NCBI GenBank assembly: GCA_902779125.1
Contig: CACZAC010000014.1
Location: forward strand, 1-47,951
Length of the DNA: 47,951 nt
Origin: an uncultured Bacteroidales bacterium
GTDB taxonomy: Bacteria > Bacteroidota > Bacteroidia > Bacteroidales > Muribaculaceae
Direction of reading: 5' to 3'
Positions 1-47,951 of this stretch are shown piece by piece. The stretch's first letter is position 1. Every line of letters begins with the position of its first letter. A program made the position numbers and the translations under genes. The notes under the pieces were generated by a model. The model was not told where the DNA came from, made no database searches, and was given only the letters and a program-made list of their open reading frames with translations.

Positions 1-559
1 GGTTTACTCCAACACCGGTGGTCAGGCCTCTAAGGCTACCCCGATTGGTGCTATCGCCAAGTTTGCCGCTGCCGGCAAGCGCGTCCGCAAGAAAGACCTT
101 GGTCTGATTGCCAGCACCTACGGTTATGTATATGCCGCACAGATTGCTATGGGCGCCGACAATGCTCAGTGCCTGAAGGCCATCCGCGAGGCTGAGGCCT
201 ATGACGGTCCTTCTATCATCATCGCCTACGCTCCCTGTATCAACCACGGTATCAAGGCCGGTATGGGTAAGGCACAGGCCGAGGAGCAGGCAGCCGTAGC
301 TTGCGGTTACTGGCACCTGTGGCGTTACAATCCTCAGCTCGAGGCCGAGGGCAAGAACCCCTTCACCCTTGACAGCAAGGAGCCCAACTGGGACAACTTC
401 GAGAACTTCCTCAAGGGCGAGGTGCGCTACGCATCTGTACTGAAGCAGTATCCCGACGAGGCTGCCGAACTGTTCGCTGCCGCTAAGGAGAACGCTCAGT
501 GGCGTTACAACAACTACCGCCGTCTGGCTCGCCAGCAGTGGGGTGTTGCCGAGGACTAA
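1..559 (+). CDS. nifJ: Pyruvate:ferredoxin (flavodoxin) oxidoreductase, C-terminal part
   Basis: The reading frame is open from base 2 and ends at TAA 557-559, so this is the last 185 residues of a protein that starts before the window. The sequence has the thiamine-diphosphate-binding C-terminal domain of PFOR: a NTGGQASKATP stretch at the very start, STYGYVYAAQIAMGA, and YAPCINHG with the conserved late cysteine. The family is normally about 1150-1200 residues and oxidatively decarboxylates pyruvate to acetyl-CoA, reducing ferredoxin in the cytoplasm of anaerobes. A strong hairpin terminator follows within 25 bases, so this is the end of its transcript. Nothing suggests a truncation other than the window edge. 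Confidence 0.95.
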   Translation, partial: VYSNTGGQASKATPIGAIAKFAAAGKRVRKKDLGLIASTYGYVYAAQIAMGADNAQCLKAIREAEAYDGPSIIIAYAPCINHGIKAGMGKAQAEEQAAVACGYWHLWRYNPQLEAEGKNPFTLDSKEPNWDNFENFLKGEVRYASVLKQYPDEAAELFAAAKENAQWRYNNYRRLARQQWGVAED

Positions 560-582
560 TCACAACCTCGACTGAATGATAT

Positions 583-620
583 TGCGGGGCAGGGACACGA
601 TTCCTGCCCCGCATTTTCAT
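583..620 (+). terminator. Rho-independent terminator after nifJ
   Basis: A perfect 11-bp stem (583-593 with 603-613, GC-rich, 9-base loop) is followed by TTTTC. It sits 24 bases after the nifJ stop codon. Confidence 0.85.
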
Positions 621-691
621 TATCAGTGGCAGCCATTGAAAAAAAGTTTTTTAATGTTCATCGCTTTCTTTTTTGTCTGCTACATTATTTG

Positions 692-699
692 TATTTTTG
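692..699 (+). promoter_or_regulatory. Bacteroidota -7 element before the SH3 lipoprotein gene
   Basis: TATTTTTG matches the Bacteroidota -7 consensus TAnnTTTG. The nearest -33-like TTG lies at 673-675, only 18 bases upstream, which is shorter than usual. The predicted transcript would start near 706, about 45 bases before the first ATG. Confidence 0.45.
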
Positions 700-749
700 C
701 AGTGATTTAATCCGCTTTTTTCAATTCATTCAACATTAGTTCAATTCTT

Positions 750-1247
750 ATGAAATTTAACATCTCCCCTAAGGCTACTATGAAGCATTGTTTCTTTGGT
801 ATGCTGGCAGCGCTGCTGGCAGTCGGCAGCTTCTCATCCTGCTCCAACGACAAGAGTGAACAAAACACGGTGACTGTTCAAAGCCTGAACGACAGCACAG
901 ACCAATTGCCAGTCGACACCGTCAGCGCAAAACCCGCCGACACCACGGCTACCGCCACGACTGTTGCTCCCGCCGATACTGCCATCCAGGACATCAAAGG
1001 CCAGGAAGACCCGGCACTTGAGGGCGAGAAGCAGTTTATCGTCGTGACAGGTTCCAACGTGCGCCTGCGCAAAACGCCCGAAATCAAGGACGACAACATC
1101 ATCAAGGATAAGAGCGGCAAGCCCGTTTATCCCAAGAAGGGTGAACGCCTGCAGTTCTACCGTGAGGAAGGCGACTTCTGCTTCGTAAGCTACAATGACG
1201 AGCTGGTCTATATCGCCAAGAAGTTCACCGCTCCAGCCAAAAAGTGA
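750..1247 (+). CDS. Lipoprotein with C-terminal bacterial SH3-like domain
   Basis: The 165-residue product starts with a basic n-region and a hydrophobic stretch ending in GSFSSC, which looks like a lipobox, so it is probably an outer-membrane or periplasmic lipoprotein. A start at 780 (MKHCFFGM) would give a more usual 20-residue signal peptide and is an equally good choice. Residues about 30-90 are a low-complexity Thr/Asp/Ala linker. Residues about 95-160 (VVTGSNVRLRKTPE, then a tyrosine/glycine-rich beta segment) resemble an SH3b domain, a fold that often binds peptidoglycan. The gene is followed after 67 bases by an L,D-transpeptidase on the same strand, which supports a role at the cell wall. 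The exact function is unknown. Confidence 0.8.
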   Translation: MKFNISPKATMKHCFFGMLAALLAVGSFSSCSNDKSEQNTVTVQSLNDSTDQLPVDTVSAKPADTTATATTVAPADTAIQDIKGQEDPALEGEKQFIVVTGSNVRLRKTPEIKDDNIIKDKSGKPVYPKKGERLQFYREEGDFCFVSYNDELVYIAKKFTAPAKK

Positions 1248-1314
1248 TATAACCACCATCGGAGGGGATAATCCCATAACGGGATGCGTCTCCACCTTAT
1301 AAATATCATTCAAG

Positions 1315-2067
1315 ATGAAGCATTTCATAGTGAAATTGCTGACGGTCGCTGTATTCACGGCTCTGTGGACGGCATGCGGGTATATCGAAGGCGGCAAACA
1401 CGTCTCTGAAGCCCCTGACACAACTGCCACGACGATTGACTCGCTTGCTTTGCCAAACGATAGCCTAGCGCCCAACAGTGCTGTGGATTCTACTGCAGCC
1501 ACAACAGACACTTTGCCTCAAATCGTCATCAGCGGGGACAGCGTGCCCTATGTCCATAGCAGTTCGTTTATTGTCGTTTCCAAGAAAGACCTGCGCCTCA
1601 TCGTCTATGCCCGCAGCAACCGTGGCGACACCATCGCTTTGGCGTCCTACCCCGTGTGCATGGGCAAGAACAAGGGCAACAAGCAGGGGAAGGGCGATAT
1701 GCGTACTCCAGAGTCACCGGCTGGCAAACCTTTCACTATCACGATGATTCAGGACGCCTCGACCTGGAAACACGACTTCGGTGACGGGCGCGGCAATATC
1801 CTGTCCTACGGGCACTGGTTCCTGCGCCTCGACACTCCAGGGCATAACGGCATCGGCATCCACGGTAGCACCAACAACGAGAACACCGTTCCCGGACGTG
1901 CCAGCGAGGGTTGCATCCGCTTGCTCGACAAGGACATCATCACCCTCAAGGAGCGTTACGCCCGCGTGGGAATGCCTGTCATCGTCAAGGCCGAGGAGCA
2001 AGGCCTGCTCCCCTTCGAGCAGAAATGCATTTCACCCAGCCCCCGCCTGATTGATAAAAAAGATTAA
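1315..2067 (+). CDS. L,D-transpeptidase (YkuD domain) lipoprotein
   Basis: The 250-residue product has a signal peptide ending in LWTAC (lipobox-like), a Thr/Ser/Asp-rich linker to about residue 75, and then a YkuD catalytic domain. The catalytic signature is visible: GIGIHGST, followed by ASEGCIRLLDKDI, giving the His and the nucleophilic Cys of L,D-transpeptidases. Such enzymes form 3-3 cross-links in peptidoglycan or attach proteins to it in the periplasm. It forms a likely two-gene unit with the SH3 lipoprotein upstream; both have the same DTTATT-type linker. A small hairpin lies in the 67-base gap (ATCCC/GGGAT near 1272-1286). The next gene has its own promoter. Confidence 0.88.
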   Translation: MKHFIVKLLTVAVFTALWTACGYIEGGKHVSEAPDTTATTIDSLALPNDSLAPNSAVDSTAATTDTLPQIVISGDSVPYVHSSSFIVVSKKDLRLIVYARSNRGDTIALASYPVCMGKNKGNKQGKGDMRTPESPAGKPFTITMIQDASTWKHDFGDGRGNILSYGHWFLRLDTPGHNGIGIHGSTNNENTVPGRASEGCIRLLDKDIITLKERYARVGMPVIVKAEEQGLLPFEQKCISPSPRLIDKKD

Positions 2068-2081
2068 ACCAGGTCATTTAG

Positions 2082-2113
2082 TTTGGATTTATCACAAATA
2101 ATGACTATATTTG
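2082..2113 (+). promoter_or_regulatory. Promoter TTTG-N20-TATATTTG
   Basis: The -33 box TTTG (2082-2085) and -7 box TATATTTG (2106-2113) are separated by exactly 20 bases, a textbook Bacteroidota vegetative promoter. Transcription should start near 2120, which rules out an upstream ATG at 2111 for the next gene and supports the ATG at 2174. Confidence 0.8.
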
Positions 2114-2173
2114 TCGAATCATTCACACTGGCTATTTTGCCAGCTATTATTACGACATAAAACAATCACTATT

Positions 2174-2509
2174 ATGGGATTACTTGATGAACTCCAGAGA
2201 AAGTTAGAAGAGGCCGCACGCCAGGCGCAGCAGGGCGGTGGGCAGTCCACAGGTGGTAACGATATCCCCAACCCCTGGGATCAAACCCCACAACAACCGC
2301 AGCAACAACAGCAACAAGTGCCTAACTATCCTCCCGGCTACCAACAGCCACAGCAACCCAACCAGCAGCAGTATCAGCAGCAATACCAAGCCATCATGCA
2401 GCAGATGCAGCAGCTCGTACAGCAGGCCTACCAGCTGGGTTACCAGTATGGCGTGCAGGTTGCCCAGGCTGGCGGTTTCCGTGCCGGCCTGATGGACGAA
2501 GAGAAGTAA
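2174..2509 (+). CDS. Small glutamine-rich protein of unknown function
   Basis: The 111-residue product begins MGLLDELQRKLEEAARQAQ, a likely amphipathic helix, and continues with a Gly/Gln/Pro-rich middle (polyglutamine runs, residues about 20-75). It ends in a Q/M/A/Y-rich helix (QQMQQLVQQAYQLGYQYG) and GFRAGLMDEEK. No signal peptide or known domain is visible. The start was chosen because a promoter places the transcript start after the earlier in-frame ATG at 2111. The gene is monocistronic: it has its own promoter and a strong terminator. The composition suggests a disordered or self-assembling protein, but this is only inference. Confidence 0.7.
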   Translation: MGLLDELQRKLEEAARQAQQGGGQSTGGNDIPNPWDQTPQQPQQQQQQVPNYPPGYQQPQQPNQQQYQQQYQAIMQQMQQLVQQAYQLGYQYGVQVAQAGGFRAGLMDEEK

Positions 2510-2534
2510 GCCGTCGGCTTACATCCATATCACT

Positions 2535-2584
2535 ACACCACTAATCTGCCTCACATTTACAGGCAGATTGGTGGTGTGTCTTTT
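2535..2584 (+). terminator. Terminator after the Q-rich gene
   Basis: A 17-bp stem (2535-2551 with 2561-2577, one G-T wobble, 9-base loop) is followed by GTCTTTT. Confidence 0.85.
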
Positions 2585-2589
2585 AAAAA

Positions 2590-2637
2590 AACACAAAACA
2601 ACAAGGACAACGCTGATGATTCGCTGTCCTTGTTGTT
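2590..2637 (-). terminator. Terminator of the glutamine synthetase gene
   Basis: A perfect 13-bp stem (2597-2609 with 2625-2637) is followed on the minus strand by a T-rich tract. It lies 30 bases after the glnA stop codon and back-to-back with the plus-strand terminator at 2535-2577. Confidence 0.85.
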
Positions 2638-2666
2638 GATAATGTAGTCTTGACAAACAGGGCTGG

Positions 2667-4175
2667 TTAGCCGCACTGGAAGTACTCGTTCACGAGTTGG
2701 CTGGTGCGCTTGGGATCATGCTCGATGTCATGGCGCAGGGTGCGGTCATCAAACGAGCGCAGCTCGGCGATGATACCGTCAATCATGTGAGAACTGAAGA
2801 CATCCTTCTCCTCGAAGGCGGCACGCAGCTTGTCCAGGCAGTCGGCACTGGCGACACAGCTGTCGGGCAGGCAGTCGAGCTCGTTGAGGCGCGCAGCGTT
2901 GGCGGCATCGTGGATGTTCACGTCAACATAGGTCTTCTTGGCCAGCTCAAGGGCATTCTCCATTTCGAAGCCGTGGCGACAAGCTACGCACAGACCGGCA
3001 AGCAGCTGGTAGATGTCGGCCGAGCCGTCCGGTGAACGCATCTCGACGGTCTGCTTCTGAGTCGTGTCAAAGTTGCTGGCAGGCTCCAGCGGGTTGGCAG
3101 CGCGGCACATGTCGGCACCAGCGGTCCAGCCCAGAGGCACGCGCACGAGCACCGAGCGGTTGCGGTCGCCCCAGCATACGTTGGTGGGAGCCTCCTGATG
3201 GGGAACCAAGCGGAAGTAAGACATCGGATTCTTGTTACCGAAGGCCGTGATGGCGGGAGCCAAGTCCATCATACCGGCGATGGCCTTGCGGGCCTCGTCG
3301 CTCAGGACGCCCTTATCGTTAATCATCATGTTGCGGCCATCCTTCATCATGCGCATGTGGATGTGGAGGCCAGAACCAGCCTTGCCGGTAGTAATCTTGG
3401 GAGCAAAGGTCACATTCAGATTGGCACGGAAAGCCAGGTTCCTGATGACCCACTTGGCAACCATCAGCTGGTCGGCTGCATCGAGCACGGGAACGGGCAG
3501 GAACTCGATTTCGTTCTGCTCATAGACCACACCGTCCTGCTCAAAGTTGCCCACCTCGCTGTGACCGTACTTAATCTGGCCACCAGCCTTGGCGATGTAG
3601 TCCATGCAACGCTGACGGAAGTCGTTGGTCTTGGCATAAGGCATTGACTCGTGGTAGCCGTGCTGGTCGCGGGCGGGATAGTAATCCACCGAAGGACGGA
3701 TGACGTAATACTCCAGCTCACCCATGGCCTCATATTCCATACCAGTCACCTCGCGGAAAGCCTGAGCGGCCTTGCGAAGTGTCTGCTCGGGAGAACTCTC
3801 CAGCGGATTGCCGTCCTTGTCAAAGAACGAGCACAACAGGCACAGGGTGGGAATCTCGGCGAACGGGTCGAGGAAAGCGGTGCTGAATCGAGGCAGCACA
3901 TACAAGTCACTGGAACTAGCCTGAATAAAGCTGAACAGGCTCGAACCGTCAACGCGCTCACCACACGACAGGATGGTGCGCAGATAATCCTTGCTGCTGA
4001 TGACAAAATTCAGGGTTTTCAACTTGCCGTCACCGCCGGGGTACATGAAATTGACCATGCGGATGTTGTTCTCCTCAATGAAGCGGATGATGTCGGCCTT
4101 GGTGAACTCGTGCGGCTCTTTCTGCAGGTAGGCCACAACCTGATTGGCGTTCAACGCCAGAATCTCGTTTTCCAC
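2667..4175 (-). CDS. glnA: Glutamine synthetase (type I-like)
   Basis: The 502-residue cytoplasmic enzyme joins ammonia and glutamate to glutamine using ATP. Visible family signatures include an N-terminal beta-grasp segment (VNFMYPGGDGKLKTLNF), VDGSSLFSF, the metal-binding GELEYYV near residue 155, the ATP-loop version KITTGKAGSGLHIHM near 265-280 and NRSVLVRVP. Length and motifs fit the type I family of about 450-500 residues. The Tyr adenylylation motif of enterobacterial GlnA was not seen. The gene is monocistronic, with a promoter at 4265-4295 and a terminator at 2597-2637. Confidence 0.93.
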   Translation of the reverse strand: MENEILALNANQVVAYLQKEPHEFTKADIIRFIEENNIRMVNFMYPGGDGKLKTLNFVISSKDYLRTILSCGERVDGSSLFSFIQASSSDLYVLPRFSTAFLDPFAEIPTLCLLCSFFDKDGNPLESSPEQTLRKAAQAFREVTGMEYEAMGELEYYVIRPSVDYYPARDQHGYHESMPYAKTNDFRQRCMDYIAKAGGQIKYGHSEVGNFEQDGVVYEQNEIEFLPVPVLDAADQLMVAKWVIRNLAFRANLNVTFAPKITTGKAGSGLHIHMRMMKDGRNMMINDKGVLSDEARKAIAGMMDLAPAITAFGNKNPMSYFRLVPHQEAPTNVCWGDRNRSVLVRVPLGWTAGADMCRAANPLEPASNFDTTQKQTVEMRSPDGSADIYQLLAGLCVACRHGFEMENALELAKKTYVDVNIHDAANAARLNELDCLPDSCVASADCLDKLRAAFEEKDVFSSHMIDGIIAELRSFDDRTLRHDIEHDPKRTSQLVNEYFQCG

Positions 4176-4264
4176 TATTTCTCTCTTAAGATTTTAGGCT
4201 TTCGCCATCAGCTAATAGCTAACGGCAGAAAAGCAGGTTAATTAATGGTTTTAGTTCTTTGGGA

Positions 4265-4295
4265 CAAAGGTAGTGCAAGTCGAGCACAATGGCAA
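4265..4295 (-). promoter_or_regulatory. Promoter of glnA, TTG-N20-TACCTTTG
   Basis: On the minus strand a -7 box TACCTTTG (4272-4265) lies 20 bases after a -33 TTG (4295-4293). The -7 box is extended to TTGCACTACCTTTG, the same 14 bases as in the promoter at 23147-23160. The -33 region lies inside a long hairpin. Confidence 0.7.
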
Positions 4296-4369
4296 GAAAA
4301 AACACTTTTTTCTTGCATTGTCGAGACGCAGCCTGCCTTCGCCGCAAGGCAACGGTAGTGCAAGTCGAG
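4269..4369 (-). repeat. Intergenic hairpin/direct-repeat element upstream of glnA
   Basis: The 16-mer GGTAGTGCAAGTCGAG occurs twice, at 4269-4284 and 4354-4369 (85 bases apart). Between the copies are a long hairpin (4286-4302 with 4306-4321, ACAAT...ATTGT ends and A/T-tract core) and a TGCCTT/AAGGCA hairpin near 4334-4350. A related arrangement is found at 23147-23280. It resembles a dispersed REP-like intergenic unit that overlaps promoters. Confidence 0.55.
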
Positions 4370-4391
4370 GGTTTTACAATAAATCGGAACA

Positions 4392-4431
4392 GCACATAAA
4401 ACAACAGGGACACCCAAAAATGTCCCTGTTG
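4392..4431 (-). terminator. Terminator of the HerA/YjgR-type ATPase gene
   Basis: A perfect 11-bp stem (4402-4412 with 4421-4431) is followed on the minus strand by TTTTATG. It lies 27 bases beyond the stop codon. Confidence 0.85.
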
Positions 4432-4457
4432 CCTTTAGCATTATTATCGAAATGACG

Positions 4458-6038
4458 TCACTTGATGACGTTACCTAGAATGTCGCGCAGGATTTGACGG
4501 CCAGCAGCACTGGTCGCGTTCTTCACGGCTCGTCCTGCGGCATCCTTGACGCTTGTGTTCTTGCTCTTCTTTCCAGTGATGGCGTCAGATACGGTTTTGC
4601 CCAGGATGGCGGCCAGCGTGCCTGTCACAGCAGTGACGATGGACTTCCAGACCTTACTCCAGACGGTTTTCTCTTTCTTCTTGGACTTCTCCTCTTTCTC
4701 GGCCTCCTTGGCTGCTGCGGCCTCTTCGGCGGCTTTAGCCTCGGCTTCGGCTTCACGGGCGAAGACCTCAAAGACGCTCTCGCGGTCCTGTGCTTCCTTG
4801 TACTTGTTGTTGATGTCCTTGGCGGCATTCATGATGTCCAGGCGTTGGCCCTCGGTGATGGCACCGATTTGGCTCAGCGGGAAGAGGACTTTGGCGCGTT
4901 CTACTACGCTAGGAGCGCCCTTCTCGTCAAGGAATGATACCAGCGCTTCGCCGGTTTCCAACTCGAGTATGGCGTCTTCGGTCTTGAAGTCGGGGTTGGC
5001 ACGGAAAGTTTCGGCAGCCACCTTGACGGCCTTCTGGTCGCGCGGCGTGTAGGCTCGCAGGGCATGTTGAACGCGGTTGCCCAATTGGCCCAGGATGATG
5101 TCGGGGATGTCGGTGGGCAGCTGTGAGATGAAGAAGATGCCCACGCCCTTACTGCGGATGAGGCGGATAACCTGCTCAATCTTGTCGGTGAGCGCTTTGC
5201 TCGTGTCCTCAAACAGCATGTGAGCCTCGTCAAAGAAGAATACCAGCTTGGGCTTCTCCAGGTCTCCCACCTCGGGCAGGGTGCTGTACAACTCACTGAT
5301 GAGCCACAGCAGGAAGGTCGAGTAGAGTTTGGGCTGCAGCATCAGCTTGTCGGCTGCGAGCACGCTCATCACGCCCATGCCATCGCGTGTGTCCATCAGG
5401 TCCTGGATATTGAACGACGGGATGCCGAAGAACTTGTCGGCGCCTTGGTTCTCAAGGTGCAACAGGGCACGCTGGATGGCGCCGATGCTGGCAGGAGCCA
5501 CGTTGCCATATTGGGTGGTGTATTCCTTGGCATGCTTGGACAGCCAGTCCAGAGCCGAACGCAGGTCCTTGAGGTCGTCGAGTAGGATGCCTTTCTCGTC
5601 GAGAATGCGGTACAGGATGTTGAGCACGCCCGTTTGGGTATCGTTCAGCCCCAGGATGCGGCCCATCAGGTCAGGGCCCATCTCGCCGATGGTGGCGCGC
5701 ATGGGGATACCTTGTTCGCCAAAGACATCATAGAACCTGACGGGACAGCCCTCAAAGGTGAGGCTCTCCTTGTCGATGCCGAACTCGGGCAGTCGCTTCT
5801 CGATGAAGCCCGACAGCTTGCCTGGCTGGCTGATGCCCGACAGGTCGCCCTTCATGTCGGCCATGAAGCAGGGCACGCCCGCCTTGCAGAAACTCTCGGC
5901 AATCACCTGCAGCGTCACCGTTTTACCTGTTCCCGTAGCTCCGGCAATCAAGCCGTGGCGGTTGGCCATGTTGCCCAGGATGCTGATGGGCCCGTTGGGT
6001 CCGTGAGCAATATAGAATCCGTTCTCTTGAGTGTACAT
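4458..6038 (-). CDS. HerA/YjgR-type P-loop ATPase (DUF853)
   Basis: The 526-residue protein begins with GPNGPISILGNMANRHGLIAG and a Walker A motif GATGTGKT near residue 36-43, has a Walker B KLVFFFDEAHML near 268-279 and later FFISQLPTDIPD. This matches the YjgR/DUF853 branch of the HerA/FtsK ATPases, whose function is poorly known (putative helicase or translocase). Residues about 430-470 are a charged E/A/K-rich coiled coil, followed by an Ala/Lys-rich tail. No HerA partner nuclease (NurA) is seen nearby, so a DNA end-resection role is not supported here. The gene has its own canonical promoter (6092-6123) and terminator. Confidence 0.88.
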   Translation of the reverse strand: MYTQENGFYIAHGPNGPISILGNMANRHGLIAGATGTGKTVTLQVIAESFCKAGVPCFMADMKGDLSGISQPGKLSGFIEKRLPEFGIDKESLTFEGCPVRFYDVFGEQGIPMRATIGEMGPDLMGRILGLNDTQTGVLNILYRILDEKGILLDDLKDLRSALDWLSKHAKEYTTQYGNVAPASIGAIQRALLHLENQGADKFFGIPSFNIQDLMDTRDGMGVMSVLAADKLMLQPKLYSTFLLWLISELYSTLPEVGDLEKPKLVFFFDEAHMLFEDTSKALTDKIEQVIRLIRSKGVGIFFISQLPTDIPDIILGQLGNRVQHALRAYTPRDQKAVKVAAETFRANPDFKTEDAILELETGEALVSFLDEKGAPSVVERAKVLFPLSQIGAITEGQRLDIMNAAKDINNKYKEAQDRESVFEVFAREAEAEAKAAEEAAAAKEAEKEEKSKKKEKTVWSKVWKSIVTAVTGTLAAILGKTVSDAITGKKSKNTSVKDAAGRAVKNATSAAGRQILRDILGNVIK

Positions 6039-6091
6039 AGTCGTGTTGCTATAATTATTGGTTATTTGTTTTCTTTCACGTTACTTGGTCA

Positions 6092-6123
6092 CAAAATTAA
6101 GCTTTTATCTGCATAAATCCAAA
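6092..6123 (-). promoter_or_regulatory. Promoter of the YjgR-type gene, TTTG-N20-TAATTTTG
   Basis: On the minus strand a -7 box TAATTTTG (6099-6092) follows a -33 TTTG (6123-6120) after exactly 20 bases. It lies about 55 bases before the start codon at 6038. Confidence 0.8.
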
Positions 6124-6235
6124 TCAAATCTGCAATTACATTGTTTTTCCCTCGTTACGGACCTGGAATAGATGACCTGTTTTGACCGATTTTCGTAGTT
6201 CTTCATATCTAACGATTACTTTTTCCTGATTTTTC

Positions 6236-6267
6236 TTGGTTGCAATCAAATTATGTTTATATATTTG
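6236..6267 (+). promoter_or_regulatory. Promoter of the trpB leader, TTG-N21-TATATTTG
   Basis: The -33 TTG (6236-6238) and -7 TATATTTG (6260-6267) place the transcript start near 6274, about 170 bases before trpB. The long leader carries the attenuator described in the next entries. Confidence 0.75.
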
Positions 6268-6294
6268 CAACGTCAACATAAATATGAGATATTA

Positions 6295-6351
6295 ATGTCA
6301 ATGTTTTCAGCATATTGGTGGTGGTGCAACTCAAGATTGAAAAAGTCGTGA
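6295..6351 (+). CDS. Trp leader peptide with three tandem tryptophan codons
   Basis: The 18-residue reading frame MSMFSAYWWWCNSRLKKS (alternative start at 6301) carries TGG-TGG-TGG at 6316-6324 and stops at TGA 6349-6351. It begins about 20 bases after the predicted transcript start. It lies just upstream of mutually exclusive hairpins and of a tryptophan synthase gene, the layout of the ribosome-stalling leader peptides known from enterobacterial trp operons. Three consecutive Trp codons in an 18-codon frame at exactly this place are very unlikely by chance. There is no Shine-Dalgarno site, as is usual in Bacteroidota. Confidence 0.85.
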   Translation: MSMFSAYWWWCNSRLKKS

Positions 6352-6425
6352 GTCGCATGACCATTTGGAATCATTAGGATAACAAAATAGAATAAAAGGT
6401 CTGTCGTTCTCGCGACAGGCCTTTT
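6319..6425 (+). promoter_or_regulatory. Trp attenuator (1:2, 2:3 and 3:4 hairpins)
   Basis: Hairpin 1:2 pairs 6319-6332 (which overlaps the Trp codons) with 6350-6363: 12 of 14 positions pair, one as G-U. Terminator 3:4 pairs 6394-6406 with 6413-6425 (13 bp, one G-U, 6-base loop) and its 3' arm ends in TTTT, 21 bases before trpB. Antiterminator 2:3 can pair 6359-6366 with 6394-6401 (7 of 8). With scarce tryptophan, a ribosome stalled at 6316-6324 would mask arm 1 and free arm 2 to capture arm 3. With ample tryptophan, a ribosome reaching the stop codon at 6349-6351 would mask arm 2 and let the terminator form. Pairings were found by eye; energies were not computed. Confidence 0.8.
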
Positions 6426-6446
6426 AAACATTATTAATAATAATAC

Positions 6447-7811
6447 ATGACCAAAATGAAACAAAAGAGATTTATTCTGCAAGAGAACGAGTTACCCACT
6501 GCATGGTATAACATCCAGGCCGACATGCCCAACAAGCCCATGCCGCTCATCCATCCTGCCACCAAGCAGCCCCTGGGTGTGGACGACTTGGCACGCATCT
6601 TTCCGCGTGAGTGTTGTGTTCAGGAACTGGACACCGAGCATGACTTCATCCCCATCCCCGACGAGGTCATGGATAAATATAAGGCCTATCGTTCTACGCC
6701 GCTCGTTCGCGCTTATGCGCTCGAGGAGGTGTTGCAGACGCCAGCTCACATATATTTCAAGAATGAGTCGGTCAACCCGCTAGGCTCACACAAGGTCAAT
6801 TCGGCGTTGCCTCAGTGTTACTATGCCAAACAAGAAGGAACGACCAACGTCACTACCGAGACCGGTGCCGGGCAATGGGGCGCAGCCTTGGCCTATGCCG
6901 CCTCGGTCTTCGGATTGGAATCAGCGGTCTATCAAGTGAAAATCTCGATGCAGCAGAAGCCTTACCGCTCGTCCATTATGCGTACCTTCGGCGCTGCTGT
7001 GACAGGGTCGCCCTCGATGTCGACTCGTGCCGGCAAGGACATTATCACGCGTGACCCGCAACACCCCGGATCGCTGGGAACAGCCATATCCGAGGCTGTG
7101 GAACTGGCCACCACGACCCCTAACTGCAAGTACACCCTGGGGTCGGTGCTCAACCATGTGGCCCTGCATCAGACGATTATCGGCTTGGAGGCCGAAAAGC
7201 AGATGGCGATAGCTGGCGAGTATCCTGACGTGGTGATTGCTTGCTTCGGTGGCGGCTCCAACTTTGGCGGTATCGCCTTCCCGTTCATGCGTCACAATCT
7301 GAAGGACGGCAAGCAGACCGAGTTTATCGCTGCCGAGCCCGAGAGTTGTCCTAAATTGACAAGGGGAGAATTCCGTTATGACTTCGCCGATGAGGCAGGC
7401 TACACCCCGTTGTTGCCGATGTTCACGTTGGGCCACAAATTTAAGCCTGCTAACATCCATGCGGGCGGTTTGCGCTATCACGGTGCCGGCATGATTATTT
7501 CCCAGTTGCTGAAAGACGGGCTGATGCGAGGTGTGGATATCCCGCAACTGGAGTCCTTTGATGCGGCAATGCTCTTTGCCCGCACCGAGGGCATCATTCC
7601 CGCCCCCGAGTCCGGGCATGCCATTGCTGCTGTCATCCGCGAGGCAGAAAAGTGCAAACAGACTGGAGAGCAAAAGGTCATCTTGTTCAACCTCTCGGGG
7701 CATGGCCTCATTGACATGAGCGCCTATGAACAATACCTGAATGGCGACTTGATGAACTATCAAGTCTCGGATGTGGATATCGCCAGGACACTCAAGAGTG
7801 TGCCAGAATAG
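6447..7811 (+). CDS. trpB: Tryptophan synthase beta chain, TrpB2-like
   Basis: The 454-residue PLP enzyme condenses indole and serine to tryptophan in the cytoplasm. Family signatures are the PLP lysine in GSHKVNSA (about residue 114-121), ETGAGQWG, the phosphate-binding CFGGGSNFGG (about 266-275) and FNLSGHGLIDM near the end. The extended N-terminus (ENELPTAWYNIQADMPNKP) and the length of about 450 residues fit the TrpB2 branch rather than canonical TrpB of about 400. It stands alone, with no trpA, trpC or trpE nearby, so it may salvage indole. The leader peptide and attenuator upstream indicate control by charged tRNA-Trp. A start at 6456 is also possible. Confidence 0.93.
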   Translation: MTKMKQKRFILQENELPTAWYNIQADMPNKPMPLIHPATKQPLGVDDLARIFPRECCVQELDTEHDFIPIPDEVMDKYKAYRSTPLVRAYALEEVLQTPAHIYFKNESVNPLGSHKVNSALPQCYYAKQEGTTNVTTETGAGQWGAALAYAASVFGLESAVYQVKISMQQKPYRSSIMRTFGAAVTGSPSMSTRAGKDIITRDPQHPGSLGTAISEAVELATTTPNCKYTLGSVLNHVALHQTIIGLEAEKQMAIAGEYPDVVIACFGGGSNFGGIAFPFMRHNLKDGKQTEFIAAEPESCPKLTRGEFRYDFADEAGYTPLLPMFTLGHKFKPANIHAGGLRYHGAGMIISQLLKDGLMRGVDIPQLESFDAAMLFARTEGIIPAPESGHAIAAVIREAEKCKQTGEQKVILFNLSGHGLIDMSAYEQYLNGDLMNYQVSDVDIARTLKSVPE

Positions 7812-7849
7812 GAACGAAAGGATTGGTTAAACAATATGGAATTGGATTG

Positions 7850-7880
7850 TGAAGGGCGGAGAGTATTTTTCCGCCCTTCA
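7850..7880 (+). terminator. Hairpin terminator after trpB
   Basis: A perfect 11-bp GC-rich stem (7850-7860 with 7870-7880) lies 39 bases after the stop codon. No clear T-run follows, so termination may be weak or Rho-assisted. Confidence 0.6.
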
Positions 7881-7905
7881 TGATGCTCCTGTGGACGGGA
7901 TGTTG

Positions 7906-7913
7906 TACCTTTG
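7906..7913 (+). promoter_or_regulatory. -7 element TACCTTTG before the sugar locus
   Basis: TACCTTTG matches the -7 consensus and lies about 30 bases before the GTG start at 7943. No good -33 TTTG is present 19-21 bases upstream. A hairpin precedes it. Confidence 0.5.
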
Positions 7914-7942
7914 TGGCACTAGAAACTAATTGAAAACACGAA

Positions 7943-9109
7943 GTGGCTGAACTGAAAAAGAAAGTGTTTGTGTCGGGGTGCTATGACCTGCTGCACTCGG
8001 GCCATGTGGAGTTCTTCAGGCAGGCATCGCAGTATGGCGACCTGTATGTGGGCATCGGCAGTGATAATACCATCGCGGCCTTGAAAGGGCACAAGACGAT
8101 GTACAGCGAGCAGGAACGCCTGTTCATGGTGCGAGCTATCCGCTATGTCAAGGAGGCCTACATCAACCAGGGTGGCGGCTACCTCGACTTCCTGCCCACA
8201 CTGGACATCGTGCGGCCCGACTGCCTTGTGGTCAACGAGGACGGTGACCGCGAGGAGAAACGCGCCTTGTGCCGCGAGCGCGGCATGGAGTACATTGTGC
8301 TCAAGCGGGTCCCAAGCGATGGCCTTGCCGCTCGCAGCAGCACCGACTTGAAAAAGTTGCCCAGCCAGTTGCCCACACGCCTGGACCTGGCGGGTACATG
8401 GATTGACCAGCCCTATGTCTCATGTTATGCCCCCGGTTGGGCGTTGACCATCTCGCTGGAACCCACTTTTGAGATACGTGAGCGATGCGGCCTATCCACC
8501 AGCACGCGCAACACCATCAAGCGCGTGTGGCCCATACAGTTGCCCAACATGGACCCCGAGATGCTGGCACGTCTGGTCTTTTGCCTCGAGAATGACCCCG
8601 AGCGCAGCGACGGCATCGTGAGCGGTGCCCAGGATGCCATCGGCATCTGCGTTCCTGGTCTTGCCCGACATTATTATAATGGCAGTTATTGGCCCGAGAA
8701 GATAGAATATACTTGTGACCCTACCTTGCTCGGCTGGCTGGAAGACCACCTGTGCATGATTCCCATGTTCCCACGTCGCCCCGGTTGCAGCGTGGTGGTT
8801 GGCAAGGACATCACTAGGGAGAAGGTAGAGGTACTGGCGTCTGCCGCATCGGCCTGCTGGGATGCCATCCATCGATGTGACCTAGACGCTTTTGCTGCAG
8901 CCTACAAGGCTTCATTCAACGCCCAGGTGGCGATGTTCCCCGCTATGATACAGCCTGGTGTGCAGGACTACATCGACCGCTACAGCGCCATGCCTGGCGT
9001 GCTGGCGTGGAAGATGCCTGGAGCGGGTGGTGGTGGCTACTTGGCCCTTGTTTGCCGTGACCGCGAGAGTTTCCCTGAGGGAGCCATTACTTTGAAAATT
9101 AGGAGTTAG
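7943..9109 (+). CDS. Bifunctional nucleotidyltransferase-GHMP kinase-like fusion
   Basis: The 388-residue protein starts with GTG; there is no upstream ATG in frame after the predicted promoter. Residues 7-137 form a TagD/RfaE-type cytidylyltransferase fold with the HxGH motif HSGH (18-21) and a late ARSSTDLKK segment. Residues about 143-388 resemble a GHMP kinase of the HddA/Fkp-fucokinase type: RLDLAGTWIDQP (146-157), SGAQDAIG (227-234) and the glycine-rich KMPGAGGGGYLALV (357-370). The usual ATP-loop motif between the first two was not recognised, so kinase activity is uncertain. Next to a RhaM-type mutarotase and a FucP permease, it probably phosphorylates or nucleotidylates a 6-deoxyhexose such as L-fucose; the substrate is inferred only. 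The last codons and the stop lie inside a heptamer repeat. Confidence 0.75.
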   Translation: MAELKKKVFVSGCYDLLHSGHVEFFRQASQYGDLYVGIGSDNTIAALKGHKTMYSEQERLFMVRAIRYVKEAYINQGGGYLDFLPTLDIVRPDCLVVNEDGDREEKRALCRERGMEYIVLKRVPSDGLAARSSTDLKKLPSQLPTRLDLAGTWIDQPYVSCYAPGWALTISLEPTFEIRERCGLSTSTRNTIKRVWPIQLPNMDPEMLARLVFCLENDPERSDGIVSGAQDAIGICVPGLARHYYNGSYWPEKIEYTCDPTLLGWLEDHLCMIPMFPRRPGCSVVVGKDITREKVEVLASAASACWDAIHRCDLDAFAAAYKASFNAQVAMFPAMIQPGVQDYIDRYSAMPGVLAWKMPGAGGGGYLALVCRDRESFPEGAITLKIRS

Positions 9110-9209
9110 GAATTAGGAGTTAGGAATTAGAAGTTAGGAATTAGAAGTTAGGAATTAGGAATTAGGAGTTTGACTTTAATGACCCTAATGTCTTTAATGA
9201 CTTTAATGA
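9097..9209. repeat. Heptamer array (AATTAGG/AGTTAGG) plus 9-bp repeats
   Basis: Ten consecutive 7-base units of the form A(A/G)TTAG(G/A) run from 9097 to 9166, starting inside the last codons of the kinase fusion; the stop TAG falls in the second unit. Four 9-base units close to CTTTAATGA follow at 9174-9209. Similar heptamer arrays follow other genes at 44328-44355 and, in variant form, at 17334-17360 and 26362-26375. Confidence 0.85.
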
Positions 9210-9235
9210 TTCTAGAAACTGGAAACTATGAAATA

Positions 9236-9571
9236 ATGAAACGATATTGCCAAACCCTTGAGCTGCGCGACGACCGCGAGATGATTGAGAAATATGTAGA
9301 GGCCCACGCCCATGTGTGGCCCGAAATCCAGGCTGGAATCCGCAGTGTGGGCATTCTCGACATGCAGATTTATATCCTCGGCAACCGCCTGTTCATGATA
9401 TGCGACACGGTCGATGACTTTGACTGGGAGGCCGACAATGCCCGCTTAGCGGCGCTACCGCGTCAGGCCGAGTGGGAAGCCTACGTCGCCTGCTTCCAGG
9501 GCTGTGACCCTGCTGCCCCTTCCACTGCCAAGTGGCAACTGATGGAGCGAATATTCAAGTTAGGAATGTGA
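9236..9571 (+). CDS. L-rhamnose mutarotase family protein (RhaM-like)
   Basis: The 111-residue cytoplasmic protein (MKRYCQTLELRDD...) has the family signature KYVEAHAHVWPEIQAGI with the conserved His and Trp-Pro-Glu, and the AEWEAYVACFQ segment. Family members interconvert alpha and beta anomers of L-rhamnose or L-fucose before kinase or isomerase steps. An upstream in-frame ATG at 9170 would add 22 residues made only of 9-bp repeats (MTLMTLM...), so 9236 is preferred; this gives the usual length of about 104-111 residues. It sits between the kinase fusion and FucP, supporting a deoxyhexose pathway. Confidence 0.88.
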   Translation: MKRYCQTLELRDDREMIEKYVEAHAHVWPEIQAGIRSVGILDMQIYILGNRLFMICDTVDDFDWEADNARLAALPRQAEWEAYVACFQGCDPAAPSTAKWQLMERIFKLGM

Positions 9572-9611
9572 AATGAGGAATGAGGAATGAGAGAAACTGA
9601 TAATCACAACA

Positions 9612-9661
9612 AATCCCGGCTGATGGTGAAGACATCAGGGCAGATAATCCTGGGATTATTT
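9612..9661 (+). terminator. Possible two-part hairpin terminator after the mutarotase gene
   Basis: An outer AATCCC/GGGATT pair (9612-9617 with 9652-9657) encloses CTGATG/CATCAG (9620-9625 with 9633-9638) and is followed by ATTTTA. GAGGAAT-type short repeats lie just before it at about 9572-9588. Confidence 0.45.
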
Positions 9662-9708
9662 TAGATTGGCATCATTCTCATCATCGAGTAGAAATAATAA
9701 TTGAGTTT

Positions 9709-10191
9709 ATGAAAAAGTTTTTGTTATTGATTTGTATTCTGATTATTGGTGTAATCGTCTTTAACAGTTCTTGTTCTTCGGTTGTAAAAGAGCCTTCTAC
9801 CGTAAGATTCACAGAACTGGACAAGGAAATACAAGACACCCTGTTTGCTATCTGGTACAATGATTATAAAAAGGTGACTGTTGATACAGAATATGTTGAA
9901 TCTATAAACGAATATTGGGTACATGAAACTACGGCGCCTATTGATTTTATTGATTTCACCAACAATTATGTCTTAGAAAGAAAGCAAAATAGAATATTAC
10001 CTTGGGTTAATGATAAAGTAGTTATCAATAAATCGAATGGATGGAAGCACACATTCCCTTCAAGAGAATATGGTCCTATCATTATCAAGGGGGATAAAAT
10101 CTATACTCCAACTATATTCTATTTCTATGGGGTGGCATCAAAATCGGAAATGGATACTTGCTGTTTTAATGTTTATACCATAAAAGATTGA
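9709..10191 (+). CDS. Small AT-rich lipoprotein of unknown function
   Basis: The 160-residue product has a clear signal peptide (MKKFLLLICILIIGVIVFNSSC) with a lipid-attachable Cys at residue 22, then a soluble domain rich in Asp, Asn, Lys, Ile and Tyr. No known domain is recognised. Its DNA is clearly richer in A+T than the flanking sugar genes, with many AAA, AAT and ATA codons, which suggests a recent insertion between the mutarotase and the permease. It probably does not take part in sugar uptake. The frame is intact from ATG to TGA. Confidence 0.7.
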   Translation: MKKFLLLICILIIGVIVFNSSCSSVVKEPSTVRFTELDKEIQDTLFAIWYNDYKKVTVDTEYVESINEYWVHETTAPIDFIDFTNNYVLERKQNRILPWVNDKVVINKSNGWKHTFPSREYGPIIIKGDKIYTPTIFYFYGVASKSEMDTCCFNVYTIKD

Positions 10192-10229
10192 TTGAAAACA
10201 GCCAAGTTGTTTGAATAATTTGAAACAGA

Positions 10230-11546
10230 ATGACAACCGATCAAGACAATAAATCCCGATTGCTGGTGACGCGCGAGGGCGTGAGTTACGTGCTCCCCTT
10301 CGTCGTGGTGACCTGCTGCTTTGCCCTGTGGGGCTTTGCCAACGACATTACCAACCCGATGGTGAAGGCGTTTTCCAAGATTTTCCGCATGAGCGTGACC
10401 GACGGCACGCTAGTCCAGGTCGCTTTCTACGGTGGCTACTTCTGTATGGCACTGCCTGCGGCACTGTTTATCCGCCGCCACTCGTTCAAGAGCGGCATTA
10501 TCATGGGATTGGCGCTATATGCCCTGGGCGTGCTCTTGTTCTTGCCTGCCAAGGCTATGGGCAGTTTTGCCCCTTTCCTGGTGGCTTATTTCATCCTCAC
10601 TTGCGGCTTGTCGTTCCTTGAAACGACTGCCAATCCTTACATCTTGCTCATGGGTGACCGCGAGACCGCCACACGGCGCCTGAATCTCGCCCAGTCGTTC
10701 AATCCCATCGGGTCGCTGGCGGGCATGTTTGTAGCAATGAATTTCATCCAGGCACGGCTCTCGCCGCTCGACACCACCCAGCGTGCTGTGCTCGATGATG
10801 CGCAGTTCGAGGCATTGAAGCAGAGCGACCTGGGCATGCTTATCCAACCTTATACCCTGCTGGGTGTTGTGCTCGTGTTGCTGTTGGTGGTCATGCTGTT
10901 TACGTCCATCCCTGCCGTGCGTCAGTCGGCACGTGAGCGCCATGAGCCGCTGTGGCCCGCTGTCAAGCGGTTGGCGGCCAACAAGCCCTATTGCTGGGGC
11001 GTGGTGGCACAGTTCTTCTATGTGGGCGCACAGATTACCTGCTGGACGTTTATCATCCAATACGGCACACGCGTCTTTATGGCCGAAGGTATGGGCGAAC
11101 AAGCCGCCGAGGTGCTCTCCCAGCGCTATAACATTGTGGCAATGGTGCTGTTCTGCCTGATGCGCTTCGTGAATATCTATCTGATGAAATATATCAAGCC
11201 TGGGCGTTTGATGGCCTTCTTTGCCGCTGTGGCGTTGTTGCTGCTATGTGGAGTCATTTTCATAGGAGGTCGCGTGGGCATGTGCTGCCTTGTTGCCGTT
11301 TCGCCCTGCATGAGTCTGATGTTCCCCACAATCTACGGCATCGCCCTGGGCGGAATGAAGGAAGATACCGAGTTGGGGTCGGCAGGATTGATTATGGCAA
11401 TCTTGGGCGGTAGTGTGTTGCCTGCCTTACAGGCAATGATTATCGACAGCAATGTGCAAGTGTTGCCCGCTGTCAATCTGTCGTTTGTCGTGCCCGTCGT
11501 TTGCTTTGTTGTTGTATTGCTCTACAGCCTGCGCCACACGCATTAA
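10230..11546 (+). CDS. fucP: L-fucose:H+ symporter (FucP-type MFS permease)
   Basis: The 438-residue inner-membrane protein has about 12 hydrophobic segments. Family marks are FALWGFANDITNPMVKAFSKIF in the first helix, the FYGGYFCMALPAALFIRR region, and ETTANPYILLMG around residue 130-145, which holds the Glu needed for proton coupling in FucP. It imports L-fucose or a similar sugar. It is the transporter of the locus with the mutarotase and the nucleotidyltransferase-kinase. The genes for fucose isomerase, fuculokinase and aldolase are not in the window. Its stop codon lies only 3 bases from the stop of the convergent dockerin gene, with no hairpin in between. Confidence 0.9.
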   Translation: MTTDQDNKSRLLVTREGVSYVLPFVVVTCCFALWGFANDITNPMVKAFSKIFRMSVTDGTLVQVAFYGGYFCMALPAALFIRRHSFKSGIIMGLALYALGVLLFLPAKAMGSFAPFLVAYFILTCGLSFLETTANPYILLMGDRETATRRLNLAQSFNPIGSLAGMFVAMNFIQARLSPLDTTQRAVLDDAQFEALKQSDLGMLIQPYTLLGVVLVLLLVVMLFTSIPAVRQSARERHEPLWPAVKRLAANKPYCWGVVAQFFYVGAQITCWTFIIQYGTRVFMAEGMGEQAAEVLSQRYNIVAMVLFCLMRFVNIYLMKYIKPGRLMAFFAAVALLLLCGVIFIGGRVGMCCLVAVSPCMSLMFPTIYGIALGGMKEDTELGSAGLIMAILGGSVLPALQAMIIDSNVQVLPAVNLSFVVPVVCFVVVLLYSLRHTH

Positions 11547-11549
11547 TCC

Positions 11550-12245
11550 TCAACTCCCGAGTAGTATATCGATGAGAGTGGTGACGTCGTTGATGCTGAC
11601 GGTGCTGTCCTGATCGACGTCAGCTTCATTCTCCAGGATGTCGCCGCTGCTATCCAGCAAGTAGTCGATAAGGATGGTGACATCCGCAATATCAACATAG
11701 CCGTTGCCGTTAACATCGCCTGGCGTGGTCACAGGAGCGGTACCCGACGAGGTGAAAGCAGCGTTCTTGATAGCCCCATTGCTCACCACGTCGCCCGTCC
11801 ACGACACGAAGCGCAGTCGGGCTGTGGTCATTCCAGGAGGCACAGGCAAGGACATTGACAACTGATGGGTGCTCACACCGGGAGTAGTCGGCACACAGGT
11901 GACCGAGTCCAGCGGATACCCGTCCCCGTCCTCGATGACGAGGGTCAGTGACGCCTTGTCCAAGACAAACTTGTTGTCCTTAAAATACTTGGTGTACCAC
12001 AACACATCAGCATTAATGTTGTCGATGCCCTGGCAGTTGAACAGGGGAGAGGTCAGCGTGAGAGCCATCCCCTCGCTGTTGACATAAAAGGTAACTCGTC
12101 CGCTGGCGATGAAACTGGGCGAAAGGGTCACATTGGGATTGTTGTAAATCCATCCATCGTAGTCGTCGCTGTTGAATTGAGGCAGTTGCGCACTCACTGC
12201 GAGCGCCAACATAGCCAAGATTATCGGGAGGATGACACGCTTCAT
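11550..12245 (-). CDS. Small secreted protein with C-terminal dockerin-like domain
   Basis: The protein is 231 residues from the ATG at 12245, giving the signal peptide MKRVILPIILAMLALAVSAQ. An earlier in-frame ATG at 12278 lies inside the promoter and is excluded. Residues about 20-160 are an unrecognised beta-rich domain. The C-terminus holds two EF-hand-like dockerin repeats, GDVNGNGYVDIADVTILIDYLL and ADVDQDSTVSINDVTTLIDILLG, with the calcium-loop Asp/Asn positions present. Cohesin-like partners are encoded at 31-41 kb. No T9SS tail follows the dockerin. It is convergent with fucP. Confidence 0.82.
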   Translation of the reverse strand: MKRVILPIILAMLALAVSAQLPQFNSDDYDGWIYNNPNVTLSPSFIASGRVTFYVNSEGMALTLTSPLFNCQGIDNINADVLWYTKYFKDNKFVLDKASLTLVIEDGDGYPLDSVTCVPTTPGVSTHQLSMSLPVPPGMTTARLRFVSWTGDVVSNGAIKNAAFTSSGTAPVTTPGDVNGNGYVDIADVTILIDYLLDSSGDILENEADVDQDSTVSINDVTTLIDILLGS

Positions 12246-12277
12246 AATCATTATGATATAAGGGTTACAATTGCTCA

Positions 12278-12308
12278 CAAAGGTAAGAATAATGTCTTAT
12301 TTGTGCAA
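12278..12308 (-). promoter_or_regulatory. Promoter of the dockerin gene, TTG-N20-TACCTTTG
   Basis: On the minus strand a -7 box TACCTTTG (12285-12278) follows a -33 TTG (12308-12306) after exactly 20 bases; this fixes the start codon at 12245. Confidence 0.8.
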
Positions 12309-12323
12309 TATGGCCAAAAATTT

Positions 12324-12362
12324 ATCGGCCCAATGGTGGGGGATTCCCGCCGTTGGGCCGAT
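12324..12362 (-). terminator. Strong hairpin between the dockerin and XRE genes
   Basis: A 17-bp stem (12324-12340 with 12346-12362, two wobbles) with a 5-base loop is followed on the minus strand by AAATTTTTGG. It could terminate transcription from the XRE gene side just before the dockerin promoter, although it lies 245 bases past the XRE stop codon. Confidence 0.6.
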
Positions 12363-12433
12363 AGCTTGCTTAGTAATGGATGCAAATTATTGCACTTGTA
12401 ATGGTTGTTTTATCATTAGGTTGACTCTTCGGT

Positions 12434-12584
12434 ATTAACTCACAGTCGGCTTGCCGGCCGCATCGATAGCAATGGTTCGTTTTTATTATTTAAGTATGGT
12501 TTGTTTTATCAATATTAATGTGCGGCAAAAGTCGTTGTTATTAAGTGTGTTTCGCGACCGGCAAAGCCTGACTAGTGAATTAAC
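12434..12584. repeat. Long inverted repeat (MITE-like element or structured RNA)
   Basis: Arms 12434-12461 and 12554-12584 are inverted copies: about 26 positions match, with three single-base indels and two or three transitions. The 92-base interior is AT-rich. The GC-rich core of each arm is GCCGG. The size of about 150 bp and end-to-end arms resemble a miniature transposable element, or a small RNA closed by a long stem. No gene overlaps it. The rest of the 12286-12606 gap holds only the 12324-12362 hairpin. Confidence 0.6.
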
Positions 12585-12606
12585 ATTATTATTACTATCA
12601 TTTATT

Positions 12607-13143
12607 TTACTTGTTGGCTGGACTGAATTCATCAAAGCGGCCATCACTGTAGAAGACCACGATGTTGATCACGCGACGCGGATCGGATGCATCACCACCG
12701 CGCGACGATGCACGCCCGGCGGTGTTGCGCATGAAGCTGCGCAACGTCTCACTCATCGATGGAGTTGAGGCGGCACGCTGAGTGGGCTTGGAGGAAGAAC
12801 CATAACCATTGGATTCCTCGACGTCGAACGAGATGGAACGATGCTGTCCCAGGTCATCGGAGAGGGAATCGGAGCCCGATTGGGTTGCTGACATTTTGTC
12901 ATCTCCATTCTTCTGGTCAGAACCGTTGAGTAACATCTCACCATCCCCAAACATGAGCCACATCACATTCAATGTAGGATACGCGCGATGGATCTTGCCG
13001 ATGACTTCATCACTCACTTTCTTGTTGCGTCCATTCAACAACTGTGAGAGCGTGGGACGAGGGATGTCACACGTGTCTGCAAATTGGGAACTCGAAATTC
13101 CCGCATTGTTCATGAATAATTTCAGTCTCGATACAATATCCAT
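12607..13143 (-). CDS. XRE-family helix-turn-helix regulator
   Basis: The 178-residue protein starts with a Cro/CI-type DNA-binding domain (residues about 5-62): MNNAGISSSQFADTCDIPRP, TLSQLLNGRNKKVSDEVIGKI and the trailing YPTLNVMWLMFGDGEML typical of Bacteroidota members. Residues 70-150 are a Ser/Asp-rich linker. The last 20 residues (RVINIVVFYSDGRFDEFSP) form a short beta segment that recurs in this subfamily. The targets are unknown; a 12-base palindrome at 13163-13174, 20 bases before the start codon, could be an autoregulatory operator. It faces the 1.3-kb AT-rich region. Confidence 0.85.
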   Translation of the reverse strand: MDIVSRLKLFMNNAGISSSQFADTCDIPRPTLSQLLNGRNKKVSDEVIGKIHRAYPTLNVMWLMFGDGEMLLNGSDQKNGDDKMSATQSGSDSLSDDLGQHRSISFDVEESNGYGSSSKPTQRAASTPSMSETLRSFMRNTAGRASSRGGDASDPRRVINIVVFYSDGRFDEFSPANK

Positions 13144-13162
13144 TTAGAACACTTTTTTAAGG

Positions 13163-13174
13163 GCGCTCAAGCGC
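13163..13174. promoter_or_regulatory. Palindrome before the XRE gene (possible operator)
   Basis: GCGCT-CA-AGCGC is a perfect 5+5 inverted repeat, 20 bases upstream of the regulator's start codon and GC-rich within AT-rich DNA. An autoregulatory site is inferred, not shown. Confidence 0.35.
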
Positions 13175-14300
13175 GCGAGGTTACCATATATCAGAACAAA
13201 AAATTTTCTGACCCAAAATAGCGATTCGGAAACAGGTTCAAAACCGCTCCCAATCTCAAAAACCGCTGTTTGCGTTTTTTAATTTTGGGATTGCAAATTT
13301 AAAACGAATAATTGAATTGACCAAATTTAAAAACGAAAATTTTTCAGTTTGCAATTAATATTTCCAAAAAATGACAATTTTTACCTAGTTTCAAAAGCAA
13401 ATAAAATTAATTCGATTAATACTTTAATATATATTATGTATTAAGTTGATTTTCAATGTTTTATTAGTACGATTTATACTCTATAAATCACAGCCTGTAG
13501 CAAACATCACAATATATCAAGCAATACTAGAGATATTTTGTGTAATTCACTGATTTTTAGCAAATTGTAGTTGTTGTAAAAAACTGTTAATGCGATTTTT
13601 TGGTGATTTTGTAAACTTTACGGGTGTAAATTCCGGTTTTTTAAGCGCCACGCACAATTGCAAACTCAATCCAGGGGTCAAAAACAGCGATCCTTCGTCC
13701 CTACCCCGTCATTCAAAATTGCAAACGAAGCACTGTTTTCAAAGCCGAATCAGCCGTTGGCAAAATACCAACTTTGATTTTTCTGGAGCTCAACTCGATT
13801 TCCTTGCGATATTTTCCAACGAACCCTAATTCAGTCCGAAATATCAAAAAATAAGTGATTCTTGACCTATTACAATATTTCCATTATTTGACAACTATAT
13901 AGTATTTATCGTGATTTTGGCGCATTTTTCATGCTTAAAATTAGCCTTCTCCAGCCTATTCGAAAAAACAAAAAATCGCCCAAAAATCGCTTTTTTCCCA
14001 ATTTTGGGGCAAAAACTGAAAAAGTGACCAAAATGCGGAAATTTTGAACACTTTTTTTTCATCAGAACAGTTATCGGAATTGATGCTTCTCTCCCACTTT
14101 TCAAGTATTTAGGCAATAAAAAAACGTCTTCCAAAAAGACGATTTCTCTGATTCAGGTACCCCAATTTTAGCATCCAGGGAAGGTTAAATGTTCATGGTA
14201 ACCTCAAATTTTCTGACCCAAAATATGTGCAAAAACTGAAAAAGGCCATTTCTGCCCCACCCGTTAGGGCAAAAAAACTGACATCTTCTCTCCTCAAACG

Positions 14301-14388
14301 GGAACAAAAAACATGACAAAAACCTAACCCCTATCATGCAAAAAACATGACACGACTCAGAATCCCGCCATGCAAAAAACATGACACG
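14301..14388. repeat. Three short direct repeats at exact 34-bp spacing
   Basis: AAAAAACATGACA occurs at 14306-14318, 14340-14352 and 14374-14386. Copies 2 and 3 share the 20 bases CATGCAAAAAACATGACACG (14335-14354 and 14369-14388), separated by 14 unrelated bases. The exact period of 34 bp suggests protein-binding sites. Three copies with 14-base gaps do not make a CRISPR. Confidence 0.75.
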
Positions 14389-14429
14389 GGACCTTGTTTT
14401 CCCACCCGATGTGATGACGAAAATGATGC

Positions 14430-17258
14430 TTAAAGTTCCAACTTGAGGAAACGTGCGGTGATGGAATCCTGGCAGGAGGCGACCTGCTCGGGGGTGCCCT
14501 GTGCGACCACCTGACCTCCTCCCCGACCCCCTTCGGGACCCATGTCGATGATATAGTCAGCGCACTTAATCACATCCAGATTGTGCTCGATGACGATGAC
14601 CGTGTTGCCCTTATCGACAAGACGGGTGAGCACACCGAGCAGCACCTTGATGTCCTCGAAGTGCAAACCAGTCGTCGGTTCGTCGAGAATGTAAATGGTC
14701 TTGCCGGTATCCTTCTTGGCCAACTCACAAGCCAATTTCACTCGCTGGCACTCGCCACCCGACAGGGTGCTTGAGGGTTGTCCCAGCTTGATGTATCCCA
14801 GTCCCACATCCTGCAGCACCTTAATCTTGCGCAGTATCGAGGGAATGGCGTCAAAGAATTCGACCGCCTGGTTGATGGTCATGTCGAGCACGTCGGCAAT
14901 GGATTTGCCCTTGAACTTGACTTCGAGGGTCTCACGGTTGTAGCGCTTGCCGCCACACGCCTGACAAGGGACGAGCACGTCGGGCAGGAAATTCATCTCC
15001 ACCGCGTTGTAGCCGTTGCCGTTGCACACCTCACAGCGTCCGCCACTGGTGTTGAACGAAAAACGGCCAGGCTTGTAGGCCCTGATTTTGGATTCAGGCA
15101 AATTGACAAACAGGTTGCGGATGTCGGTGAACACTCCGGTATAGGTCGCTGCATTGGAACGCGGGGTGCGTCCTAGCGGTGCCTGATCGACTGTCACCAC
15201 CTTATCGATATACTCCAACCCCTGCACCGAGTCATAGGGCAAGGGGGCGGTATTAGAGCGATAGAGCCGTTGGCTCAATATGGGTTGCAATGTGGCATTG
15301 ATCAGCGTCGATTTACCGCTGCCGCTCACGCCTGTGACACAGATAAACGTCCCTAGTGGCAGCGTCACGTCGACCCCTTTCAGGTTATTGCCACGGCAGC
15401 CATGGAGCGACAAAAACTTGCCATTGCCCAGACGGCGCTGCTGCGGCACCTCTATAACACGGGTACCATTCAAGTAATCGGCCGTGAGCGTGTGCTGCTG
15501 CAGGAGTTCCTGGGGCGTGCCGACAAACACGACGTTGCCGCCCTTGCGTCCCGCCAGTGGCCCGATGTCAATGATATAATCAGCCTGCAGCATCATTTCC
15601 TTGTCGTGTTCAACAACCAGGACTGTGTTGCTGTCGTCGCGCAAGGTCTTCAATGAGTCTATAAGGCGCTGATTATCACGTTGATGGAGTCCGATTGAAG
15701 GCTCATCAAGGATATACAGAACGTTCACCAGATGGGAGCCGATTTGGGTAGCGAGCCTGATGCGCTGGCTTTCGCCACCCGAGAGCGATGCCGAATTGCG
15801 GTTGAGTGACATATAGTCCAGTCCCACCTCAATCAGGAAGTCGAGCCTTGAGCCGATTTCCTTGACGATTTCGCGCGCGATTTCCCATTGCATGGGCGTC
15901 ACGTGATTCTCCAGGTCTTGAATCCAGTCTCTCAACTCGCTGATGTCCATCGCCGCCAGTTGGGCAATGTTCTTGCCGTTAAGCCTAAAGTGGAGCGCCT
16001 CGCGGTTGAGCCTTGCCCCTTCACAATCGGGACACACGGCACGCGAGAAGAACTGTCCTGCCCACTTCTGGGCCTGGCTGGTGGCGGTGTCATCCTGCTG
16101 CATCTCGATATACTTGACCAGTCCGTCAAAAGCCATGAAGTAGTTGCTTGTGCTCAAAGTCTCGGTGCGCAGGCTCAGTCGTTCGGTAGTACCGTTCAGG
16201 ATGTCGTTGAGCGCCTCCTCGGGCAACTCGTTCAACGGCGTATCGAGCGTACACCCGTATTTTTCACAGATTGCGGCAATCTGCCAGAATATCTGCACAT
16301 TCTTGTATTTTCCCAACGGCATAATGCCTCCCGCGCGGATGGTCTGCGTCATGTCGGGCATAATTTTGTCGCGGTCGATGATGTTCACATATCCCAGACC
16401 CTTACAGCGGGGACAGGCACCCAGCGGGGAATTGAACGAGAAATTGTGGGGTGCCGGTTCCATGTAGGACAGTCCTGTGGAGGGGTCCATGAGCGAACGG
16501 CTGTAGTAGCCCACGCTGCCGTCGGCATCATCGAGGACCATCAGCTGACCGTTGCCTTGCTTGAAGGCCAGGTCCACTGTGTCGGCGAGACGCTTGCAAT
16601 CCTTGTCTGATACCTTCAAGCGATCCACCACAAGTTCCACACTGTGGTTGACATAGCGGTCTAGCTTCATGCCAAAAGTGATTTCCCGCAATGTGCCGTC
16701 CACACGCACGTTGATGTAGCCTTTCTTGCGCAGGTTCTCGAACAGGTCCTTGTAGTGACCCTTGCGGTTCTTGACCAGCGGCGCGAGGATATAAACCTTG
16801 TGCTTATTGTAACGCTTGAGTATCAGGTCGAGAATTTTCTCGACTGTATATTTGACCATGCGCTCACCCGACACATAGGAATAGGCATCGGCTGCACGGG
16901 CATAGAGCAGGCGCAGGTAGTCATAGACCTCGGTCGTGGTGCCTACAGTGCTGCGGGGATTGCGGTTGACGCCCTTCTGCCCTATCGAAATGACGGGGCA
17001 CAGGCCTGAAATCTTGTCCACGTTGGGACGCTCCAGCATCCCAAGCATATTGCGGGCATAGGAAGAAAAAGTCTCGAGATATCGACGCTGTCCCTCAGCA
17101 AACACCGTGTCAAATGCCAGCGACGACTTGCCGCTGCCACTCAATCCCGTCACTACAGTCAACTTGTAGTGGGGAATCTCCACGTCGATGTTCTTGAGGT
17201 TATGGACTCGCGCGCCCAGCACCTCAACACTCTCGATATCCTGCCCGTTCAGTTTCAT
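14430..17258 (-). CDS. uvrA: Excinuclease ABC subunit A
   Basis: The 942-residue protein is the full-length damage-sensing ATPase of nucleotide excision repair. The first ABC module has Walker A GLSGSGKSS (about 38-46), a zinc-finger half CPRCKGLG near 285, the second half CPDCEGARLN near 410, and the signature SLSGGESQR near 490. The second module has GVSGSGKST near 640, the zinc finger CEVCNGNG...CQACGGKR near 740-770, and STLSGGECQRVKL near 830. It acts with UvrB and UvrC, which are not in the window. No clear promoter was found in the 140 bases upstream. Downstream is the 34-bp repeat region, without an obvious terminator. Confidence 0.97.
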   Translation of the reverse strand: MKLNGQDIESVEVLGARVHNLKNIDVEIPHYKLTVVTGLSGSGKSSLAFDTVFAEGQRRYLETFSSYARNMLGMLERPNVDKISGLCPVISIGQKGVNRNPRSTVGTTTEVYDYLRLLYARAADAYSYVSGERMVKYTVEKILDLILKRYNKHKVYILAPLVKNRKGHYKDLFENLRKKGYINVRVDGTLREITFGMKLDRYVNHSVELVVDRLKVSDKDCKRLADTVDLAFKQGNGQLMVLDDADGSVGYYSRSLMDPSTGLSYMEPAPHNFSFNSPLGACPRCKGLGYVNIIDRDKIMPDMTQTIRAGGIMPLGKYKNVQIFWQIAAICEKYGCTLDTPLNELPEEALNDILNGTTERLSLRTETLSTSNYFMAFDGLVKYIEMQQDDTATSQAQKWAGQFFSRAVCPDCEGARLNREALHFRLNGKNIAQLAAMDISELRDWIQDLENHVTPMQWEIAREIVKEIGSRLDFLIEVGLDYMSLNRNSASLSGGESQRIRLATQIGSHLVNVLYILDEPSIGLHQRDNQRLIDSLKTLRDDSNTVLVVEHDKEMMLQADYIIDIGPLAGRKGGNVVFVGTPQELLQQHTLTADYLNGTRVIEVPQQRRLGNGKFLSLHGCRGNNLKGVDVTLPLGTFICVTGVSGSGKSTLINATLQPILSQRLYRSNTAPLPYDSVQGLEYIDKVVTVDQAPLGRTPRSNAATYTGVFTDIRNLFVNLPESKIRAYKPGRFSFNTSGGRCEVCNGNGYNAVEMNFLPDVLVPCQACGGKRYNRETLEVKFKGKSIADVLDMTINQAVEFFDAIPSILRKIKVLQDVGLGYIKLGQPSSTLSGGECQRVKLACELAKKDTGKTIYILDEPTTGLHFEDIKVLLGVLTRLVDKGNTVIVIEHNLDVIKCADYIIDMGPEGGRGGGQVVAQGTPEQVASCQDSITARFLKLEL

Positions 17259-17333
17259 TTTCAGACTCTTAACTATTTAATGATGAAAGAAAGACCGCCT
17301 ATCATCTTTGACAAGAGCCGTCATCTCTCATCT

Positions 17334-17396
17334 CTAAATTCTAAACCCTAAACTCTAAACTTCAAGTTGATAAAGTGTACACGTTACCAACTTGAA
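17334..17396 (-). terminator. Hairpin and heptamer repeats after the lytic transglycosylase gene
   Basis: A 9-bp perfect stem (17361-17369 with 17388-17396) contains an inner palindrome GTGTACAC (17375-17382); it lies 4 bases after the transglycosylase stop. On the minus strand it is followed by four heptamers of the type (A/G)(G/A)TTTAG (about 17334-17360), similar to the arrays at 9097 and 44328. The function is probably termination. Confidence 0.5.
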
Positions 17397-17399
17397 TAC

Positions 17400-18359
17400 T
17401 TAATCGATGACCCAGTCCTTGTTATAAACGGTGTAAGTACACTTGCTGCGCAACAGATTGCCCTGTTTCGGCACGCGCACCTTGTAGGTCTTACCCGAGG
17501 CATTGGTCAACTTGGTCGAGCGTATCCACGGGTTGGCCTCACGCAACTGGGCGTAGGTGATGCCCTTGTCTTTGGCCCAGTCTACCCAACTGGCAACACT
17601 TCCGGTAACGTCAACAGTGGTATAGGGCACCGGCTGGTACAAATGCTTGCGCGAAAAACGGTAGCCGTAGCGCTTGGGGTTCTCCATCAGCAACTTGTAA
17701 GCGATGATGCGAAACACATATCTTGACGTTTCCTGCACCAGATAGAGGTCAAATGAGTTGTCCACTTTCTGTTTTGACAATTCACTTGTAATGCGCTGCA
17801 TTCCAGCATTATAGCTTGCAGCAACAGTAGGCCAGTTCCCATATTTCTTATAGGCGGCTTTAAGATATTTGCAGGCGGCGACGGTCGATTTCTCAGGGTC
17901 GAACCGCTCGTCCACCTCGTCGCTCACCTCCAGGCCATAGTCCCGTCCTGTGCCAGCCAACAGCTGCCACAATCCGGCGGCCTTAGCGCTGGAATAGGCG
18001 TTATAATCCATCGAACTCTCGGTCACTGCAAGATACAGGAAGTCCAGAGGAACACCCTGTTCCTTTAATATCTTGGACAATGCCGGGAAATAACGGTTGG
18101 CGCGCTTGAAACACAGCTCTGACGTCGTCTGACCATAAATCACCCCTGTCAACTCGCGGTCCAGGCGCTCGGCCATGTCAAAACGGTCAAAACTGATTTT
18201 ATCTCCGGCAAAAGTCACGCTCATCGGGATGTCAGGACTTGCCGTTACGCTGAACACTGGCGATGACGTGCCAGCATTGCTGTATTCTCGCTTGAGTTGG
18301 GCTTGCGCTACGCATGACCAAGCCATCACCAGCGCAGCCATCACAATGATTTTCTTCAT
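17400..18359 (-). CDS. Secreted lytic transglycosylase (SLT/MltD-like)
   Basis: The protein is 319 residues from the ATG at 18359, giving signal peptide MKKIIVMAALVMAWSCVAQA. The SLT domain (residues about 95-215) shows LAVTESSMDYNAYSSAKAAGLWQL with the catalytic Glu, then GLEVSDEVDERFDPEKSTVAACKYLK and TVAASYNAGMQRI, the MltD/GEWL pattern. It cleaves glycan strands of peptidoglycan in the periplasm. The C-terminal 100 residues end with KVRVPKQGNLLRSKCTYTVY and do not form a clear LysM domain. It starts 4 bases after the stop codon of the T9SS-secreted protein gene, so the two are surely co-transcribed. Confidence 0.88.
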   Translation of the reverse strand: MKKIIVMAALVMAWSCVAQAQLKREYSNAGTSSPVFSVTASPDIPMSVTFAGDKISFDRFDMAERLDRELTGVIYGQTTSELCFKRANRYFPALSKILKEQGVPLDFLYLAVTESSMDYNAYSSAKAAGLWQLLAGTGRDYGLEVSDEVDERFDPEKSTVAACKYLKAAYKKYGNWPTVAASYNAGMQRITSELSKQKVDNSFDLYLVQETSRYVFRIIAYKLLMENPKRYGYRFSRKHLYQPVPYTTVDVTGSVASWVDWAKDKGITYAQLREANPWIRSTKLTNASGKTYKVRVPKQGNLLRSKCTYTVYNKDWVID

Positions 18360-18363
18360 ACCA

Positions 18364-19734
18364 TTAATATCCTGTACCTCCAGTGACATCACTTGAAGTG
18401 CCCGCGGCGCCTTTCTTGTAGCGCAGGATGGAAATGTCACCACGTTTCTTATATTTCACACCATCGCTTCCCGTAGCCGTTACTACGTAGAAGTAAACAC
18501 CGGTATCGACGAGTTTACCATGATAGGTGCCGTCCCAACCAGAACTCGGATCGGTAAACTCACACACCAGATTACCCCAGCGGTTGAAAATCCAGCAATG
18601 GAACTCCACGAGGGACTTATAGTGCACTTTCCACACGTCGTTAACGCCAGGAGTCGAGCCAGGAGAGAACACGTTGGGACATTCCAACTCGCTCTCGCTC
18701 ACCGAGATAATATAGGTTTCACCATAAGCCTCGCAAGTGCCAGAAGCATTGGCAACCATGTATCGCATATAGTAAGTGCCCGCATCGCTCAACGAGTAAT
18801 CCACCTCATCCTGGTTAAACTGCAGGATGACATTTTCAAAATCGGGGTCCGTTGCCATTTCCCACTCACGATAGACCACTGCATCAGAGGGGTAACCGGT
18901 AAACACTAAGTGAGCAGGGGCCGAGCCACCCGTTAATCCGCCTTCCAGTTTCGTCGTTTTGCCTTCGTGGTCTATAAGAACAGCAACAGAGTTACAGTTC
19001 ACGGCCTGGGTATAGAAATAGACATCCTCGATGGCCACTTCTTCAATACCCCATTCCCTCAGGAAACGGTCCCCGCTGAGCCGGAACTCGGTATCGCACA
19101 GCGGAGGCGCAATCTCTACACCCTGATCCAGAGCAACGAAGTTCTCGACGACCTCCTTCTGTTCCCAACTGCCGTGAATCGAGTCGCTCCACACGAGCGT
19201 TAAGTCATTGTAGACCAGTTCAATCTCGCGGTCCAGCACTTGGCGTCGTCCGTCAATGTCATAATAAGGGATAGCGTCCCCATGACCGTCAATGTTAAAC
19301 GTCAACAGGTTGCACGGCAACTCATTGTTGATGAACATGTCATTCAGTTCCAGATAGTAGTCGGCATAATTCACCACCCAACAGTAGTATGGAGCGTTGT
19401 TGCCCTCCTGTATCTTGTAACCGGTGTTGGGTATAATCTTATCCAGCGTGGTTGACATCCCGTTCCAGCGGATATCAGAAACAGGCTCGATAACAAGATT
19501 ACCGTTATGATAGTTATAGCTTTCCCATGTCGCCGGTTCACCGGTCGATGAGTTGACGCTCATTCTCACGCCATCGGTATCGTACACGACATATATCTTG
19601 TTCAGGCTGGTATGGTTATCCGATAAGGTTATCTCAATGGGACGATACTCTCCATATCCAGTAAACTCCACCTGGCCGCTCGCCGACAACAAGGCCAGCG
19701 CGGCTGCCATGAGCGAAATCATTCTCTTGTTCAT
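18364..19734 (-). CDS. T9SS-secreted protein with gliding-motility-type C-terminal domain
   Basis: The protein is 456 residues from the ATG at 19734 (signal peptide MNKRMISLMAAALALLSASGQ). Most of it is beta-rich with no recognised domain, and contains a possible PKD/Ig-like segment at about 260-370 (ending GTYYMRYMVANASGTCEAYGE). The last 85 residues, starting NVFSPGSTPGVNDVWKV and including FNRWGNLVCEF, GWDGTYHG and DTGVYFYVVTATGSDG, are the gliding motility-associated (type B) sorting domain recognised by the type IX secretion system. The product is therefore probably cell-surface or extracellular. A -7-like TTGCACTATTGTTT lies upstream at about 19804-19817. It is the first gene of a unit with the lytic transglycosylase. 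Confidence 0.85.
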   Translation of the reverse strand: MNKRMISLMAAALALLSASGQVEFTGYGEYRPIEITLSDNHTSLNKIYVVYDTDGVRMSVNSSTGEPATWESYNYHNGNLVIEPVSDIRWNGMSTTLDKIIPNTGYKIQEGNNAPYYCWVVNYADYYLELNDMFINNELPCNLLTFNIDGHGDAIPYYDIDGRRQVLDREIELVYNDLTLVWSDSIHGSWEQKEVVENFVALDQGVEIAPPLCDTEFRLSGDRFLREWGIEEVAIEDVYFYTQAVNCNSVAVLIDHEGKTTKLEGGLTGGSAPAHLVFTGYPSDAVVYREWEMATDPDFENVILQFNQDEVDYSLSDAGTYYMRYMVANASGTCEAYGETYIISVSESELECPNVFSPGSTPGVNDVWKVHYKSLVEFHCWIFNRWGNLVCEFTDPSSGWDGTYHGKLVDTGVYFYVVTATGSDGVKYKKRGDISILRYKKGAAGTSSDVTGGTGY

Positions 19735-19847
19735 AGTGCGCACTTGATATTTCTTTATATATATAACGTGAAGCCACACTGGTTATTGCCCCGACCAGGA
19801 AACAATAGTGCAAGCCGAGAGGCGCCAGACTTGAGATATGCCACAGC

Positions 19848-22800
19848 CTATAGGATGTAGGCAATGACGGCGTTGATGTCGGCGATAGTTACCTCGCCAT
19901 CGCTGTTCACGTCGGCTCGGCCTTCATAGATGTCAGGATGTCCCAGTATGATGCTGATAACACAATTCACATCGGCGATGCTCACCTCGCCATCAGCGTT
20001 CACGTCACCCTTGAGTGAATCAACTTTTCCCGTGAGATAGCCAGGACTGCTTGAACCGCGGTCAATACGGGCATAAGTGGCATCCACATGTTTCTCATCA
20101 TAAACTGTGCCCTTGCCACCGACAAGACTAGTGCAGCCAGCAAACATTTCACTGGACTCTGTCACGTTACTTGTACTCCAGCCCTTGCCGGCAAATATTG
20201 TTTCCAGATGCTTGCAGCCAGCAAACATGCCTCCCATGTCGGTCACACTTGAGGTGTTGAAGCGACTCAAGTCAAGGGATGGCAGGGAATCGCAGCCCTG
20301 GAACATATATTCCATCTCGGTCACATTCCTGGTATTGAAACCGCTCAAATCAATATCATTCAAGGACTTGCAGCCACTGAACACATAACCCATGTATTTC
20401 ACATTCGAGGTATTGAAGCCGCTCAAGTCAATAGTGGTCAAATACTTGCAGCCAGCGAACATGCCAGCCATGTCTTTCAGATTATCTGCCTTGAAGCCTC
20501 TCAGGTTAAGGGAGGTCAAAGTATCGCAATCCGAGAACATGCGCGCCATATTTGTTACTCTTGAAGTATTAAAACCGCTCAGGTCGAGCGAAGTCAAAGA
20601 ATCACAGTCACTGAACATCGCCCACATGTTTGTCACATTCTCGGTATTGAAATTGCTCAAATCAATGGATTTCAACGATTTACAACCAGCGAACATTCTT
20701 CTCATGTCGGTCACTGAGCTGGTGTTTAAACGATTGATTCCAGTAATGGAATCCAGCTCAGCCATTCCGCTAAACCAACCGTAAGTGGATATGGGACGGG
20801 CTGCGACAAAGGTGCTGTCTAACAGCACATGTCTGACATTCCTTGCATGAGCAGACCAACCAGGCTGATTTGTGCCTTTATTCAGCGAATATGGCGTGCC
20901 AGGGCGGGTTCTGCGCTCTTCATCGTAGTAGAAAGTCAGCGTCGTTTCATCATTGGAAAGCAGTGCATAGGACAAATCTGTGGAGGATAGATAACCCGGA
21001 TTGCTTGAGCCACCGTCGATATGGGCACGGGTGGCATCCACATGGTTCCCATCATAGACTGTACCTTGCTCACCGACAAGCTTGGTGCATCCATAAAACA
21101 TGTTGCTGGATTCAGTCACGGAATCTGTACTCCAGTTATAGTCAACATATATTGACTCCAGATGACTGCAGTTATAGAACATGGAATCCATGTTCCAGAC
21201 ATTCGTGGTATTAAAGCTACTCAAGTCAAGAGAAGTCAAGGACTTGCAGTTAGCAAACAGGTGATACATGATTCCCACATTCTCAGTGTTGAAGCCACTC
21301 AAGTCAAGGGAAGTCAAGGACTCGCAGCCATCAAACATCGACCAGATGTGCGTTACATTTGAGGTATTGAAGCTGCTCAAGTCAAGAGATGTCAAGGATT
21401 TGCAGCCTTCAAACATAAATCTCATCTCTGCAACACGCTCAGTGTTGAAACCACTCAGGTCAAGGGATGACAAGGATTCACAGCCATAGAACATACCTGC
21501 CATATCTCTCACGCGCTCAGTGTTGAAACCACTCAGGTCAAGGGATGACAATGATTCGCAGCCATAGAACATGCCTGGCATATCTGTTACGCGCTCAGTA
21601 TTGAAGTCGCTCAAGTCAAGGGATGACAATGATTCGCAGCCATAGAACATGAGTGCCATGGATTCGACATTCGAGGTATTGAAGCCGCTCAAGTCAATAG
21701 AAGTCAAGGATTGACAATTGCCAAACAAGTATGCCATATCTCTCACGCTCTCGGTGCTGAAACCACTCAGGTCAAGCGATGGCAAGGATTCGCAGCCATT
21801 GAACATTTCGCTAATGTCTATTAAACTTGAGTTGCTGAGGCCACTCAAGCCTATGGAAGTCAAAGATTTGCAGCCATAGAACATCCTTTCCATATTTCTC
21901 ACATTAGAGGTGTTAAAACCACTCAGATCAAGGGTTGGCAAAGATACACAGCTTTCGAACATCCTTCTCATGTCTGTCACACTCGACGTGTTGAAACCGC
22001 TCAAGTTAAGGGATTTCAAAAATGTGCACGCACCGAACATCCCCCACATGTTTGTCACATTCTCGGTGTTAAAACTACTCAAGTCAAGGGATACCAAAGA
22101 ATGGCAGGAGGCGAACATCTCACGCATGTTTGTCACACTCGACGTGTTGAAGCCACTCACATCAAGAGATGGCAAAGAGTCACAGCCTTCGAACATGCCA
22201 CTCATGTCTGTCACACTCGACGTGTTGAAACCACTCAAGTTAAGGGATTTCAAAGATTCGCAGCCCCTGAACATGAATGCCATGTTTTTTACATTCGAGG
22301 TGTTGAAGCCGCTTAAGTCAAGGGATGCCAAAGACTCACAAGCAGCAAACATCATTTCCATGTTTGTCACATTCGAGGTGTTGAACCCACTCACGTCAAG
22401 AGATGAAAATGAGCAACCAGCAAACATCATTTTCATGCTTGTCACCTTCGATGTATTAAAGCCCCTCACATCAAGAGATTGCAAACGCGAGGATGTTAAA
22501 AACATGGAATCCATGTTAGTCACATTCGAGGTGTTGAAGCCACTCACATCAAGAGATGAAAATGAGCAACCAGCAAACATCGCACTCATGTCTGTCACAC
22601 TGGAGGTCTTGAAACCACTCAAGTCAAGCGATGGTAAATGAGAGCAACCAAAAAACATTCTGCTCATGTTTGTCACACTGGAGGTGTTGAAGCCACTCAC
22701 GTCAAGAGATGTCAAAGAATAGCAATAATAGAACATGCCACCCATGTCTGTCACCGAACTGGTATTTAAATATTCGATTCCAGAAATGGAACGAAGGCGA

Positions 22801-23111
22801 TACATTTGGTTAAACCAATAGTGAGTGGAAGTGGGACGGGCAGTTGCAAATGAAGGGTCAAACACCACCCGAGTAATACCAAACCTGTTCCCATGCCAAT
22901 CGGGAACACCGTCCCCAGTATTCAATGAATAGGACGTGCCCTGGCGGGTGCTGCGCATTTCATCAAAGTAGAACGATAGCGTGCTGTCGGCCTCGGTAAA
23001 TACCGAGTAGGCTTCTTGTGCCGTGGCTACAATTGATACAAGCATCAGCAACAGCAGCATCAGGCATCGGCCCATGGAATTCTGGAAATATAATGGTCGT
23101 TTCATCGTCAA
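19848..23111 (-). CDS. BspA/DUF285 repeat surface protein with C-terminal dockerin-like domain
   Basis: The 1087-residue protein begins with a signal peptide (hydrophobic MLLLLMLVSIVATA near residue 18-31). Two blocks follow, each with a cap (TLSFYFDEMRSTRQGT... and TLTFYYDEERRTRPGT...), a solenoid of DUF285 repeats of about 24 residues (SLDLSGFNTSNVTNM..MF.GC), and a closing segment (VDATRAHIDGGSSNPGYL / VDATYARIDRGSSSPGYL). I count 22 repeats in the first block and 8 in the second. The C-terminus is a dockerin-like pair, GDVNADGEVSIADVNCVISIIL and ADVNSDGEVTIADINAVIAYIL, ending at the stop codon. Such proteins are surface adhesins in Bacteroidales; the partner is unknown. The extended -7 box at 23147-23160 drives it. 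Confidence 0.9.
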   Translation of the reverse strand: MTMKRPLYFQNSMGRCLMLLLLMLVSIVATAQEAYSVFTEADSTLSFYFDEMRSTRQGTSYSLNTGDGVPDWHGNRFGITRVVFDPSFATARPTSTHYWFNQMYRLRSISGIEYLNTSSVTDMGGMFYYCYSLTSLDVSGFNTSSVTNMSRMFFGCSHLPSLDLSGFKTSSVTDMSAMFAGCSFSSLDVSGFNTSNVTNMDSMFLTSSRLQSLDVRGFNTSKVTSMKMMFAGCSFSSLDVSGFNTSNVTNMEMMFAACESLASLDLSGFNTSNVKNMAFMFRGCESLKSLNLSGFNTSSVTDMSGMFEGCDSLPSLDVSGFNTSSVTNMREMFASCHSLVSLDLSSFNTENVTNMWGMFGACTFLKSLNLSGFNTSSVTDMRRMFESCVSLPTLDLSGFNTSNVRNMERMFYGCKSLTSIGLSGLSNSSLIDISEMFNGCESLPSLDLSGFSTESVRDMAYLFGNCQSLTSIDLSGFNTSNVESMALMFYGCESLSSLDLSDFNTERVTDMPGMFYGCESLSSLDLSGFNTERVRDMAGMFYGCESLSSLDLSGFNTERVAEMRFMFEGCKSLTSLDLSSFNTSNVTHIWSMFDGCESLTSLDLSGFNTENVGIMYHLFANCKSLTSLDLSSFNTTNVWNMDSMFYNCSHLESIYVDYNWSTDSVTESSNMFYGCTKLVGEQGTVYDGNHVDATRAHIDGGSSNPGYLSSTDLSYALLSNDETTLTFYYDEERRTRPGTPYSLNKGTNQPGWSAHARNVRHVLLDSTFVAARPISTYGWFSGMAELDSITGINRLNTSSVTDMRRMFAGCKSLKSIDLSNFNTENVTNMWAMFSDCDSLTSLDLSGFNTSRVTNMARMFSDCDTLTSLNLRGFKADNLKDMAGMFAGCKYLTTIDLSGFNTSNVKYMGYVFSGCKSLNDIDLSGFNTRNVTEMEYMFQGCDSLPSLDLSRFNTSSVTDMGGMFAGCKHLETIFAGKGWSTSNVTESSEMFAGCTSLVGGKGTVYDEKHVDATYARIDRGSSSPGYLTGKVDSLKGDVNADGEVSIADVNCVISIILGHPDIYEGRADVNSDGEVTIADINAVIAYIL
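20200..22760. repeat. Tandem 72-bp coding repeats of the DUF285 protein
   Basis: About 30 units of roughly 72 bp encode the 24-residue repeats; two neighbouring units around 21500-21640 are almost identical over about 60 bases, which points to recent unit duplication by slippage or recombination. Confidence 0.85.
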
Positions 23112-23146
23112 AAGTTTATAGCTGGTTAAATATTCTATCTAAACTG

Positions 23147-23258
23147 CAAAGGTAGTGCAAAATTCCGATTAAGCGAGAACAATGAAAGCTTGTTTTCATT
23201 GTCGAGCGTGAGGAATTTATCCAACCCGAAGACAATGCCAAATTTATTTGAGCATTGT
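23147..23258 (-). promoter_or_regulatory. Extended -7 promoter with two upstream hairpins
   Basis: On the minus strand the box TTGCACTACCTTTG (23160-23147) is identical to that of glnA. Upstream lie hairpins 23179-23187/23194-23202 and 23232-23238/23252-23258, both with ACAATG/CATTGT ends like the glnA element. No -33 TTTG at the standard 20-base spacing is visible. The rest of the 23259-23357 gap holds only a GCC...GGC hairpin near 23264-23280. Confidence 0.55.
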
Positions 23259-23357
23259 TAATGCGCCGCCTACCTTCGGCAAACACCTGAAGCCAAATTT
23301 TCTTGTCATCTCTTGTGAAACGTCCCCCAATGAGGCGACAAACAACGGCACAAAGAA

Positions 23358-23387
23358 CTCCACGCCCTCGAAAACGAGGGCGTGGAG
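23358..23387 (-). terminator. Terminator of the lipoprotein pair
   Basis: A perfect 13-bp stem (23358-23370 with 23375-23387) with loop AAAA lies 24 bases after the stop codon at 23411 and is followed on the minus strand by TTCTTTG. Confidence 0.8.
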
Positions 23388-23410
23388 AGTCCTTTTAGGT
23401 TGCAAAGCTA

Positions 23411-23944
23411 TCATTTCAGCTTCAGCGATTCCATTACCTTCAGTACGACCTCGTTGTCGGCAGTTTTCACGTTGGTAGTGTTTACCTTGATGATGCCGTT
23501 CTCGCCGTCGCCAATCTTCAGGATGGCAGAGAAGGCGTCGCCTGCTTCCTGTTTCCAGAGGAATGTGGCATAAGTGTTGTTGCCGAGGGTCTTTTCTCCA
23601 AGGTCTTCCATGCCTTTGATGTCCATCTCGATCTGTTGAGACTGCTTGTAGTTGGCTTGCTCGTCATAGACGAAGTTCAAACCCTCTTTATATTCCTGGC
23701 CGGCACTGATTTCGTTATCCTTGATGACACGAACCTCCCATCCCTCGGGGATGTCGATGCTGAACTTCTCACAGGAAACGGTGCAGGGGCCTTTGCTTCC
23801 CTCTTTCACCTCACCGGTTGCCTCGGCAGTTTGTTCTGTTGCCGCACCTTCGGCATTTTCGCCGTCCTGGGCCGTCTTGTTGCCACAAGCTGTGAAAGCA
23901 ATGGCTGCTGCAATCATAATCGCGAATAGATAAACTTTTTTCAT
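23411..23944 (-). CDS. Lipoprotein of unknown function
   Basis: The protein is 177 residues from the ATG at 23944 (MKKVYLFAIMIAAAIAFTACGNK), with an excellent lipobox FTAC. An earlier ATG at 23959 only lengthens the n-region. A Glu/Ala/Thr-rich linker is followed from about residue 55 by a compact alpha/beta domain starting CTVSCEKFSIDIPEGWEVRVIKD, which recalls the IPEGW opening of PsbP/DUF1795-like lipoprotein domains. It is downstream of and probably co-transcribed with a second lipoprotein (gap 52 bases) that has the same type of leader and linker. Confidence 0.8.
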   Translation of the reverse strand: MKKVYLFAIMIAAAIAFTACGNKTAQDGENAEGAATEQTAEATGEVKEGSKGPCTVSCEKFSIDIPEGWEVRVIKDNEISAGQEYKEGLNFVYDEQANYKQSQQIEMDIKGMEDLGEKTLGNNTYATFLWKQEAGDAFSAILKIGDGENGIIKVNTTNVKTADNEVVLKVMESLKLK

Positions 23945-23996
23945 TATCTCAATGATCAACAGATTACTTTCTTATTTGCTTATCATTAGGTCACTC

Positions 23997-24431
23997 TTAC
24001 AACTCGGGTATGCCAAGCTCCTGCATGGTAGTCTGGATCCATTCGTCGGTGATCACCTTGCCACCTTCAGATTGCTTGGCAAGACTTGCCAATTCCTCCA
24101 TCAACGCGGGGACATCGGCATATTTCTTGGTGACTTCTTCCAGCTCTGCGGGCTGGGCCTCGTTCATTGCTACGGCAAAAGACTTATAGCCCTCCAATGC
24201 CGTCTTAAACTGTGCCTTCCACTCGTCAGCGCTCCAATTGGCACCTTCGGCCTTGGCTTTTGCCACAATGTCGGCAAGTGATGCCGGCTGTTCGGCCTCT
24301 GCTGCGGGAGCCTCTTCTGCTACCTGCTCGGTCTGTTCAGCCTCTGTGGCGGTTTCTGCACTCTTGTTGCCACATGAGGTCACAAACACACCTGCAGCAA
24401 CGATGATAAAACTGAATAATAACTTTTTCAT
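23997..24431 (-). CDS. Lipoprotein of unknown function
   Basis: The 144-residue product has signal peptide MKKLLFSFIIVAAGVFVTSC with a strong lipobox and starts CGNKSAETATEAEQTEQ like its downstream neighbour (CGNKTAQDGENAEGAATEQ). The rest is a mostly helical, acidic domain (residues about 55-144, with SADEWKAQFKTALEGYKSF). No known family is recognised. It is the first gene of a two-gene minus-strand unit, with a -7 box TATCTTTG at 24521-24514 and an inverted repeat at the expected transcript start. Confidence 0.8.
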   Translation of the reverse strand: MKKLLFSFIIVAAGVFVTSCGNKSAETATEAEQTEQVAEEAPAAEAEQPASLADIVAKAKAEGANWSADEWKAQFKTALEGYKSFAVAMNEAQPAELEEVTKKYADVPALMEELASLAKQSEGGKVITDEWIQTTMQELGIPEL

Positions 24432-24490
24432 AAATCTAAATGGTTTAAAAAATTAATAATGTAGTTCTTTGTTCGTCTGTCATTTATTTC

Positions 24491-24521
24491 ATCAACTTAT
24501 GTTGATATTGGTGCAAAGATA
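24491..24521 (-). promoter_or_regulatory. -7 box and inverted repeat at the start of the lipoprotein transcript
   Basis: TATCTTTG on the minus strand (24521-24514) predicts a start near 24507. The perfect inverted repeat ATCAAC-TTAT-GTTGAT (24491-24506) covers the first 16 transcribed bases and could be an operator or a 5' stabilising stem. No -33 TTTG is seen. Confidence 0.5.
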
Positions 24522-24666
24522 GTATAAAAAAGTGCTAATTTTGGTTGATAAAACCACAAAAAAGGATGAATTATTTTTTTATCTTCCAAAATGCGGAAAA
24601 ACAAGGTCCGCTCAGACTAAATAGGCTCCGCACATGGCCGGAAACGGCGAAATAACTGAAGATGAA

Positions 24667-24698
24667 TTTGGCATTGTGTCCGGGTTACACTACCTTTG
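24667..24698 (+). promoter_or_regulatory. Promoter TTTG-N20-TACCTTTG
   Basis: TTTG (24667-24670) and TACCTTTG (24691-24698) are separated by 20 bases, a canonical Bacteroidota promoter for the Cys-rich gene at 24732. The remainder of the divergent 24432-24731 gap is AT-rich without other features. Confidence 0.8.
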
Positions 24699-24731
24699 CA
24701 GGAACAAAATTCACATTAATATATAAGAGAC

Positions 24732-25130
24732 ATGGAACAGAACGAGATGAACGGAATGCCGCGCCGTGAGCGCGCGGTGATGTTTAAACGCGACCATAAC
24801 TGCTGCCAGGCAGTGCTGCTGGCCTTCGCTCCCGAACTGCAGTTGCCTGAAGAAAAACTGCTGGCGATGGGAGCCTGTTTCGGTAGCGGAATGGGCTGCA
24901 TGGAAGAGACGTGCGGTGCCCTGTGCGGCGCCCAAATAGCGCAGGGGTTGCTAAAATTTGACAACCGCCGCATGAACCCTCAGGCAAGCCAGTTGAGGGC
25001 TGAATTTGAGATGCGTTGCGGAGCCACCCGATGCAAGGACCTGAAGGGCGTGGGCAGCGACCGTGGCGTGCTGTGCTCCTGTGAGGATTGCGTGCGCCAT
25101 GCAGTGGACTCGCTTGAAGAAATGCTGTAA
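24732..25130 (+). CDS. Cys-rich putative redox protein (C_GCAxxG_C_C family)
   Basis: The 132-residue cytoplasmic protein carries eleven cysteines in the family pattern: NCCQAVLLAF, MGACFGSGMGCMEETCGALCGA, MRCGATRCKDLKGV and LCSCEDCVRHAV. Members of this family are thought to be redox-active or to bind a metal or iron-sulfur cluster; the exact role is not known. The start at 24732 leaves about 27 bases of leader after the predicted promoter. It has its own promoter and is unlikely to be in one unit with mreB, which has its own -7 box. Confidence 0.82.
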   Translation: MEQNEMNGMPRRERAVMFKRDHNCCQAVLLAFAPELQLPEEKLLAMGACFGSGMGCMEETCGALCGAQIAQGLLKFDNRRMNPQASQLRAEFEMRCGATRCKDLKGVGSDRGVLCSCEDCVRHAVDSLEEML

Positions 25131-25219
25131 CACGACATCCCCTCTACCCCGTCAAGCCAAAACATATCATACTCAAAAAAACTATACAAAAACATAGCAA
25201 TCAATTGGCGAAATTTAAG

Positions 25220-25227
25220 TAATTTTG
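25220..25227 (+). promoter_or_regulatory. -7 element TAATTTTG before mreB
   Basis: TAATTTTG fits TAnnTTTG and lies about 70 bases before the mreB ATG. A TTG at 25205-25207 is too close for a standard -33. Confidence 0.5.
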
Positions 25228-25295
25228 CAGTCCAATTAACGCGAGTATTTTATTAAGATTTATATAACTATCACTCTAACATACAGATAACAATC

Positions 25296-26318
25296 ATGGG
25301 ATGGTTTTCATTCACTCAAGAAATCGCTGTCGATTTAGGAACAGCCAACACCATTATCATCCATAACGACCGCATCGTCATCGACGAGCCGTCGGTCGTA
25401 GCACTCGACTCCAAGACCAACAAGCCTATCGCCGTGGGTGAACGTGCCCGCGAGATGCACGGCAAGGTCCATGAGGGTATCCGCACCGTTCGCCCCTTGA
25501 GCGATGGCGTAATTGCCGACTTCAACGCCGCCGAGCACATGATTCGCGGCATGATTAAGAAAGTGAGCGCCAAGAACCACTGGTTCTCGCCCTCGCTGCG
25601 CATGGTAGTATGCGTCCCCTCGGGTTCGACCGAGGTCGAAATCCGTGCCGTCCGCGACTCGGCAGAACACGCCGGTGGCCGCGACGTCTATATGATTTAT
25701 GAGCCCATGGCTGCAGCACTGGGTATCGGTCTTGACGTCCTCGCTCCCGAGGGCAACATGATTGTGGACATCGGTGGCGGTACGACCGAAATCGCTGTCA
25801 TCTCGCTGGGCGGTATCGTGAGCAACAAGAGCATCCGCACCGCCGGTGACGACTTGACCGAGGACATCCAGGAGCACATGCGCCGCGCCCACAACGTGCG
25901 CGTGGGTGAGCGCACTGCCGAGGCCATCAAAATCAATGTCGGCTCGGCATTGACCGACCTGGGCGCTGAGGCCCCCGAAGACTTCATCATCCACGGTCCC
26001 AACCAGGTGAACTCTTTGCCTCTGGAGGTTCCCGTGACCTATCAGGAGGTGTGCCACTGCATCGAGAAGTCGATTTCCAAGATTGAGGCTGCCGTGCTGA
26101 GCGCCCTGGAACAGACTCCTCCCGAGCTGTATCAGGACATCGTCCACAACGGTATCTTCTTGACTGGTGGCGGTGCCCTGCTGCGTGGTCTGGACAAGCG
26201 CTTGACCGACAAAATCGGCATCGAGTTCCATGTCGCTGAGGATCCCTTGCACGCTGTCGCCAAGGGTACCGGTATCGCTTTGAAGAACATCAAGCACTTC
26301 AAGTTCCTCATGCGCTGA
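25296..26318 (+). CDS. mreB: Rod shape-determining actin homologue MreB
   Basis: The 340-residue protein shows the actin-fold phosphate loops: VDLGTANTIIIH near the start, NMIVDIGGGTTEIAVISLGGI (about residue 150-170) and FLTGGGALLRGLDKRL (about 285-300). MreB polymerises under the inner membrane and organises the elongation-phase peptidoglycan synthase. The N-terminal MGWFSFTQEIAVDLG is the usual membrane-contacting start. It is followed by mreC, mreD, mrdA and rodA, with only the mreB-mreC gap (67 bases, containing GCTAAAA heptamers) not overlapping. Confidence 0.97.
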   Translation: MGWFSFTQEIAVDLGTANTIIIHNDRIVIDEPSVVALDSKTNKPIAVGERAREMHGKVHEGIRTVRPLSDGVIADFNAAEHMIRGMIKKVSAKNHWFSPSLRMVVCVPSGSTEVEIRAVRDSAEHAGGRDVYMIYEPMAAALGIGLDVLAPEGNMIVDIGGGTTEIAVISLGGIVSNKSIRTAGDDLTEDIQEHMRRAHNVRVGERTAEAIKINVGSALTDLGAEAPEDFIIHGPNQVNSLPLEVPVTYQEVCHCIEKSISKIEAAVLSALEQTPPELYQDIVHNGIFLTGGGALLRGLDKRLTDKIGIEFHVAEDPLHAVAKGTGIALKNIKHFKFLMR

Positions 26319-26385
26319 TTTTGAGACTTTAGCGGGTATCCGCGAGGGGCTAATGGCTATCTGCTAAAAGCTAAAAGCTCATCTG

Positions 26386-27414
26386 ATGAATAATCTGCTC
26401 AACTTTTTCGTCAAACACAGTGCGTGGTTCATTTTCGCTATCTACGTGATATTGAGCCTCGTGCTGCTGTTTAAGGATAATCCATACCAGCAGAGCGTCT
26501 ATCTGACGTCGGCCAACTCGGTGAGCGCCGCCGTCTATAAGGCGTTCAGTAATGTCACGTCCTATTTCCACCTGCGTGACATCAACGAGAGCCTGCAAGA
26601 ACGCAACGCTGCGCTGGAGATGGAACTGATTGAGCTGCGCAAACAGATGAGCGAACTGGAGCTGCTCTCGCCCGACTCGCTGCACCAACCCGTTCTCAAG
26701 CAGTATTCCTTTGTGATGGCTCAGGTCATCAGCAACAGCATCGCCCAGCCCAACAACTACATCACCATCAACCGTGGGCACATGGACGGTATCAGGCCTG
26801 AGATGGGCGTTATCGACCAGAATGGCGTGGTGGGCATCGTCAACGTCGTGGGACCTCATGCATCGAGGGTCATCTCGCTGCTCAACCCGCACGTCAGGTT
26901 ATCGTGCAAGCTGCGCAATTCCAACTTCTACGGCAGTCTTGTGTGGGACGGTAAAAGCCCGCAATATGCTGTGCTCGAGGAGTTGCCCAAGCATGTGAAA
27001 TACCATACCGGCGACACCATCGTCACCAGCGGCTATTCGGCAGTATTCCCGCCGGGCATCATCGTGGGCACCATTCAAGGCATAGCACGAGGCACTACCG
27101 ACAGCTTCGTGTCGTTGCGCATCAAGCTGACGACCAACTTCAGCCAGCTGAGCAGCGTGCGCGTCATTACCAACAGCATGAAGGAGCAGATTGACGCCCT
27201 GAGACGTGCCGAGCAAGGCATCGACACCGCTGCCAACATCGAGACGCGTCCCGAAATCAAACCCGAAATCATCGACGTGGTTCCCGACCAGGAGAAGCCC
27301 AAGAAGGCGGACTCCAAGCACGACCAACCTGCCCAACCCAACCAGGTCCAGTCGCCCCAACCCGTCCAAGCCGTCGAACCCGATAATAACCAAGGAGGAG
27401 AAGAACAGCCATGA
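26386..27414 (+). CDS. mreC: Rod shape-determining protein MreC
   Basis: The 342-residue protein has one N-terminal membrane segment (AWFIFAIYVILSLVLLF, residues about 13-30), a coiled coil (about 60-100, NESLQERNAALEMELIELRKQMSELE) and the periplasmic MreC beta-barrel core (VISNSIAQPNNYITINRGHMDGI, GVVGIVNVVG, VTSGYSAVFPPGIIVG). The last 60 residues are a Pro/Gln/Lys-rich tail not present in the E. coli protein. MreC bridges MreB to PBP2. The gene overlaps mreD by 4 bases (ATGA). Confidence 0.95.
   Translation: MNNLLNFFVKHSAWFIFAIYVILSLVLLFKDNPYQQSVYLTSANSVSAAVYKAFSNVTSYFHLRDINESLQERNAALEMELIELRKQMSELELLSPDSLHQPVLKQYSFVMAQVISNSIAQPNNYITINRGHMDGIRPEMGVIDQNGVVGIVNVVGPHASRVISLLNPHVRLSCKLRNSNFYGSLVWDGKSPQYAVLEELPKHVKYHTGDTIVTSGYSAVFPPGIIVGTIQGIARGTTDSFVSLRIKLTTNFSQLSSVRVITNSMKEQIDALRRAEQGIDTAANIETRPEIKPEIIDVVPDQEKPKKADSKHDQPAQPNQVQSPQPVQAVEPDNNQGGEEQP
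27392..27398 (+). promoter_or_regulatory. Shine-Dalgarno-like AAGGAGG before mreD
   Basis: A perfect AAGGAGG lies 12 bases before the mreD ATG, inside the end of mreC. Such sites are rare in this window, as in Bacteroidota generally; it also encodes Gly-Gly-Glu, so it may be coincidental. Confidence 0.35.
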
Positions 27415-27929
27415 CCAAGACCGTACTGCAATTCATAGCCCTCTTTTTCGCCCTCGTGGTGGTGCAACTGGTGTGCAACAAGATTGTGTTGTTCAACGTG
27501 GCAATGCCTGTAGTGTTCATCTATCTCATCCTGCGCCTACCGGTCAACCTGCATGGCGGTTGGGTGCTGACCATCGCGTTTTTCTCGGGACTGATTATCG
27601 ACATCTTCAATAACACGCCCGGCATGAATGCGCTGGCATGCACCATCATCGCTGCTGTGCGCCGCCCCGTGTTCAACGCCTTTATCTCTCGTGAAAACGA
27701 CATGAACATCCCCATCCCGTCGGTGGACTCGATGGGCGTGGGCGACTATTTCAAGTACATGGCAACGCTGGTGACGCTCTATTGCACGCTGATTTTCCTC
27801 ATCCAGGCATTCACGCTCCACGATATCGTGCTTACCCTGGCACGCATCGCCGCCAGCAGTGTGCTGTCAATCATTATCATCTTTGGGTTGGACACTCTAG
27901 TGAGCACACGCCGTGAGAAAAGATTATAA
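27411..27929 (+). CDS. mreD: Rod shape-determining protein MreD
   Basis: The 172-residue product is mostly hydrophobic, with about five membrane segments (MTKTVLQFIALFFALVVVQL, VAMPVVFIYLILRLPV, WVLTIAFFSGLIIDIF and others). The NNTPGMNALACTIIAAVRRP loop is typical of MreD. It belongs to the elongasome in the inner membrane. It overlaps mreC by 4 bases and the PBP2 gene by 17 bases. Confidence 0.92.
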   Translation: MTKTVLQFIALFFALVVVQLVCNKIVLFNVAMPVVFIYLILRLPVNLHGGWVLTIAFFSGLIIDIFNNTPGMNALACTIIAAVRRPVFNAFISRENDMNIPIPSVDSMGVGDYFKYMATLVTLYCTLIFLIQAFTLHDIVLTLARIAASSVLSIIIIFGLDTLVSTRREKRL

Positions 27930-29841
27930 CCTGGAGAAGCGCAAACTGGTCATCGGTGGCTTTATCGTGGCGATTGTCATCATCTACATCATTCGCCTGA
28001 TACAGCTGCAGGTGCTTGACAACACCTATAAGGCCCATGCCGACAACAACGCCTTCATGGAGAAGGTCATCTATCCGTCGCGAGGGCTTATCTATGACCG
28101 CAACGACTCGCTGGTGGTTTATAATGTGCCCGAATATGACTTGGTGATGATTCCCAAGGATGTGACGCCGTTTGACACGGTGGACTTCTGCAACACGGTG
28201 CGCATCACCCGCGAGGAGTTTGACCATCGCTGGCAGGAAATGAGAAAAGGGCGCAGTTTCTCGGCATTCACCCAACAGGTGTTCATGAACCACCTCACAC
28301 CCGAGGATTATGGGCGATTGCAGGAGAAACTGTACCGTTTCCCCGGCTTCTATGTCGTGCAGCGCATCCTCAGGCAATACAACTATCCTGTCGCTGCCAA
28401 CGTGCTGGGCGACATCCGTGAGGTCAACGCCCGCGACATCGAGAACGACGACTACTACCGCCCCGGTGATTATACGGGCGATTTGGGCATCGAGAAGAGC
28501 TACGAGACCTGGCTGCGTGGTGTCAAGGGTAAAGAAATCCTCATCCGCGACGCGACGGGTAAAATCAAGGGCCATTACAACGACGGTGCCGATGACGTCT
28601 CTCCGGTTGCAGGCAATAACCTGAAACTGAGCATAGACATCGGCCTGCAGGCCTATGGGGAATTGCTCATGCAAGGCAAAGTGGGCGCCATCGTCTGCAT
28701 CGAGCCCAAGACGGGCGAAATCTTGGCACTGGTTTCCAGTCCCAGCTACGATCCTGCACTGCTCATGGGTAAGGAGCGTGGCAAGAACTACCGCGACCTG
28801 GTCAATAACAGGCTCAAGCCGCTGTATGACCGCTCCATCATGGCAGCCTATCCTCCCGGCTCGACCTTCAAGCCCAGTCAGGGTCTGATTTTCCTGCAAG
28901 AGGGTATCATCACCACCAGCACCATGTTCCCTTGCCACCGCGGCTATGTCAACGCCGGATTGCGTGTGGGCTGCCACGGCCACGGCTCGCCCATCAACCT
29001 GAAACCCGCCCTGCAGACATCGTGCAACGCCTACTTCTGCTGGGGATTCAAGTACATGATGGACAAGCGCAGTAAGTATGGCTCAACGGGCAAGGCATTT
29101 GAGGTGTGGAAGAACCACATGGTGTCGATGGGCTACGGGTACAAACTGGGCATCGATATGCCCGGCGAGAGCCGCGGTTTTATCCCCAACACGGCGTTCT
29201 ATGACAAAATCTATGGTGCAGGGCAATGGGTGGGACAGACCATCATCAGCGATGCCATCGGACAGGGCGAAATCCTTGCTACCCCGCTCCAAATCGCTAA
29301 CCTGAGCGCCACCATCGCCAACCGTGGCTACTATATCACCCCACACGTTGTCAAGAGCATTGAGGGCGTCGGCGTGCTCAAGAAGAACATCGAGCGCCAC
29401 GATACAGACATCGACAAGCTCTACTATGACGACATCGTCCAGGGTATGCGCATGGCGGTATTGGGCGGCACCTGTACCCGCGCCAACATCCCTGGCCTCG
29501 ACGTGTGCGGCAAGACCGGTACGGCTCAAAACCCCCATGGTCGTGACCACTCGGTATTTATGGGCTTTGCGCCGATGAACGACCCCAAAATCGCCATCTG
29601 CGTCTATGTCGAGAATGCAGGCTTCGGCGCCGCATTCGGTGTACCCATCGGGGCGCTGATGATTCAGCGCTACCTGCGCGGCAACTCGCCTGGACTGCAG
29701 GCACAGGGCCGTGCGATGGCAAGCCGCCACACCATCACATATCCCAAGGTGAAGAAAACCACCTCCGACACTAAGGCCGACAACAATAAGACCAATAACA
29801 AGTCATCAAAACCCGTTTCTAGCGATGGAAGTAAGGAATGA
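27913..29841 (+). CDS. mrdA: Penicillin-binding protein 2 (peptidoglycan transpeptidase)
   Basis: The 642-residue protein starts with GTG at 27913, within the end of mreD. It has an N-terminal membrane anchor (LVIGGFIVAIVIIYIIRLIQLQ, about residues 13-32), a dimerisation region with RGLIYDRNDSLVVYN, and a transpeptidase domain with catalytic PPGSTFKP (the Ser-x-x-Lys motif, about 315), the SCN motif in TSCNAYF (about 373) and CGKTGTAQ (about 535). The C-terminal 40 residues are a Lys/Asn/Ser-rich tail. It cross-links new peptidoglycan during elongation, paired with the RodA polymerase encoded next (17-base overlap). Confidence 0.96.
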   Translation: MRKDYNLEKRKLVIGGFIVAIVIIYIIRLIQLQVLDNTYKAHADNNAFMEKVIYPSRGLIYDRNDSLVVYNVPEYDLVMIPKDVTPFDTVDFCNTVRITREEFDHRWQEMRKGRSFSAFTQQVFMNHLTPEDYGRLQEKLYRFPGFYVVQRILRQYNYPVAANVLGDIREVNARDIENDDYYRPGDYTGDLGIEKSYETWLRGVKGKEILIRDATGKIKGHYNDGADDVSPVAGNNLKLSIDIGLQAYGELLMQGKVGAIVCIEPKTGEILALVSSPSYDPALLMGKERGKNYRDLVNNRLKPLYDRSIMAAYPPGSTFKPSQGLIFLQEGIITTSTMFPCHRGYVNAGLRVGCHGHGSPINLKPALQTSCNAYFCWGFKYMMDKRSKYGSTGKAFEVWKNHMVSMGYGYKLGIDMPGESRGFIPNTAFYDKIYGAGQWVGQTIISDAIGQGEILATPLQIANLSATIANRGYYITPHVVKSIEGVGVLKKNIERHDTDIDKLYYDDIVQGMRMAVLGGTCTRANIPGLDVCGKTGTAQNPHGRDHSVFMGFAPMNDPKIAICVYVENAGFGAAFGVPIGALMIQRYLRGNSPGLQAQGRAMASRHTITYPKVKKTTSDTKADNNKTNNKSSKPVSSDGSKE

Positions 29842-31297
29842 AGATGAAAACACCAACCTATTGAGGTCAGTGGACTGGTTTACCATTGTCCTGTACCTTA
29901 TCATGGTCGTAGCGGGAGCGGTGAGCATCTATGCCGCGACCTATGACTATGACAAGGCGAGCATGTTTGACCTGAGCGAATTCTCGGGCAAGCAGTTCAT
30001 GTGGGCTGGATTGTCGTTCCTCATCGGTTTCTCGTTGCTGCTCATCGACAGGCGCATCTATGAAGCCTACGCCTACCCCATCTACGGGTTCATGATATTG
30101 CTGCTGATAGCCACCATTTTTGTCGCCCCTGACATCAAGGGCTCCCGTTCTTGGCTCGTGTTTGGCCCCGTGAGTCTGCAACCGGCAGAGTTCGCCAAGG
30201 CGGCGACGGCTCTAGCACTGGCCAAGCTGTTCAGCACCTATGGTTTCACACTGAACGGCTGGCGCAACTATGCCATTGCCATCGGCATCATCCTGCTGCC
30301 CATCCTGTGCATCATCTTGGAGCGAGAAACAGGTACTGCGCTGGTTTACACCGCTCTTGTCTTTGTCCTTTATCGCGAGGGCATGTCGGGTTTCGTGCTG
30401 TTTGCAGCATTGATGGCAGTGGTCTATTTTGTTGTAGTTCTCAAGTTTGCGGCAATGACCTTCATGGGTATCCCGCTGGGCATGGTCATCGCCTTTATCA
30501 TGGTGATGACACTCATCGTGGGTATGCTGCTGGTCTATTGCCGTTCATGGATATTGGGACGTAACGTCCTCATCGGCTATCTCGTGGCAGGTGCTATCGC
30601 CGTGGGCTTGTCGTTGGCTGGCGTGAACGTCAACGGTTATGCCTTCTTCCTGACCGTCATCATTCTGTCGCTGCTCTATCTGTTGTGGGGCATGTTGCAT
30701 GACATCAACCTTAAGAAGGTGCTCATGACCGTCTGCTTTGCTGCTGCTTCAGTGATGTTTATGTTCATGGTGAACATCGCGTTTAACAAGGTGCTGGAAC
30801 CGCATCAGCAGACGCGCATCAAGGTCACCCTGGGCATCGAGGAGGACCTGCGGGGTGCGGGTTACAACGTCAACCAGAGCAAAATTGCCATCGGCAGCGG
30901 CGGCATCACGGGCAAAGGCTTCCTACAGGGCACCCAGACCAAACTCAAATATGTGCCCGAGCAGCACACCGACTTCATCTTCTGCACCATCGGCGAGGAA
31001 CAGGGCTTTGTGGGCAGCGTGACTGTGCTGATATTGTTCTTGGCGCTCATCCTACGCGTCATCACCCTTGCCGAACGCAACCACTCCACTTTCACTCGTG
31101 TGTATGCCTATTGCGTCGCGTCCTACCTCATCTTCCACCTAGCCGTCAACATCGGCATGGTCATCGGTCTATGTCCCGTCATCGGCATCCCGCTACCCTT
31201 CTTCAGCTACGGTGGCTCCTCGCTGTGGGGCTTCACCTTCCTCCTGTTCATCCTGCTGCGCCTCGACGCCGACCGCGGCAACTACGGCTCCTGGTAA
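29825..31297 (+). CDS. rodA: Peptidoglycan polymerase RodA (SEDS family)
   Basis: The 490-residue polytopic membrane protein has SEDS signatures: GSRSWLVFGPVSLQPAEFAKAA (about residue 107-128), AIGSGGITGKGFLQGTQTKLKYVPEQHTDFIF (about 355-386) and PLPFFSYGGSSLWGF near the end. The sequence is about 120 residues longer than E. coli RodA; the extra part is mainly in the middle membrane segments (about 190-320), as is usual in Bacteroidota. It polymerises glycan strands together with PBP2. It is the last gene of the mre cluster. Confidence 0.95.
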   Translation: MEVRNEDENTNLLRSVDWFTIVLYLIMVVAGAVSIYAATYDYDKASMFDLSEFSGKQFMWAGLSFLIGFSLLLIDRRIYEAYAYPIYGFMILLLIATIFVAPDIKGSRSWLVFGPVSLQPAEFAKAATALALAKLFSTYGFTLNGWRNYAIAIGIILLPILCIILERETGTALVYTALVFVLYREGMSGFVLFAALMAVVYFVVVLKFAAMTFMGIPLGMVIAFIMVMTLIVGMLLVYCRSWILGRNVLIGYLVAGAIAVGLSLAGVNVNGYAFFLTVIILSLLYLLWGMLHDINLKKVLMTVCFAAASVMFMFMVNIAFNKVLEPHQQTRIKVTLGIEEDLRGAGYNVNQSKIAIGSGGITGKGFLQGTQTKLKYVPEQHTDFIFCTIGEEQGFVGSVTVLILFLALILRVITLAERNHSTFTRVYAYCVASYLIFHLAVNIGMVIGLCPVIGIPLPFFSYGGSSLWGFTFLLFILLRLDADRGNYGSW

Positions 31298-31337
31298 AAA
31301 CGCCGTTTCCGCAAAATGTTTAGTCCAGTTAAGTCGA

Positions 31338-31434
31338 ATTGCGAACTTTTCGCAATGAAAAGCCCGCAATTCATAATTATACCAATTCTCTAAAAAGACA
31401 AAGAGAATTGAGAGAAAAGCTATTTAGGTATAAT
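31338..31434. terminator. Hairpins between convergent rodA and the SUMF1 gene
   Basis: Hairpin A pairs 31338-31345 with 31349-31356 (8 bp). Hairpin B pairs 31383-31391 with 31402-31410 (9 bp) and is enclosed by a second perfect pairing 31376-31382/31428-31434. Together they probably end transcription from both sides. Confidence 0.6.
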
Positions 31435-31479
31435 ATCGTCTCGCTTAGTCATGTCTTCTTCATAATAGCTTACGGCTAG

Positions 31480-33570
31480 TTATAGTGCCAAACGTAGTCC
31501 CATGTAGTTTCTTTTTACTCCTGGCGAGAATCCATCTCTACGCGTGATGCGACAAACCTTGTAACTTGCGTTCCATCGGCCGCCACGATGAACACGGCTC
31601 ATGCCCGTTTCTGGACCAGTCGGATTAGTGACGGGATCCGCAGTATATAATGAATACCAATCATTTATCCACTCTTCAATGTTACCGTTCATATCATACA
31701 GACCCAACTCATTCGGTTTCTTGGTAGCCACTGGATGGAATGTGCCGTTGCTGTTTTCATTATACCACGCCACATCGTCAAGGTTATCACTACCAGCGTA
31801 AACATGTCCCTTGCTTTTGGTTCCTCCCCGTGCAGCAAACTCCCATTCAGCTTCGGTAGGCAAGCGGAAGTTCATACCCGTCAATTCATTGAGCTGATTA
31901 ATAAACATCTGGCATTCATTCCAACTCACATTATACATCGGGCATTGCAAGTCATCGTTATTGCTGGGGCTGCCACCCATGACAGCATACCACAATTCAC
32001 AAGTCACCTCGGTCTGACCGATGCTATAGTCCGACAGAGTTACTAGATGTGGGGGACTGGCAACAAACACTGTATGGTCACTATCTTCCTCCTCAGTAGT
32101 TCCCATCGTGAAAGTACCACCTTTCACGGGAATCATTGTAAAGGATATACCATTTACCGTGTAAACATCAGGATGGTCAACATCAAGGACAAGGCGCAAG
32201 CCGCCACTGCTATTATTGCCTGTTGGTGTGAAGTTATCACGGAACGAGATACGGTTGTAATTATCTCCACCATTCCAACATCCACCACGCAACACCCGAT
32301 TATTACCGGTTTCTGGACCAGTAGGGTTGGTTTGGTCATCAGCGGTGTACCTACTATACCAGTCATTGCACCACTCCCATACATTTCCCGTCATATCATA
32401 AAGACCCAATTCATTAGATGCTTTTGTGCCCACAGGATGAGTCATGTTGTTGCAGTTGGCAGAATGCCACGAAACAGCGTCCATGTCGTTGCTTCCCGCA
32501 TATCTGTAACCTTGGCTCTTGTTGCCGCCTCTAGCTGCATATTCCCATTCAGCCTCTGTAGGCAGACGGAAAGTCCTACCTGTCAGTCGGTTCAATTCAG
32601 CGATAAATTCCTGGCAGTCCACCCAGGAAACTTTTTCAACGGGGCGCTGCAGGTCGCCTACAAAGTGGCTTGGATTATTACCCATTACAGCCAGCCACAA
32701 CTCCTGAGTCACCTCAGTCTGTCCAATATTGAAACTCGATAAGGTTACTTTATGGACAGGCTTTTCATTATCCCTTGCTTCATCACCTTGCTCGGGTGTC
32801 GCTCCCATCATAAAGGTGCCACCTTCAATCTCCACCATAGTGAAAGACACGCCATTCACTGTAAATGTTTCTGTCAAGGGTTGAGTTGGTTCTTCTGGCT
32901 CTGAAGGCCAACTGCCACTTAGCAGATAGTCAATCAGGGTTGTCACGTCAGCAATGGAAATATCATTTGAGCCATCAACATCAGCATTATTAACATTGAA
33001 CGGCACGACATCAGTTCCCAACAAATAATCAATCAAAGTACTCACATCGGCAATATTCACGCTACCATCAACATCTACATCACCTTTGAGGTTAGTATTA
33101 GGAACTGTCACATTGCATATTTCATCGGAAAATGCCACTTCGGAGCCTGCTGTTGTGGTGAACAGAATATTCTTTAACTGGATAGTGGCAGGTCCCTCAA
33201 GGTCCACACTCGCAATGACGTTAAATGTCACCAATGCACCGCTATTGCCGCTGTAGGCTTTGATAGTGGGCGAATAGGACATCACTCGAATGGCTCCATC
33301 GGCTTGCACCTGAGACGCTATATTATGATCACGACCTTTGCGGGTTGTAAGGTCAAAAATGTAATCCCCGTCTTCCTCTTCCACGCTCAGCCCGTAGGGC
33401 AAATAAAGGTCACATTGGAAAGCGGTATATGACACCTCATTATCTAATAGGATGCTTAAAGTGCGATTCTCACCTGGGGCTATGGTAAAATCTTCAATAT
33501 AAAACCGGTTGGTGGCAGCGGCAAATAACGACATGACCGCCATCATCAGAAATGCAATTGTCTTCTTCAT
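31480..33570 (-). CDS. Secreted protein: cohesin-like, dockerin-like and two SUMF1 domains
   Basis: The 696-residue protein has a signal peptide (MKKTIAFLMMAVMSLFAAA). Domain order: cohesin-like beta-sandwich (about 22-160, with LSILLDNEVSYTAFQCDLYLP and SGALVTFNVIAS), a dockerin-like pair (about 164-225, GDVDVDGSVNIADVSTLIDYLL and ADVDGSNDISIADVTTLIDYLL), then two formylglycine-generating-enzyme-like (SUMF1) domains at about 240-465 and 475-696. Each SUMF1 domain shows GGTFxMG, IGQTEVTxELW, FRLPTEAEWEfAARGG, GLYDMxGNxxEW and a final GLRL. The catalytic Cys pair of true FGEs was not confirmed; the first repeat has GGCWNGG where the second has GGRWNAS. The hairpin at 33589-33613 separates it from the next upstream gene by only 53 bases. 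Confidence 0.88.
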   Translation of the reverse strand: MKKTIAFLMMAVMSLFAAATNRFYIEDFTIAPGENRTLSILLDNEVSYTAFQCDLYLPYGLSVEEEDGDYIFDLTTRKGRDHNIASQVQADGAIRVMSYSPTIKAYSGNSGALVTFNVIASVDLEGPATIQLKNILFTTTAGSEVAFSDEICNVTVPNTNLKGDVDVDGSVNIADVSTLIDYLLGTDVVPFNVNNADVDGSNDISIADVTTLIDYLLSGSWPSEPEEPTQPLTETFTVNGVSFTMVEIEGGTFMMGATPEQGDEARDNEKPVHKVTLSSFNIGQTEVTQELWLAVMGNNPSHFVGDLQRPVEKVSWVDCQEFIAELNRLTGRTFRLPTEAEWEYAARGGNKSQGYRYAGSNDMDAVSWHSANCNNMTHPVGTKASNELGLYDMTGNVWEWCNDWYSRYTADDQTNPTGPETGNNRVLRGGCWNGGDNYNRISFRDNFTPTGNNSSGGLRLVLDVDHPDVYTVNGISFTMIPVKGGTFTMGTTEEEDSDHTVFVASPPHLVTLSDYSIGQTEVTCELWYAVMGGSPSNNDDLQCPMYNVSWNECQMFINQLNELTGMNFRLPTEAEWEFAARGGTKSKGHVYAGSDNLDDVAWYNENSNGTFHPVATKKPNELGLYDMNGNIEEWINDWYSLYTADPVTNPTGPETGMSRVHRGGRWNASYKVCRITRRDGFSPGVKRNYMGLRLAL

Positions 33571-33588
33571 TTTCTTGTTATAATTGTT

Positions 33589-33613
33589 GCCTGCGAACTA
33601 GTAGTTCGCAGGC
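33589..33613 (-). terminator. Hairpin between two surface-protein genes
   Basis: A perfect 12-bp stem (33589-33600 with 33602-33613) lies in the 53-base gap. The T-run after it on the minus strand is poor and no promoter is visible in the gap, so partial read-through into the SUMF1 gene is likely. Confidence 0.6.
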
Positions 33614-33623
33614 AGTTGGTTAA

Positions 33624-36600
33624 TTATTTTATTACCTTAGATGTAGTGCGGGTGCCGTCAGTGTAGGTAGTTACGACTAAGGTCACGCCGCTCTCAGGAC
33701 GGTCAACACGCTGGCCAGCCACATTGTAGTAGTCCACACGGGCAATGGTCTTAGCACTGTTCAGCTCGCTTATATTGGTCGTGCTGTTCACGCCGATGGT
33801 GAAGTTGTCGAGCAATACAGTCTGACAGTCAGCGGTCACCAGCTCAATGTCCTTCACACCGATAACATCCTCATTAGAGGACGTTGCCGTAACGTCAAAG
33901 GTCAGCAGAACACCATCATTGCCATTGATAGCGTCCAATTCAGGCGAAAAGCACAAAGTGCGTATGTCGCCATTATCCAAGGAATTCACAGCAAGGGCAT
34001 GACCTCCTGCACGGTCTGTCAACTGGAAGTTGCTAGCCGTGAGGCCATCGGGAATATCCAAATCGAGCTGGAAGGCGGTGTAGGCCATCGCATTGTCAAG
34101 CAGGATGCTCACCTTGCGGGTTTCGCCGGGCTTGAGTGTGATGGCTCCGGCGCTCATGCAATCACCATTGTTGTACAAGGCGGGAGCACGTCGGGGAGCA
34201 TTCTGAGTGGGATTGAGCACCATCCAAGCGATACGCGTCACATCGGTCACGGTGATGTTGTTGTCACCATTCACATCGGCAGCGCTAAAGATGAACGGTG
34301 AGGGATTCAATTCCAACACATATTGTGAAGTGACTACCACATCGGTCACCGTGACGGTGCCACTAGCATTGGCATCACCCAATAGATAGGCCTTCGTATG
34401 AACATTGGCAGCCACATCGGGGGCAGCGAGTTCCTCAAAGTCACTGTTGGTAAACAAAGTGTTCTTCAATTGAATGCTGTAGTCGGTATCGGCTTCGGCA
34501 TTATCTGCCACCTTGACGGTGATGTAAAACAAGTCATCGCCACTGTTGCCCGTGAATGGCTTATAGTTTGACGAGTAGCACAACACTCGCACAGCACCAT
34601 TTGAGACATCATCACTCATAAGGCTGTGGGTGCGTGTCATGCGTCCTGAAGGATCAATGAGATATTCCCCGTCTTCCTTCACAATCTCCAGACCTTCAGG
34701 CAAGAAGATGTCTGTCTGGAACGAGACAATGCTTTCAGTATTCGTCATCATAACAGGGATAACAATCGTTTCTCCACTGAACGCGCTGGTGTCGTTCATC
34801 GACAAATAATTGTCAAAGTCACTTAAGTCTGGCAAAACAGTCACTTCACAAGAGGCGCTCAAGTTGGAGCCATCGGTAGTTGTTGCGGTGATGATGGCAG
34901 TGCCGTGAGTAATCGCGGTTACTAAGCCATTATCATCAACATTTGCAACAACAGGATCACTACTCGTCCATGCTATTGTTTTATTGGTAGCATTAGCAGG
35001 CACCACAGTCGCAGACAATTGTAAAGTTTCACCCTTAGCCAGTTCGGCGCTACTCTCGTTTAAATAAAGAGATACAACCAATTGTTTGACAATAAGGTCA
35101 CATGTGGCGCTCAAGTTGGAGCCATCAGCTGTCGTGGCTGTGATAGTCGCAACTCCTGGACCAACTGCTGCTACTAGACCATTATTGTTAACAATAGCAA
35201 CCGCACTATTGCTAGTGGACCAGGTAACTGCGTTATTCGTAGCATTACTGGGTTGTATAGTTGTTGTTAGCAGCATGGTCTCGCCCACAGTCATCTCGGC
35301 GCTGTTCATATTCAGAGCTATCGAAGTGGCATGGACTTGCACACTAACCGTGCATGTAGCACTCAAGTTACTGCCATCGGTTGTGCGCACGGTGATAGTC
35401 ACCGTCCCGGTGCCGACGGCACCGATATTGAGGCGTGTGTTGTTCACAACTTGAGTCACTATCACGTCATTGTCGGGGATAATCCATTCCAACGTCTTGT
35501 TGTCTGCGTCAGCAGGCAGCACAGTTGCAATAAGCGTGTGCATGCCATTGGGCTCGAGAGAAAGTTGGTTATCACTCAGCGTAAGGCTCTCTACCAGCAA
35601 CGGTGAGACAGTCACATGGCAGGCGACACGCACGTTATCAATCATAGCCACAATGTCGGTTTCACCCATAGCAACGGCCGTAACCAGACCGGTACTGCTC
35701 ACCGTAGCTACAGCAGGATTCATACTCAACCAGGTCACAGATGTGTTGGTAACACCACTAGGTTGAAGAGTGGCTGTAAGCTGTGCGGTTTCACCCTTGG
35801 ATATCGCGACTGAGGACTTGTTCAACTTGATAATAACGGCACGCACATACGCCTCCTCTACGATGTTAGCAAACTCACCCCAACCCTGGGATGTAAAATA
35901 CCTCATTCTACTTCCAGCAGGCACATAGAGCGTTTGCGGGTTGGCAAAAGCACCCTCTCCACAAGGTCGCGGATCTGTTGCTGAAACGTAAGCAACGCTG
36001 ATGCCATTGGAGAAAGCCCCGGCTGCGATGTTTTCTATATTATCGCCGATGACCACGGCGCCGCAAGTTCCTTTAAAGGCACCTGAAACGATGGTTTTCA
36101 CGCTATTGGGCAACACTAAAGTTTTGCCGCTCATCGCCAATGTCGGCATCCCAGCAGGGATGTTTTCTACTCCATTACCGAATTGCAAGGTAGTGAGCGA
36201 AGTATTAAAAGATGTACTTCCAATAGATGTGCAATTCACAGCATCCCAAATGACAGTTTTTAATCTATCGCAGTTATAGAACGCATAATCACCGATAGTT
36301 ATAACAGAGTTGGAGATAGTGACACTTGTCAGACTAGTACATTTATAGAACGTACGATAACCGATTGAAGCAAGTGAGTTTGGAATATTGATGCCTGTCA
36401 ACCCACTGCAGTTTTCGAAGGCGCTATTGCCAATGAAAGTAACAGAGTTGGGAATCGTTATACTAGTAAGACTGCTGCAACCATAGAACGCATTATTACC
36501 AATAGAGGTGACAGAATTGGGGATTGTGACGTTAGTCAGAGCACTACAGCCATTGAACACAGAGTTGCCAATTGAAGAAACAGAACTAGGGATTGTGATA

Positions 36601-37394
36601 CTAGTCAACCCGCTGCAACCTGAAAAAGCATCCGGGCCAATGGACGTGATAGTGTTAGGAATCGTGACACTGGTCAACCCACTGCAGCCATAAAATGCAT
36701 TGCTACCAATAACGGAAATTGAGCCAGGGATGACCAGATGCTTGACTTCCGCACCATTTAAAAACAAATGATGCGCGCAGGAGAGAGGATTAGCATTATT
36801 ATCACTGAACTTAATATTACACCATGCCTCCAAATCAGTAATCTGAACACTGGCCATTCCACTGCAGCCTTCGAAGGCATCATAGCCAATGGAAGTAACA
36901 GAACTAGGGATGTTGATGCTGGTCAGTCCACTGCAGCCAAAGAACGCATCGTCACCGATTGTTGTGACAAGCGATGGGATATTGACACTAGTCAGTCCGC
37001 TACAGCCATTGAACGCATTGTCTCCGATTGTTGTGACAAGCGAAGGGATATTGATGTTAACTAGCCCGCTACAATAGTAAAAAGCATAATTACCGATTGA
37101 AGTGACTGAATTAGGGATTGTAACACTAATCAATCCACTACAGTTAGAGAACGCTCGATAACCGATTGAAACAACGGTATAGGTGATTCCTCCGTAAGTG
37201 ACGGTTGAGGGAATGGTTACGTTCCCACTGTAATCACTGGAATAGGAGTCATTGACATAACTCTTATAAGTCACTTGTACTTTGTTGCCACTACGGTTAT
37301 AGTAGATGCCATTGACCATAAAGTCATAGGCAGTGGCTGTAGCTGGCAGCAGGAGTGCCAGCAACAAGAGAATTGTTTGGATAATTCGTTTCAT
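33624..37394 (-). CDS. BspA-like LRR protein with BIG2, cohesin-like, dockerin-like and T9SS domains
   Basis: The 1256-residue protein has a signal peptide (LLLLALLLPATATA), then FMVNGIYYN and about fifteen LRR_5 repeats of 23 residues (IPNSVTSIGNNAFYGCSSLTSI, residues about 60-500). Four BIG2 Ig-like domains follow (about 515-853, each ending like TTDGSNLSATCxVTV), then cohesin-like domain 1 (about 855-990), a dockerin-like pair (about 1003-1065, GDANASGTVTVTDVVVTSQYVL and ADVNGDNNITVTDVTRIAWMVL), cohesin-like domain 2 (about 1075-1190) and a type A T9SS tail (VDYYNVAGQRVDRPESGVTLV to the end). It is a cell-surface adhesin or scaffold. Its C-terminal 400 residues are nearly the same as in the next gene upstream. 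Confidence 0.9.
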   Translation of the reverse strand: MKRIIQTILLLLALLLPATATAYDFMVNGIYYNRSGNKVQVTYKSYVNDSYSSDYSGNVTIPSTVTYGGITYTVVSIGYRAFSNCSGLISVTIPNSVTSIGNYAFYYCSGLVNINIPSLVTTIGDNAFNGCSGLTSVNIPSLVTTIGDDAFFGCSGLTSINIPSSVTSIGYDAFEGCSGMASVQITDLEAWCNIKFSDNNANPLSCAHHLFLNGAEVKHLVIPGSISVIGSNAFYGCSGLTSVTIPNTITSIGPDAFSGCSGLTSITIPSSVSSIGNSVFNGCSALTNVTIPNSVTSIGNNAFYGCSSLTSITIPNSVTFIGNSAFENCSGLTGINIPNSLASIGYRTFYKCTSLTSVTISNSVITIGDYAFYNCDRLKTVIWDAVNCTSIGSTSFNTSLTTLQFGNGVENIPAGMPTLAMSGKTLVLPNSVKTIVSGAFKGTCGAVVIGDNIENIAAGAFSNGISVAYVSATDPRPCGEGAFANPQTLYVPAGSRMRYFTSQGWGEFANIVEEAYVRAVIIKLNKSSVAISKGETAQLTATLQPSGVTNTSVTWLSMNPAVATVSSTGLVTAVAMGETDIVAMIDNVRVACHVTVSPLLVESLTLSDNQLSLEPNGMHTLIATVLPADADNKTLEWIIPDNDVIVTQVVNNTRLNIGAVGTGTVTITVRTTDGSNLSATCTVSVQVHATSIALNMNSAEMTVGETMLLTTTIQPSNATNNAVTWSTSNSAVAIVNNNGLVAAVGPGVATITATTADGSNLSATCDLIVKQLVVSLYLNESSAELAKGETLQLSATVVPANATNKTIAWTSSDPVVANVDDNGLVTAITHGTAIITATTTDGSNLSASCEVTVLPDLSDFDNYLSMNDTSAFSGETIVIPVMMTNTESIVSFQTDIFLPEGLEIVKEDGEYLIDPSGRMTRTHSLMSDDVSNGAVRVLCYSSNYKPFTGNSGDDLFYITVKVADNAEADTDYSIQLKNTLFTNSDFEELAAPDVAANVHTKAYLLGDANASGTVTVTDVVVTSQYVLELNPSPFIFSAADVNGDNNITVTDVTRIAWMVLNPTQNAPRRAPALYNNGDCMSAGAITLKPGETRKVSILLDNAMAYTAFQLDLDIPDGLTASNFQLTDRAGGHALAVNSLDNGDIRTLCFSPELDAINGNDGVLLTFDVTATSSNEDVIGVKDIELVTADCQTVLLDNFTIGVNSTTNISELNSAKTIARVDYYNVAGQRVDRPESGVTLVVTTYTDGTRTTSKVIK

Positions 37395-37502
37395 TGTTGT
37401 TAGTTATTATTATTTAGTTATTAGCTTCTTCAACTAAGAAATACGCAAATCATACGAATTTGTGCACTAGGAACAATTAGTTAAATCTGTAAAAAACGCA
37501 GT

Positions 37503-40500
37503 TTATTTAATAACCTTAGCAGTGGTGCAGGTACCGTCGGTATAAGTGGTAACAACTAGGGTCACGCCACTCTCGGGACGTTCGATACGTTGTCCGACAA
37601 GGTTGTAGTAATCTACTCGGGCGATAACTTTGGTGCCATTCAGTTCGCTCATGGTAGCTTCGCTGTTTACACCGATAGCGAAGCCGTCGAGTAACACGGT
37701 CATGCAATCGGCAGTCACTAGCTCAATGTCCTTCACGCCGATAGCACCTTCGATAGCAGCACCTGCTGTTACATCAAAGGTCAACAAAGCGCCATCATGG
37801 CCACTGATGACATCCAATGCGGGAGAATAGCACAAGGCGCGCAGGTCACCATTACCCAATGAATTCACGGCAAGGGCATGACCACCTGCACGGTCTGTCA
37901 ACTGGAAGTTGCCTGCAATAAGGCCATCGGGAAGGCCCAGGTCAAACTGGAAAGCACTGTAGGCCATTGTATTGTCAAGCATGATGCTCACCTTGCGGGT
38001 TTCACCAGGCTTGAGTGTGATTGCTTCGGCGCTCATGCAGTCACCACTGTTCCACATTGCGGGAACACGTCGGGGAGCATTCTGAGTAGGATTGAGCACC
38101 ATCCAAGCGATGCGAGTCACATCGGTCACAGTGATGTTCCCATCAGCATTTACATCGGCTGCCTCAAAGATAAACGGTTGAGGATTCTGCTCCAGCACAT
38201 ATTGAGCCGTTAATACCACATCGGTCACTGTCACGGCACCACTGCCGTTAACGTCACCTAATAGATAGGCCTTCACATTTAGGATGGCAGCCACATCTGG
38301 GGCAGCGATCTCCTCGAAGTCACTAGTCGTGAACAACGTGTTCTCTAGCTGAATGATGTAGTCCCCCTTGGCATCATCGTTGACTTTGACAGTGATGTAG
38401 AACAGATCATCGCCACTATTACCTGTGAAAGGTTTATAGTTCGACGAATAACACATCACACGTACAGCTCCACTGGAGACATCGTTGCTCATGATGCTAT
38501 GGGTACGTGTCATGCGGTCCGACGGATCAATGAGGTATTCCCCATCTTCCTTAACAATCTCCAAACCTTCGGGCAATAGAATGTCTGTCTGGAAAGAAAC
38601 GACTTGTTCTGCATTAGTCATAGCCACAGGAATGACTATTGTATCGCCATGGAACACTTCAACATCATTCAATGATAGATAGTTGTCATAATCACTTAAT
38701 CTGTCGGTTACAACCACAGTACACGGGGCTCTTAGGTTACTTCCGTATCCAGTCGAAGCGGTAATAGTAGCATTACCTGGTGCAATTGCAGTGACTAGGC
38801 CATTGCTAGAAACAGTTGCAACCCGGCTATCACTCGTTGACCAATACAAGGTCTTGTTGGTAGCATTAGCAGGAAGCACGGTCGCCGACAGTTGCAAGGT
38901 CTCACCTACCTCCAACTTGGCGTTTTCTTGACTCAATACGACCTCGGTCGGCTGAATCTCTGTAACGAAAACGCGGCAAATGACAAATTTGCCTTGACAG
39001 ATGGCCTGGATTTCACATTCGCCTGTTCCAACGGCAGTGACGACTCCATCTTTCACCGTCGCAACACTCTTATTTGTGGATTGCCAGATGATGGTGTCAG
39101 GTACAACATGGGCCGGGGTAATAATTGGGTCAAAAGTAAATTGGCTGCCCTTCAATATGCTTATCGAATCTTGACCAAGACTGAAATCCGATATTGGTGT
39201 AATATCCCCAATGATATTGGTAAAATTGCACCAATATGGTGCAGTAAAATATGCTGCCAGAGATGACGCTGGTACATGCAACTCAGCATCATAATCCGTA
39301 AAAGATGGATAATCATAATAATTCTCTCCTTTACCGTTACAAATAGGCGGAGTCGTCGCATAAGAATAAATCGTCGTTGGATTAACATTCATATATTCCA
39401 CTCCAGTAACGCCAGTGCCAATATACAATGTTTTAAGACTTGGCAACGGTCCACTATACCATTTGCCATCACCTGTGAAGTACAACGACTCCAACTCACA
39501 CATCAAATCATTCTTATCGTAGTCTTCAGTAATGCAATCTTTATTAACTGTTACTGGCAATATCATTCGTTTCAAGTTTGTGCAGCCAGTGAATGCACTC
39601 CAAAACATATCTTTAATAGTATTGGGCATAGATATACCTGTCAAGTCAACACAGTTCTCAAATGCATTACCTCTGCCCAATGCCCCGTTATCTATTCCCA
39701 TGACGGTTTTTCCTATAACTGTAGTCGGTATTACCATATCTCCAGAATATTCAACATACCTATGGTAATTATAAGACGAATTTCCATAAATTGGGGAGGC
39801 AACATAAACCTCATCACTATCATAATCATAATCATCATAATACCAATCATATGGATAATAATTATACTTATCAGACCTATAACATATCCCTGATTCCATG
39901 AAATCAAAATCCACTCTATCGTAGGGTGGCCACAGTTCACCATACGGTTCACCTAATTCAAGTATCAAATTATCGCTTGGCAATTTTCCCTCCTCAACAG
40001 CATGGATAAAAAAAGCATAACGAGCTGGTGGTCCTTCTACTACTTCATAAGTCGAATAAGACAAACTAAATACAACTTCCCCATTATCTTTTTTTTCATA
40101 ATCTAAAGACAGTGGCCACCATAAACGGAGCCCATGATAAAACGCCTCGGCATACAACTTACAATTCTCAGCTGGTTGGAAAGTCACAGTAATATTTACG
40201 AGTTTATCAACTGAATAATAACATTTAATCGTTGCTGGCGGTGTTGGTGTTTTCTCCCAATCATAGCCATAAATCCAAGAAACGAGATGATGTCTTTCAT
40301 TTACTTCTTTATATGCCTGATAGGCTTCTGATGGAACATAAAGAACAATAGAAAAACAACCAATGAATTCCATAGAGTATCCTTCGCAATACCATCCATC
40401 ATACATATCATTGTAATCATAGACATCAAATGGAAAATCATGTAATTCATCATAATAAAAACGATTATTGCCAGATTTATCATTATCATAATCATCATAA

Positions 40501-40901
40501 GCATCAAAAGCATCCTCCATAGATGGGGGCACAACAGGCTTTAAAAAAAGTTTTAATGATCTTTGTAAACCATAGAAAGCACTTCTGCCTATTGAAGTAA
40601 CAGCTTCTGGTATTGTGATTTCACATACATCAGCTCTCCAGAATGCACTGTCTCCTATCGCTGTAACTTTATAACTCACACCATCATAAAAGACAGAGTT
40701 TGGAACAACTATACTATACTCACGATAATTGGTGCAATAATACCAGTCATTATTAAGAATGTTATGTGTAACTTCGACTGTGTTGTTGGATGTTATATTG
40801 TAATAAATTCCATCGACCTCAAAGTCGTAGGCGCTAGCACTAAGTGTACACATCACACTCATAAGTAGCGCCAAGATATTCAGCAGTTGTCTCTTCTTCA
40901 T
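37503..40901 (-). CDS. BspA-like protein with BIG2, cohesin-like, dockerin-like and T9SS domains
   Basis: The 1132-residue paralogue of the neighbouring 1256-residue protein has a signal peptide (MKKRQLLNILALLMSVMCTLSASA) and FEVDGIYYNI. LRR_5-like segments occur around 75-110 and 395-460, with two Tyr/Asp-rich low-complexity inserts (about 128-170 and 338-365). Residues about 220-320 may be a beta-sandwich. Two BIG2 domains (about 570-645 and 650-733), cohesin-like 1 (about 733-865), a dockerin-like pair (about 877-940, GDVNGSGAVTVTDVVLTAQYVL and ADVNADGNITVTDVTRIAWMVL), cohesin-like 2 (about 950-1070) and the T9SS tail follow. The canonical promoter is at 40951-40982. The first half of the gene is AT-richer than the second, consistent with a mosaic origin. 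Confidence 0.88.
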   Translation of the reverse strand: MKKRQLLNILALLMSVMCTLSASAYDFEVDGIYYNITSNNTVEVTHNILNNDWYYCTNYREYSIVVPNSVFYDGVSYKVTAIGDSAFWRADVCEITIPEAVTSIGRSAFYGLQRSLKLFLKPVVPPSMEDAFDAYDDYDNDKSGNNRFYYDELHDFPFDVYDYNDMYDGWYCEGYSMEFIGCFSIVLYVPSEAYQAYKEVNERHHLVSWIYGYDWEKTPTPPATIKCYYSVDKLVNITVTFQPAENCKLYAEAFYHGLRLWWPLSLDYEKKDNGEVVFSLSYSTYEVVEGPPARYAFFIHAVEEGKLPSDNLILELGEPYGELWPPYDRVDFDFMESGICYRSDKYNYYPYDWYYDDYDYDSDEVYVASPIYGNSSYNYHRYVEYSGDMVIPTTVIGKTVMGIDNGALGRGNAFENCVDLTGISMPNTIKDMFWSAFTGCTNLKRMILPVTVNKDCITEDYDKNDLMCELESLYFTGDGKWYSGPLPSLKTLYIGTGVTGVEYMNVNPTTIYSYATTPPICNGKGENYYDYPSFTDYDAELHVPASSLAAYFTAPYWCNFTNIIGDITPISDFSLGQDSISILKGSQFTFDPIITPAHVVPDTIIWQSTNKSVATVKDGVVTAVGTGECEIQAICQGKFVICRVFVTEIQPTEVVLSQENAKLEVGETLQLSATVLPANATNKTLYWSTSDSRVATVSSNGLVTAIAPGNATITASTGYGSNLRAPCTVVVTDRLSDYDNYLSLNDVEVFHGDTIVIPVAMTNAEQVVSFQTDILLPEGLEIVKEDGEYLIDPSDRMTRTHSIMSNDVSSGAVRVMCYSSNYKPFTGNSGDDLFYITVKVNDDAKGDYIIQLENTLFTTSDFEEIAAPDVAAILNVKAYLLGDVNGSGAVTVTDVVLTAQYVLEQNPQPFIFEAADVNADGNITVTDVTRIAWMVLNPTQNAPRRVPAMWNSGDCMSAEAITLKPGETRKVSIMLDNTMAYSAFQFDLGLPDGLIAGNFQLTDRAGGHALAVNSLGNGDLRALCYSPALDVISGHDGALLTFDVTAGAAIEGAIGVKDIELVTADCMTVLLDGFAIGVNSEATMSELNGTKVIARVDYYNLVGQRIERPESGVTLVVTTYTDGTCTTAKVIK

Positions 40902-40950
40902 GATTCTTATATTTTTATGGTTATTGGCGTTATCAAGATTTCATATCGTG

Positions 40951-40982
40951 CAAAAATACTCTAAAAACCTCAACATTGCAAA
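40951..40982 (-). promoter_or_regulatory. Promoter TTTG-N20-TATTTTTG
   Basis: On the minus strand, -7 TATTTTTG (40958-40951) and -33 TTTG (40982-40979) are separated by exactly 20 bases, 50 bases before the start codon at 40901. Confidence 0.8.
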
Positions 40983-41133
40983 CGTCCGAAAACAATTAAT
41001 ACAGCAAAAGAAAAATCATTATTATAATAATGTAATGCCAAAGAGAGAAAGCAATACATTTTGGCTCAAAAACATACAATTGAAAAAAACAACACGTTAT
41101 ATATATTAGGTGTTAAAAGCTGAGTGCTAGTAA

Positions 41134-41297
41134 TTGGCATTATTCTTGCTTTGTAATTAATGTATAGATGCAACGGCTGCTGAAGAAATATGGCTTGACA
41201 ATGGTGTTGTGTGCCCTGTGTGCTACGGGTATACTTGAAGCTTCGCCCGAACTTACTCTGCCTAAATCTGCTCCTGCTCAGGAGGAACAGCAGGAGG
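41134..41297 (+). pseudogene. Broken copy of the 5' end of the DUF4105/Lnb gene
   Basis: This 164-base stretch matches 43048-43211 at about 150 positions by eye, including 76 identical bases in a row (41156-41231). It contains the upstream region, the ATG (41168) and the first 43 codons (MQRLLKKYGLTMVLCALCAT...). After 41297 the sequence departs from the gene; the frame runs on into the antisense of the rhomboid gene and stops at 41413, so no functional protein is expected. Confidence 0.85.
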
Positions 41298-41336
41298 TTG
41301 ATTTCATGAAGGTGCAGCGATGGTTCTCAATCGCCA

Positions 41337-42920
41337 CTATTCATCTTCATCACCGGGAAGACCCCTCTGCATCCACTGGACATGGACCGCACCAGCAAGG
41401 CCTCCACTCATGAAGCCGGCAAGATGGGCCGACATGCTCATGCCGGGCAGCACCCTCGTCGCTATCGTGAAAACTAAAAAGATAATGGCCACCGTGAACG
41501 ACACTCTAACGGTCCTATAGGTCATGCGCCACGCACGGGTCTTATCAAAGAAGATGGCACTGATACAGTAGCCGTACATACCCATTATGGCCCCCGAAGC
41601 GCCAGTGACAATGCCGTCGCTGTGGATGGCACCGCACAGGGCTCCCACGATGCCCGTCCCGAAAAACACCAGCAGGGCACGCCACCCTTGCAGCAACTTG
41701 CCGAAAAAGGCCAGCGCAGCGCCCAGGGCAAACAGGTTCAGGCCCAGGTGGATGAAGTCGGCGTGCATGAGCATTGACGTGAGCAACCGCCACCACTCAC
41801 CCAGCGTTATCAAGTGATAGCCTGTGATGGCCCCATAGTCGAGAAGCATCGATGAATGAGTATAGCCCATAGCCATTGCTGTCACATAATAGGCCACAAG
41901 CAGGACGGCAATCAGCACGCCAGACCAGTTGGCGGGTGTCTTGACAAACCTGATGACCTCGTCAATCAGGTCGGCATCATGTTCTGCTACATCTTTCCCC
42001 TTTCTTGACAGAGCATGGGATAAAAACAAGGCCAACCACACTAGCAACTGGCTGATGATAAACCCAATCACATACCCGACATCGATACGAGCCTGCGAGC
42101 CAAGTTGCACATCATAAATGGGCTCGATGATGACGGGGTTGCTCTGGACAGAGAGGGCTGTGTCGTTGCTCATCATGGACGCATCCTCGACGGCCCGCAT
42201 GTAATGTTCGTAGTCATCATCATCGCTGTTCTGGGGAGTGATGAGGCGGTATGTCCTGCACTGGGCATCATAATGGTGGTTGTGCAACGTGTCACACAAG
42301 GCGTCACAGAAGTCATGATGAAACTCCTCCACCTTGTCCTTATCGAGTTTGAAGTATTTTTGTTCCTGACCCTCGAATTGATAGACCGTATAGACGCCCT
42401 TGCTGCCCTTGACTGGCGCAGCGATACAGGCCTTGAAAGTAATATGATTCGAGTCTCTACGTGTATAAGAACGGATATCATAATAATAGAAATAGCCCAC
42501 CTTGTCGGTGTCTACCTCTACTGGCTGCCGCGTCTGGATATACTCGTGACCGGCAATGGCGTCCCTGGTGAGGCTATCGCACAGGTAGAAGGACGACATG
42601 CTACGATGAGCCCAATCACCGACGCTTGTAAGTCCAGCGAACAAACCAAGAGCCCACACGAAGTAGATGACATAGCGGAAGCCTATCGCTCTTCTCGAAC
42701 GAACCTGATGGCGCACCTCCCGGACCGATTTCCTCAACAGGATGACGGTGGCAACCATCCAAGCAATTGACACCACCATCCTTATCGAGAAACGGATGTT
42801 GCCAAGGCCGACCGCCCAATACATCAACCCGTATAGAGCTACCGACAGCAGTGAGCCCACCGTAATCGAGAAGGCATCCTTCCCCACCCTTGTCCAGTCT
42901 CGTCTATTGCCTGTCGTCAT
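41337..42920 (-). CDS. Rhomboid-family intramembrane serine protease
   Basis: The 527-residue membrane protein has a C-terminal rhomboid domain (about 360-520) with all key marks: HADFIHLGLN (about 377-386), the catalytic Ser in GASGAIMG (about 438) and the catalytic His in AHLAGFMSGG (about 500). The N-terminal part has three or four extra membrane segments (LSVALYGLMYWAVG, MVVSIAWMVATVILL, YVIYFVWALGLFAGL) and a soluble region of about 170 residues (125-290), unrecognised and charged, then another membrane helix. It would cut membrane proteins within the bilayer. It has its own promoter and sits between two 164-bp direct repeats. Confidence 0.9.
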   Translation of the reverse strand: MTTGNRRDWTRVGKDAFSITVGSLLSVALYGLMYWAVGLGNIRFSIRMVVSIAWMVATVILLRKSVREVRHQVRSRRAIGFRYVIYFVWALGLFAGLTSVGDWAHRSMSSFYLCDSLTRDAIAGHEYIQTRQPVEVDTDKVGYFYYYDIRSYTRRDSNHITFKACIAAPVKGSKGVYTVYQFEGQEQKYFKLDKDKVEEFHHDFCDALCDTLHNHHYDAQCRTYRLITPQNSDDDDYEHYMRAVEDASMMSNDTALSVQSNPVIIEPIYDVQLGSQARIDVGYVIGFIISQLLVWLALFLSHALSRKGKDVAEHDADLIDEVIRFVKTPANWSGVLIAVLLVAYYVTAMAMGYTHSSMLLDYGAITGYHLITLGEWWRLLTSMLMHADFIHLGLNLFALGAALAFFGKLLQGWRALLVFFGTGIVGALCGAIHSDGIVTGASGAIMGMYGYCISAIFFDKTRAWRMTYRTVRVSFTVAIIFLVFTIATRVLPGMSMSAHLAGFMSGGLAGAVHVQWMQRGLPGDEDE

Positions 42921-42950
42921 GAAATAAAAATATCCTCTAAATACTCATTG

Positions 42951-42981
42951 CAAAATTACACATTTAATCCAGAACGGCAAA
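42951..42981 (-). promoter_or_regulatory. Promoter of the rhomboid gene, TTTG-N19-TAATTTTG
   Basis: On the minus strand, -7 TAATTTTG (42958-42951) and -33 TTTG (42981-42978) are separated by 19 bases; the start codon is 31 bases downstream. Confidence 0.75.
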
Positions 42982-43047
42982 AAAATGGGAGAGGACATAG
43001 GCGTAAATATACTATCGCGCACGGGTTTCACGTTATTGAATTGTCAG

Positions 43048-43211
43048 TTGGCATTATTCTTGCCAATATATTAATGTATAGATGCAACGGCTGCTGAAGA
43101 AATATGGCTTGACAATGGTGTTGTGTGCCCTGTGTGCTACGGGTACACTTGAAGCTGCGCCCGAACTTCCTCTGCCAAAGTCGGCTCCGACTCAGGAGGA
43201 ACAGCAGGAGG
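43048..43211 (+). repeat. Second copy of the 164-bp direct repeat
   Basis: This is the intact copy of the segment also found at 41134-41297. It covers the upstream region (with a near-consensus -7 TATTCTTG at 43055-43062) and codons 1-43 of the DUF4105/Lnb gene. Confidence 0.85.
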
Positions 43212-44329
43212 ATTCGGTGCGTGTGAGCCTTGTCACGTTCTATCCTGGCAGTGAGCCGCACAACATCTGGGGACACAGCGAGATACGTGTCCAACAAGGC
43301 CCTGTGGACCTGTACTTTAACTACGGAGTGTTTGACTTCCAGGCGCCTGCATTCATGTGGCGTTTCATGATGGGAGAGACCGATTATATGTGCCAGCCCG
43401 TGCCCCGTTTCTATGCCACAGTGGGCATGGAGGAGCGGCGCATGGTGGAACAGGAACTCAACCTGACGCAGGACAGGGCCATCGCCGTCAGAAACTTCCT
43501 GTGGAACAATGCCCAACCCGAGAACTGCACTTACCGCTATAAATTCCTGAGCGACAACTGCTCCACCCGCCCCCGCGACATCCTCGAGATGGCGGCTGGC
43601 GAAGGACTAAGATATCCCGCGATGGGCGACACGACTGTCACCTATCGTGACATTTTGGCACACTACTGCCGCAACTATGCATGGGAACGCTTCGGCATCG
43701 ACCTGGTGCTAGGATGGGATGTGGACACAGTGCTTGACCAGCGCGCTACGATGTTTATCCCCATGCTGCTCATGGATGCCGTGGCAGGCGCCACCATCCA
43801 GACCGACAGCGTCGCCATTCCCTTTGTCAAGGCAACCACCGTGCCCATCGACAAGAGTACCGAGGGCAACGTGAGGCCACCCACGCCGTGGTACCTCTCG
43901 CCTATGGCCTTTGCCCTGCTCGTGCTGGTGCTGACGCTGCTCGTGACGTGCCGCGACTGGCGCTACCGCGACGTATCCCGCTGGCTGGACACCGTGCTGT
44001 TCACTGCTGGCGGCCTGGCAGGTTGCATCCTGTTTTTCCTCATATTCTTCTCCACCCACGAAGCTACTTCACCCAACATCAATATCGTGTGGCTCAACCC
44101 GCTGTTGCTGTTGCTGGCCGTGCTGCCCTGGTTCAAGAAAACCGGCACCGCAGCCCGCTGGCTCCATGCCCTCAATGCCGCCATCGTGGCGTTGCTCATG
44201 CTGGCATGGCCCTGGCAACCGCAGGTGGGCAACATCGCCTTTTTCCCGCTGATGGCTGCGCTGGTAATGCGCTCCATCACCAACGTGTGGCTCCTGGGCA
44301 AGCCCACACGAGGCCCCACCCTTTCCTAA
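43082..44329 (+). CDS. DUF4105 / Lnb-type membrane protein (putative lipoprotein N-acyltransferase family)
   Basis: The 415-residue protein has a signal peptide (YGLTMVLCALCATGTLEAAPE), a periplasmic DUF4105 domain (about 45-255) and about four C-terminal membrane segments (SPMAFALLVLVLTLLV, FTAGGLAGCILFFLIFF, NPLLLLLAVLPWF, ALNAAIVALLMLAWPW). Domain marks are VSLVTFYPGSEPHNIWGHSEIRV, with the conserved His, FNYGVFDF, and NCTYRYKFLSDNCSTRPRDIL, with the conserved Cys. A Bacteroides member of this family has been reported as the lipoprotein N-acyltransferase Lnb; whether this paralogue has that activity cannot be told from sequence. Its 5' end is duplicated on the far side of the rhomboid gene. 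Confidence 0.8.
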   Translation: MQRLLKKYGLTMVLCALCATGTLEAAPELPLPKSAPTQEEQQEDSVRVSLVTFYPGSEPHNIWGHSEIRVQQGPVDLYFNYGVFDFQAPAFMWRFMMGETDYMCQPVPRFYATVGMEERRMVEQELNLTQDRAIAVRNFLWNNAQPENCTYRYKFLSDNCSTRPRDILEMAAGEGLRYPAMGDTTVTYRDILAHYCRNYAWERFGIDLVLGWDVDTVLDQRATMFIPMLLMDAVAGATIQTDSVAIPFVKATTVPIDKSTEGNVRPPTPWYLSPMAFALLVLVLTLLVTCRDWRYRDVSRWLDTVLFTAGGLAGCILFFLIFFSTHEATSPNINIVWLNPLLLLLAVLPWFKKTGTAARWLHALNAAIVALLMLAWPWQPQVGNIAFFPLMAALVMRSITNVWLLGKPTRGPTLS

Positions 44330-44355
44330 TTAGGAGTTAGGGGTTAGGAGTTAGG
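44328..44355. repeat. Heptamer array after the DUF4105 gene
   Basis: Four units AATTAGG, AGTTAGG, GGTTAGG, AGTTAGG begin inside the TAA stop codon, the same unit type and the same position relative to the stop as at 9097. The rest of the 244-base gap before secA holds only a -7 box. Confidence 0.8.
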
Positions 44356-44507
44356 AGTTGGCATCCGCATCATTAAATCCTCTTCTTCCAATCTGCATGC
44401 CAAAAACCTCAAGCCTAACGACTGGCATCTAGCAACCAAAATAGCCATTTTTGTATTCAATTGGCGATTTATGCCTGTATCATAGGCTCTAATCGGCTAA
44501 AAAAGTG

Positions 44508-44515
44508 TATCTTTG
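44508..44515 (+). promoter_or_regulatory. -7 element TATCTTTG before secA
   Basis: TATCTTTG fits TAnnTTTG and lies 58 bases before the secA ATG. A matching -33 TTTG at 19-21 bases is not present. Confidence 0.55.
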
Positions 44516-44573
44516 CCGTTTGAATTGAAAAATAACAACAAAAACATAAATACATCCAACAACAAACCAAGAA

Positions 44574-47500
44574 ATGGGACTTAGTGACATTTTGAAATCA
44601 ATGTTTGGCAACAAGTCAACGCGTGACCTCAAGAGAATCACGCCTGTTGTCAACCAAATCAAAGCAATTTATCCCGAGATTGACGCGCTGGACATTGACA
44701 GCCTGCGCCAGCGCACTGCCGACATCCGTCAGCAACTCAATGACTCGGTACAAGACAAGCGCGACGAAATCGAGCGCATCAAGGCTGAAATCGAGACCCT
44801 CGACTACGAGGAGCGCGAACCACTGTGGAAGAAAGTCGATGATATCCAGAAGGAGATTCTCGACATCCTCGAGGACAAACTCAACGAGGTGCTTCCCACC
44901 GTGTTTGCTATCGTCAAATCAACAGCCAGGCGATTTGCCGAGAACGAGACCATCACCGTAACCGCCACCCAGCTCGACCGCGACTTGGCAGCCCAGGGTA
45001 AAGACTTTGTTTCCATCGACGGCGACAAGGCCATCTACACCAATCACTGGATTGCCGGCGGCAACGACATGAAGTGGGACATGGTGCACTATGACGTGCA
45101 GCTCATCGGTGGTATCGTCCTGCATGAGGGTAAAATTGCCGAGATGGCAACTGGTGAAGGTAAGACCCTGGTGGCTACCCTACCTGTATTCCTCAATGGC
45201 TTGACGGGCAACGGTGTGCATGTGGTTACCGTCAACGACTACCTGGCCAAGCGCGATAGCGAGTGGATGGGTCCGTTGTACATGTTCCACGGCATGACCG
45301 TTTCTTGCATCGACAAGACCGAGCCCAACTCGAGCGAACGCCGCGCCGCCTACAACTGCGACATCACCTTCGGTACCAACAGTGAGTTCGGTTTTGACTA
45401 CCTGCGTGACAATATGGCGATGCGCCCCGAGGACATGGTGCAGCGTCCTCACAACTATGCCATCGTCGATGAGGTCGATAGCGTGTTGATTGACGATGCC
45501 CGTACCCCTCTTATCATTTCTGGCCCCGTGCCCAAGGGCGAGGACCAGTTGTTCAACGACTTCAAGCCCAATGTGGAGCGTGTCTATAATGCTCAGCGTC
45601 AATTGGTGACCGGCTTGCTCGCCGATGCCAAGAAGATGATGAACAGTGACGATGAGGCCACCGTTAAGGAAGGTACCTTGAGGCTCTACCGTGCCTTTAA
45701 GGGTCTGCCCAAGTACAAGCCTCTGATTAAGTTCCTGAGCGAAGAGGGCATCAAAGCCGCCATGCTCAAGGCCGAGGCATTCTACATGCAGGACAACAAC
45801 CGCGAGATGCCCACGGTAACCGATCCCCTGTTCTTCATCATCGATGAGAAGAACAACACTGTGGAGATGACCGATAAGGGTATCGACGTGCTCACCAGGG
45901 GCACCGACGACCCCGAATTCTTCATCCTGCCCGATATCGCCTCTCAGCTGTCGGCAGTGACCAACGAGCCACTCACCGACGAGGAGAAGACCAACAAGAA
46001 GGACGAGTTGCTCGCCAACTACTCGGTCAAGGCCGAGCGCGTACACACCGTCACCCAGCTCTTGAAAGCCTACACCCTGTTCAACCGTGACGACGAGTAC
46101 ATCGTCGATGCCGAGGGCAAGGTGAAGATTGTCGATGAGCAGACGGGCCGTGTGATGGAAGGCCGCCGTTACAGTGACGGTCTGCACCAGGCTATCGAGG
46201 CCAAGGAGGGTGTGAATGTCGAGGCTGCTACCCAGACATTCGCAACCATCACACTGCAGAACTACTTCCGCATGTACCACAAGTTGGCAGGTATGACCGG
46301 TACCGCCGAGACCGAGGCTGGTGAGTTCTGGGACATCTACAAACTGGATGTCGTTACCATCCCCACCAACAAGCCTGTCATCCGCAACGATATGTCGGAC
46401 CGCGTGTACAAGACGCAGAAGGAGAAATTCAATGCCGTTATTGCCGAGATTGAGGAAATGCGCAACTCAGGACGACCCACGCTGGTGGGTACCACGAGCG
46501 TGGAAATCAGTGAGATGCTGAGCCGCATGCTCAACCTGCGCCACATTCCCCACAACGTGCTGAACGCCAAGCTGCACCAGAAGGAGGCCGACATCGTCGC
46601 CCAAGCCGGTCAATCCATCGACGGCAAGGGTGTCGTGACCATCGCCACCAACATGGCAGGTCGTGGTACCGATATCAAGCTGTCTCCCGCCGTTAAGGAG
46701 GCTGGAGGTCTTGCCATCATCGGTACCGAGCGCCACGAGTCACGTCGTGTGGACCGCCAGTTGCGCGGTCGTGCCGGTCGTCAGGGAGACCCGGGTTCGT
46801 CAGTATTCTTCGTGTCGTTTGAGGACAAGCTGATGCGTCTGTTCGCCCCCGAACGAACCGTCAAGATGCTTGACCGCATGGGACTGAAGGACGGTGAAGC
46901 CATCGAGAGCGGCATGGTGACCAAGAGCATCGAGAATGCCCAGAAGCGCGTCGAGGAAAACAACTTCGGTATCCGTAAACACCTGCTCGAGTATGACGAC
47001 GTGATGAACGCCCAGCGTAAGGTGATTTACACCCGCCGCCACCACGCCCTCATCGGTGAGCGCATCGGTCTGGATATCATCAACACCCTCTATGACAGCG
47101 TCGAGGATGTGGTCGAAAAATACGGTCCCGACGATTACGAGGACTTCCAGATGCAGGTTCTCAAGACCTATGCCATCGAGCCCCCGTTCAACGAGGAAGA
47201 ATATCGCCGCATGGACGACGGCAAGAAGCAGGAAATCCTGTATGATGCCGTCCTCAAGGCATTCAACCGCAAGATGGAACGACTGAGCGAGGTCGCTGAT
47301 CCCATCATCCAACAGATTGTCCAGAATCAGATTGCCGAGGGCATGGAGCCCCAAGGTCTCATCCGCGTGCCCATTACCGACGGCAAACGCACCTTCGGCA
47401 TCGTCATCGACATCAAGGAGGCCGCCGACACCCACTGCAAGTGCCTCACCAAGCAATGGCAGAAGGCTGTCATGCTGCTCACTATCGACGACAACTGGAA

Positions 47501-47909
47501 AGAGCACCTGCGTGAGATGGACCAGTTGCGTCAGAGCGTACAGAACGCCAGCTATGAGCAGAAAGACCCGCTCGTTATCTACAAGACCGAGGCCTTCAAC
47601 ATGTTCAAGCAGATGGTAGCCGTCATGAACGGCAAGTCCATCGCCGTGCTCATGCGCGGACAGATTCCCGAGGCACCTCCCCAACAGAACGTGCCCCAGA
47701 ACGAGCCCCAGCAGCGTCGTCCCCGTTACAGCGAGGGCCGCGGCGGCGAGCCTGATGCCAGCCGTCCCAACGCAGCACCTGTCGGTCCGCGTCCCCAGGG
47801 TCCTACAGGTCCCATCCGCAACGAGGGTCCCAAGATTGGCCGCAACGATCCCTGCCCCTGCGGTAGCGGCAAGAAGTACAAGAACTGCCACGGTCGCGGA
47901 CTCGTATAA
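44574..47909 (+). CDS. secA: Protein translocase ATPase SecA
   Basis: The 1111-residue motor drives protein export through SecYEG. Visible parts are the Walker [15 protein letters not shown] (about residue 188-201), the [15 protein letters not shown] motif, Walker [19 protein letters not shown] (about 300-317), the second helicase lobe [12 protein letters not shown] and [12 protein letters not shown], and the C-terminal zinc-binding tail [18 protein letters not shown]. The protein is about 200 residues longer than E. coli SecA, with an insertion between the two nucleotide-binding lobes and a longer N-terminal helical part, as is usual in Bacteroidota. Residues about 1035-1085 are a Pro/Arg/Gln-rich linker. 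The gene ends 42 bases before the window edge. Confidence 0.98.
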
Positions 47910-47951
47910 CGTCCCATCAACTGTGACAACCTAATAAACGACGTGTCATCC

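Follow-up and report, generated by a model that had tools for sequence, protein, structure and literature searches.

The orphan trpB2 gene of an uncultured Bacteroidales bacterium (Muribaculaceae) is preceded by a tryptophan attenuator which is real and conserved, and which very probably works. The element was found in the window, i.e., the whole stretch of 47,951 nucleotides that was analysed (contig CACZAC010000014.1), and it is highly probable that it acts as a ribosome-mediated transcription attenuator coupling trpB2 expression to charged tRNA-Trp. The basis is computational and comprises sequence, conservation, covariation of two hairpins and mutually exclusive predicted folds; from these we infer ribosome stalling, termination, the response to tryptophan and indole salvage. 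A first-pass annotation had proposed the logic of trp attenuation at an isolated trpB2, and conservation and order-level covariation support this proposal, the regulation being what these patterns suggest.

The elements of the leader are collected in Table 1. The -7 box of its promoter is of the Bacteroidota type. The Bacteroidota promoter box TAnnTTTG is given in PMC6414381, and such a box lies 53-85 nt 5′ of the Trp codons in 16/16 named leader loci. Both the promoter and the 18-codon leader with its TGG TGG TGG had been recognized in the first-pass annotation and were confirmed from the sequence. Counterparts of the leader frame occur in 58/58 aligned leaders, and WWW, WW or WCW is present in all 58, the Trp codons having served as the initial selection criterion for most of these loci. 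In the W-C-W leaders (L009, L010, L012 and L016) a Cys codon replaces the middle Trp codon and the RNA arms are kept. Over the whole window, short ORFs (8-45 codons) with WWW occur twice on the + strand and never on the - strand, the second + strand case being a GTG-start frame inside the gene 7943-9109. As in a trp attenuator, the 5′ arm of hairpin 1:2 overlaps the Trp codons; the hairpin claimed earlier (6319-6332/6350-6363) is consistent with our fold, and the claimed terminator is present in the minimum free energy (MFE) structure, whose energy (-53.3 kcal/mol, z -6.4) was equalled by 0/200 dinucleotide shuffles.

Table 1. Features of the trpB2 leader and its gene in the window.
Feature	Position	Strand	Basis
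Bacteroidota-type promoter: TTG 6240-6242 and -7 box TATATTTG 6260-6267	6240-6267	+	read from sequence
Sub-threshold RF01692 Bacteroid-trp match, 37.7 bits (cut-off 49)	6272-6405	+	covariance search at E-value threshold
Leader ORF MSMFSAYWWWCNSRLKKS, 18 codons, ATG 6295, stop TGA 6349-6351	6295-6351	+	sequence
Three tandem Trp codons (TGG TGG TGG)	6316-6324	+	sequence
Protector hairpin 1:2, arm 1 6318-6338, arm 2 6344-6364	6318-6364	+	folding, order-level compensatory changes in helices 1-3
Main antiterminator helix (predicted), 5′ strand GUCGUGAG, holds leader stop codon, pairs with 6409-6416	6345-6352	+	folding, conservation
Antiterminator second part (predicted), 6354-6357 and 6359-6362, pairs with 6398-6406	6354-6362	+	folding, conservation
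Terminator hairpin, arms 6394-6406/6413-6425	6394-6425	+	folding (part of MFE), order-level covariation
trpB2, stand-alone TrpB-like PLP enzyme gene	6447-7811	+	NF009057, TIGR01415

The trpB2 product scores 681 bits with NF009057 (cut-off 366) and 587 bits with TIGR01415 (cut-off 518.85), and its conserved start is probably ATG 6456 (MKQK...), because the relatives L003-L007 are without the first ATG. The source genome (3.35 Mb) holds this TrpB-type match only, a second TrpB not being found, and neither trpA nor indole-glycerol-phosphate synthase gave a match in it (14/14 control genomes positive for each); its completeness of 90.7% leaves some doubt over gene absences in a single genome and less for the genus, where trpA is over the cut-off in only 5/101 genomes. 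A tryptophanase gene is present in two pieces at the ends of contigs C34 and C39 (L269 and L270), with NF053783 TnaA as the best model, each piece scoring under the cut-off for the whole protein, as fragments do; inspection by eye of the 500 nt before the gene revealed no tandem TGG frame that would indicate a Trp leader. Breakdown of tryptophan to indole and its resynthesis by TrpB2 may thus coexist in this genome. Since trpA and indole-glycerol-phosphate synthase were not found and tryptophanase is present, the likely role of TrpB2 would be tryptophan synthesis from indole, a compound for which the cell would lack a de novo route. For Thermococcus kodakarensis, a link between indole salvage and the enzymes TrpB1 and TrpB2 has been reported (Hiyama 2014, cited in PMC11085991). 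Downstream of trpB2, the genes at 7943-11546 have the appearance of a fucose/rhamnose-type sugar set (a nucleotidyltransferase joined to a kinase-like tail, a mutarotase, PF05336, and a FucP symporter), and large proteins with BspA-type leucine-rich repeats, dockerin or Big_2 domains are encoded at 19848-23111 and 33624-40901.

No Rfam family reaches its gathering score in the window, T-box and riboswitch families included, and such a scan missed the leader because its match to RF01692 stays below the cut-off; at an E-value threshold this match is a full-length alignment (model positions 1-131). Two Rfam matches at E 1 or better lie around the leader, and Trp_leader, the Rfam family of enterobacterial trp leaders, is not among them. 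Canonical leaders are at or over the RF01692 cut-off in 4/6 cases of one set and 7/20 of another, and the cut-off is exceeded by 0/20 other trpB2 loci and by 0/101 genus genomes, six of the 101 giving a match below it at E 0.01. Gathering-score scans, in other words, miss the trpB2-linked leader branch in 20/20 further loci.

Trp attenuation before Bacteroidota trp operons is already known as Rfam RF01692 (Bacteroid-trp). The motif is tabulated in PMC2864571, a Trp attenuation leader precedes the trp operon of Flavobacterium psychrophilum (PMC6414381), clues to leader-peptide attenuation exist in the same species (PMC9723704), and leader-peptide-like small ORFs are mentioned for Bacteroides thetaiotaomicron (PMC7366714). 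Trp attenuation in Bacteroidota, to which the first-pass annotation had extended the enterobacterial logic, is therefore not new. No closer report on trpB2 attenuation or Bacteroidota attenuation was found in the open-licence literature searched. What is new is the explicit switch and its target: trpB2 stands here as an orphan, in a genome that yielded no trpA, no indole-glycerol-phosphate synthase and no further TrpB. The original description of Bacteroid-trp (PMC2864571 supplements) may, however, already hold the antiterminator.

The close type of trpB2 (at least 91% identical) was found in 29 genus genomes, none of the five trpA-positive ones among them, and the leader lies directly 5′ of the gene in 26/29, with G032 counted through its RF01692 match alone. 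In two others (G080 and G088) it stands at the end of another contig and is presumably linked to trpB2, and in the remaining one (G078, locus L085) the arms are deleted and the terminator hairpin is kept before trpB2. In G080, the end of L144 and the start of L104/L008 show matching inverted contig ends (GTCCACTAAAAA type) between the terminator and trpB2, as if a mobile element had inserted there. Among 80 named trpB2 loci (genome_contigs), a pattern search found 16 with the leader, one cut by a contig edge and 63 without it. When these 63 leaderless loci and L085, L109 and L110 were put through a covariance search, 14 matches had an E value of 0.1 or lower; those read as directly before trpB2 were L085 (42 bits) and L074 (31 bits). 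At L074 (4897-4982) the promoter box is followed, with no leader in between, by a terminator of the same sequence type; the arms appear to have been lost a second time here and the terminator to have stayed.

On a TrpB2 tree made by a quick method, leader-bearing loci group strongly together: 5 to 7 changes account for their distribution vs ~30 when labels were shuffled. L027 and L038 carry it within a mostly leaderless TrpB2 clade, in which L074 keeps the terminator, a placement that suits an old origin of the leader with losses. Across 33 distinct trpB2 leaders the arms, Trp codons and loop are nearly letter-identical and hairpin 1:2 is paired in 97.3% of cells, its covariation within this set alone not going beyond shuffles.

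The leader is also recognizable in front of canonical trp genes. In six genus genomes with a canonical trpB (G001, G003, G004, G005, G044 and G045) a WW/WWW frame and a terminator-like hairpin were seen by eye upstream of the gene, and across the order the 450 nt upstream of canonical trpB contain a short WW frame in 52/109 cases vs 3/109 on the reverse strand (Fisher p 1e-15), a few of the 52 possibly being chance frames. A model built from trpB2 leaders only (R1) finds canonical trp leaders across the order, up to 65 bits (50 loci); since these loci were selected mostly by WW, R1 tests structure and sequence and not the Trp codons. In a joint alignment of 34 trpB2 and 24 canonical leaders (A2), which was fitted to the model and carries a bias toward the structure, 93.2% of cells pair and 25/31 pairs have changes on both sides, a number matched by 0/500 shuffles, slid versions giving 8-11. 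Taken together, this argues clearly that the window leader and the order-wide leaders before canonical trp genes are homologous. The first-pass annotation had proposed to look for conserved Trp codons and covarying stems in relatives. Relatives indeed retain the Trp codons, the two hairpins and the geometry of the switch, and the hairpins covary at the level of the order, hairpin 1:2 not doing so beyond shuffles within the trpB2 set alone.

Weak family-wide R1 matches (≤37 bits) were set aside; several lay antisense to true leaders, the terminator being palindromic, and the one in G045 lies 5′ of a canonical trpB. Direct descent of the leader from the surviving trp operons of the genus is not supported, as five of these operons (L142, L145, L146, L147 and L148) score only ~17-30 bits with R1 vs 59 bits for G001. 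In that genome (L141), canonical trpB occupies 6666-7949 (-) and the 59-bit relative of the leader 7864-7983 (-). Downstream of this trpB the next ORF runs the other way, inspection by eye of the 8 kb read around it revealed no further trp gene (6 kb of the contig lie outside), and the G001 genome gave no trpA. This single canonical trpB, preceded by a close leader, is a hint that such leaders may survive the loss of their operon.

Regarding the switch, nascent RNA ending at 6416-6420 was predicted to fold, when arm 1 was removed, into a compound antiterminator of -21 to -22 kcal/mol made of both parts given in Table 1, and, when arm 1 was present, into hairpin 1:2 and the growing terminator. 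The full-length RNA was predicted to favour the terminator with or without masking of arm 1, so that the choice must fall during transcription. Of the 58 leaders, 51 have the antiterminator as nascent-RNA MFE structure when arm 1 is masked and 7 do not, 3 giving the terminator; when arm 1 is intact, 47 give the terminator and 5 the antiterminator. Shuffling of arm 2 left the antiterminator in 8.9% of draws. As modelled, formation of the antiterminator would preclude hairpin 1:2 as well as the terminator, and vice versa.

Conservation points to the same pairing. The compound antiterminator is paired in 97.8% of cells across the 33 trpB2 leaders vs 27-48% when slid, with no two-sided changes and no covariation beyond shuffles. 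At order level (57 rows) the main helix, GUCGUGAG/CUCRCGAC, is paired in ~94% of cells vs 25-47% when slid and has at least 7 consecutive pairs in 49/57 rows; the observed 94.1% compares with a shuffle mean of 92.6%, 0/2000 shuffles being as high, and at one compensated position an A has a U opposite in 7/7 (p 0.012). The helix is mostly conserved rather than covarying at this level. It explains the conservation of the terminator loop, which hairpin and terminator alone leave unexplained, as the partner strand consists of this loop plus the 3′ arm; alignment folds ending before the terminator 3′ arm do not reveal it. The antiterminator had first been placed at 6359-6366/6394-6401, of which the GACC/GGUC part (6359-6362/6398-6401) stands and the longer helix was missed. 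This short part was rejected as the whole antiterminator: it exists, but its pairs do not covary within the trpB2 set.

The leader stop (UGA or UAA) falls at one fixed place within the antiterminator strand in 42/58 leaders, six bases upstream in 5/58 and at varying places in the other 11/58. A ribosome finishing the peptide would therefore occupy the antiterminator strand, and the geometry claimed at the outset, in which the stop codon is placed to mask arm 2, agrees with the position of the stop inside this strand of arm 2. Selection at the peptide level on the SRLKKS tail was rejected as the main cause, because 5/58 leaders stop two codons sooner and because the letters of the tail also spell arm 2 and the antiterminator strand.

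We propose that, when tryptophan is plentiful, the ribosome would pass WWW and reach UGA at 6349-6351, where it would cover GUCGUGAG and the rest of arm 2, so that the terminator would form before trpB2. When tryptophan is scarce, the ribosome would stall on UGGUGGUGG and mask arm 1; the freed arm 2 (6345-6362) would then capture the terminator loop, the 3′ arm and the lower 5′ arm (6398-6416), and with this antiterminator formed RNA polymerase would proceed into trpB2. Without translation, hairpin 1:2 would sequester arm 2 and the terminator would form. The TrpB2 product would make tryptophan from indole and a serine-type donor.

The terminator of the window has a strong helix and a U-run of four only (6422-6425), and a simple terminator scan called no terminator at the leader on the + strand. 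In the genus the U-tract holds on average 4.24 T in 8 nt (n=25) vs 6.42 before canonical trpB (n=24; Mann-Whitney p 3e-8); termination may be leaky in the genus, or the element may partly act otherwise. This weak tract would fit a real switch that acts mainly on trpB2 translation or RNA stability and not on termination, the start-adjacent hairpin with its decayed U-tract blocking ribosome loading or protecting or marking the RNA. The distance from hairpin end to start codon (median 34 nt in the genus vs 75 in other leader-bearing trpB2 loci), the persistence of the hairpin in L085 and L074 after the loss of leader and arms, and ribosome binding that in this group is said not to use Shine-Dalgarno sites speak in the same direction. 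However, 34 nt is close to the median of 40.5 nt before canonical trpB, which indicates no shift of the hairpin to the start codon, a good U-run is retained at L074, and compensatory changes keep the terminator helix matched, so that we regard a switch of this kind as improbable.

L085 and L074, in which promoter and terminator hairpin remain while leader, Trp codons and arms are missing, are not explained by pure attenuation. Under the simple model they would be always off, which would call for a second role of the hairpin, assembly errors or decaying genes; they may be natural variants expected to be always off, decaying genes or assembly errors. The same two loci, along with the scarcity of trpA in the genus, could be read as signs that the element is a decaying relic, inherited from a trp operon and reduced to constant partial termination with no true control by Trp, but the near identity of arms, Trp codons and loop in the 33 distinct leaders and the persistence of both alternative folds (antiterminator in 51/58, terminator in 47/58) make this highly improbable. 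As for an RNA that would itself bind Trp or tRNA, as a riboswitch or T-box does, the small ORF being incidental, a conserved and strongly structured leader would suit it, but there is next to no chance of it given that the window has no T-box or riboswitch match at gathering score and the surroundings of the leader none at E 1 or better, and given the in-frame tandem Trp codons of all 58 leaders and their mostly fixed stop.

Transcription attenuation of trpB2 by a translating ribosome, the reading we prefer, would mean that a Trp attenuator has outlived its operon and controls an orphan gene, and it would give trpB2 of rumen Bacteroidales a testable role, the recapture of indole under Trp limitation. 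It would also offer a case of coupled attenuation, testable in a compact leader, within a phylum said to lack Shine-Dalgarno initiation. For Bacteroid-trp RNAs it would supply a concrete antiterminator, which is absent from the Rfam match as aligned here. A wider reading, which we hold tentatively as possible rather than probable, joins these points: the attenuator of a lost trp operon now sits on TrpB2 and gates indole recapture, with G001 as an intermediate and with the standard switch of Bacteroidales. If so, indole recapture would be gated against Trp supply in a cell that has tryptophanase and is seemingly unable to make indole, the lone canonical trpB of G001 with its close leader would represent an intermediate stage, and the Trp attenuators of Bacteroidales would as a standard have their stop codon in an antiterminator strand that grips the loop and 3′ arm of the terminator.

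Compared with known systems, the window leader shares with RF01692 the phylum, the Trp-codon leader, the hairpin and the terminator 5′ arm, and an RF01692-positive leader (L187, 90.7 bits) is found by the trpB2-based R1 model at 65.5 bits. The Rfam match, however, ends at 6405 and excludes the terminator loop and 3′ arm, hence the antiterminator, and RF01692 serves trp operon genes, as judged from the family name and PMC6414381, whereas the window leader serves a lone trpB2. Because its score is under the cut-off, the leader is not formally filed under RF01692; the resemblance nevertheless clearly argues for homology, and the leader would work like a member of that family. The enzyme belongs to the same TIGR01415 family as other TrpB2 enzymes, whose solved relatives include PDB 4qys, 6hte and 6hul. 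With Escherichia coli trpL the leader has in common the tandem Trp codons, the protector hairpin, a terminator hairpin, a predicted, mutually exclusive antiterminator and a stop codon placed to mask arm 2. In contrast to trpL, the terminator contributes its loop and 3′ arm, and not only its 5′ arm, to the predicted main antiterminator helix, the leader stop codon lies inside the antiterminator strand, and the leader is predicted to control one gene instead of an operon.
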